Position numbers and translations under genes: made by a program
Notes under the pieces: generated by a model
Database searches by the model: none
What the model was told of the DNA's origin: nothing
The model's input: the letters and a program-made list of their open reading frames with translations, nothing else
Shown here: one piece after another, positions 1 through 34,353 of the stretch
Numbering within the stretch: the stretch's first letter is position 1
How the letters are laid out: every line of letters starts with the position of its first letter
Assembly (NCBI GenBank): GCA_945915085.1
Contig: CAMEET010000016.1
Location: 1 to 34,353, forward strand
Source of the DNA: an uncultured Treponema sp.
GTDB lineage: Bacteria > Spirochaetota > Spirochaetia > Treponematales > Treponemataceae
Reading direction: 5' to 3'
Length of the DNA stretch: 34,353 bases

Positions 1-736
1 GTCGTACAGCAGAGTCTGTGGTATTAACACACTGACCACCAGGACCACCGGCACGCATAACATCAACACGAACATCATTCATATTAATATTGATTTCAGT
101 TTCTTCAGCTTCAGGCAAAACAGCAACTGTTGCAGTAGAAGTTTGCAGACGTCCCTGACTTTCTGTTTGAGGAACACGCTGAACACGATGCACACCACTT
201 TCCCAACGCAAAGTTCCGTAAACAAATTTTCCAGAAATAGAAGTGACAATTTTATTAAAACCACCAACTTCAGTTTCCTGAGCTTCCATAGTTTCAGTTT
301 TCCAGCCTTTTCTATCAGCAAGATGAGTGTACATTTCCCACAAATCACGCACAAAAAGCGAAGCTTCGTCACCACCAGCAGCAGAACGTATTTCCAAAAT
401 GATATTTTTTTCATCAAGAGGATCAGGCGGAACAAGTTTCAGTTTTATTTCTTCTTCAAGTGCAGGCTGACGCTCTTCCAGTTCTTTAAGTTCCTCGCGC
501 GCCATTTCACGCATTTCAGCATCATCTTCTGCAGTAATCATTTCTTTTGCGTCCTGAATACCAGACAAAACCTTTTTATATTCATCGTAAAGCGCACAAA
601 CTTCACTCAAATAACCATGCTCACGCATAGTATCCTTATATTTTTTTGCATCTTTGACCAGATTTGGGTCCATTACAAGATCACTTACAACTTTAAAGCG
701 ATTCTCACATTCTTCAAGCTTTTTAATCAAATCCAT
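1..736 (-). CDS. prfA: Peptide chain release factor 1 (3'-truncated by window edge)
   Basis: Class I release factor that recognises UAA/UAG in the ribosomal A site and triggers peptidyl-tRNA hydrolysis. It is missing from the ORF track because its stop lies beyond base 1. The reverse strand reads an uninterrupted frame ending in ...RAGGPGGQCVNTTDSAVR; the catalytic GGQ has its Gln at residue 235 when counted from 736. The stop-codon reading motif appears as PQT in RVPQTESQGR (PxT of RF1), and the IRSAAGGDEASLF segment is typical of RF1. Two in-frame ATGs exist (745 and 736). I choose 736 because the 745 ATG overlaps a consensus -10 box and because 736 gives the numbering known for E. coli RF1. 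There is no Shine-Dalgarno before either. The C-terminal third or so of the protein is outside the window. Confidence 0.96.
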   Translation of the reverse strand, partial: MDLIKKLEECENRFKVVSDLVMDPNLVKDAKKYKDTMREHGYLSEVCALYDEYKKVLSGIQDAKEMITAEDDAEMREMAREELKELEERQPALEEEIKLKLVPPDPLDEKNIILEIRSAAGGDEASLFVRDLWEMYTHLADRKGWKTETMEAQETEVGGFNKIVTSISGKFVYGTLRWESGVHRVQRVPQTESQGRLQTSTATVAVLPEAEETEININMNDVRVDVMRAGGPGGQCVNTTDSAVR

Positions 737-743
737 AACAAAC

Positions 744-772
744 ATTATAACATTTTTGTTTAGTTTTTTCAA
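744..772 (-). promoter_or_regulatory. Sigma70-type promoter of prfA, predicted leaderless
   Basis: Reading the minus strand, TTGAAA (767-772) and TATAAT (744-749) are separated by exactly 17 bases. The -10 is followed by GTTTGTT and then the ATG at 736, so transcription would start at or next to the start codon. This is near-consensus sequence evidence; the transcription start itself is inferred. Confidence 0.8.
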
Positions 773-802
773 TTAATAGAAAAGCTGCAAGGTCTGCCCA
801 TG

Positions 803-884
803 GCTCGTGCAGAATCACTTCCTCACCAAGAAAAATTTTTGTTCGCACGAGCCGCGAGTTTTTTAACGCTGCGCTAAAACTCGT
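803..884. repeat. Dispersed repeat element B, copy 1
   Basis: The pair GGCTCGTGC (803-811) / GCACGAGCC (845-853) forms a 9-bp inverted repeat around a 33-base loop. It is followed by a second hairpin, CGAGTTTT..AAAACTCG (855-883). The same two hairpins occur in opposite orientation at 9653-9733 with almost identical arms but a different loop. It lies in the gap between divergent prfA and the gene at 950. It contains no ORF and is probably a non-autonomous dispersed repeat or a structured element. Confidence 0.75.
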
Positions 885-934
885 GAAAACAAGGTTTACA
901 TGCAAGCTCTGCACTTTCTATTTTCCCAAAAATA

Positions 935-943
935 TGCTAAAAT
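935..943 (+). promoter_or_regulatory. Extended -10 promoter just before the gene at 950
   Basis: TG-C-TAAAAT (935-943) is an extended -10 followed by six bases (TATCTT) and the ATG at 950. The -35 region (915-920, TTTCTA) is weak, as extended -10 promoters tolerate. There is no Shine-Dalgarno, so a leaderless transcript is predicted. Confidence 0.55.
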
Positions 944-949
944 TATCTT

Positions 950-2194
950 ATGAAAAAGGTATTGATTTCTGACAACTATCCGCTTTTTAGGGACTTTTTA
1001 AAACAAAAACTTTCAGAAGAACAGATTGAAATTATCACGACACAAAAAAACCGCGATTTGTATACAAAACTCATCACAAATCTGCCGAATCTCCTTATTC
1101 TGGATTTATCAGATGAAGATTCTCTTGACATGGATTTCCTTCAAAAAAAACTTTCAGATTCAAATACCGCAAACATTCCCATAATCATCACAGGTCCTCG
1201 CAAAGACCGTTCCTCAATTGCATCCCTTGCAAAATATGGAGTAATCAAATATTTTGAAAAACCAGTTCAGTTTGATTTACTTTTCAAATCAATAGGAAAC
1301 ACAATCCACGTTCCTATCCCAATGGACACAACTCCTTGCGTGCTAGATTTACATCGCAACAACAAAGTCATCTTTATTGAACTTGCACTCGGCTTAAATC
1401 GAGAAAAAATGTCACTCATGCGTTTCAAACTTTCAGAAATGATAGAATCCGAAAAAATCGAAAGTCCAAAAATCGTAATCATGCTCACAAACTTGGAATT
1501 AACATTCGTGGACGGCTACAACCTTGAGTTTTTGATTGACAATGTTCTTTCCTGCCCTCGAGTTCATAATAAAAATGTAAAAATACTTTCGCTAAGTCCA
1601 TTTGTAAAAGAACTTTTAGACGGTCATCCAAATTACTCAGAAATTGAAATGTCGAACAATCTTTCACGAGTTTTAAATGACCTTGTAGACACATCACTTT
1701 CCACAAATATCCCGGATATCATCACAAGTCAAATCCTCACAAAAACAGATATCGAAAGAATGGATAAAGACAGCATGGCAACAAGATTTTCTTCCGATTC
1801 AATCGATAAAACAATCAAGAATAATGCTGGAACTGTTTTAAGCGTTGCCATAATTGACAGTGATGAAAGCACACTCGAAATCTCCAAAAACAGTTTCGAA
1901 CAAATCGGCGCAATCTGCCAATGTTTTACAAAAGGCAAACAGTTTATCGAAAATTATGCAGAAGGAAAATTTGATTTAATAGTATTAGATGTCCTTCTCG
2001 AAGATAAAACAGGACTTTCACTTCTGCAGGTTTTACAGAAACGACCTCATTCACCGCCAATCATCGTTTATTCACAAAGCCTGCAAAAAGAAATTGTTGT
2101 AAAAGTTTTGAGCAGCGGAGCAAAATCTTACATCGTCAAACCACAAAAACCAGATGTTTTCGTAAGAAAAGCACTCGCTGTATTAAAAAATTAA
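950..2194 (+). CDS. REC - STAS-like - REC response regulator
   Basis: A 414-residue cytoplasmic signalling protein with two receiver domains flanking a middle domain. The N-terminal receiver (about 1-120) has acidic D8, likely phosphoacceptor D52 (LILDLS), T81 and K104 (EKPV). The C-terminal receiver (about 297-414) has IIDSDE (303/305), phosphoacceptor D347 (VLDVLL), S375 and K397 (VKP). Between them, about residues 130-250 alternate beta and helix like a STAS/anti-sigma-antagonist fold (IVIMLTNLELTFVDGYNLEFL); this domain call is inferred. No DNA-binding or enzymatic output domain is visible, so output is probably by protein-protein contact. No kinase gene is adjacent. The gene stands alone, preceded by an extended -10 and followed by repeat A. 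Stop-to-next-gene distance is 292 bases. Confidence 0.8.
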   Translation: MKKVLISDNYPLFRDFLKQKLSEEQIEIITTQKNRDLYTKLITNLPNLLILDLSDEDSLDMDFLQKKLSDSNTANIPIIITGPRKDRSSIASLAKYGVIKYFEKPVQFDLLFKSIGNTIHVPIPMDTTPCVLDLHRNNKVIFIELALGLNREKMSLMRFKLSEMIESEKIESPKIVIMLTNLELTFVDGYNLEFLIDNVLSCPRVHNKNVKILSLSPFVKELLDGHPNYSEIEMSNNLSRVLNDLVDTSLSTNIPDIITSQILTKTDIERMDKDSMATRFSSDSIDKTIKNNAGTVLSVAIIDSDESTLEISKNSFEQIGAICQCFTKGKQFIENYAEGKFDLIVLDVLLEDKTGLSLLQVLQKRPHSPPIIVYSQSLQKEIVVKVLSSGAKSYIVKPQKPDVFVRKALAVLKN

Positions 2195-2229
2195 TAAGCC
2201 AAATGTTGAGTTTTAAATTTTATAATTTA

Positions 2230-2440
2230 GGTGGCTTTTGGTTAGTTTGTTTCCTTCGCTCCCTTCGAGTTTATTTTCTTCAAGTTCGTTTCCTTAGATA
2301 TCGCGCAGGAACCAAACCAACCAAAAACAGGCTATTCGGGGTTCCGCTATCGCTCCAGCCGCTTCCCTCGCTTTGCTCAGTCCAGTGGCTGCCTTCGGCA
2401 CCCCTACTATCCTTGCCACGAGTTAAAAATCGAAAACTCG
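2230..2440. repeat. Dispersed repeat element A (copy 1) followed by a B-like remnant
   Basis: Starts GGTGGCTTTTGG and ends GCCAC (2415-2419), giving GTGGC/GCCAC terminal inverted repeats. An internal arm pair TTTTGGTTAGTTTG / CAAACCAACCAAAA forms a long hairpin. The stretch AAAACAGGCTATTCG...CCGCTTCCCTCGCTT.GCTCAG.CCAGTGG is shared with 9528-9632. Right after it, CGAGTTAAAAATCGAAAACTCG (about 2419-2440) resembles the hairpin of element B. It is much more GC-rich than its surroundings. The 95-residue ORF in the track here is repeat sequence, not a gene. Confidence 0.75.
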
Positions 2441-2486
2441 AAATTAAAGCAAATATATTCAAATTATATAAAAAAAAGAGTCCATT

Positions 2487-3374
2487 ATGATCAACAAAAA
2501 TTTTCAAAACAATAATAAAATAAGCCATTCGATGACAGAAGGAAAAATAAATTTTCATACTCACAGCACTTTTTGTGATGGAAAAAATTCCCCCGAAGAA
2601 ATAATTCAAACCGCCATAAAAAAAGGATTTTCAGTTCTGGGATTTTCCAGTCATTCCATTTATCCTTTCGCAGAAACATGGCACATTTCTCCAAACGAAC
2701 ATCATCACTATGTTGAACAAATCAGACAACTTTCTCAGAAATATCAGAATGAAATAAAAATTCTATGCGGATTTGAAGCAGATTTTTTACCGCCTTACTC
2801 TAAACTCCAAGAAAATCAATTTGCAGCTTTTGAACCAGATTATTTGATTGGAGCCGTTCATTACGTTTCAAATCAAAACGGATGGCTTACTGTAGATGAT
2901 TCAGCCGAAAATGTCCAGAAAGGAATTGACCAGATTTTTCAAGGTGATGGAAAAGCCTGTATATGCGAATATTTTGAAACACAGCGAAAAATGATTTCAA
3001 CAGGAAGATTCAATATTCTGGCTCACCCAGATTTACCGCGCAAACGAAACGGACTTCTCCACTTTTTTGATGAAACAGAAACCTGGTATAAAGAACAGAT
3101 TATTCAAACAGTTCGTACAATTGCAAAAACAAATCTTACAGTCGAAATAAACACTGGCGCAATTGCCCGTGGTGTCATGGACGACGTATATCCGTCACAA
3201 TTTTTCTTGGAAAAACTGTTTGAGGCAAAAGTTCCAATCTGCATAAACTCAGACTGCCACAATGCCCCACAACTAGATGCCGCTTTCGACAAAGCACAAT
3301 CAATCGCCAGAAAAATCGGCTACAAAGAACTCGTCTACCCTACTTTCAAGGAAGACTTCATCGTCAGATTGTAA
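2487..3374 (+). CDS. PHP-domain phosphoesterase, histidinol-phosphatase-like
   Basis: A 295-residue PHP-family metal-dependent phosphoesterase resembling the HisJ/HisK histidinol-phosphatase group. Metal-binding motifs are visible in order: FHTHSTFCDG (about 23-32), FSSHS, GFEADF, GAVHYV, LAHPDL and NSDCHN near the C terminus; EINTGA precedes the last. Start 2487 is chosen because AAAAAGAG lies 6 bases upstream; a later ATG at 2532 (MTEGK) has no Shine-Dalgarno. The family performs the penultimate step of histidine synthesis or hydrolyses other small phosphates. No his genes are nearby, so the substrate is open. It converges on the dksA-type gene with only 37 bases between stops. Confidence 0.82.
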   Translation: MINKNFQNNNKISHSMTEGKINFHTHSTFCDGKNSPEEIIQTAIKKGFSVLGFSSHSIYPFAETWHISPNEHHHYVEQIRQLSQKYQNEIKILCGFEADFLPPYSKLQENQFAAFEPDYLIGAVHYVSNQNGWLTVDDSAENVQKGIDQIFQGDGKACICEYFETQRKMISTGRFNILAHPDLPRKRNGLLHFFDETETWYKEQIIQTVRTIAKTNLTVEINTGAIARGVMDDVYPSQFFLEKLFEAKVPICINSDCHNAPQLDAAFDKAQSIARKIGYKELVYPTFKEDFIVRL

Positions 3375-3411
3375 CAGAATTTTTGCAATGCCTTTTTTTA
3401 TTACAAAAATC

Positions 3412-3768
3412 CTATCTATTGCGTCGCTCTTCCGCACTTGCACATTGAATACACATCAATGCATAAGGGAGAACTTCGAGTCTTTCTTCAGGGATTTCTT
3501 TTCCACATTTTATGCAGCGTCCATATTTATCCTGATTAATTCTATCCAGTGCATTTTCTATCTGCTGCAATCTGATTGCGTCCTGTGTTCCAATTGAAGT
3601 CAAAAGCTGGCGGTCAATTACATCGGCTGCAACATCAGCTTCATCCCCCGACTCTACTGTTTTTACAAGGTTTTTCATATCTTCGCTCTGGTCTGCAAGA
3701 GAATCCAAAAGAGTTTTCTTTTGTTCCAGAAGTTTTGCCTTCATATTTTCCAAAAAAGTTTTATCCAT
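3412..3768 (-). CDS. dksA: DksA/TraR-family zinc-finger protein
   Basis: A 118-residue protein of the DksA/TraR family, which binds the RNA polymerase secondary channel and tunes transcription with ppGpp. An N-terminal coiled coil (FLENMKAKLLEQKKTLLDSL) is followed by an acidic stretch (ESGDEADVAADVIDRQ) and a C-terminal C4 zinc finger, CIKCG...CIQCA. The ORF track extends to 3840, but the start at 3768 (MDKTFLENM) is preceded by a perfect AGGAGG (3775-3780) at ideal spacing. It is transcribed divergently from infA. A 7-bp hairpin (AAATCAT/ATGATTT, 3813-3831) lies in its leader. Shorter than E. coli DksA, as is common outside proteobacteria, so it could equally be called a TraR/DksA-type regulator. 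Confidence 0.88.
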   Translation of the reverse strand: MDKTFLENMKAKLLEQKKTLLDSLADQSEDMKNLVKTVESGDEADVAADVIDRQLLTSIGTQDAIRLQQIENALDRINQDKYGRCIKCGKEIPEERLEVLPYALMCIQCASAEERRNR

Positions 3769-3866
3769 AAGTTGCCTCCTAAAACCACTAAGAAGTAAAA
3801 TCTGCAAATTGAAAATCATTTTTGATGATTTATTACACATTTTTTAATTTATCACTTTTTAGTATG

Positions 3867-3895
3867 TTGTAATGAAATTATTTTTTGTATATAAT
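3867..3895 (+). promoter_or_regulatory. Promoter of infA
   Basis: TTGTAA (3867-3872), 17-base spacer, TATAAT (3890-3895). Transcription from about 3902 gives a leader of about 68 bases before the infA ATG. Confidence 0.75.
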
Positions 3896-3969
3896 AATAT
3901 AAATGTAAAATCTCAAAAAGACAAATACTTTTTTTGAAATTACATAAATTTATTTTTTTAAGGTTTAAC

Positions 3970-4188
3970 ATGGCAAAAGAAGAAGCTATCGAAGTTGAAG
4001 GAGTAGTAAAAGAAGCACTTCCTAACACTACATTCCGCGTTGAATTGCAGGGTGGTCACGTTATTTTGGCTCACCTTTCTGGAAAAATGCGCAAACATTA
4101 TATCAGAATCGTTCCTGGTGATAATGTTAAAGTTGAACTTTCTCCTTATGATTTGAACAAAGGTCGCATTGTTTTCCGCGAACGTTAA
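3970..4188 (+). CDS. infA: Translation initiation factor IF-1
   Basis: A 72-residue single OB-fold (S1-like) protein that occupies the A site of the 30S subunit during initiation. The sequence [19 protein letters not shown]...HISGK-type [33 protein letters not shown] matches IF-1 from end to end. The track start at 3934 is too early: the ATG at 3970 has AAGG six bases upstream and gives the universal MAKE start. It has its own promoter and is transcribed away from the dksA-type gene. Followed by 241 bases that hold a small GCCC-GTT-GGGC hairpin (near 4215) and a terminator at 4341. Confidence 0.97.
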
Positions 4189-4340
4189 TTTTATGATGAA
4201 CTTGAAAAACACTGCCCGTTGGGCTCAAAAAATCAATTCCTCAATGTTGGCTTACCTTTATTATAGTTTATCTCTTTTTTCTCAGGAAGGCTGACCTTGT
4301 GTGTTTTGATTTTTTTACAAAACCTATTATGGTAATTACA

Positions 4341-4367
4341 AGTCTTCCAAAGCGGAAGACTTTTTTT
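4341..4367 (+). terminator. Rho-independent terminator between infA and tyrS
   Basis: Perfect 8-bp stem AGTCTTCC / GGAAGACT with a 5-base AAAGC loop, followed by a run of T. It ends the infA transcript; it lies only about 60 bases before the tyrS start. Confidence 0.85.
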
Positions 4368-4429
4368 ATTTTTAAATCTCAATTTTTGAGTTTGAACCGT
4401 AAAAAGAACAAAGGAGGTGTGATAAAAAT

Positions 4430-5662
4430 ATGTCACTTTATGAAGATTTAAAATGGCGCGGACTTATCAAAGACGTTGCCGGGGAAGAAAGCGAATTACA
4501 GAAAGTCCTAGATGGAAAACCTTTTGCATTTTACTGGGGGACAGACCCTACTGCAGATTCTCTGCACATCGGTCACTATTCATCACTTTGTATGGCAAAA
4601 CGCCTTGCCAATGCTGGTCATCATCCTGTTTTACTTTGCGGTGGTGCAACTGGACGCATTGGAGATCCTCGTCCTACAGCAGAACGTGAAATCATCTCAG
4701 AGGAAAAAGTAAACAATAATATAGAAGGTATTCGCCAGCAGATTAAAGCTTTGGTTCCTTCTGCCGAACTTGTTGACAATTATGATTGGATGAAAGATTA
4801 CACTTTCCTGAACTTTTTGCGCGACATCGGAAAGTATATCAATGTAAATTACATGCTTGATAAAGACATTATCCGCCGCCGTCTGGAAAACGGCATTACT
4901 TTCGCAGAATTTTCTTACATGCTTTTGCAGGGATTTGATTTCGTTCATCTTTATCAGGAAAAAAACTGCATCATGCAGGTTGCTGGTTCTGACCAATGGG
5001 GAAACATTACGACTGGCGTTGATTTAATCCGCAAGATGCTCGACAAACCAGCTTATGCTTTCACAATGCCTTTGATTCTTGATGCAACAGGCAAAAAATT
5101 CGGAAAATCTGAAGGAAATGCTCTTTGGCTCAACAAAGAAAAAACTGCTCCATACGCAATTTATCAGTATCTTATAAATTCTGATGATTCAAAAGTGCTT
5201 GAATATCTGAAAGTTTTCACATTCCTTTCACGCGAACAGATTGAAGAAATCTACGCACAGCATCAGCAGGCTCCAGAAAAACGAATTGCTCAAAAAACAC
5301 TTGCATGGGAAATTGTAAAAGATTTGCACGGACAGGCAGAAGCCGACAACGCAGTTCAAGTCAGCGAAAAACTTTTTGCAGGAAATTTTGAAGGACTTTC
5401 AGTTCGTGATATTATGACTGGAATGAAAGGAGTTCCAACTTTTAAATATGAAAGTGAACTTTCACTAGTTGATTTGCTCGTGAACAACAAAATTGCTTCA
5501 TCCAAACGAGAAGCACGCGAATTCATCAAAGGAAATGCAATTTCAATAAACGGAAAAATTTTCAACGATGAAACACAAATTATCACAAAAGATTTAGCAC
5601 TTGAAGGCAAAGTGATAATAATCAGACGCGGAAAGAAAAAGTACTTCCTTGCAGAAGTATAA
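4430..5662 (+). CDS. tyrS: Tyrosyl-tRNA synthetase
   Basis: Class I aminoacyl-tRNA synthetase charging tRNA-Tyr, 410 residues, the usual bacterial size. The nucleotide-binding HIGH motif is at 46-49, the KMSKS loop appears as KFGKS at 223-227, and GSDQWGN (187-192) is a typical tyrosine/ATP-site signature. The C-terminal S4 RNA-binding domain (about 345-405) begins SLVDLLVNNKIASSKREAREFI. The start is fixed by AAAGGAGGTG nine bases upstream. The gene stands after the infA terminator and before a bidirectional hairpin shared with the convergent DnaJ-like gene. Confidence 0.97.
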   Translation: MSLYEDLKWRGLIKDVAGEESELQKVLDGKPFAFYWGTDPTADSLHIGHYSSLCMAKRLANAGHHPVLLCGGATGRIGDPRPTAEREIISEEKVNNNIEGIRQQIKALVPSAELVDNYDWMKDYTFLNFLRDIGKYINVNYMLDKDIIRRRLENGITFAEFSYMLLQGFDFVHLYQEKNCIMQVAGSDQWGNITTGVDLIRKMLDKPAYAFTMPLILDATGKKFGKSEGNALWLNKEKTAPYAIYQYLINSDDSKVLEYLKVFTFLSREQIEEIYAQHQQAPEKRIAQKTLAWEIVKDLHGQAEADNAVQVSEKLFAGNFEGLSVRDIMTGMKGVPTFKYESELSLVDLLVNNKIASSKREAREFIKGNAISINGKIFNDETQIITKDLALEGKVIIIRRGKKKYFLAEV

Positions 5663-5668
5663 AAATTC

Positions 5669-5710
5669 AAAAAAAATCTGCACATTTGCAAAAAAGCTTA
5701 TGTGCAGATT
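5669..5710 (-). terminator. Hairpin terminator for the DnaJ-like gene, between convergent genes
   Basis: Perfect 11-bp stem AATCTGCACAT (5675-5685) / ATGTGCAGATT (5700-5710) with a 14-base loop. On the minus strand it is followed by eight T, so it is a strong terminator for the gene at 5734-6315. In the plus direction (tyrS) the U tract is poor, so termination there is less certain. Confidence 0.85.
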
Positions 5711-5733
5711 CCCAAAATTTTCTTTTCCTAAAC

Positions 5734-6315
5734 TTAATTTTTGATGCGGCGCAACCCTCTGATTGCTTCAAAAATTCCAGAAATACCGTTAATCATTACA
5801 CCAAGACAAATAAAAAATCCGAACGGAATAAAAAACGAAATCCTGAACATGAGAAGGGCTGCCAAAGTTTGCAGACTTTTTGAAAAAAGCATAGATTTGT
5901 ACGAACTTTTTGTGCGCTTTTTGTAATCCTGAGAATCATAATGCTGATTGTAATTCTGCTGTGAATTATTCTGGTTTGCAGCATTCTGACGATTTGCACC
6001 ACCAAACCATTGCCAGAAATTTTCATCACCAAAAGGATTTTGATAAGTGTATTGATATTGACGCTGATATTGAGCATTCGAATTTGCATTAGAATAAGCT
6101 GACTCAGAATAACCGCCTAAATCATAATTCCTACGCTTTGCCTCATCACCAAGGACATCATAAGCTGCAGAAATCTGTTTAAATTTTTCTTCAGCAGCTT
6201 TGTCACCAGGATTTCTGTCAGGATGATATTTAAAAGCTAAATTTCTGTAAGCCTTTTTAATTTCGTCAGTAGTCGCGTTTTTAGAAACACCAAGTATTTG
6301 ATAATAATCATTCAT
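5734..6315 (-). CDS. J-domain (DnaJ-like) protein with Q/N-rich linker and membrane tail
   Basis: A 193-residue co-chaperone-like protein. Residues 1-66 form a complete J domain with the HPD tripeptide ([17 protein letters not shown]), which stimulates DnaK ATPase. It is not full-length DnaJ: there is no zinc-binding CxxCxGxG region. Residues about 67-135 are rich in N, Q, Y and S. A hydrophobic segment near the C terminus ([19 protein letters not shown]) is probably a membrane anchor, so DnaK would be recruited to the membrane. ATG at 6315 is the first ATG and lacks a Shine-Dalgarno; the promoter lies right against it. No dnaK or grpE is in the window. Confidence 0.85.
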
Positions 6316-6321
6316 ACTTAT

Positions 6322-6350
6322 AAAATAACCATTTTTCCATAAAGTTACAA
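6322..6350 (-). promoter_or_regulatory. Promoter of the DnaJ-like gene, predicted leaderless
   Basis: Minus strand: TTGTAA (6345-6350), 17-base spacer, TATTTT (6322-6327), then ATAAGT and the ATG at 6315. The predicted start of transcription coincides with the start codon. Confidence 0.6.
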
Positions 6351-6387
6351 GGTAATTTTTTAACAGATTTTTAGATGTGAAAATAAT

Positions 6388-6451
6388 TGAAAAATGGGGT
6401 ACGACCTTGATTGTTCGAGGAAAGGCTAATGAAAAATGGGGTACGACCTTG
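6388..6451. repeat. Two exact 22-bp direct repeats
   Basis: TGAAAAATGGGGTACGACCTTG occurs at 6388-6409 and again at 6430-6451, a 42-base period; CGACCTTG recurs a third time at 6452-6459. The core GGTACGACC is nearly palindromic. It lies in the 262-base gap between the DnaJ-like gene and the GH115 terminator. Origin unknown; possibly a trace of an insertion event or a protein-binding site. Confidence 0.85.
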
Positions 6452-6471
6452 CGACCTTGTTTTTTTTAAAT

Positions 6472-6504
6472 AAAAAAAGCCAATCCGAATACCTCAGACT
6501 GGCT
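6472..6504 (-). terminator. Rho-independent terminator after the GH115 gene
   Basis: On the minus strand AGCCAGTCTGA / TCGGATTGGCT forms an 11-bp stem (some G-U pairs) with a 5-base loop, followed by a T run. It lies about 75 bases after the GH115 stop. Confidence 0.85.
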
Positions 6505-6577
6505 TTAAACTTCACAGATTTTTTTTCGAACTGTACCTGTTTAATCAAGTTTCATTCTTTCAATTGTTATTCAATTT

Positions 6578-9502
6578 CTATTTAATTCTGAAAGTTTCAG
6601 GTGCTCCCAAATACGATTTTGGCATTTCTTTTCCAGCATCATAAATCACAATTTTTTCCAAAACTACATTTGGAGTCACAGGATAAATTCTTAATGTGTT
6701 AATTCCATCACTACAACCGGATGCAACTGTACAAATTCGGATGTTATTTGTGATGTCATTTCCCCAAGTGTACTGATTATCCCCAACTGTAAATCCTTTT
6801 TTTGCGGCAACCACAGTCATTTTTTCACCATTTATTTCGGCAATAAATTCTACGCCACATGATTTATACGCTGGATTCGAAGGATTAATATAAAAATCAA
6901 ATACTTTTGTACCAGCCGATTTTGGAACAAATTTATATTCCACAAAAGGAGCTTTTTTTCCTTCATCATAAGAATTTATCACAGGATAAGCTTTCACTGC
7001 ACCCAAAGTTTTTCCATAACCTTCAAGCACTTCAAAATGACCATTTACAACGCCCGATTTTTCTTCTTCCAGTGATGAAGTTTTTACAAAATGTTCTGCT
7101 TCCATGCTGATGTAATTTTCTGTCTGCACAAATGTTCCCACTGGATATTCCATTTCTGCCACAGCCGCATCAATTTCCACAAACACTTTAATTCCAGCAC
7201 CATGTCCGTCTTTTGCTTCAAAAATCAAAGTATCTTTTTTGTTTGATGATTTTGCAAGTTTTTCACGGTCAACTGTCACAACAATCTGATCAATCTGAGA
7301 AACACAAGGTTCGCCCCAGCATGATTCGTGTTTTTCAATTTTTGCTGCTAAGAACAGTTCATTAGGATTTTTTTCATTTGCAAAACTGATTTTGTATGAT
7401 GGCAATTCTTTTCCACAGTTTGCAACATTCAGTTTGAATTCCGCAGTTTCAGGATTTTTGAATCCATCATATTTAAATACTCTGTTTGTCCAATCCTGAC
7501 CACTCGTAGTTACATCGCTGCCATCCAACCAGAATAAACAGCGTCCTTTTCTCGTTGGTTCAACATAAGTGTATGTCGGATAATGACTTTCAGCTTCACA
7601 CCAGTTTTTAAATCCAAAATGTTCAGACCAACCGGATGCAAAGAATTTTCCACCGTCAACAGCATCACATTCATCCACAAGTTTCTGGTCGTACTCATAA
7701 CATTCTTTTACTTTCTGTGCGTACCAGTTTGCAGCCAAAGCACCATGTTTTGCAAACCAAACATTTTTTCCGCTGTAAAGCTGCATGCGCAGAACATTCA
7801 TAACTCCGCAAGCCGGCAGATAAACTTCCAGGAAATAACCTGGCAACAAATTTTCAGGCATTTTTGATTTCAAATTTTCAGCTTTTTCTATAATTCTGTT
7901 TGCTTTTTCTAGCAAAATATCACTTTCATTAAAATTCACAGGAGCATAAGTGTCATTTTGAATACACTCAGTTCGACGCATATTTGCAATCTTTGTAAAA
8001 TCATTTAAAATTTCACAGATTTCTTTTTTATCACCTGTTTCCAATCCACCAAAATTCCTGTTGACCCAAGCTGCAGTATAATCAAAAGTGCTTTGAACAC
8101 TTGTTTTTTCGTAGTTGTAAGCTAAATCAAGGAAATAAGCGAGAGGAAATTCGTTTGTCATCACATCACCGACATTTACAATCCACAAATCACGAATTCC
8201 AAATTCATAAGCAGCACACATCTGTTCTTTTACTTTTGGCAGATAATTTGTATTAAACCATTCGTAGCTGAAAGGCCATCCATGATAATCAAAATGATAA
8301 TACATACCATATCCGCCTTTATGATTTCTCATTTTTTCAGTCGGCACAGTACGGAGATTTCCATGGTTATCATCACAAAGCATGAGTGTCACACCTTCAA
8401 GTTCAGGACTATCCATAAGTCCCTGCGTTGTGTCATCACCATAAAAATACGGTTCAACTTCCTTGTATAAAGCAAGCATTCTAGGCACATTATCAAGATT
8501 TTCATCAACATTTTCTTTGATAAGCTGATTTTGTGTTTTCAAAACATCACGGAGCAAATCAATATTATCTTTCAAAGTTGCATTCTGCATGATTGCAGTG
8601 TCAGCTTCACCACGCATTCCCACTGTGATAACATTTTCAAATTTTCCGTTACGTTTCAAACCGTCTTCCCAGAATTTTGTAATACCTTTTTCATTCGAAC
8701 GGAAATTCCAAGCATCACCATAAACAGAACCAGGACCACGAAGATATTTATATTCTTCACCGGCACGGCAACAAGGTTCGTGATGGCTAGCTCCCATAAT
8801 TATGCCAAGTTCATCAGCAAGTTCAGCATTTTCAAGGCCAGGACCATCATCACTAAAACGAGAAGCCCACATTGCAGGCCACAAATAGTTACCTTTCAAG
8901 CGCAGTAAAAGTTCAAAAACATGCTCATACATCTTAGCATTAACGCCACCAAAATTATGTCCGCTCCAGTTTCCAAAAGCAGGCCATTCATCATTAATAA
9001 AAAATCCGCGAAAGCGCACACTCGGTTCATTCGCATAAAAATCAATTTCAGGAATTTCCACACAATCTTTATGCTCAGGAAGCAAATCAGCCCAATCTAC
9101 TAGCGGAGAAACTCCCATCAGTTCAGAAAGATGAAAAAGACCATAAATTGTTCCACGCTTGTCCGACCCAATTATAATGATACTATCGCAAGAAACTGCA
9201 AAAACATAACATTCACGCTTACCGCGAATTCTTTCCAATTCAAGATTGTTTTCTTTCGCAATTTTTTCAATTTTTTCAAGATTTTTTCCTGCAGGATTTG
9301 AAATCGTAGCAAAAAAAACTTTTGATTTTAACACATCGTTGGAAATATTCTCCGATTCTTCAAGACAAGGCTTTTTTCCAGTAACACGTTCCACATCAAG
9401 ACAAACTTTTTGTGCAATTTTTTTTACTCCAGAAAATTCATCATCAAAACAACAAAAACTTACAGATGATTTTCCATTAATTTCTTCTATTTTAAACATC
9501 AT
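6578..9502 (-). CDS. Glycoside hydrolase family 115, xylan alpha-1,2-glucuronidase
   Basis: A 974-residue enzyme that removes (4-O-methyl-)glucuronic acid side chains from xylan or xylo-oligosaccharides. Family features: an N-terminal domain ending in GTIYGLFHLSELMGVSPLVDWAD, then the core with RFRGFFINDEWPAFGNW, GNYLWPAMWASRF, GIIMGASHHEP and TVGMRGEADT; a C-terminal beta-rich region (about 640 on) matches the GH115 C-terminal domain. There is no signal peptide, so it acts in the cytoplasm on imported acidic oligosaccharides. A GAGG Shine-Dalgarno precedes two adjacent ATGs; the second (9499) has slightly better spacing. The GH8 gene lies upstream on the same strand, separated by 292 bases of repeat. 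Full length for the family. Confidence 0.92.
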   Translation of the reverse strand: MMFKIEEINGKSSVSFCCFDDEFSGVKKIAQKVCLDVERVTGKKPCLEESENISNDVLKSKVFFATISNPAGKNLEKIEKIAKENNLELERIRGKRECYVFAVSCDSIIIIGSDKRGTIYGLFHLSELMGVSPLVDWADLLPEHKDCVEIPEIDFYANEPSVRFRGFFINDEWPAFGNWSGHNFGGVNAKMYEHVFELLLRLKGNYLWPAMWASRFSDDGPGLENAELADELGIIMGASHHEPCCRAGEEYKYLRGPGSVYGDAWNFRSNEKGITKFWEDGLKRNGKFENVITVGMRGEADTAIMQNATLKDNIDLLRDVLKTQNQLIKENVDENLDNVPRMLALYKEVEPYFYGDDTTQGLMDSPELEGVTLMLCDDNHGNLRTVPTEKMRNHKGGYGMYYHFDYHGWPFSYEWFNTNYLPKVKEQMCAAYEFGIRDLWIVNVGDVMTNEFPLAYFLDLAYNYEKTSVQSTFDYTAAWVNRNFGGLETGDKKEICEILNDFTKIANMRRTECIQNDTYAPVNFNESDILLEKANRIIEKAENLKSKMPENLLPGYFLEVYLPACGVMNVLRMQLYSGKNVWFAKHGALAANWYAQKVKECYEYDQKLVDECDAVDGGKFFASGWSEHFGFKNWCEAESHYPTYTYVEPTRKGRCLFWLDGSDVTTSGQDWTNRVFKYDGFKNPETAEFKLNVANCGKELPSYKISFANEKNPNELFLAAKIEKHESCWGEPCVSQIDQIVVTVDREKLAKSSNKKDTLIFEAKDGHGAGIKVFVEIDAAVAEMEYPVGTFVQTENYISMEAEHFVKTSSLEEEKSGVVNGHFEVLEGYGKTLGAVKAYPVINSYDEGKKAPFVEYKFVPKSAGTKVFDFYINPSNPAYKSCGVEFIAEINGEKMTVVAAKKGFTVGDNQYTWGNDITNNIRICTVASGCSDGINTLRIYPVTPNVVLEKIVIYDAGKEMPKSYLGAPETFRIK

Positions 9503-9527
9503 TTCCTCACTTAATTTTTTTTTATTC

Positions 9528-9632
9528 GGGTGGCTTTTTGCTTCGCAAAAAACAGGCTATTCGCCCTTCACTAACGCTCATCCGCTTCCCTCGCTTCGCT
9601 CAGCCCAGTGGACTGCTTCGCAACTGCCACCC
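9528..9632. repeat. Dispersed repeat element A, copy 2
   Basis: Bounded by perfect terminal inverted repeats GGGTGGC (9528-9534) and GCCACCC (9626-9632). Internally TTTTTGCTTCGCAAAAA forms a hairpin. The remainder (ACAGGCTATTCG, CCGCTTCCCTCGCTTCGCTCAG, CCAGTGG) is shared with the copy at 2230. About 105 bases, no ORF; size and ends resemble a MITE. It lies between the GH8 and GH115 genes. Confidence 0.8.
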
Positions 9633-9652
9633 TTGTAAAAATCTTTTTTTTG

Positions 9653-9733
9653 CGAGTTTTAGCGTAGCGTTAAAAAAACTCGCGGCTCGTGCAAACTGCA
9701 TCAAAGTTGAAGTGCTAATCTATAGCACGAGCC
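9653..9733. repeat. Dispersed repeat element B, copy 2
   Basis: CGAGTTTTAGCG..TTAAAAAAACTCG hairpin followed by GGCTCGTGC (9684-9692) and GCACGAGCC (9725-9733). It is the near-exact reverse complement of the arms at 803-884, with a different 32-base loop. It directly follows element A copy 2. Confidence 0.8.
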
Positions 9734-9794
9734 ATCCTTGCCACAGTTTAAACTTTCTGCCACAGTTTACCCATATCCTCACATCTTACAGAAA

Positions 9795-10892
9795 CTAGTA
9801 GCTCTGATATTTTCCACTCAAAGCTAAAATTGCAAAAAAGTAAAGACAATTGTCATAATAACGGCGGCGACCAATACGCATTGGAGTATCCCACAAACGT
9901 TTCACAGCAGCCTTTGCTTTTCCCACAGCTTCACTGTCATTTTCGTCCACCGCAAGAGCAGCTTCAGCAACAGTTGCAATCAAACCGATTGGATGACGCG
10001 CATTTTTCTTTAATTCGCGACCATCAATCATATAATCTTTCAATTCTTCAGGTTTCTTGCCATCAAAGAATTTTATGATATTCGAAGCAATTTTTGAAAG
10101 TTCAGGAGTTTTTCCGCACCACAAAGCATCCAGCCCAATATTTGCAGCCACACGATAAGAATCGCTGAAGAAAGTTCCGTGCATTTTTTTCTCCAAAGGT
10201 TCACCTTCATCAGTTGCATATTCAGCAGCCAGTCCAGTTTCAGGATGACAAGCTTTTACAAGATATTTTCTGCTTGCCTCAGCAGCCGAAAGCCAGAATT
10301 CCTTATCACAAGAATCTGCATATTTTGCAAAAAGTTCATAAAAATGAGGAAGATGATAAGACGGGTCAGTAAAAGGACAGTTGCACACAAATCTGATATG
10401 ATGATATTTTTCATCCCACATTTTGCTAGGACCGTGAACAGCAGTTCTCAAAATCGCACGAGCTTCTTCCGTGTAATTAAAAATACCTTCACCATTTCCC
10501 CAGCGGTTTGCGGCAAAAAACAAAGCCATTGCAAAATATTCTTCGCCATCAGGAGCAGGTCCTTCCGCATTCTTTTTTCCGTCAGTTTGATTTGACCAGC
10601 AGAAAAATCCTTTGTTCGGACCATCTTCCAGATACATATTCACCCTAGCCCATTTCCAAATCCTGTCAAAGATGTCTTTTCTGTTCATCTGCAAAGCCAT
10701 CATCATACCATAAGACATACCTTCAGTACGAGCGTCATCGTTTCCAGTATCTTCCATGTAACCAGTATTATCAGGAGCATCAAAATAAAAATGATTAGGA
10801 TTTTTTGGATCAAAAATCTCATTCCAGCAGTCAATAACTTTGTTTTCAATGTCAAATTTCGAGTAACCGTACTCTTCAAATAAATTTCTCAT
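9795..10892 (-). CDS. Glycoside hydrolase family 8, reducing-end xylose-releasing exo-oligoxylanase type
   Basis: A 365-residue GH8 enzyme of the Rex type, which releases xylose from the reducing end of xylo-oligosaccharides. The signature DDARTEGMSYGMM carries the probable general acid E57; GFFCWSNQTDGKK and GPAPDGEEYFAMALFF follow as in Rex enzymes. No signal peptide, size typical for intracellular Rex, so it acts in the cytoplasm. A Shine-Dalgarno-like AAAGGTAG lies 13 bases before the ATG, rather far. GH115 lies downstream on the same strand, pointing to a joint xylan-oligosaccharide function. Could also be a general GH8 endo-glucanase, but the motifs and lack of export favour Rex. Confidence 0.87.
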   Translation of the reverse strand: MRNLFEEYGYSKFDIENKVIDCWNEIFDPKNPNHFYFDAPDNTGYMEDTGNDDARTEGMSYGMMMALQMNRKDIFDRIWKWARVNMYLEDGPNKGFFCWSNQTDGKKNAEGPAPDGEEYFAMALFFAANRWGNGEGIFNYTEEARAILRTAVHGPSKMWDEKYHHIRFVCNCPFTDPSYHLPHFYELFAKYADSCDKEFWLSAAEASRKYLVKACHPETGLAAEYATDEGEPLEKKMHGTFFSDSYRVAANIGLDALWCGKTPELSKIASNIIKFFDGKKPEELKDYMIDGRELKKNARHPIGLIATVAEAALAVDENDSEAVGKAKAAVKRLWDTPMRIGRRRYYDNCLYFFAILALSGKYQSY

Positions 10893-10957
10893 AAAAAAAA
10901 TACTACCTTTAATTATTTTTCAAGTCTATCAAAGAATTCACCTAATTTGGAAACCCT

Positions 10958-10996
10958 CAAAAAAAAACGCCCCAAACAAAAAAAGCTTGGAACGTT
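10958..10996 (-). terminator. Rho-independent terminator after the phosphofructokinase gene
   Basis: Minus strand: AACGTTCCAAGC / GTTTGGGGCGTT, a 12-bp stem with G-U pairs and a 7-T loop, followed by eight or nine T. It separates the phosphofructokinase from the GH8 gene. Confidence 0.9.
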
Positions 10997-11016
10997 TGTT
11001 TTTTTTTAATTATTAT

Positions 11017-12423
11017 TTATTTTGATTTTTTTTGTTCGCTTGGTTTCGATTTTGCACCAGCAACGGCTGCAGCCATTTTTGCCTGAGCTTTTTCCATATC
11101 GTTTACCATCAAAACTGGCTGACCTGTAGCGTCCAAAGCATCTCGCCACAAAGAACCTTCAGGATCAACAGCATTTCTGTGAGCAGTTACAGCCTTAATT
11201 GGCAAATGCACAAATTTATCATGAACAAGCCCGATAACACATTTTGTTTTACCAGCCATAGCAGCATGCACCGCATTATTTCCAAGTCTTTCACAGTAAA
11301 TAGAATCACTTGCAGTTGTAACAGAAGCTCTTACCTGATAAGAAGGATCAATATATTTCAAGTTGATTTCGATATTCTTTGCTTTGAAATATTTTTCGAT
11401 TTCTGTTTTCAAGAAAATTCCGATATCAGCAAGTTTTTTATTTCCAGAAGCATCAGTTGCATTTGTTGTAACGAGCAAATCCTGACCTGCACCTTCAGAA
11501 ACAACAATAACTGCATGTCCACGTTTTGCAAGACGTCGTTCCAGACAAGCCAAAAATCCGTGTTCACCTTCCATTTCAAAAGGAACTTCTGGAATCAAAC
11601 AGAAATTTGTTTCATGACTTGCCAAAGCAGCTGCAGTTGCAATAAATCCAGCTTCACGTCCCATAAGTTTTACAAGACCAATTCCGTTTATCTGACTTGC
11701 AGCTTCCATATGAACGGCAGCAACAGCTTCTTTTGCACGCTGAACAGCAGTTTCAAAACCAAATGAACGGTCAATAAACATCAAATCATTGTCTACAGTT
11801 TTTGGAACTCCAACAACTGCACATTTTAAACCGCGTTTTTCCACTTCGCAGGCAATATCATAAGAACCACGCTGAGTTCCGTCACCACCGATGATAAACA
11901 GCATATTGATTCCGTCGCGTTCAAGACAATCAACAATTTCAGAAACTCTCTGACCGCCGCCACGGCTAGTTCCAAGATAAGTTCCACCGATTTTATGGAT
12001 TTCATCAATCAAATAACGGTCAAGTTCAATTGGTGCATAACCAGATTCAGCAAAAAATCCATGGAAACCAAACTGATATCCTTTTACAGTCTTCACACCA
12101 TAACGAGTATTCAAACAGCGCACAATCGCACGTATAACATCATTTAAACCAGGACACAAACCGCCGCAAGTACAAATACCGGCTTTTGCATGAGTCGGAT
12201 CAAAATAAATATTCTGACGAGGACCTGCTTTTTCAATCAAATTTGAAGAATCAAGAACAACAGGTTTTGTTTTATCATAAACATTCACATTAGAAATCAC
12301 ATAAGAATCATCACTAACATAATTTGCAGTATAGTCCCCATGTTCAGTTGACAGTTTAATTGGAGAAGGAATAGTACAAGGTCCCAAACTATCTATAGAA
12401 AAATCAAATTTTTCTTCAGCCAT
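11017..12423 (-). CDS. pfkA: 6-phosphofructokinase, long form with GGDG/PKT motifs
   Basis: A 468-residue phosphofructokinase phosphorylating fructose 6-phosphate in glycolysis. The phosphate-donor loop reads GGDGT (179-183), the state associated with ATP rather than PPi use, while PKTVDND (207-213) carries the Lys usual in the long and PPi-type clades; [11 protein letters not shown] binds the sugar phosphate. Homologues in spirochaetes are often annotated as PPi-dependent, so the donor is uncertain; I favour ATP. The track start at 12435 is a TTG inside the ribosome-binding site; the ATG at 12423 (MAEEKF) has GAGGTG four bases upstream. It has its own promoter and terminator. Confidence 0.9.
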
Positions 12424-12462
12424 AACACACCTCAAGTATTAAAAAAATGCACTCTATCCTTT

Positions 12463-12491
12463 AAAATATCATAAATCACAAAAATCTTCAA
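12463..12491 (-). promoter_or_regulatory. Promoter of the phosphofructokinase gene
   Basis: Minus strand: TTGAAG (12486-12491), 17-base spacer, TATTTT (12463-12468). The leader is about 35 bases and includes the GAGGTG Shine-Dalgarno. Confidence 0.6.
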
Positions 12492-12506
12492 TAATAAAAG
12501 AATTCT

Positions 12507-14069
12507 TTAAAAAATTTCTTTTACCACATTCATAAATTGATTTCCTCTGTCAAATTCATTTGCAAACATTCCAAAAGAAGTTGCTCCAGGACTAAAAACG
12601 ACAATTTCTGAATCATCTGTATCACTTTCTTCTATTATATTGTTTATATTTTCCTGATTTTTATCCTGATGTAAATCTTCATGACAAATTCCGTTACTTC
12701 CTTCATCATTCTGATTTTCAAGATTGTTTTTGAGCACATTCAAAAGGTCGGCAAGACTTGCAAACGGACCGAAATAATGAACTCCGTTTTGATTCAAAAC
12801 AGGAATGATTTTTTGAGTTGCCGTTCCATCCAGAAAATAAATCTGCTTTACGCCAAAAGAAAGTTTTCCGCAGAGAGCCTGCACTAGTTTATCAAGGTCG
12901 AGTCCCTTATCAGTTCCACCAGTTATCAAAATGACAGGTTTTTCAAAAGCCTGAGTTGCTGCAGCCGCAGCTTCTGGGACAGTCGCACAAGTATCATTAT
13001 AAAATCTATATTCAATTTCGCATCTTGATTTTTTTGTAGAATCAAAATTTTTTTTCCAGCTGTGAAAATACTGCAGACGGTGATTGATTCCCGGCCAAGT
13101 CTGCAAAATCTTTACAATTTTATCTTTCGGAACATTCATAAGCTGCATTACAAGAGCCGCATTTTGTGCATTTGTCTGCATGTGTTTTCCAGGAACAAGA
13201 AGTTTCCCCAAATCATAACGAGGTTTGTCAGCATTGTAACGCAAGACAGTCGCCTTTGACTCACTTGCAAACAAATCACCCCAGCTTGCAATTCCAGGAT
13301 GCAAAGCAGAATCAGGGGCAGTCCCCTCTTCATCACCACCTTCATCAAAAATCGAATAATCACCACTATCCTGATCAGCGTAAATCAGTCGTTTGTCCGC
13401 AACATAATCTTCCATATTTCCATACCAGTTCTGATGGTCAGGAACGATTTTCGTAATCAAACTAATATGAGGTTTCAAAACTTTTCTGCCCCGCAAATCA
13501 GCAAGTTGCCACGAAGAAAATTCAATCACCACAGGTGTGTCAGCAGAAACTTCATCAAAAAAAGTTAATGGACTCACAGTGATGTTTCCACCCAAAAAAA
13601 TTTTGTAACCAGCCTTCGAAAGCCCATAATAAATCGCACTCACAGTCGACGATTTTCCCTTGCTTCCAGTCACTGCAATAATCGGACAGTCTGTAAAACG
13701 CAGGAAAATACTCAAATCAGTTTCGATAGCCTTAGCCGCCGCCAGATAAATATTTCCTTCATATTTAACGCCAGGATTTTTGATAACACAATCAGCATTT
13801 TCAAAATCTTCAACACGATGTTCGCCAAGCCTGTAAGTCAGCCTCGAAACATCAATCGTTGAATCCGCCTGAATTCTGTCAATTGTCGGCTGCAACTGCT
13901 CCTGTGTTTTCATATCAGTCACAAGGACAAACGCGCCTTTTTTCAAAAAAAATTTAACAGCAGCTTCTCCGCCTCCATTCAGCCCCAGTCCCATAACAGT
14001 AACATGTTTATCTTTGATATCATCAATCGATTTAAAAGGACAAACCTGCGAATACGAATGAAATTCCAT
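12507..14069 (-). CDS. murD: UDP-N-acetylmuramoylalanine--D-glutamate ligase
   Basis: Cytoplasmic ATP-dependent ligase adding D-Glu to UDP-MurNAc-L-Ala in peptidoglycan synthesis. Motifs: GLGLNGGGEAAV near the N terminus, ATP loop TGSKGKSS (134-141), EFSSWQL, PDHQNWYG, NHRLQYF, NDTCATVPEA and C-terminal SPGATSFGMFANEFDRG. At 520 residues it is longer than the usual 440-460; the excess is two acidic, low-complexity inserts (DEGGDEEGTAPDS, and a stretch around ENQNDEGSNG to IEESDTDDSE). The track start at 14237 runs through a tRNA gene and is wrong; the ATG at 14069 has GGAG six bases upstream. No promoter of its own is evident between it and the tRNA-Leu terminator. Confidence 0.92.
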   Translation of the reverse strand: MEFHSYSQVCPFKSIDDIKDKHVTVMGLGLNGGGEAAVKFFLKKGAFVLVTDMKTQEQLQPTIDRIQADSTIDVSRLTYRLGEHRVEDFENADCVIKNPGVKYEGNIYLAAAKAIETDLSIFLRFTDCPIIAVTGSKGKSSTVSAIYYGLSKAGYKIFLGGNITVSPLTFFDEVSADTPVVIEFSSWQLADLRGRKVLKPHISLITKIVPDHQNWYGNMEDYVADKRLIYADQDSGDYSIFDEGGDEEGTAPDSALHPGIASWGDLFASESKATVLRYNADKPRYDLGKLLVPGKHMQTNAQNAALVMQLMNVPKDKIVKILQTWPGINHRLQYFHSWKKNFDSTKKSRCEIEYRFYNDTCATVPEAAAAATQAFEKPVILITGGTDKGLDLDKLVQALCGKLSFGVKQIYFLDGTATQKIIPVLNQNGVHYFGPFASLADLLNVLKNNLENQNDEGSNGICHEDLHQDKNQENINNIIEESDTDDSEIVVFSPGATSFGMFANEFDRGNQFMNVVKEIF

Positions 14070-14079
14070 ATCAATCTCC

Positions 14080-14108
14080 AAAAAAAAAGCCCCCTTAAAC
14101 AAGGAGGC
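14080..14108 (-). terminator. Terminator between tRNA-Leu and murD
   Basis: Minus strand: GCCTCCTT-GTTT-AAGGGGGC, an 8-bp stem, followed by an uninterrupted T run that abuts the murD GGAG Shine-Dalgarno. It starts 4 bases after the tRNA 3' end. Confidence 0.9.
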
Positions 14109-14111
14109 CAT

Positions 14112-14197
14112 TGCCGGGAACCAGAATCGAACTGGCACGTCAATTGCTTGACACAGGATTTTAAGTCCTGGGCGTCTACCAATTCCGCCATCCCGGC
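14112..14197 (-). tRNA. tRNA-Leu (anticodon TAA)
   Basis: An 86-base class II tRNA. Acceptor arms GCCGGGA / TCCCGGC pair fully; the anticodon arm CAGGA-CTTAAAA-TCCTG gives TAA (reads UUA); a long variable arm (TGTCAAGCAATTGACG) marks Leu; the T arm has GTTCGATTC. Discriminator A; CCA is not encoded. It has a consensus promoter upstream and a terminator immediately after. Confidence 0.97.
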
Positions 14198-14208
14198 AAG
14201 TGAAATTT

Positions 14209-14237
14209 ATTATATTACAATGAAAAGATATTTTCAA
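14209..14237 (-). promoter_or_regulatory. Consensus promoter of tRNA-Leu
   Basis: Minus strand: TTGAAA (14232-14237), 17-base spacer, TATAAT (14209-14214), with the tRNA 5' end 12 bases beyond. Its -35 occupies the same bases as the -35 of the divergent promoter at 14231-14259. Confidence 0.9.
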
Positions 14238-14259
14238 GTACTTAATAATAATATATAAT
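14231..14259 (+). promoter_or_regulatory. Promoter of the COG2426 gene, predicted leaderless
   Basis: TTTTCA (14231-14236), 17-base spacer, TATAAT (14254-14259), then GCTATT and the ATG at 14266. No Shine-Dalgarno. The -35 overlaps that of tRNA-Leu on the opposite strand. Confidence 0.65.
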
Positions 14260-14265
14260 GCTATT

Positions 14266-14748
14266 ATGATAAAAAATTACTTTATTATATTTTTGATTTC
14301 CATGGTTCCATTAATTGAACTTCGAGGAGCCATTCCAGTATCACAGGCAATGCAGTTACCAATTATTCCATCTTACATCATCTGCATTTTAGGAAATATG
14401 ATTCCAGTTCCAATTATCTATCTGTTTGCAAGAAAATTTTTGGAATGGGGTCAGGACAAAAAAATTATCGGTGGAATCTGCCGTTTTTTTCTGGAAAAAG
14501 GTACAAAAGCTGGAGAGAAACTTCAGTCAAAAGCAGGTCGCGGAATATTTCTGGCACTTTTGCTTTTTGTAGGAATTCCGTTGCCGGGAACAGGAGCATG
14601 GACAGGAACGTTGGCAGCAAGTTTTTTGAATATGAAATTTAAACAGACTGTCATAGCCGTTATGCTTGGAGTTTTACTTGCCGGTCTTATCATGATGGCA
14701 GGTTCACTCGGACTGTTTTCAGCAATTTTTGCCGTATTTGGAAAATAA
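14266..14748 (+). CDS. COG2426-family small integral membrane protein (putative small multidrug export protein)
   Basis: A 160-residue hydrophobic protein with about four membrane segments. The N-terminal LISMVPLIELRGAIPVSQAM and central LLLFVGIPLPGTGAWTGTLAA match the COG2426 family, which is annotated as small multidrug export proteins although experimental support is thin. First gene of a plus-strand run; the AEC transporter follows after 26 bases, so the two are probably co-transcribed. The start is the first ATG after a -10 box, without a Shine-Dalgarno. Substrate unknown. Confidence 0.8.
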   Translation: MIKNYFIIFLISMVPLIELRGAIPVSQAMQLPIIPSYIICILGNMIPVPIIYLFARKFLEWGQDKKIIGGICRFFLEKGTKAGEKLQSKAGRGIFLALLLFVGIPLPGTGAWTGTLAASFLNMKFKQTVIAVMLGVLLAGLIMMAGSLGLFSAIFAVFGK

Positions 14749-14774
14749 TTTTTAATTTTGTTTGAGGCAGAAAA

Positions 14775-15692
14775 ATGTATATTCTTGTTACAAAACAATT
14801 AATCACGATGTTTTTAATCATGCTTTGCGGATATGTTTTTGCAAAAGTGTTTAAAGTTCAGGAAGTTGAACGCAAGTTTTTGAGCAAACTTTTGCTTTAT
14901 TTAATCAATCCCTGCATCATCATAAATGCGTTCAACAAAGAATTTAACAGTGATGAACTTAAAAAACTGCTTTTTGTAGTTCTGATTTCACTTTTCATCA
15001 CACTTATCATGATTTTAATTGGAATTCTTACTTCCAAAAATATTATCGACAGACTGTGCATAGCGTTCACAAACTGCGGTTTTATGGGCATCCCTTTGAT
15101 TCGCGGAGTTTTTGGGGAAGAAGGTGTTTTCTATTTAATGGGTTATCTTGTTATTTTCAACTTTATGGTTTGGACTTACGGATACTGCCAGATGAGCGGT
15201 TCATTCAATATCAAAAAAATAATCTTCAATCCAAATATTATCTGCATTTTTGTGGGAATCATTCTTTACTGTATGCCGTTTACGCTGCCACAATTTATCC
15301 AAAAACCACTTGTGATGATTGGAGATTTAAATACTGCTGTAAGCATGATTTTGATTGGTGTTCTGCTCGCCGAACTCAAAATTGCTGAAGTGAAAAAATA
15401 CTGCTGGAGCATCGTAAAATTCTGTTTTATCAGACTTATTCTCTGCGGTCTTATCAACATTCTGATAATTTTTGTCGTAATGAAAGTTTTTGGCGGCAAT
15501 TTCGGCAATGCAAGACTTTTGTGCTATGTCGTTCTGATTTGCTCTCTTTGTCCTGCAGCAACTTCCATTCCAGGTCTGGCGTGCGTTTTCAACAAAAATG
15601 CATCTTACGCGAGCCTTATCGTTTCCATTTCCAGTGTCGTTTGCATCGCAACCATGCCATCTTTGATTGCACTGGCGGAACTGATGTTTTAA
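14775..15692 (+). CDS. AEC-family transporter (auxin efflux carrier-like permease)
   Basis: A 305-residue permease with about ten predicted membrane helices in two halves, typical of the AEC family of malate, malonate or other organic-acid carriers. Visible marks: LLLYLINPCIIINAF in the first half, AFTNCGFMGIPLIRGVFG after the first four to five helices, and LVCSLCPAATSIPGLACVFNK-like ending (LICSLCPAATSIPGLACVF). A GAGG Shine-Dalgarno sits eight bases before the ATG. It follows the COG2426 gene by 26 bases. Substrate cannot be told from sequence. No clear hairpin terminator is seen in the 112 bases after it. Confidence 0.85.
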   Translation: MYILVTKQLITMFLIMLCGYVFAKVFKVQEVERKFLSKLLLYLINPCIIINAFNKEFNSDELKKLLFVVLISLFITLIMILIGILTSKNIIDRLCIAFTNCGFMGIPLIRGVFGEEGVFYLMGYLVIFNFMVWTYGYCQMSGSFNIKKIIFNPNIICIFVGIILYCMPFTLPQFIQKPLVMIGDLNTAVSMILIGVLLAELKIAEVKKYCWSIVKFCFIRLILCGLINILIIFVVMKVFGGNFGNARLLCYVVLICSLCPAATSIPGLACVFNKNASYASLIVSISSVVCIATMPSLIALAELMF

Positions 15693-15769
15693 GATTATTT
15701 TTTTTTGAGAAAGGCAAGTCATTTTTTCATTCATAACTATTTTTAAAAATTACTTTTTAAGAAAATCAC

Positions 15770-15798
15770 TTGACTTATTTTTACTATACGGTTATATT
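15770..15798 (+). promoter_or_regulatory. Promoter of the gene at 15805, predicted leaderless
   Basis: TTGACT (15770-15775), 17-base spacer, TATATT (15793-15798), then ATATTT and the ATG at 15805. No Shine-Dalgarno precedes the start. Confidence 0.75.
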
Positions 15799-15804
15799 AT
15801 ATTT

Positions 15805-16866
15805 ATGAAGTTTTACGGCGAACTTTTGATTTTTGTACTGCTTTTTATCACAAATTTTCGAGTTTTTTTTGCTAAAAAACCGCGAAGAGACCCTCTGACT
15901 GTTGTTGCCCCGTTTACATTTCTGCTTTCAATTCTTCAGATTATTGCATGGGGAGTAGAATTGCTGACGGTTTTAGGATTTGTGATTGCATTTCTTGTAC
16001 TTATTTCAAATTTTCATGCACTTTTCCGGTATTCTGAGCAGCTTTACATCGACCGTTACAGTCCACTTATGAAATTTTGGGCAGTTTTAACTACTTTTTT
16101 ATCCACAGTTGCAATTGCTGCCACATTTTTAACGGCACCTGTGGAATTTTCTCCCAGTGAATTAAATGTTCAGAAAAATCTCACAAATTATAATGGAAGT
16201 TTCCGTGCTGGTTTTCAAAAAGCAAATCTTTTTTCATATACTAATGTAAACTTGTATACATTTTCTCCTGAAGAAAATAATAAGAATATTTTGAAAACAG
16301 ACTCGCAGGACGAAGAAAAACCTGTTATTCTGTTTTTTCCTGATAAACGTGCTGACACTCAAAATTATATTCCTTATCTTCAGCTTTTGGCTCAAAAAGG
16401 TTTTACTGTGATGTCAGCTGATTTTTTCTGTGATGATGTCAAATGGATGCATTCTTTTGAGGATTTTAAGCTTTTACGCCAAACTGCATTAGTAATCCAA
16501 AGTCTGCAGGATAACCAGAAATTTATGGCTCAGAGGGAATTTTATTCCTATAATATTTTGCAGGAATGTCAAGCCATGCTTCAGTTTGTTGACCAGAATC
16601 TTTCTCCACAAACAAAAATTTTTCTTGTGAGTGATGTGATGGGAAATTCTGCTATAAGTGATTTTGCAAAAATGAACAGTTCCAGAGTTAATTCAGTATT
16701 TTTTCTGGATTCTGTAGAAGAATATAAGACTGCAGGATACGGTTGTGTGGAGCAGACATCACCGCTTACAGCTTATTTGCTTGGTCAAAAACGTGAAAAA
16801 ACTTTTTACACGCCAAAAATTCTTGCAGAACGAACTTATCAGCATTTTTGTAAAAACAGTTTATAA
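15805..16866 (+). CDS. Membrane-anchored alpha/beta-hydrolase-like protein of unknown function
   Basis: 353 residues. Three to four hydrophobic segments fill about residues 5-110 (LLIFVLLFITNFRVFF, LLSILQIIAWGVELLTVLGFVIAFLVLI, FWAVLTTFLSTVAIAATFLTA). The rest resembles an alpha/beta-hydrolase: PVILFFPDKRADTQNYIPYLQLLAQKGF followed by VMSADFF, then TKIFLVSDVMGNSAISDFA where the GxSxG nucleophile elbow would be. The elbow Ser is not in place (SDVMGN), so it may be inactive or a different fold; this is inference. No assigned family. A small AGGC/GCCT hairpin with a T run (about 16892-16917) follows the stop and may be a weak terminator. Confidence 0.75.
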   Translation: MKFYGELLIFVLLFITNFRVFFAKKPRRDPLTVVAPFTFLLSILQIIAWGVELLTVLGFVIAFLVLISNFHALFRYSEQLYIDRYSPLMKFWAVLTTFLSTVAIAATFLTAPVEFSPSELNVQKNLTNYNGSFRAGFQKANLFSYTNVNLYTFSPEENNKNILKTDSQDEEKPVILFFPDKRADTQNYIPYLQLLAQKGFTVMSADFFCDDVKWMHSFEDFKLLRQTALVIQSLQDNQKFMAQREFYSYNILQECQAMLQFVDQNLSPQTKIFLVSDVMGNSAISDFAKMNSSRVNSVFFLDSVEEYKTAGYGCVEQTSPLTAYLLGQKREKTFYTPKILAERTYQHFCKNSL

Positions 16867-16926
16867 ATGAAAAACTTTTTTTACAGTTAATCAGGCAACT
16901 TTTAGCCTAATTTTTTTGGAGACGAT

Positions 16927-17694
16927 ATGAATTTATTTGATTTTAATAATTATCTAAACAGTTTTTTATGTAAAGAAAATTTTTTACCTGATCCTTCAAA
17001 AAACGGTATTCAGATTCAAAATGCAGAACCTTTATCTAAAGAAATAAAAACTGTAGCTTTTGCCGTTGATGCCTGCGAGGAATCAGCTTTGACTGCAGCT
17101 CAAAATCATGCTGATGTTCTTGTCTGTCATCATGGAATTTTTTGGGGAAACTGCTCTCCGATTGTTGATTCACATTACAAACGCATCTCAACTTTTATCA
17201 AAAATGATTTGGCTTTGATTGCGTATCATTTACCTTTGGATGCAAATAATCCTTATGGAAATAATTTTGGTCTGGCAAATAAAATCGGTCTCAAAAATAC
17301 AGAACAGTTTGGTTTTTGGCACAATATGAAAATCGGAGTTCGCGGAGAATTTGAGTCCCCTTTATCTATAGAAGAAATATCTCATTTGGTTGGAAAACAC
17401 ACTCACACAGAACCAATTTTATTCCCATTTGGAAAAAAGCAGATTAAAACTGTGGGAATTTCTTCGGGTGGTTCAAGTGATTTAACGCAACAGGCTGCAG
17501 ATGAAAAATTGGATCTTTTCATTTCCGGCGAATTTGCACACGAAGACTATCATTTGGCACAGGAACTTGGCATTAACGTAATTGCAGCAGGTCATTATGG
17601 TACTGAAATTATTGGAGTTTCACTGTTAAAAGAAAAAGTTGAAAAAGAACTGGCACTCAAAACTTTTTTTATTGATTTGCCGACAGGTTTATAA
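16927..17694 (+). CDS. Nif3-like / GTP cyclohydrolase I type 2-like metal-binding protein
   Basis: A 255-residue member of the Nif3/DUF34 family, whose members bind a dinuclear metal site; biochemical role unsettled. Metal-ligand motifs are visible: VLVCHHGIFWG (about 65-75), YHLPLDAN, and the C-terminal SGEFAHEDYHLAQELGINVIAAGHYGTE. Length fits the short bacterial form lacking the inserted PII-like domain. GGAG lies seven bases before the ATG. lspA follows after 65 bases on the same strand. Confidence 0.9.
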   Translation: MNLFDFNNYLNSFLCKENFLPDPSKNGIQIQNAEPLSKEIKTVAFAVDACEESALTAAQNHADVLVCHHGIFWGNCSPIVDSHYKRISTFIKNDLALIAYHLPLDANNPYGNNFGLANKIGLKNTEQFGFWHNMKIGVRGEFESPLSIEEISHLVGKHTHTEPILFPFGKKQIKTVGISSGGSSDLTQQAADEKLDLFISGEFAHEDYHLAQELGINVIAAGHYGTEIIGVSLLKEKVEKELALKTFFIDLPTGL

Positions 17695-17759
17695 TTCAAT
17701 TTTTTGTTTTTCTGTGTTTTTTCCTTTAAACATAAATTATAAAGAGGTATATTTAAAAT

Positions 17760-18290
17760 ATGGACAAAAATCTTAAATCTAAATTATTGCCGTTGAGTTT
17801 AGCATTATTTGTTATCATTCTTGATCAAATCACAAAAACACTTGTTGTAAAAAATATTCCGCTTTACACAATTGGTGCAGAGTTTTTCGGTGATTTTTTG
17901 AGAATTATTCATGTTTCAAATACTGGAGTAGCTTTTAGCGTTGGGGCATCATGGTCTGATATAGTTCGTTTTGCCTCATTTGTAATAGTTCCTGTTATTG
18001 TCATCGTTCTCGTTTTTATCGTATATTTCAGAAATAATGAATGGACAGTTTTACAGCGATGGGCAATTATGGGAATTGTTGGCGGTGGAATTGGAAATTT
18101 GATAGACAGAGCTTTTAGAGATGAGGGTGTTGTTGATTTTATTGATGTAAAATTCTTTGGCATTTTTGGATTAGAAAGATGGCCAACTTTTAATGTTGCT
18201 GATTCTGCAATAATTGTTTTCGGTATTTTACTCGCAATTACATTTATCATTTCCATAAAAAAAGATAAATCAACAGAAAAATCTAAATAA
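17760..18290 (+). CDS. lspA: Lipoprotein signal peptidase (signal peptidase II)
   Basis: A 176-residue aspartyl protease with four membrane helices that removes signal peptides from diacylglyceryl-prolipoproteins. Conserved elements: LDQITKTLVV near the N terminus, NTGVAFSVG, GGGIGNLIDRAFRDEGVVDFIDV with the first catalytic Asp, and FNVADSAI with the second. AAAGAGG precedes the ATG. Substrates within this window may include the glucosaminidase at 29436 and HtrA at 33081. Confidence 0.96.
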   Translation: MDKNLKSKLLPLSLALFVIILDQITKTLVVKNIPLYTIGAEFFGDFLRIIHVSNTGVAFSVGASWSDIVRFASFVIVPVIVIVLVFIVYFRNNEWTVLQRWAIMGIVGGGIGNLIDRAFRDEGVVDFIDVKFFGIFGLERWPTFNVADSAIIVFGILLAITFIISIKKDKSTEKSK

Positions 18291-18314
18291 AACAAATAAA
18301 TTTTGAGGTGAACT

Positions 18315-18701
18315 ATGAACATGGACAATTTAGACGAAGAAGAAAAAGCAAGACATAAACAGGAAAAGATTGAATACCGCAACAAAAAACGATTTTCTTC
18401 TATTTTTTTGTTTATTGCAACAGTTTTTGAAATAATAGAAACATTTCTTATCATTCTTTTGTTGATTATTGGTTCAGTTGCCATTACTACACGATTTGTT
18501 GATGTAAACAGTGCTTTGTTTTCAAACATTCTTGGCATAATTATCATTGTTTTTTCTCTTGGTGGACTTATAATCGGTTTCATCATTTACAAAAAAGCAA
18601 TGGGTTGGGCTATAAATAAGTTTAATCTACAGGATAAACTTCTCGAAGATGTAACTTCACACTATATCAAAAAAAATGAAGAAGAGGAAAAACTTAGATG
18701 A
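18315..18701 (+). CDS. Small membrane protein of unknown function
   Basis: 128 residues: a charged N terminus (about 1-26, many K/E), two to three membrane helices (FSSIFLFIATVFEIIETFLIILLLIIGSVA region and ILGIIIIVFSLGGLIIGFIIY), and a charged, probably helical tail. No recognised family. GAGGTG lies four bases before the ATG, a good Shine-Dalgarno. It follows lspA by 24 bases, and its last codon overlaps the mtnN start by 4 bases (ATGA), so lspA, this gene and mtnN look like one operon with translational coupling to mtnN. Confidence 0.78.
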   Translation: MNMDNLDEEEKARHKQEKIEYRNKKRFSSIFLFIATVFEIIETFLIILLLIIGSVAITTRFVDVNSALFSNILGIIIIVFSLGGLIIGFIIYKKAMGWAINKFNLQDKLLEDVTSHYIKKNEEEEKLR

Positions 18702-19387
18702 TTGGAATAATTGGCGCGATGGAAAGCGAAGTTAAAGCAATTTATGAAAAAATGACTTCAAAGCAGGAAATAAAACTCTGCGATTTAACTTTCTACAAAG
18801 GTTTTCTTTGGGAAAAAGAAGTTGTCGTTGTAAAATGCGGTGTGGGAAAAGTGAACGCAGCTCTTTGCACTCAAATTCTGATTTCAAATTTTCATCCAGA
18901 CCAGATGATTAATACTGGAATTGCAGGAGCTACAGGAGAAGGGCTTAAAATTTATGATTTTGTGATTTCAACAGAATCTGTTTATCACGATTTTGACACA
19001 GTTGCATTTGGATACAAACTCGGTCAGGTACCGGGACTTCCTGAAACATTAAAAGCTGATGAAAAATTAATCTGCACTTTTGAAAATGCTTTTTATAAAA
19101 CAGATTTTTCTGCATCGCATAAAATTAAAAAAGGAACAATTGCCAGTGGAGATCAGTTTATTTCTGATTCCGAAAAAAAATCTTTCATTGTTCAGAATTT
19201 TCATCCTGAATGTGTAGAAATGGAAGGTGCTGCAATTGCACAAACTTGTTATAAAAATCAAGTGCCTTTTGTAATTGTCAGATGTATGTCTGATTGCGCC
19301 GATGACAATGTTCAGTCAGTCTATGATGAAGAAAAAGCAGCAGATTTTAGCAGCAGATTTCTTTTGGAAGCAGTCAGTAAAATGTAA
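18698..19387 (+). CDS. mtnN: 5'-methylthioadenosine/S-adenosylhomocysteine nucleosidase
   Basis: A 229-residue nucleosidase (Pfs) that cleaves adenine from MTA and SAH; its product S-ribosylhomocysteine is the LuxS substrate. Signature stretches: MIGIIGAMESEVKAI at the N terminus, VVVKCGVGKVNAALCTQ, NTGIAGA, VEMEGAAIAQ (Met/Glu binding the ribose) and VRCMSDCADD with the catalytic Asp. Full length. The start overlaps the previous stop by 4 bases. luxS lies 116 bases downstream, completing the pathway. Confidence 0.95.
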   Translation: MIGIIGAMESEVKAIYEKMTSKQEIKLCDLTFYKGFLWEKEVVVVKCGVGKVNAALCTQILISNFHPDQMINTGIAGATGEGLKIYDFVISTESVYHDFDTVAFGYKLGQVPGLPETLKADEKLICTFENAFYKTDFSASHKIKKGTIASGDQFISDSEKKSFIVQNFHPECVEMEGAAIAQTCYKNQVPFVIVRCMSDCADDNVQSVYDEEKAADFSSRFLLEAVSKM

Positions 19388-19503
19388 AATTTAGCTTTCT
19401 GTCTGATTCTGATGTTTTTTAGATTTGTAAAAAAAACATTCGGCCAGTAATCTAGATTGTAGATTGATTGATAGAGATTTTTTGAAAAAAAAAGAGGTAT
19501 TTT

Positions 19504-19971
19504 ATGGAAAAAAAATATAATGTTGACAGTTTTAATCTTGATCATACAAAAGTAAAAGCTCCTTTTGTGCGACTTGCAGGAACAAAAAAAGGAACAAAAG
19601 GTGATATTGTTACAAAATTTGACATTCGCTTTTGTCAGCCAAACAAGGAATTTATGTCTACAGGAGCAATTCATACTCTTGAACATCTGATGGCAGAATA
19701 TATTCGTGACGAAATGGATGGCGTAATTGATTTAAGTCCTATGGGATGCCGAACTGGTTTTTATTTCACAGTGTTTGGAGAACACAACGAAGAAGAAATT
19801 TCAAAAGTATTTTTAAGTGTTTTGGAAAAAGTTTCTGTCTGGGATAAACCTGTTCCTGCTACAACAGAAGCAGAATGTGGAAATTATCGTGACCACGATC
19901 TGGAAGGAGCAAAAAAATATGCAAAACAGTGGTGCGATGGAATTAAACAAAAAGGTTGGAGTGCATTTTAA
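19504..19971 (+). CDS. luxS: S-ribosylhomocysteine lyase (AI-2 synthase)
   Basis: A 155-residue metalloenzyme converting S-ribosylhomocysteine into homocysteine and DPD, the precursor of autoinducer 2. The HTLEH motif gives metal ligands H57 and H61 with E60 as base; C125 in AECGNYRDHD is the third ligand and C82 in GCRTGF the catalytic Cys. Full length. AAAGAGG precedes the ATG. The 116 bases upstream contain AATCTAGATT, a perfect palindrome, and tandem TAGATTG units, of unknown role; a poor promoter candidate TTGTAA-17-TAATCT is also there. The DUF1538 gene follows after 33 bases without a terminator. Confidence 0.96.
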   Translation: MEKKYNVDSFNLDHTKVKAPFVRLAGTKKGTKGDIVTKFDIRFCQPNKEFMSTGAIHTLEHLMAEYIRDEMDGVIDLSPMGCRTGFYFTVFGEHNEEEISKVFLSVLEKVSVWDKPVPATTEAECGNYRDHDLEGAKKYAKQWCDGIKQKGWSAF

Positions 19972-20004
19972 TCATCATTAAATTAACAATATAAAAGGAA
20001 TGAT

Positions 20005-21495
20005 ATGAACCTTCTTACAAAACTTAAAGAAACAGCCATTTCTGTTTTTCCCGTTATGTTAATAGTTTTGATTCTGGGACTTTTTATTGTTCCAATCGAT
20101 AAAACATTGTTATGCGGATTTATTGTGAGTGGAATTCTGCTTACTTTGGGATTGACAATTTTTCTTTTAGGTGTAGATTTGGGAATTCAGCCCATGGGAG
20201 AAAGAACTGGTGCCGCTTTGACAAACAAAAAAAATCTCTTTCTTCTATTATCTTGTGCTTTTGTAATTGGATTTATTGTCACTGCAGCAGAACCTGATAT
20301 TCAGGTTTTTGCTTCGCAGGTGAAAAATCATTTTCCGAGCATTTCAAAACCTGTTTTTACAATTGCTATTGCAACTGGAGTAGGATTATTTATCACAATC
20401 GGACTGTTAAAAACTGTTTTGAATTGGTCACTTAAATGGACACTGTTCATTTTCTATGTTATTTTATTTACGATTTTAACTTTTGTTTCAGACAGTTTTG
20501 TTGGCATTGGTTTTGATTCTGGCGGCGCAACAACAGGACCAATGACAGTTCCTTTTATCATGGCACTTGGACTTGGTGTTTCTTCCGTTCGTGCCACAAA
20601 CGACAACAAAAACTCTTTTGGATTAACTGGAATAGCCTCTTTAGGACCTGTGATTGCTGCTCTGATTTATTCTTTTTTTGTGAATCAAAATATAAATGTA
20701 GCAGAGAATTCTACTGCACATGCAATTACAGTTGCACAAACAGGATTTTTAGCCAAAATTTTTCTTCCTTTTGCACAATGCTTTTTACATGTTTTACAGG
20801 AAGCGTTAATTTCCATTTTACCGTTGTTCGTTTTGTTTATCGTTTTTCAAATCTTCCTTTTAAAAATGACAAAACGACAGGTTATCAGAATGACGATAGG
20901 TTTTTTCTATAGTTTTACAGGACTTTTATTATTTCTAGTTGGTGTGAACGGTGGATTCATGCAGACCGGAGAAGTTCTTGGCAAAACTTTGGGAGAAATG
21001 GTTGCACAAAACGGTGGAATCTGGTATCTCATTTTGATTGTAACAGGACTTTTACTTGGTGCCATTATTGTTTGTGCTGAACCAGCAGTATGGGTTTTGA
21101 GCGAACAAGTTGAAGCTGTAAGCGGAGGTACAATCAAACGAAAAGTGCTGCTTGTTTTTCTGTCTGTTGGAACTGCCATTGCCATAGGTCTTTCTTTATG
21201 GCGTTCAATTGCAGGAGTAAATCTGCGTTTCATTTTAATTCCAGGATACATCATTGCTTTTATACTGATGATTTTTTCTCCAGATTTATTCACAGGAATT
21301 GCGTTCGATTCAGGCGGAGTTGCTTCAGGACCATTAACATCAACATTTGTACTTTCTTTTACAATAGGAGCTGCAAACGGATGTGGAAAAACCAATGATT
21401 CATTTGGTGTGATTTCGCTAGTAGCACTCATGCCGTTGATTGCCATTCAGATTATGGGAATTATCTTTAAACTAAAAACAAAAAAGAGAGGGTAA
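20005..21495 (+). CDS. DUF1538-family integral membrane protein, probable transporter
   Basis: A 496-residue, roughly 12-helix protein built of two homologous halves. Each half carries the same signature: GIGFDSGGATTGPMTVPFIMALG (about 170-192) and GIAFDSGGVASGPLTSTFVLSF (about 430-452), each followed by NDNKNSFG- or KTNDSFG-type segments. Such internal duplication with a polar Asp/Gly motif within the membrane is what secondary transporters look like; substrate is unknown. AAGGA lies six bases before the ATG. The tandem PII-like gene follows after only 4 bases, so PII-type control of this protein is a reasonable inference. Confidence 0.88.
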   Translation: MNLLTKLKETAISVFPVMLIVLILGLFIVPIDKTLLCGFIVSGILLTLGLTIFLLGVDLGIQPMGERTGAALTNKKNLFLLLSCAFVIGFIVTAAEPDIQVFASQVKNHFPSISKPVFTIAIATGVGLFITIGLLKTVLNWSLKWTLFIFYVILFTILTFVSDSFVGIGFDSGGATTGPMTVPFIMALGLGVSSVRATNDNKNSFGLTGIASLGPVIAALIYSFFVNQNINVAENSTAHAITVAQTGFLAKIFLPFAQCFLHVLQEALISILPLFVLFIVFQIFLLKMTKRQVIRMTIGFFYSFTGLLLFLVGVNGGFMQTGEVLGKTLGEMVAQNGGIWYLILIVTGLLLGAIIVCAEPAVWVLSEQVEAVSGGTIKRKVLLVFLSVGTAIAIGLSLWRSIAGVNLRFILIPGYIIAFILMIFSPDLFTGIAFDSGGVASGPLTSTFVLSFTIGAANGCGKTNDSFGVISLVALMPLIAIQIMGIIFKLKTKKRG

Positions 21496-21499
21496 CTTT

Positions 21500-22147
21500 A
21501 TGTATAAATTGATTATAAGTATTGTGCCTCATAATTGCGGAGAAATAATTACAGGTGCAGCAGTTGAAGCAGGTGCAACAGGCGGAACAATTTTGATGGG
21601 GCGCGGAACAGCACAAAACAATATTTTACAGTTACTCGGATTAGGTGAAACTTCGAAAGATATTGCATACATTCTGACGAAAACAGAACAGACTTTGCAA
21701 ATCATTGAAAAAATAAAGGAAGTTACTGGTTCTAGAAAAAATCATTTTGGAATTCTTTTTACAGTAAATGTTAATGCTTTTATAAAAAGTGGTGAAGCAA
21801 AATTCAAGAAAAATGGAGGTGATTTTATGGAAAACAACAATGAATCTTACGAAATGATAAATGTTATAGTAAATAAAGGTTATGCCGAAGACGCAATGGA
21901 TGCCGCAAGAAAAGCAGGTGCTGGCGGCGGTACAATCATAAATGCACGTGGAACTGCAAAACCAGGCGATGCAACATTTTTTGGTGTTGACATCATTCCT
22001 GAAAAGGAAATGTTATTTATTTTGACCGAAAAAAACAAAAAAGACGATATCATAAAAGCAATTTCTTCGTTGGAGTGTTTTAAGAAAACAGGAAGCGGAA
22101 TAATCTTTTGCAATCAGGCAGAAAATTTTACTTTTCTTGGAAAATAA
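21500..22147 (+). CDS. Tandem PII-like (GlnB-fold) signalling protein
   Basis: 215 residues holding two PII-type domains in one frame: about 1-100 (YKLIISIVPHNCGEIITGAAVEAGATGGTILMGRG... YILTKTEQTLQIIEKIKE) and about 117-215 (YEMINVIVNKGYAEDAMDAARKAGAGGGTIINARGT... FILTEKNKKDDIIKAISS). Both keep the GATGGT/GAGGGT turn and the ILTE/ILTK strand of PII. The uridylylated Tyr of GlnB is not present, so it is a PII-like protein rather than GlnB/GlnK. The start uses a modest GAGAGGG. A much stronger internal ribosome-binding site lies at the junction of the domains. Four bases separate it from the DUF1538 gene; it probably regulates that protein. Confidence 0.85.
   Translation: MYKLIISIVPHNCGEIITGAAVEAGATGGTILMGRGTAQNNILQLLGLGETSKDIAYILTKTEQTLQIIEKIKEVTGSRKNHFGILFTVNVNAFIKSGEAKFKKNGGDFMENNNESYEMINVIVNKGYAEDAMDAARKAGAGGGTIINARGTAKPGDATFFGVDIIPEKEMLFILTEKNKKDDIIKAISSLECFKKTGSGIIFCNQAENFTFLGK
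21815..21829 (+). promoter_or_regulatory. Internal ribosome-binding site and in-frame ATG at the PII domain junction
   Basis: GGAGGTGAT (21815-21823) complements the 16S anti-Shine-Dalgarno over nine bases and lies three bases before ATG at 21827, with the GGAGG core seven bases away. The ATG is in frame (residue 110) and would produce just the second PII domain (MENNNESYEMINV...). This is a far better start signal than that of the full ORF. Confidence 0.8.
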
Positions 22148-22165
22148 ATTTCTTTCTAAAAACAC

Positions 22166-22194
22166 TTGAATAATTATTCAAATGATATTATATT
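22166..22194 (+). promoter_or_regulatory. Promoter and SmtB/ArsR-type operator of the arsR gene
   Basis: TTGAATAATTATTCAA (22166-22181) is a perfect 16-bp palindrome of the SmtB/CadC/ZiaR operator type (TGAAnnn..TTCA). Its first six bases serve as -35 (TTGAAT), with a 17-base spacer and -10 TATATT (22189-22194). Repressor binding would block the polymerase, giving metal-inducible expression. The match to the operator class is from memory of the family consensus. Confidence 0.8.
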
Positions 22195-22209
22195 CTACTC
22201 AGATAATAT

Positions 22210-22221
22210 TGATTGCAATCA
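22210..22221. repeat. Second 12-bp palindrome in the arsR leader
   Basis: TGATTGCAATCA is a perfect palindrome located between the predicted transcription start (near 22201) and the arsR Shine-Dalgarno. It differs from the operator at 22166, so it may bind a different factor or be chance. Confidence 0.5.
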
Positions 22222-22237
22222 GATAGTTGGAGGCTGC

Positions 22238-22609
22238 ATGAAAAAATCTGAAAATCTGGACATTTGCTGTGAAATTCACAGAGAAACTGTTCATGAAATT
22301 GGAAAAATATTTCCTCAGGAACAAACTATGTTCTCTCTTTCTGATTTTTTTAAGCTTTTTGGGGACAACACTAGAATCAAGATTCTTTATTCACTTTTGA
22401 AAAATGAATTATGTGTATGCGACATTGCAGCGTTATTAAAAATGACTGTCTCTGCTATTTCCCATCAATTAAAATTGTTGAGGGAAGCAAATCTTGTAAA
22501 AACAAGGCGCGATGGCAAAGCAATTTTTTATTCGTTGGCTGATGAACATGTTTCAAAGATTATTGAATTTGGAATGGAACACATATTCGAAAAAGTTGTA
22601 GCGGAATAA
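22238..22609 (+). CDS. ArsR/SmtB-family zinc/cadmium-responsive repressor
   Basis: A 123-residue winged-helix repressor. Start 22238 is set by GGAGG five bases upstream; the track start at 22166 lies in the operator. The alpha-3 region has NELCVCDIAALL (C59, C61), the metal-binding ELCVCDL signature of CadC-type sensors, followed by the recognition helix SAISHQLKLLREANLV. The alpha-5 site is also complete: D102, H104, H115 and E118 (ADEHVSKIIEFGMEHIFE) match the SmtB pattern D-x-H-x10-H-x2-E. Having both sites suggests zinc and cadmium/lead sensing. It sits before the P-type ATPase it very likely controls, together with its own gene. Confidence 0.92.
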   Translation: MKKSENLDICCEIHRETVHEIGKIFPQEQTMFSLSDFFKLFGDNTRIKILYSLLKNELCVCDIAALLKMTVSAISHQLKLLREANLVKTRRDGKAIFYSLADEHVSKIIEFGMEHIFEKVVAE

Positions 22610-22636
22610 TCGGGTTCAAAACCTGTGAGCGCTGGG

Positions 22637-22724
22637 AGGGGCGCCGAAGGCGGTCACCGCAACGACGGGAGGAAACGTAGTGAACGACCAGAGTGAGGAG
22701 ACTGGAGCGACAGCGGAACCCCGT
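22637..22724. repeat. Dispersed repeat element A-like copy 3, reverse orientation
   Basis: On the minus strand it reads GGGGTTCCGCTGTCGCTCCAG ... GACCGCCTTCGGCGCCCC, matching GGGGTTCCGCTATCGCTCCAG ... GCTGCCTTCGGCACCCC of the copy at about 2338-2404, with a diverged middle. It is strongly GC-rich for this genome. It occupies the 164-base gap between arsR and the P-type ATPase; the reading frame of the ATPase stays open through part of it, which made the ORF track start at a GTG inside the repeat. Confidence 0.7.
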
Positions 22725-22773
22725 ACATAGCGTCCTCGAAGAGGCACAGCCAGATAAATCTAAAGAGGTTTTT

Positions 22774-24825
22774 ATGAAAGAAAAAGATAACGAACATAAT
22801 GAAAAATGCAGCTGTCATGAACATTCATATGGCGGTCATTCTCACAGAGGTCATTCGCACGAACATAGTCACGAACATGGACACGAGGGCAAGGAGCTTT
22901 CAACAAAAGGTTTGATTTTGGCGGCGTGTCTGTATGTCTGTGGAATTATTGTGGAACATCTGCCGGTGGAATCTTGGTTTGGTTTTTCGCAGTCTGTTCA
23001 CGAGGCGGCTGTTTTGGTTCTGCAGTTTTTTGCATACATAATTGCTGGAAAAAAAGTAATTTTGAATGCTGTAAGCAACATTATTCACGGCGAGTTTATG
23101 GACGAAGCGTTTTTAATGACGATTTCTTCTATTGGTGCGATTATTTTGGGAAAAGTCGAAGAGGCTACGGCTATTATGGTGCTGTATCAGGTGGGCGAAA
23201 AGTTTGAAGATTTTGCGGTGGATAAAAGTCGTCATTCTATCGAAGAAATTGCAAAATTGCGGCCTGACCATGCAACTTTGAAGTTGGAAAACGGTACTAA
23301 AAATGTGGCTGCAGATGAAGTTTCTACGGATTCTATCATTATTGTAAAACCTGGTGAACGTATTCCTATTGATGGTATTATTTCGGATGGCGAAAGTTTT
23401 CTGGATACTTCGGCATTGACTGGGGAAAGCATTCCAAAAAGGGTTTGTGCTGGTGACGAAGTTCTTTCTGGTTCTATTAACATTCAGGGAGTCTTGGAAA
23501 TTCGCACTACAAAACAAGCAGGAGATTCTGCTTTGTCTAGAATTCTTGAACTGGTAGAAAATGCTTCGGAAAATAAAACAAAATCTGAGCAGTTTGTTTC
23601 GCGTTTTGCAAAAGTTTACACTCCGATTGTTGTGTTTGCCGCACTTGCTGTGGCTGTAATTCCAGGTCTGGTGACTGGTTTTGCAAGTGGAAACTGGGCT
23701 TATGAGTCAAACTGGAGCATCTGGATTTACAGAGCATTGATGTTCCTTGTTGTCAGCTGCCCTTGTGCGCTTGTTATTTCTATTCCTCTTTCTTTCTGCG
23801 GTGGAATTACTTCCTGTGCGCGTCGTGGAATTCTGGTAAAAGGAAGCACTTATCTAGAAGCTCTTGCGAATACAAAAACTGCTGTTTTCGATAAAACTGG
23901 AACTTTGACTAAAGGAAATTTTGTTGTAACTCATATTCATGCAACGAATTCTGAAATCACGGAAGATGAGCTTCTTGCGCTTGCAACTCATACTGAAATG
24001 TTTTCAACTCATCCAATTTCTACTTCTCTCAAAGCTGCTCATCACGACAAATGTTGTGATACGGTTGTTCTTGAAGATGTTAACGAAATTACGAGCAAGG
24101 GAATCAAGGCTATTGTAAACGGCAAAGAAGTTTTGGCTGGAAACACAAAACTCATGAATGATTTTGCCATTGAATATAATGAATGTGCTGAACATCAGGA
24201 TGGAACTGTGATTCATGTAGCTTGCAACGGAATTTATTCTGGTCATATTGTAATCAGTGATGAAATAAAAGATGACAGCGAACTTACTGTAAAAGGTCTT
24301 AAGTCTGCTGGCGTCGAGAATATTGTAATGCTCACTGGTGATAATGAAAAAGCTGCTTACACTGTTGCATCAAAACTTGGACTTCACAAGGCTTATGGTC
24401 AGCTTTTAAGTGCTGATAAGCTTGCAAAAGTTGAAGAACTTCTCGGTGATCTTTCAAAAAATGGAAAAAAACGAGGTTCGCTGATTTTTGTTGGTGACGG
24501 TATTAATGACGCACCTGTTCTGGCACGCGCTGATGCTGGAATTGCAATGGGAGCAATGGGCTCTGATGCTGCCGTAGAAGCCAGTGATGTTATTATAATG
24601 GAAGATAAACCTTCCAAAATTGTGGAAGCAATTAAAATCAGCCGCAAAACGTTGAAAATCGTGTATGAAAACATTATCGGTTCGCTTGGAATAAAAGGTG
24701 CAATTCTGATTTGTTCTGCGTTTGGAATAACAAACATGTGGCTTGCAGTTTTTGGTGATGTCGGAGTTACAATTCTGGCTGTTTTGAATGCACTTCGACT
24801 TTTAAAAAAATCTAAAAAGTGTTAA
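22774..24825 (+). CDS. P1B-type heavy-metal efflux ATPase (Zn/Cd/Pb)
   Basis: 683 residues from the ATG at 22774, which has AAAGAGG six bases upstream; the track start 22693 is a GTG in a repeat. Cytoplasmic-membrane pump expelling divalent metals. The N terminus (residues 8-38) is a His-rich tail (HSYGGHSHRGHSHEHSHEHGHEG) replacing the usual CxxC HMA domain. Further: TGES (216-219) in the actuator, SCPCAL with metal-binding CPC (329-331), phosphorylation DKTGT (D373), STHPIS (HP motif) and GDGINDAP. CPC and the final LAVFGDVGVTILAVLNALRLL segment fit the ZntA/CadA/ZiaA group. Controlled with the upstream ArsR gene; trmJ follows after 9 bases. Confidence 0.94.
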   Translation: MKEKDNEHNEKCSCHEHSYGGHSHRGHSHEHSHEHGHEGKELSTKGLILAACLYVCGIIVEHLPVESWFGFSQSVHEAAVLVLQFFAYIIAGKKVILNAVSNIIHGEFMDEAFLMTISSIGAIILGKVEEATAIMVLYQVGEKFEDFAVDKSRHSIEEIAKLRPDHATLKLENGTKNVAADEVSTDSIIIVKPGERIPIDGIISDGESFLDTSALTGESIPKRVCAGDEVLSGSINIQGVLEIRTTKQAGDSALSRILELVENASENKTKSEQFVSRFAKVYTPIVVFAALAVAVIPGLVTGFASGNWAYESNWSIWIYRALMFLVVSCPCALVISIPLSFCGGITSCARRGILVKGSTYLEALANTKTAVFDKTGTLTKGNFVVTHIHATNSEITEDELLALATHTEMFSTHPISTSLKAAHHDKCCDTVVLEDVNEITSKGIKAIVNGKEVLAGNTKLMNDFAIEYNECAEHQDGTVIHVACNGIYSGHIVISDEIKDDSELTVKGLKSAGVENIVMLTGDNEKAAYTVASKLGLHKAYGQLLSADKLAKVEELLGDLSKNGKKRGSLIFVGDGINDAPVLARADAGIAMGAMGSDAAVEASDVIIMEDKPSKIVEAIKISRKTLKIVYENIIGSLGIKGAILICSAFGITNMWLAVFGDVGVTILAVLNALRLLKKSKKC

Positions 24826-24834
24826 AACATATTT

Positions 24835-25572
24835 ATGAAACTTTCTGATATTGTTATTGTACTTGATCATCCAGATGAATCGCGGAATATTGGTGCGGCG
24901 TGCCGTGCCATGGCAAACAATGATATTTGTGATTTGCGCATTGTAGGAAAAAAAGATGATTATGATATTGAGCATATTCATGTGCTTGCAATTCATGCCA
25001 GTGGAATTTTTGACAATGCACATTTTTATGATTCCATTCGTGATGCGACAAAAGACTGTGCAATTTGTGCAGGAACTACGCGAAGACGCGGCAAAAAAAG
25101 GGGAAAACTGCTTTTACCTGAAGAATTTGCAGATTTTGCTGATTTACAGACTTCAAATGGTGCAAAAGTAGCCGTTGTTTTTGGTAATGAACGCACTGGA
25201 TTAACTGATTCTCAACTTGATGATTGTAATGTCGGCGTAACTATTCCTTCTTCCTCTGATTTTGGTTCGTTAAATCTCAGTCACGCTGTGCAGATAATGA
25301 GTTATCACCTTTTTAGAAAATCACTTTCTGCCAAGAATGTTGTTCAAGCCGGTTACACTCCCCTTTCGCTTGAACGTATTGACAAAACTGTGCAGAACAT
25401 TACCGATGATATGCAGAAAATTGGATTTTTTAAAATGCCAGGTCGCGAAGATATGGAAAATTTCTGGCGGAGCATTTTATCACGGGCAAGTCTTTCTGAA
25501 GGCGAAGCAAAGTATCTGGAAAAAACTTTCTCAAAAATTGCTGGTTTATCCAAAAAAAATCTGATAGAATAA
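24835..25572 (+). CDS. trmJ: TrmH-family (TrmJ-like) tRNA 2'-O-methyltransferase
   Basis: A 245-residue SPOUT-class SAM-dependent methyltransferase, most like TrmJ, which methylates the ribose of tRNA nucleotide 32. Motif 1 is at the N terminus (VLDHPDESRNIGAACRAMANN), motif 2 is VVFGNERTGLTDSQL, and motif 3 is IPSSSDFGSLNLSHAVQIMSYHLF, forming the knotted SAM site. The C-terminal tail is helical, as in TrmJ. It begins 9 bases after the ATPase stop, with no Shine-Dalgarno, perhaps translated by coupling. The HAD gene follows after 4 bases. Confidence 0.88.
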   Translation: MKLSDIVIVLDHPDESRNIGAACRAMANNDICDLRIVGKKDDYDIEHIHVLAIHASGIFDNAHFYDSIRDATKDCAICAGTTRRRGKKRGKLLLPEEFADFADLQTSNGAKVAVVFGNERTGLTDSQLDDCNVGVTIPSSSDFGSLNLSHAVQIMSYHLFRKSLSAKNVVQAGYTPLSLERIDKTVQNITDDMQKIGFFKMPGREDMENFWRSILSRASLSEGEAKYLEKTFSKIAGLSKKNLIE

Positions 25573-25576
25573 AATT

Positions 25577-26272
25577 ATGAAAATTTCTCATCTCCTTTTT
25601 GATTTAGACAATACGTTGTATCCTTCAAGTTCGCAGATGGACGCTGGAATTACACGCCGCATGCTTGAATGTGTTGCAGAATATTTTAAATGCGATTTTG
25701 AAACTGCCGTGGAGTTGCGCAAAAAAAATATCATTCATTTTTCTACAACACTCGAATGGCTGCGTGCAGAAGGTTTTACTGATATTGAAGCTTTTTTTGC
25801 TCACGTTCATCCGAAAAACGAAGCTGACGAACTGCAGCCTCAACTTGGGTTCCGCGAATTTCTGCTTTCCCTTGATTATCCCAAATCCATTCTGACGAAT
25901 GCGCCCATGGAACATGCTCAACGGGTTTTACAAAAATTAGGCATTTCTGACCTTTTCGATAACATTACTGATATTCGTGACGCAAAACTTCTTGGAAAGC
26001 CTTATCCTCACTCTTATTCTGCAGCTTTAAAAAAATCGGGGACAAACCTTGAAGATACGCTTTTTTTTGATGATATGCAAAAATATACTGACGGCTGGAC
26101 TGCAATGGGCGGAACTGCGATTTTGATTGGTGACAAAAACGGTCGTCCTCTTTCTGATGACGCAGAATCTCTTTTACAAGCTCGGAAAATGAATTCTGGC
26201 AGATCTGGAAAAACAATCAGACTTAGTTCAATTTATGATTTTCCTGCAATTATTGATACATTGAAAGACTAA
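25577..26272 (+). CDS. HAD-superfamily hydrolase, pyrimidine 5'-nucleotidase-like
   Basis: A 231-residue HAD phosphatase with FDLDNTLYP (10-18; DxDxT nucleophile motif), a helical cap (about 20-95), SILTNAP (motif II Thr), KPYPHSY (motif III Lys) and LFFDDMQKY (motif IV). The FDLDNTLYPSSS start and the following MxxYV-like cap match the pyrimidine 5'-nucleotidase (SDT1-like) subgroup. No Shine-Dalgarno is present; TGATAGAAT, an extended -10, lies six bases before the ATG, a possible further leaderless start. Alternatively it is translated by coupling from trmJ, whose stop is 4 bases away. Confidence 0.85.
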   Translation: MKISHLLFDLDNTLYPSSSQMDAGITRRMLECVAEYFKCDFETAVELRKKNIIHFSTTLEWLRAEGFTDIEAFFAHVHPKNEADELQPQLGFREFLLSLDYPKSILTNAPMEHAQRVLQKLGISDLFDNITDIRDAKLLGKPYPHSYSAALKKSGTNLEDTLFFDDMQKYTDGWTAMGGTAILIGDKNGRPLSDDAESLLQARKMNSGRSGKTIRLSSIYDFPAIIDTLKD

Positions 26273-26289
26273 AGTTAGGAGCGTTAATT

Positions 26290-27240
26290 ATGAAAATTCT
26301 TTGCATCTGTTTAAGTTCGACTATCCAGCGAACAATTCATTTTGAAAATCTGATGCTTTCAAAAGTAAATCGTTCAAGAAATTATCGTCAGGACGCTTCT
26401 GGAAAAGCAGTGAATTCCGCACGAGTTTTGAATCAACTGGAAAAGAATTGTACAATAACTTTATGTCCGTTGGGTGAAAAAAATCTGGAACTTTTCACAA
26501 CGCTAGCGCAAAAAGACGGTTTATCTCTAAAAACTCTTTCCATTCCAGGTTTTACACGCGAATGTTGGACTTTGCTCGATGATTCAGCAAACACGACCAC
26601 AGAACTTGTTGTAAGTGAACCAGTATTATCATTGAAAAATAATAATTTTACTCAAAAAGAACTTGAACTACTTCAAAATATAAATGAAAAGTTTTTAGAA
26701 CTTGTAAAACAAACTATTTGCGATGTGGATGCCGTTTTGCTCGCTGGAAGCAGACCAGATTTTTGGGATAAAAATTTATACGCCGACATTTCTTCGATTG
26801 CAAAACAAATGGACAAATTCTTTTTGGCTGATTTCATTGGTGATGATTTGAAAAATGTCATCGAAAAAGCAGTTCCTTCTGTCATTAAGATTAATGATGA
26901 AGAATTCCTGCAGACTTTTTCAAAATCAACTTCTTTATCGCAGAATCAGATTACCGATTTGGAATTCAAAGAATTGATTTGTCAGAAAAGTGCAGAATTA
27001 AAAAATATGATAATTGTGACACGCGGAACAAAATCTACGTATGCAGCAAACAAAGGGATTTTTTTTGAATGTCCAACTGAAAAAGTTTATCCTGTAAATA
27101 CAACAGCATGTGGTGACAGTTTTAACGCAGGATTTCTATATGAATATTTAAAAACAAATGACTTTGAATCTTCCCTCAAAAAAGGAACTTGGTGCGCAGC
27201 CCGCAATGCTGAAAGAGATTGTCCAGGTACAATTTATTAA
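26290..27240 (+). CDS. PfkB-family sugar (phosphate) kinase, FruK/LacC-like
   Basis: A 316-residue ribokinase-fold kinase. The N-terminal substrate motif reads ASGKAVNSARVLNQL, a variant of the GGKGxNxARVL seen in 1-phosphofructokinase and tagatose-6-phosphate kinase. The C-terminal catalytic signature is NTTACGDSFNAGFLYEYL with the general base Asp, and VTRGTKSTYAAN precedes it. Loss of one Gly in the first motif leaves the substrate uncertain. AGGAG lies nine bases before the ATG. Last gene of the plus-strand run that includes trmJ and the HAD gene (17-base gap). Confidence 0.83.
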   Translation: MKILCICLSSTIQRTIHFENLMLSKVNRSRNYRQDASGKAVNSARVLNQLEKNCTITLCPLGEKNLELFTTLAQKDGLSLKTLSIPGFTRECWTLLDDSANTTTELVVSEPVLSLKNNNFTQKELELLQNINEKFLELVKQTICDVDAVLLAGSRPDFWDKNLYADISSIAKQMDKFFLADFIGDDLKNVIEKAVPSVIKINDEEFLQTFSKSTSLSQNQITDLEFKELICQKSAELKNMIIVTRGTKSTYAANKGIFFECPTEKVYPVNTTACGDSFNAGFLYEYLKTNDFESSLKKGTWCAARNAERDCPGTIY

Positions 27241-27252
27241 CAAATCAATAAT

Positions 27253-27289
27253 AAAAAAAGGATTTACAACTTTAATTATTGTAAATCCT
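27253..27289 (-). terminator. Terminator after tRNA-CAT
   Basis: Perfect 11-bp stem AGGATTTACAA (27259-27269) / TTGTAAATCCT (27279-27289) with a 9-base loop and a seven-T run on the minus strand. It lies between the tRNA and the PfkB stop and may act weakly on the plus strand as well. Confidence 0.9.
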
Positions 27290-27295
27290 AAAAAC

Positions 27296-27368
27296 TGGGC
27301 CATCTTAGATTTGAACTAAGGACCAAAGGATTATGAGTCCTCTGCTCTAACCGCTGAGCTAATGGCCC
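27296..27368 (-). tRNA. tRNA with CAT anticodon, probably tRNA-Ile2 (lysidine type)
   Basis: A 73-base cloverleaf: acceptor GGGCCAT / ATGGCCC, D arm TTAGCTCAGCGGTTAGAGCA, anticodon arm AGGA-CTCATAA-TCCT, T arm GTTCAAATC. CCA is not encoded. TTAGCTCAG-GGTTAGAGCA...GACTCATAATC..TTGGTC is closest to minor tRNA-Ile (CAT, modified by TilS to read AUA). Elongator tRNA-Met is the alternative; initiator is excluded because the acceptor 1:72 pair is a normal G-C. Confidence 0.9.
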
Positions 27369-27380
27369 GAATTGAAATAA

Positions 27381-27410
27381 ATTATATCATAAAACTTGTG
27401 GTTTAGTCAA
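27381..27410 (-). promoter_or_regulatory. Promoter of tRNA-CAT
   Basis: Minus strand: TTGACT (27405-27410), 18-base spacer, TATAAT (27381-27386); the tRNA begins 13 bases later. Confidence 0.8.
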
Positions 27411-27455
27411 TAATTCAATTCATAATCTGTCAACAATCAATATCCAAATTAACTG

Positions 27456-29300
27456 TTATTCTACTGTTACTGATTTTGCAAGATTCCTTGGTTTATCAGG
27501 GTCGTAACCGCGCTGAATTGCACAATAATATGCAAAAAGCTGTGTCGGAATAACGGTGAGCAAGCTTGCCAAAGTTGAAGAACATTCTGGAATCTGAAAA
27601 ATCTCGTCTGCTTTTCCATCAAATGCACCAGTTTTATCCTGAGTGATTACAAGGACAGTTGCGCCACGGCTTTTTACTTCAACCATGTTGGAACCAATTT
27701 TTTCATAAAGGTCAGGTTCACTTGCAATAGCAACGACAAGTGTTTTATCATCTATCAACGCGATTGGACCGTGTTTCAATTCTCCTGCTGCAAACGCTTC
27801 TGAATGCATGTAAGAAACTTCCTTTAACTTCAAAGCTGATTCCAATGAAGTTGCACTGTCAAACTGACGTCCAATATAAAAAATCTTATCTTTATTAAAT
27901 TGTCGGCTTGCAAATTTCTGAATTGTTTCCTTGCCATCCAAAATTGTCTGGATTTTTTCTGGAATTGATTCCAACTCTGTTAAAAGTTTTACAGAATCTT
28001 CTTCCGAAAGTGTACCGCGTAGTTTTCCAGCTTTAATTGCCAAAAGGAACATGCACAAAACTTGTGTTGTATACGCCTTTGTTGAGGCAACTGCAATTTC
28101 AGGACCGGCCAATGTATAAATTACATCATCAGCTTCACGGCTTACTGTTGAACCAACGCAGTTTGTGATGGCAACAACTTTCAGACCGTTCTGTTTTGCA
28201 AGACGCAAAGCACTAAGCGTATCAGCAGTTTCTCCAGATTGTGAAACAACAATGAATATATCATCTTTATCTAAAATAGGATTTCTGTAGCGGAATTCTG
28301 ATGCAACATCAACATCAACTTTCATGCGTGCAATTTTTTCAAAAGCATATTTTGCAACTACTCCGGCATGGTATGCAGTTCCACACGCTGTAATCACAAC
28401 GCGGCGAGCTTTTTTCCATGCTTCATCCATTTTATTTTCTTCGAAATAAACATCAGTTGGGTTTCCGTTACCATCTTTTATGATTCTTGGACGCATTGTA
28501 TCTGTCAAACCTTTTGGCTGTTCATGAATTTCTTTAATCATAAAATGTTCATAACCGCCTTTTTCCGCAGCATCCATATCCCATTCAACATGGCTTGGTT
28601 CCTTGATGATTTTTTCGCCTTCAAAATTAAACAAATCAACATGATCTGTATAAAGAACGGCGAGCTCTTTTTCTCCAAGATAATAAACATCACGAGTATG
28701 TTCCAAAAGAGCCGGCACATCTGATGCAATAAAGTTTTCGCCTTTTCCAAGTCCAATTACAAGAGGACTTTCTTTTCGGCAGCAAATCACTCTGTCCGGA
28801 TAATCTTTACAGACAACTCCAAGTGCATAAGAACCTTCAACCACATGAAGAACTTCCAGCACTGCTTTAAAAATATCTTTATGCTGTTTGTAAGCTTTAT
28901 CAATCAGATGAACAACAACTTCTGTATCAGTTTGCGATTTGAAAACAACACCCTGTGCCTGCAGTTTTGCTTTAAGTTCCGCATAATTTTCTATAATTCC
29001 ATTGTGAACAATTGAAATTGAACCGTCCATGCTTGCATGTGGGTGACTGTTTGTATCACTTGGCTCACCGTGCGTGGCCCATCTTGTATGCCCGATTCCA
29101 ACAGTTCCTTTTATAACTTCGTCTGCAATTTTTTCTTCCAAAAACTTCAAAGCACCTTTACATTTTCTCACAATAATATCTTCGCCTTCAATTATTGCAA
29201 TTCCAGCACTGTCGTATCCACGATACTCAAGTTTTTTAAGAGCATTTATCAAAATCTGTGATGCATTTTTACATCCGACATAACCTACAATACCACACAT
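27456..29300 (-). CDS. glmS: Glutamine--fructose-6-phosphate aminotransferase (isomerising)
   Basis: A 614-residue enzyme making glucosamine 6-phosphate for peptidoglycan. The N-terminal glutaminase domain starts MCGIVGYVG, where Cys2 is the nucleophile after Met removal, followed by GHTRWATHGEP. Two SIS isomerase domains follow (TACGTAYHAGVVAK, VSQSGETADTL; then GRQFDSATSLESALKLKEVSYMHSEAFAAGELKHGPIALI), and the C terminus ends PRNLAKSVTVE as in GlmS. A GGGGGAT ribosome-binding site precedes the ATG. The leader of about 55 bases is too short for a glmS ribozyme and none is seen. Confidence 0.97.
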   Translation of the reverse strand: MCGIVGYVGCKNASQILINALKKLEYRGYDSAGIAIIEGEDIIVRKCKGALKFLEEKIADEVIKGTVGIGHTRWATHGEPSDTNSHPHASMDGSISIVHNGIIENYAELKAKLQAQGVVFKSQTDTEVVVHLIDKAYKQHKDIFKAVLEVLHVVEGSYALGVVCKDYPDRVICCRKESPLVIGLGKGENFIASDVPALLEHTRDVYYLGEKELAVLYTDHVDLFNFEGEKIIKEPSHVEWDMDAAEKGGYEHFMIKEIHEQPKGLTDTMRPRIIKDGNGNPTDVYFEENKMDEAWKKARRVVITACGTAYHAGVVAKYAFEKIARMKVDVDVASEFRYRNPILDKDDIFIVVSQSGETADTLSALRLAKQNGLKVVAITNCVGSTVSREADDVIYTLAGPEIAVASTKAYTTQVLCMFLLAIKAGKLRGTLSEEDSVKLLTELESIPEKIQTILDGKETIQKFASRQFNKDKIFYIGRQFDSATSLESALKLKEVSYMHSEAFAAGELKHGPIALIDDKTLVVAIASEPDLYEKIGSNMVEVKSRGATVLVITQDKTGAFDGKADEIFQIPECSSTLASLLTVIPTQLFAYYCAIQRGYDPDKPRNLAKSVTVE

Positions 29301-29362
29301 ATATCCCCCATCATCTTAGAAAAAAAATATGACTTCAAATATTCATTAATTATAACTAAATT

Positions 29363-29391
29363 ATTATAACAAGTTTTTGCCATTTTCTCAA
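29363..29391 (-). promoter_or_regulatory. Promoter of glmS
   Basis: Minus strand: TTGAGA (29386-29391), 17-base spacer, TATAAT (29363-29368). A 10-bp inverted repeat AATCAAAATG (29390-29399) / CATTTTGATT (29425-29434) sits immediately upstream, touching the -35. Confidence 0.8.
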
Positions 29392-29435
29392 TCAAAATGA
29401 TATTAAATTACTTTGATTAAAATACATTTTGATTA

Positions 29436-30074
29436 TCACTTTTTTATATTTTTTATAAAAAATTCCATTCTTGAAAGAATTTCATCTATTTTATTTCCAT
29501 AATTTGGATCCGTTGCCCATGTTCCTGTCAGACCAAAAATATCTGTTACGAATTTTGTTTTGTGAACCCAATGATAACGTGGATCAATCAGCTGATTATT
29601 TAACTGAACGTCCTGTGTTGTTGCGTAAGCCTGAAGATGCTGAATGTGAGCCCGTACACCAAGTTGTTCAGTTTCAAATTTTTCACCTGGATGATCTGCG
29701 TCCATCGCTCCTAGTCCACAATAATTATGAAAATCAGGTTGAACCAGTCCTCCAAATCTCAAAAAACCTGTTTCTAGACACATCTGTGCAAAAGCAACGT
29801 CGGAATTAATGTTTTCCATTGCAGCTTCTTGAATATAAAAACCTGCAAATTCCAAAATAAAATCTTTTTCTATCTGCTGATTATTCATCAGAAAAAAATC
29901 TGCAAGTTCCACAGCGGAAAACTGCCCCGCACCTAAAATTTCTCGTGAAAGTTTTATTTCTTTTTCAGGGGGCGTTGGAACAGTTTTACAGGAAAAAAAA
30001 CAGTTCAAAATCATCAGAAAGAATACACTTGAAATCCATTTTCCAAAATAATTTTTTATCTTTTTGCTATTCAT
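29436..30074 (-). CDS. Glucosaminidase-domain lipoprotein (peptidoglycan hydrolase, GH73-like)
   Basis: About 212 residues. A signal peptide (SVFFLMILNCFFSC) ends with a lipobox-type Cys near residue 30, followed by KTVPTPPEKE, so it is likely a lipoprotein. The mature part matches the LytG/FlgJ-like glucosaminidase domain: FAQMCLETGFLRFGG with the catalytic Glu, NYCGLGAMD, LGVRAHIQHLQAYAT and GTWATDPNYGNKI near the end. It would cut beta-N-acetylglucosaminyl bonds in peptidoglycan. AAGG lies six bases before the ATG at 30074; the track ATG at 30080 abuts it directly. glmS is downstream on the same strand but has its own promoter. Confidence 0.88.
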   Translation of the reverse strand: MNSKKIKNYFGKWISSVFFLMILNCFFSCKTVPTPPEKEIKLSREILGAGQFSAVELADFFLMNNQQIEKDFILEFAGFYIQEAAMENINSDVAFAQMCLETGFLRFGGLVQPDFHNYCGLGAMDADHPGEKFETEQLGVRAHIQHLQAYATTQDVQLNNQLIDPRYHWVHKTKFVTDIFGLTGTWATDPNYGNKIDEILSRMEFFIKNIKK

Positions 30075-30217
30075 ATTCATCCTTTTTTTTAATCGTGGTT
30101 ATATTTTTTTTCATTATCGGATAGAAAAAAACACTTCTAAAAAAAAATTTAATCTTTTTTTGCAATTTTTTTTATTTTTATGTCTATTTTTGATATAGTT
30201 AATCCAAATTTATATAT

Positions 30218-30883
30218 ATGAAAAAAATAAATTTAAATAAACCTGATATTCGGGAAAAATCATTAAAATTTGGAATGTCATATCCTTTTGATGAAGAACT
30301 GGTTATGCTTATTCTTGGCTCGGGTTCAAAACAAGTTCCAATTGAAATAATGTCTGAAAAAATCATTGACGTGCTTGACTGTTCTGATGCAAATGAAATT
30401 GTTAAAAATCTCATGCAGATTAAGGGCGTTGGAGAAAGTAAAGCTCTGGCTGTAGCTGCAGCTCTGGAACTTGGTCGCAGACGAAGCAGGCATTTAAGAG
30501 CTCCAATTAAAACACCGCAAGACATACTTTCTTTTGTGCGGAATTATTCTGTCAGTCAAAAAGAACACTTTCTTGTGGTGACATTGAACGGAGGGCATGA
30601 AATTATTCAGATTCATTGTGTTTCTGTTGGTACACTGAATAAAACTTTAATTCATCCCCGTGAAGTTTTTGAACTGGCAATAAAAGAAAATGCTGCTGCA
30701 ATTATTTTATGTCACAATCATCCTTCTGGAAACTGTAATCCTTCATCGGAAGACATCGAAACTACAAGAACTCTACTGGAAGCTTCGTTCATCATGGGCA
30801 TAAAGATTCTGGACCACATAATAATTGACTGTGAAAACTATTTTAGTTTTGTAGAACACAATCTTCTGTTTCTTGATGAATAA
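30218..30883 (+). CDS. radC: RadC family JAB-domain protein
   Basis: A 221-residue RadC-type protein. Residues about 60-90 form a helix-hairpin-helix (IKGVGESKALAVAAALELGRR), and the C-terminal MPN/JAB domain has the metal-binding ILCHNHPSGNCNPSSEDI signature. Despite the name, a DNA-repair role of the family is not established. No Shine-Dalgarno is apparent and TTTATATAT precedes the ATG directly. Upstream is a 137-base AT-rich gap shared with the divergent glucosaminidase gene; no good promoter could be assigned there. It converges on uvrB. Confidence 0.93.
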   Translation: MKKINLNKPDIREKSLKFGMSYPFDEELVMLILGSGSKQVPIEIMSEKIIDVLDCSDANEIVKNLMQIKGVGESKALAVAAALELGRRRSRHLRAPIKTPQDILSFVRNYSVSQKEHFLVVTLNGGHEIIQIHCVSVGTLNKTLIHPREVFELAIKENAAAIILCHNHPSGNCNPSSEDIETTRTLLEASFIMGIKILDHIIIDCENYFSFVEHNLLFLDE

Positions 30884-30929
30884 AAAATCGTTTCTCTTCA
30901 TTTTTTTTACTTAAGAAAACAAAACATGC

Positions 30930-30963
30930 GGAAACACTCAAAAAATTTATTTTCAGTGTTTCC
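30930..30963. terminator. Hairpin between convergent radC and uvrB
   Basis: GGAAACACT / AGTGTTTCC, a perfect 9-bp stem around a 16-base AT-rich loop. Both sides are T-rich (GAATATTTTTATC on plus, ATGTTTTGTTTTC on minus) but no clean U run follows, so it is a likely but moderate bidirectional terminator. Confidence 0.6.
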
Positions 30964-30975
30964 TGAATATTTTTA

Positions 30976-32970
30976 TCAGCCGTATTGTTTTTGGATTTCT
31001 GCAATCTGGTCACGATAAATTGCTGCCTGCTCATATTCCATGCGTTCAGCACAGGCTGTCATTTCTTCAGTCAGCCGTTTAACCAGTTTTTTGCGGTCAG
31101 AAGCTTTGAAAAGGTTCAGACCTTTTTTAAGAACTTCCAGATCCATATTTGCAGAATCTAAAGCTTCTTCTTTTTGATGTTCCAGAATATCTTCAATTGC
31201 TTTTTTTACAGTGACCGGTGTAATTCCATGTTCTTCATTGTAAGCCTGCTGAATTTCACGACGATGTTTTGTTTCCTCAATTGCAACTTCCATTGCCGGA
31301 GAAACATGATCAGCATACATTACAACCATTCCATCCGCATTTCGAGCTGCACGTCCAATTATCTGAATCAAACTGGTTGCACTTCGCAAAAATCCAATTT
31401 TGTCGGCATCCAAAAGAGCAATAAAACTGACTTCCGGCAAATCAATTCCTTCTCTCAAAAGATTGATTCCAATCAAAACATCTATTTCACCAGTTCGAAG
31501 TGATTTTAAAATTTCAACTCGCTCAAAAGTATCAATTTCAGAATGAATATATTTTACTTTTAAATCAAGTTCTGTCAGATAATCTGTCAAATCTTCAGCC
31601 ATTTTTTTTGTCAAAGTCAAAATCAAACTGCGCTCGTGACGTTCAATTCTGAGTTTTACTTCTTTATAAATATCTTCCATCTGACCTTCACTTGGACGCA
31701 CCTCAATAATTGGATCCAAAAGTCCAGTAGGTCTGATGAGCTGTTCCACTACCTGAGTACTTTGTTTAATTTCTTCGGGACGTGGAGTAGCCGTAACATA
31801 AATAATCTGATTCATTTTTGCATCGAATTCTGCTTTTTTTAACGGACGGTTGTCAAATGCAGATGGCAGACGGAATCCAAAATCAATCAAATTCTGTTTG
31901 CGGCTGCGGTCGCCTTCATACATCGCACCAATCTGCGGAACTGTAACATGCGCTTCATCTATCAGACACAGAAAATCATCAGGAAAATAATGCAGAAGTG
32001 TTGCAGGAGGTTCGCCGGGTTTCCGTCCAGAAATCGGCCCAGAATAATTTTCAATTCCAGGGCAAGTTCCCATTTCCTTGAGCATTTCGATATCATAAGT
32101 AGTGCGAGTTTTCAGCCGTTCGGCTTCGAGCATTTTTCCTTGCGAACGGAGTTCTTCAACACGCTCTTCCATTTCTTTTTGAATTCTATCAGTTGCACCA
32201 ACCAACTGTTCTTTCGGTACGACAAAGTGTTTTGCCGGATAAAAAACAGTTTCATCAAGTTCGCCAGTTACATTACGATTCAAAACATTAAATCTTTTTA
32301 TTCTGACTATCTCTTCCCAATCAAGTTCAATACGGTATGCTTCGTCAGTTTCCATGTAAGGAGGATAAACTTCTATTACATCACCTTTTATTCTAAAATT
32401 TCCTCTGTCCAAAACATCATCGTTTCTTTGATATTGAAGTGAAATCAGTGATTGTGCAAATTTTTTTATATCAAGAGTTTGACCAATCTCAACATGAATG
32501 CGCATTTCTTTATACAAATCTGGCATTCCAAGACCATAAATACAGCTGACAGTTGCTACAACAATTACATCACGTCTTTCCATCAAACTATATGTTGCTT
32601 TTAAACGAAGCTGGTCAATCTCTTTATTTATATCACAGTCTTTTTCTATATATAAATCTCGTGCCGCAACATAAGCTTCCGGTTGATAATAATCGTAATA
32701 AGAAACAAAATATTCAACGGCATTGTTCGGAAAAAAAGATTTAAACTCTTTGTAAAGCTGCGCTGAAAGAGTTTTATTGTGACTGATTATCAATGTGGGA
32801 CGCTGCACTTTTTCAATGATTTTTGCCATTGTGAAGGTTTTTCCAGAACCAGTTACACCTTTTAGTGTTTGAAATTTATCACCACGCAAAAAACCTTCGC
32901 TCAGTTTTTCAATAGCCTGCCCCTGGTCACCACTTGGTTCAAAAGGCGATACCACTTCAAATTTTCTCAT
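30976..32970 (-). CDS. uvrB: UvrABC excinuclease subunit B
   Basis: A 664-residue helicase-like damage-recognition subunit of nucleotide excision repair, usual size. Walker A GVTGSGKT (38-45), beta-hairpin region YYDYYQPEAYVAARD, DEAH-type LIDEAHVTVPQIG, helicase motifs VTATPRP, INLLREGIDLPEVSFI and QIIGRAARN. The C-terminal UVR motif (RLTEEMTACAERMEYEQAAIYRDQI) contacts UvrC. The track start at 32976 is a TTG; the ATG at 32970 (MRKFEVVSPF) has GGAG ten bases upstream. No SOS-type palindrome is apparent in the 110 bases before it. htrA lies upstream on the same strand. Confidence 0.97.
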   Translation of the reverse strand: MRKFEVVSPFEPSGDQGQAIEKLSEGFLRGDKFQTLKGVTGSGKTFTMAKIIEKVQRPTLIISHNKTLSAQLYKEFKSFFPNNAVEYFVSYYDYYQPEAYVAARDLYIEKDCDINKEIDQLRLKATYSLMERRDVIVVATVSCIYGLGMPDLYKEMRIHVEIGQTLDIKKFAQSLISLQYQRNDDVLDRGNFRIKGDVIEVYPPYMETDEAYRIELDWEEIVRIKRFNVLNRNVTGELDETVFYPAKHFVVPKEQLVGATDRIQKEMEERVEELRSQGKMLEAERLKTRTTYDIEMLKEMGTCPGIENYSGPISGRKPGEPPATLLHYFPDDFLCLIDEAHVTVPQIGAMYEGDRSRKQNLIDFGFRLPSAFDNRPLKKAEFDAKMNQIIYVTATPRPEEIKQSTQVVEQLIRPTGLLDPIIEVRPSEGQMEDIYKEVKLRIERHERSLILTLTKKMAEDLTDYLTELDLKVKYIHSEIDTFERVEILKSLRTGEIDVLIGINLLREGIDLPEVSFIALLDADKIGFLRSATSLIQIIGRAARNADGMVVMYADHVSPAMEVAIEETKHRREIQQAYNEEHGITPVTVKKAIEDILEHQKEEALDSANMDLEVLKKGLNLFKASDRKKLVKRLTEEMTACAERMEYEQAAIYRDQIAEIQKQYG

Positions 32971-33080
32971 AAACAAAAATCTCCAATTTTTTTCTGAAAA
33001 TGACAGTTTTTAATAAATCAAAAAAATAATAAAAAAGACAAAAACAACGAAAAATCATATTAAAATGCAACTTTCAAATT

Positions 33081-34343
33081 TTATTCAGCCAGAACAACTT
33101 CCATCTGAACATTCTTTTTGTTACGACGCACAGTCACCATGACAGAATCTCCAGGACGTTTACTTTCCAAAGCAGAATAATAATCAGCAAGCGAAGTGAC
33201 ATCAATATTATCAATTTTGATGATGACATCCCCACCGATGTAAATAATATCTCTGCGCGAACCGTAATAAGCAGCTTCCGTACCACCACATAAACCAGCT
33301 TTTTGAGCATTTCCATTTTCAGTGACTTCAGAAATCATTACACCTTGAGAAATGTCATAACCAGCATACTGTGCAATTCTTTTATTCAATTGAATAATGT
33401 TCGCCTGAATCACTCCGCGCTTAACTTCACCATATTCAAGCAAATCTGCAACTACACGAACAGCCGTTTCCGAAGGAACTGCAAAACCAACACCAGCCGA
33501 ACTGCCCGAACTGCTTTTTATCATCGTGTTGATTCCAATCATTCTACCAGCTGTGTCAAGCAAAGGTCCGCCTGAGTTTCCAGGATTTATTGCAGCATCA
33601 GTCTGAACCATATTGCGGATAATTCGTTGATTTGAATTCTGGATAGGACGTCCAAGCCCCGAAACGATTCCTGTTGTCATTGTTCTTTCCAAACCAAAAG
33701 GATTTCCAATTGCAATAACTCTCTGACCAACCTTCAAATCTTCAGATTTTCCAAAAGGAATAGTTTTGAGTTCAATATTCCTTGGCGGTTCAAATTTAAT
33801 AACCGCAAGATCACTGTCCAAATCAGTACCTACAACCTGCGCTTTATATTGCGAACCATCATGCAAAGAAACATAAATTTCAGAAGCACCCTGAATAACA
33901 TGAACATTTGTTAAAATGTATCCGCGTTTATCAATAATAGAACCGCTTCCACTGCCGCCGTCCTGAACATAAGGCTCCAAAAACCAGTTGTAATTCATCA
34001 CTTTTGTAGTGATATTCACAACAGCTTCGTTACACATTTCATAAACATAAATATTCTGGGCTTCTTCCTGTGAATATATGGAAAAATCAAAATCACCGTT
34101 AGCAGAAATTTTTTGTTGAGAAGAATCATTTGTTTCTAAAATGTTTTCCAGACGCGATTTATTTTCTGTCGCTCCGAGTTGAGCAGAATTCTCACCTGCA
34201 TTACTATCAGAAGAACTGCTTTTTTCAGTTTTGGAGCCAGATTTTCTGCTGCAAGCCAAAAACAGCATTGAAGTCAAAAAAACAGTCAGAACAAATATTA
34301 TAATAGAAAGTTTTACAACTTGTACACGCGAATAAAGTTTCAT
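33081..34343 (-). CDS. DegP/HtrA-family serine protease, membrane- or lipid-anchored
   Basis: A 420-residue periplasmic quality-control protease. The N terminus has a hydrophobic segment (VVKLSIIIFVLTVFLTSMLFLAC, about 9-31) ending in a Cys that could be a lipobox; a Ser/Asn-rich linker (about 32-80) follows. The trypsin-like domain has the complete triad H148 (TNVHVI), D178 (DSDLAVI) and S257 (GNSGGP). A single PDZ domain occupies about 305-415. The ATG at 34343 is 10 bases from the window edge; AATTATCTTT before it resembles the leader of the gene at 950, so a leaderless start is possible but unseen. uvrB follows on the same strand. Confidence 0.93.
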   Translation of the reverse strand: MKLYSRVQVVKLSIIIFVLTVFLTSMLFLACSRKSGSKTEKSSSSDSNAGENSAQLGATENKSRLENILETNDSSQQKISANGDFDFSIYSQEEAQNIYVYEMCNEAVVNITTKVMNYNWFLEPYVQDGGSGSGSIIDKRGYILTNVHVIQGASEIYVSLHDGSQYKAQVVGTDLDSDLAVIKFEPPRNIELKTIPFGKSEDLKVGQRVIAIGNPFGLERTMTTGIVSGLGRPIQNSNQRIIRNMVQTDAAINPGNSGGPLLDTAGRMIGINTMIKSSSGSSAGVGFAVPSETAVRVVADLLEYGEVKRGVIQANIIQLNKRIAQYAGYDISQGVMISEVTENGNAQKAGLCGGTEAAYYGSRRDIIYIGGDVIIKIDNIDVTSLADYYSALESKRPGDSVMVTVRRNKKNVQMEVVLAE

Positions 34344-34353
34344 AAAGATAATT

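Follow-up and report, generated by a model that had tools for sequence, protein, structure and literature searches.

Near the start of the window, as we call the whole 34,353-nucleotide stretch of Treponema DNA analysed here, we confirmed by translation a 414-codon open reading frame on the forward strand (positions 950 to 2194; ATG start, stop codon at 2192 to 2194). It encodes a protein of 414 residues in which two receiver domains enclose a domain with a predicted STAS fold (REC-STAS-REC). Pfam recognizes two Response_reg domains, with no convincing match in the region that separates them, and the AlphaFold2 model, computed from an alignment of 75 orthologs, places the alternating beta/alpha receiver folds at residues 1-120 (REC1, 950 to 1309) and 296-413 (REC2, 1835 to 2188). 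The STAS-fold domain occupies residues 125-247 (1322 to 1690), with its strands and helices spanning residues 131-245 in the full-length model, and is followed by a linker (residues 248-295; 1691 to 1834), which is modelled at low confidence, with pLDDT below 50 for much of its length, and is the least conserved segment. Downstream lie an intergenic gap (2195 to 2486), where most relatives carry a kinase gene, and, on the same strand, a gene for a PHP-domain protein (2487 to 3374). Within this gap lies an intergenic repeat about 120 bases long (2323 to 2445) that is dispersed through the genome, with at least 40 copies of 74-95% identity on many contigs (40 scored of 114 candidates). Further along the window, two adjoining genes for plant-fibre breakdown encode members of glycosyl hydrolase families 115 and 8 (6578 to 10892).

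Foldseek searches with the full-length model returned only receiver and PleD-type matches, and the middle domain was therefore modelled separately. The isolated domain gave a confident model (pLDDT 92, pTM 0.86) with the element order beta-beta-alpha-beta-alpha-beta-alpha-beta-alpha, and each of its first 17 matches among solved structures was a STAS protein, with SpoIIAA, RsbV and stressosome/RsbS chains at the head of the list (top match SpoIIAA, 1til_B; E 2.9e-4, TM 0.60/0.66). A profile of the domain, compared with PDB sequences, likewise found SpoIIAA as its best match, which is weak (E 0.018) and covers nearly the whole domain; SpoIIAA accounted for three of the five profile matches under E 10. 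For the 75 full-length orthologs and for 74 isolated middle domains, the first 25 Pfam families with matches include no STAS model, so that the assignment rests on structure prediction and on this weak profile match. The models thus support a STAS fold for the middle domain, the refutable point of a preliminary description of this DNA, and bear out the order REC-STAS-REC proposed there, for both receivers by Pfam and for the middle domain by structure prediction.

The window protein belongs to a fully supported clade of 53 sequences (100% support; the window clade), in which conservation is highest in the STAS domain (mean identity 67%, against 65% for REC1 and 51% for REC2). Asp126, His135, Glu144, Asn150 and Lys153 are invariant throughout this clade. 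Two of these residues, Asn150 and Lys153, belong to the stretch Asn150-Arg-Glu-Lys153 (1397 to 1408), with which STAS helix 1 begins and which aligns with the SpoIIAA stretch GELDHH, and both are also invariant at all 81 loci where a relative carries a kinase with an Hpt domain. In the profile alignment, Asp188-Gly189 (1511 to 1516) corresponds to Asp57-Ser58 of SpoIIAA, so that the phosphorylatable serine that follows the conserved aspartate in anti-anti-sigma factors is absent here; the position is glycine in 52 of the 53 clade members. Relatives from other classes (L107-L111) carry an Asp-Ser motif, for example ADSIKL, with serine at the position of the SpoIIAA phospho-serine that is glycine in Treponema.

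The REC-STAS-REC gene is mostly single-copy and easily aligned. Full-length orthologs occur in 135 of 146 genomes of the genus, among them Treponema bryantii strains XBD1002 and B25 and Treponema sp. JC4 and C6A8, as well as in 121 of 197 genomes and 47 of 75 genera at the order level, and other classes of Spirochaetota carry the full-length architecture as well. Several small genomes in the phylum search gave no match, and neither did, in the order search, a 1.1 Mb genome of the same family (G158). The domain-architecture search across spirochaetes that had been suggested for this protein thus recovered a real architecture, and not the uncommon one that had been supposed: within Spirochaetota it is a common and conserved family. 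Outside this phylum, where genomes were covered by one pattern-seeded scan, the architecture may exist as well. The names 'REC-STAS', 'STAS-REC' or similar were not found in the open-licence papers searched. Compared with two close relatives, dN/dS is about 0.02-0.13 in every domain and segment, and by this measure the gene is under strong purifying selection; these low values and the 135 ortholog-bearing genomes rule out a chance reading frame or a pseudogene. The protein is a member of an old and widely shared spirochaete signalling family, in which two phosphate receivers stand around a probable protein-docking domain.

The active-site residues of the two receivers are incomplete in the same way. 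REC1 carries Asp8-Asn9 (971 to 976), the phosphoacceptor position Asp52 (1103 to 1105), Thr81 and Lys104 (1259 to 1261), with Asp52 and Lys104 present in 53 of 53 window-clade members. REC2 carries Asp303-Ser304 (1856 to 1861), the phosphoacceptor position Asp347 (1988 to 1990), Ser375 and Lys397 (2138 to 2140). The direct metal ligand equivalent to CheY Asp13 is thus replaced by Asn9 in the first and by Ser304 in the second, and neither domain holds the five residues of a phosphorylatable receiver. By the definition in use (PMC12632262), a receiver that lacks any of the five active-site residues is a pseudo-receiver, and since each domain matches Response_reg in Pfam and lacks the second metal-binding acid, both count as pseudo-receivers. 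Of the 'two complete receivers' described earlier, the phosphoacceptor aspartate and the lysine stand in both domains, and completeness does not. The second acid of REC1 is missing in nearly all Treponemataceae, even in those with a kinase, and that of REC2 was lost in the window lineage, whose locus has no kinase gene; the data therefore do not support the two separate phospho-inputs that the preliminary description had suggested. Within the window clade, the second-acid position of REC2 is serine in 39 of 53 members and the Asp-Asp pair is kept in five, while Asp303 (53/53), Asp347 (52/53), Ser/Thr375 (53/53) and Lys397 (53/53) are retained almost without exception.

In the relatives, the typical gene order is regulator, hybrid histidine kinase, PHP protein, dksA (on the opposite strand) and infA. 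Of 176 distinct ortholog loci, 103 have the kinase gene next to the regulator and in the same orientation, mostly with a gap within about 60 bp, and the encoded kinase has the architecture HisKA-HATPase-REC-REC, usually with a C-terminal Hpt domain and in several members with an N-terminal PAS domain. Nine of these kinases were tested by Pfam, which found HATPase and REC domains in all nine, HisKA in eight and Hpt in six. In deep-branching members of the phylum (L117, L119, L120), the kinase gene lies upstream and not downstream of the regulator.

The window clade presents a different picture, with an adjacent kinase in none of its 53 members and the regulator directly neighbouring the PHP gene, the third gene of the ancestral order. 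Because the kinase is adjacent in most relatives and missing throughout this clade, its absence from the window locus is, judging from the gene orders, derived. We detected no kinase remnant in the gap by tblastn with the kinase set. An unrecognized kinase ortholog elsewhere in the genome is likewise ruled out, as the best match there is only 27-29% identical; in the relatives G076 and G041, which also lack the ortholog, the best match reaches 31-33% identity. The genome is about 90% complete and the assembly may have missed a kinase, yet the locus is contiguous and the gene order is the same in near-complete relatives. Among the window proteins checked there is neither a kinase nor an anti-sigma factor, as the preliminary description had stated for the neighbourhood. 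A cognate hybrid kinase with an Hpt domain is thus present at 81 loci of relatives, and was found neither at the loci of the window clade nor in the genome of the window. Kinase and regulator do not strictly require each other in both directions, since genome G264 keeps a related hybrid kinase (L253, 5111 to 7066) although no REC-STAS-REC gene was found in it; this kinase gene follows a gene for a TPR-repeat-like protein.

The state of the neighbouring kinase tends to be mirrored in REC2. With REC2 scored as intact if it carries both acids, Asp347 and Lys397, the site is intact at 79 of the 81 loci whose kinase bears an Hpt domain, at 5 of the 17 whose kinase has none and at 18 of 73 without an adjacent kinase. 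At 25 loci the Hpt state could be scored only later, from further sequence or extended loci; 22 of them have an Hpt domain (REC2 intact in 21) and three do not, two of which, the sister pair L066/L067, have lost the REC2 site. Asp52 of REC1 shows no consistent association with the kinase or Hpt state. In a nine-member Treponema clade with Hpt-less kinases (L178, L183, L185, L187, L189, L193, L196, L198, L199), both phosphoacceptor aspartates are lost (D52N; D347G or E). Across 13 independent tree pairs that differ in Hpt-kinase state, about five changed in the expected direction, none in the opposite one and the rest stayed the same (median p 0.06), an underpowered comparison that makes the association between Hpt and REC2 suggestive and not proven. 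From these patterns, REC2 looks like the receiver that is tied to the Hpt domain of the kinase in the relatives. Since some kinase-less members keep intact sites, several of them inside the window clade (e.g., Treponema sp. JC4 and C6A8, L049, L050), the decay of receiver sites after kinase loss is not universal.

We infer that the output of this response-regulator family is the STAS domain and not a DNA-binding or enzymatic domain. Ancestrally, the soluble hybrid kinase encoded next door, with its C-terminal REC-REC-Hpt arrangement, would have handed phosphate from Hpt to REC2, and phosphorylated REC2 would then have altered the meeting of the STAS domain with a partner protein. REC1, which packs ahead of the STAS domain, was already a pseudo-receiver in Treponemataceae, and its role is probably a structural one. 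In the window clade, loss of the kinase gene from the locus and of the direct metal ligand from REC2, with Asp, Ser/Thr and Lys kept, would most likely have left a phosphorylation-independent STAS docking protein that is set by abundance, ligand or partner binding. This history, an Hpt-to-REC2 relay that controlled STAS docking and became kinase-independent here, is in our judgement the probable one. A role of the STAS domain in a protein-partner switch is possible.

The strongest competitor is a regulator that is still phosphorylated in this lineage, with an unlinked kinase or small molecules as the phosphate donors and with Ser304 and Asn9 only tuning the kinetics. REC2 may indeed be weakly phosphorylated by another kinase, as the window clade strictly conserves four of its five active-site residues; the near-invariance of its Asp, Lys and Ser/Thr, the presence of other hybrid-type kinases in the genomes and the five clade members with an Asp-Asp pair all fit this idea. 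However, loss of the direct metal ligand is a defining pseudo-receiver change (PMC12632262), and it coincides with the missing adjacent Hpt kinase, so that we regard continued phosphorylation as a serious though rather unlikely alternative to the kinase-independent docking protein.

A classical anti-anti-sigma switch, in which the STAS domain has an RsbW-type kinase as its binding partner and responds both to serine phosphorylation and to the receivers, would agree with the closeness of the fold to SpoIIAA, RsbV and RsbS and with a SpoIIE-STAS-HATPase gene set in the same genome. This RsbU-V-W-like set (SpoIIE-type phosphatase, STAS and HATPase_c_2 genes), the only one found, lies on contig C116, away from the window, and has a STAS protein of its own, and the loci examined share no neighbouring gene that was recognized as anti-sigma. 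The replacement of the SpoIIAA-type phospho-serine by glycine, nearly constant in the window clade, renders classical serine partner switching unlikely, and we give the anti-anti-sigma reading as a whole little credence; the C116 HATPase gene set counts as a candidate source of a STAS partner and as nothing beyond that. SpoIIE-type phosphatase and STAS genes occur together on contigs C116 and C51 (L215, L218, L219, L220, L224, L228), HATPase_c_2 being found on C116. That the protein is a phosphate sink or relay intermediate, its two receivers draining or passing on phosphate without an output of its own, would suit its lack of a DNA-binding or enzymatic domain and the hybrid kinase adjoining it in relatives, but is highly improbable in view of the strong purifying selection that persists in a clade with broken receiver sites and no adjacent kinase, and of a STAS domain that is the most conserved part.

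The kinase-independent docking protein that we favour shares features with several known systems. With SpoIIAA, RsbV and RsbS it has in common the fold, the order of strands and helices, the full-domain profile match and the aspartate aligned with SpoIIAA Asp57; unlike these, its STAS domain sits between two receivers, has glycine for the phospho-serine and has no listed Pfam STAS match. Multi-step phosphorelays of a HisKA-HATPase-REC-REC-Hpt kinase and a regulator are resembled by the relatives, where the kinase adjoins and the presence of Hpt tracks the integrity of REC2; the absence of a DNA-binding or enzymatic output domain sets the protein apart from the typical response regulators of such relays, and the window clade differs further in having no adjacent kinase. 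In SypE of Vibrio fischeri, a single receiver is flanked by a serine kinase domain and a phosphatase domain, and the STAS domain is supplied by a separate partner, unlike the arrangement in the window. The likeness lies in a multi-domain response regulator that works with a STAS protein, SypA (PMC10120452, PMC3610818). Pseudo-receivers and atypical response regulators (PMC12632262, PMC4395418) correspond in the missing second metal acid, the retained first acid and lysine and the orphan gene; they differ in that the window protein retains the phosphoacceptor aspartate and has its STAS domain set between two pseudo-receivers.

According to a 2025 review (PMC12632262), the way in which pseudo-receivers are turned on and off is a mystery. 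The REC-STAS-REC family spans loci that have a kinase with Hpt, a kinase without Hpt or no adjacent kinase, which makes the step from phospho-receiver to pseudo-receiver directly testable. We propose tentatively, and with less assurance than for the window lineage itself, that a phylum-wide phosphorelay with STAS output repeatedly became kinase-independent, its receivers turning into metal-free pseudo-receivers after loss of the Hpt domain or the kinase. If this is true, the family would offer a natural experiment on the origin of pseudo-receivers and on the control that remains to them. The partner of the STAS domain is a further concrete question, from rumen Treponema to other classes of Spirochaetota.
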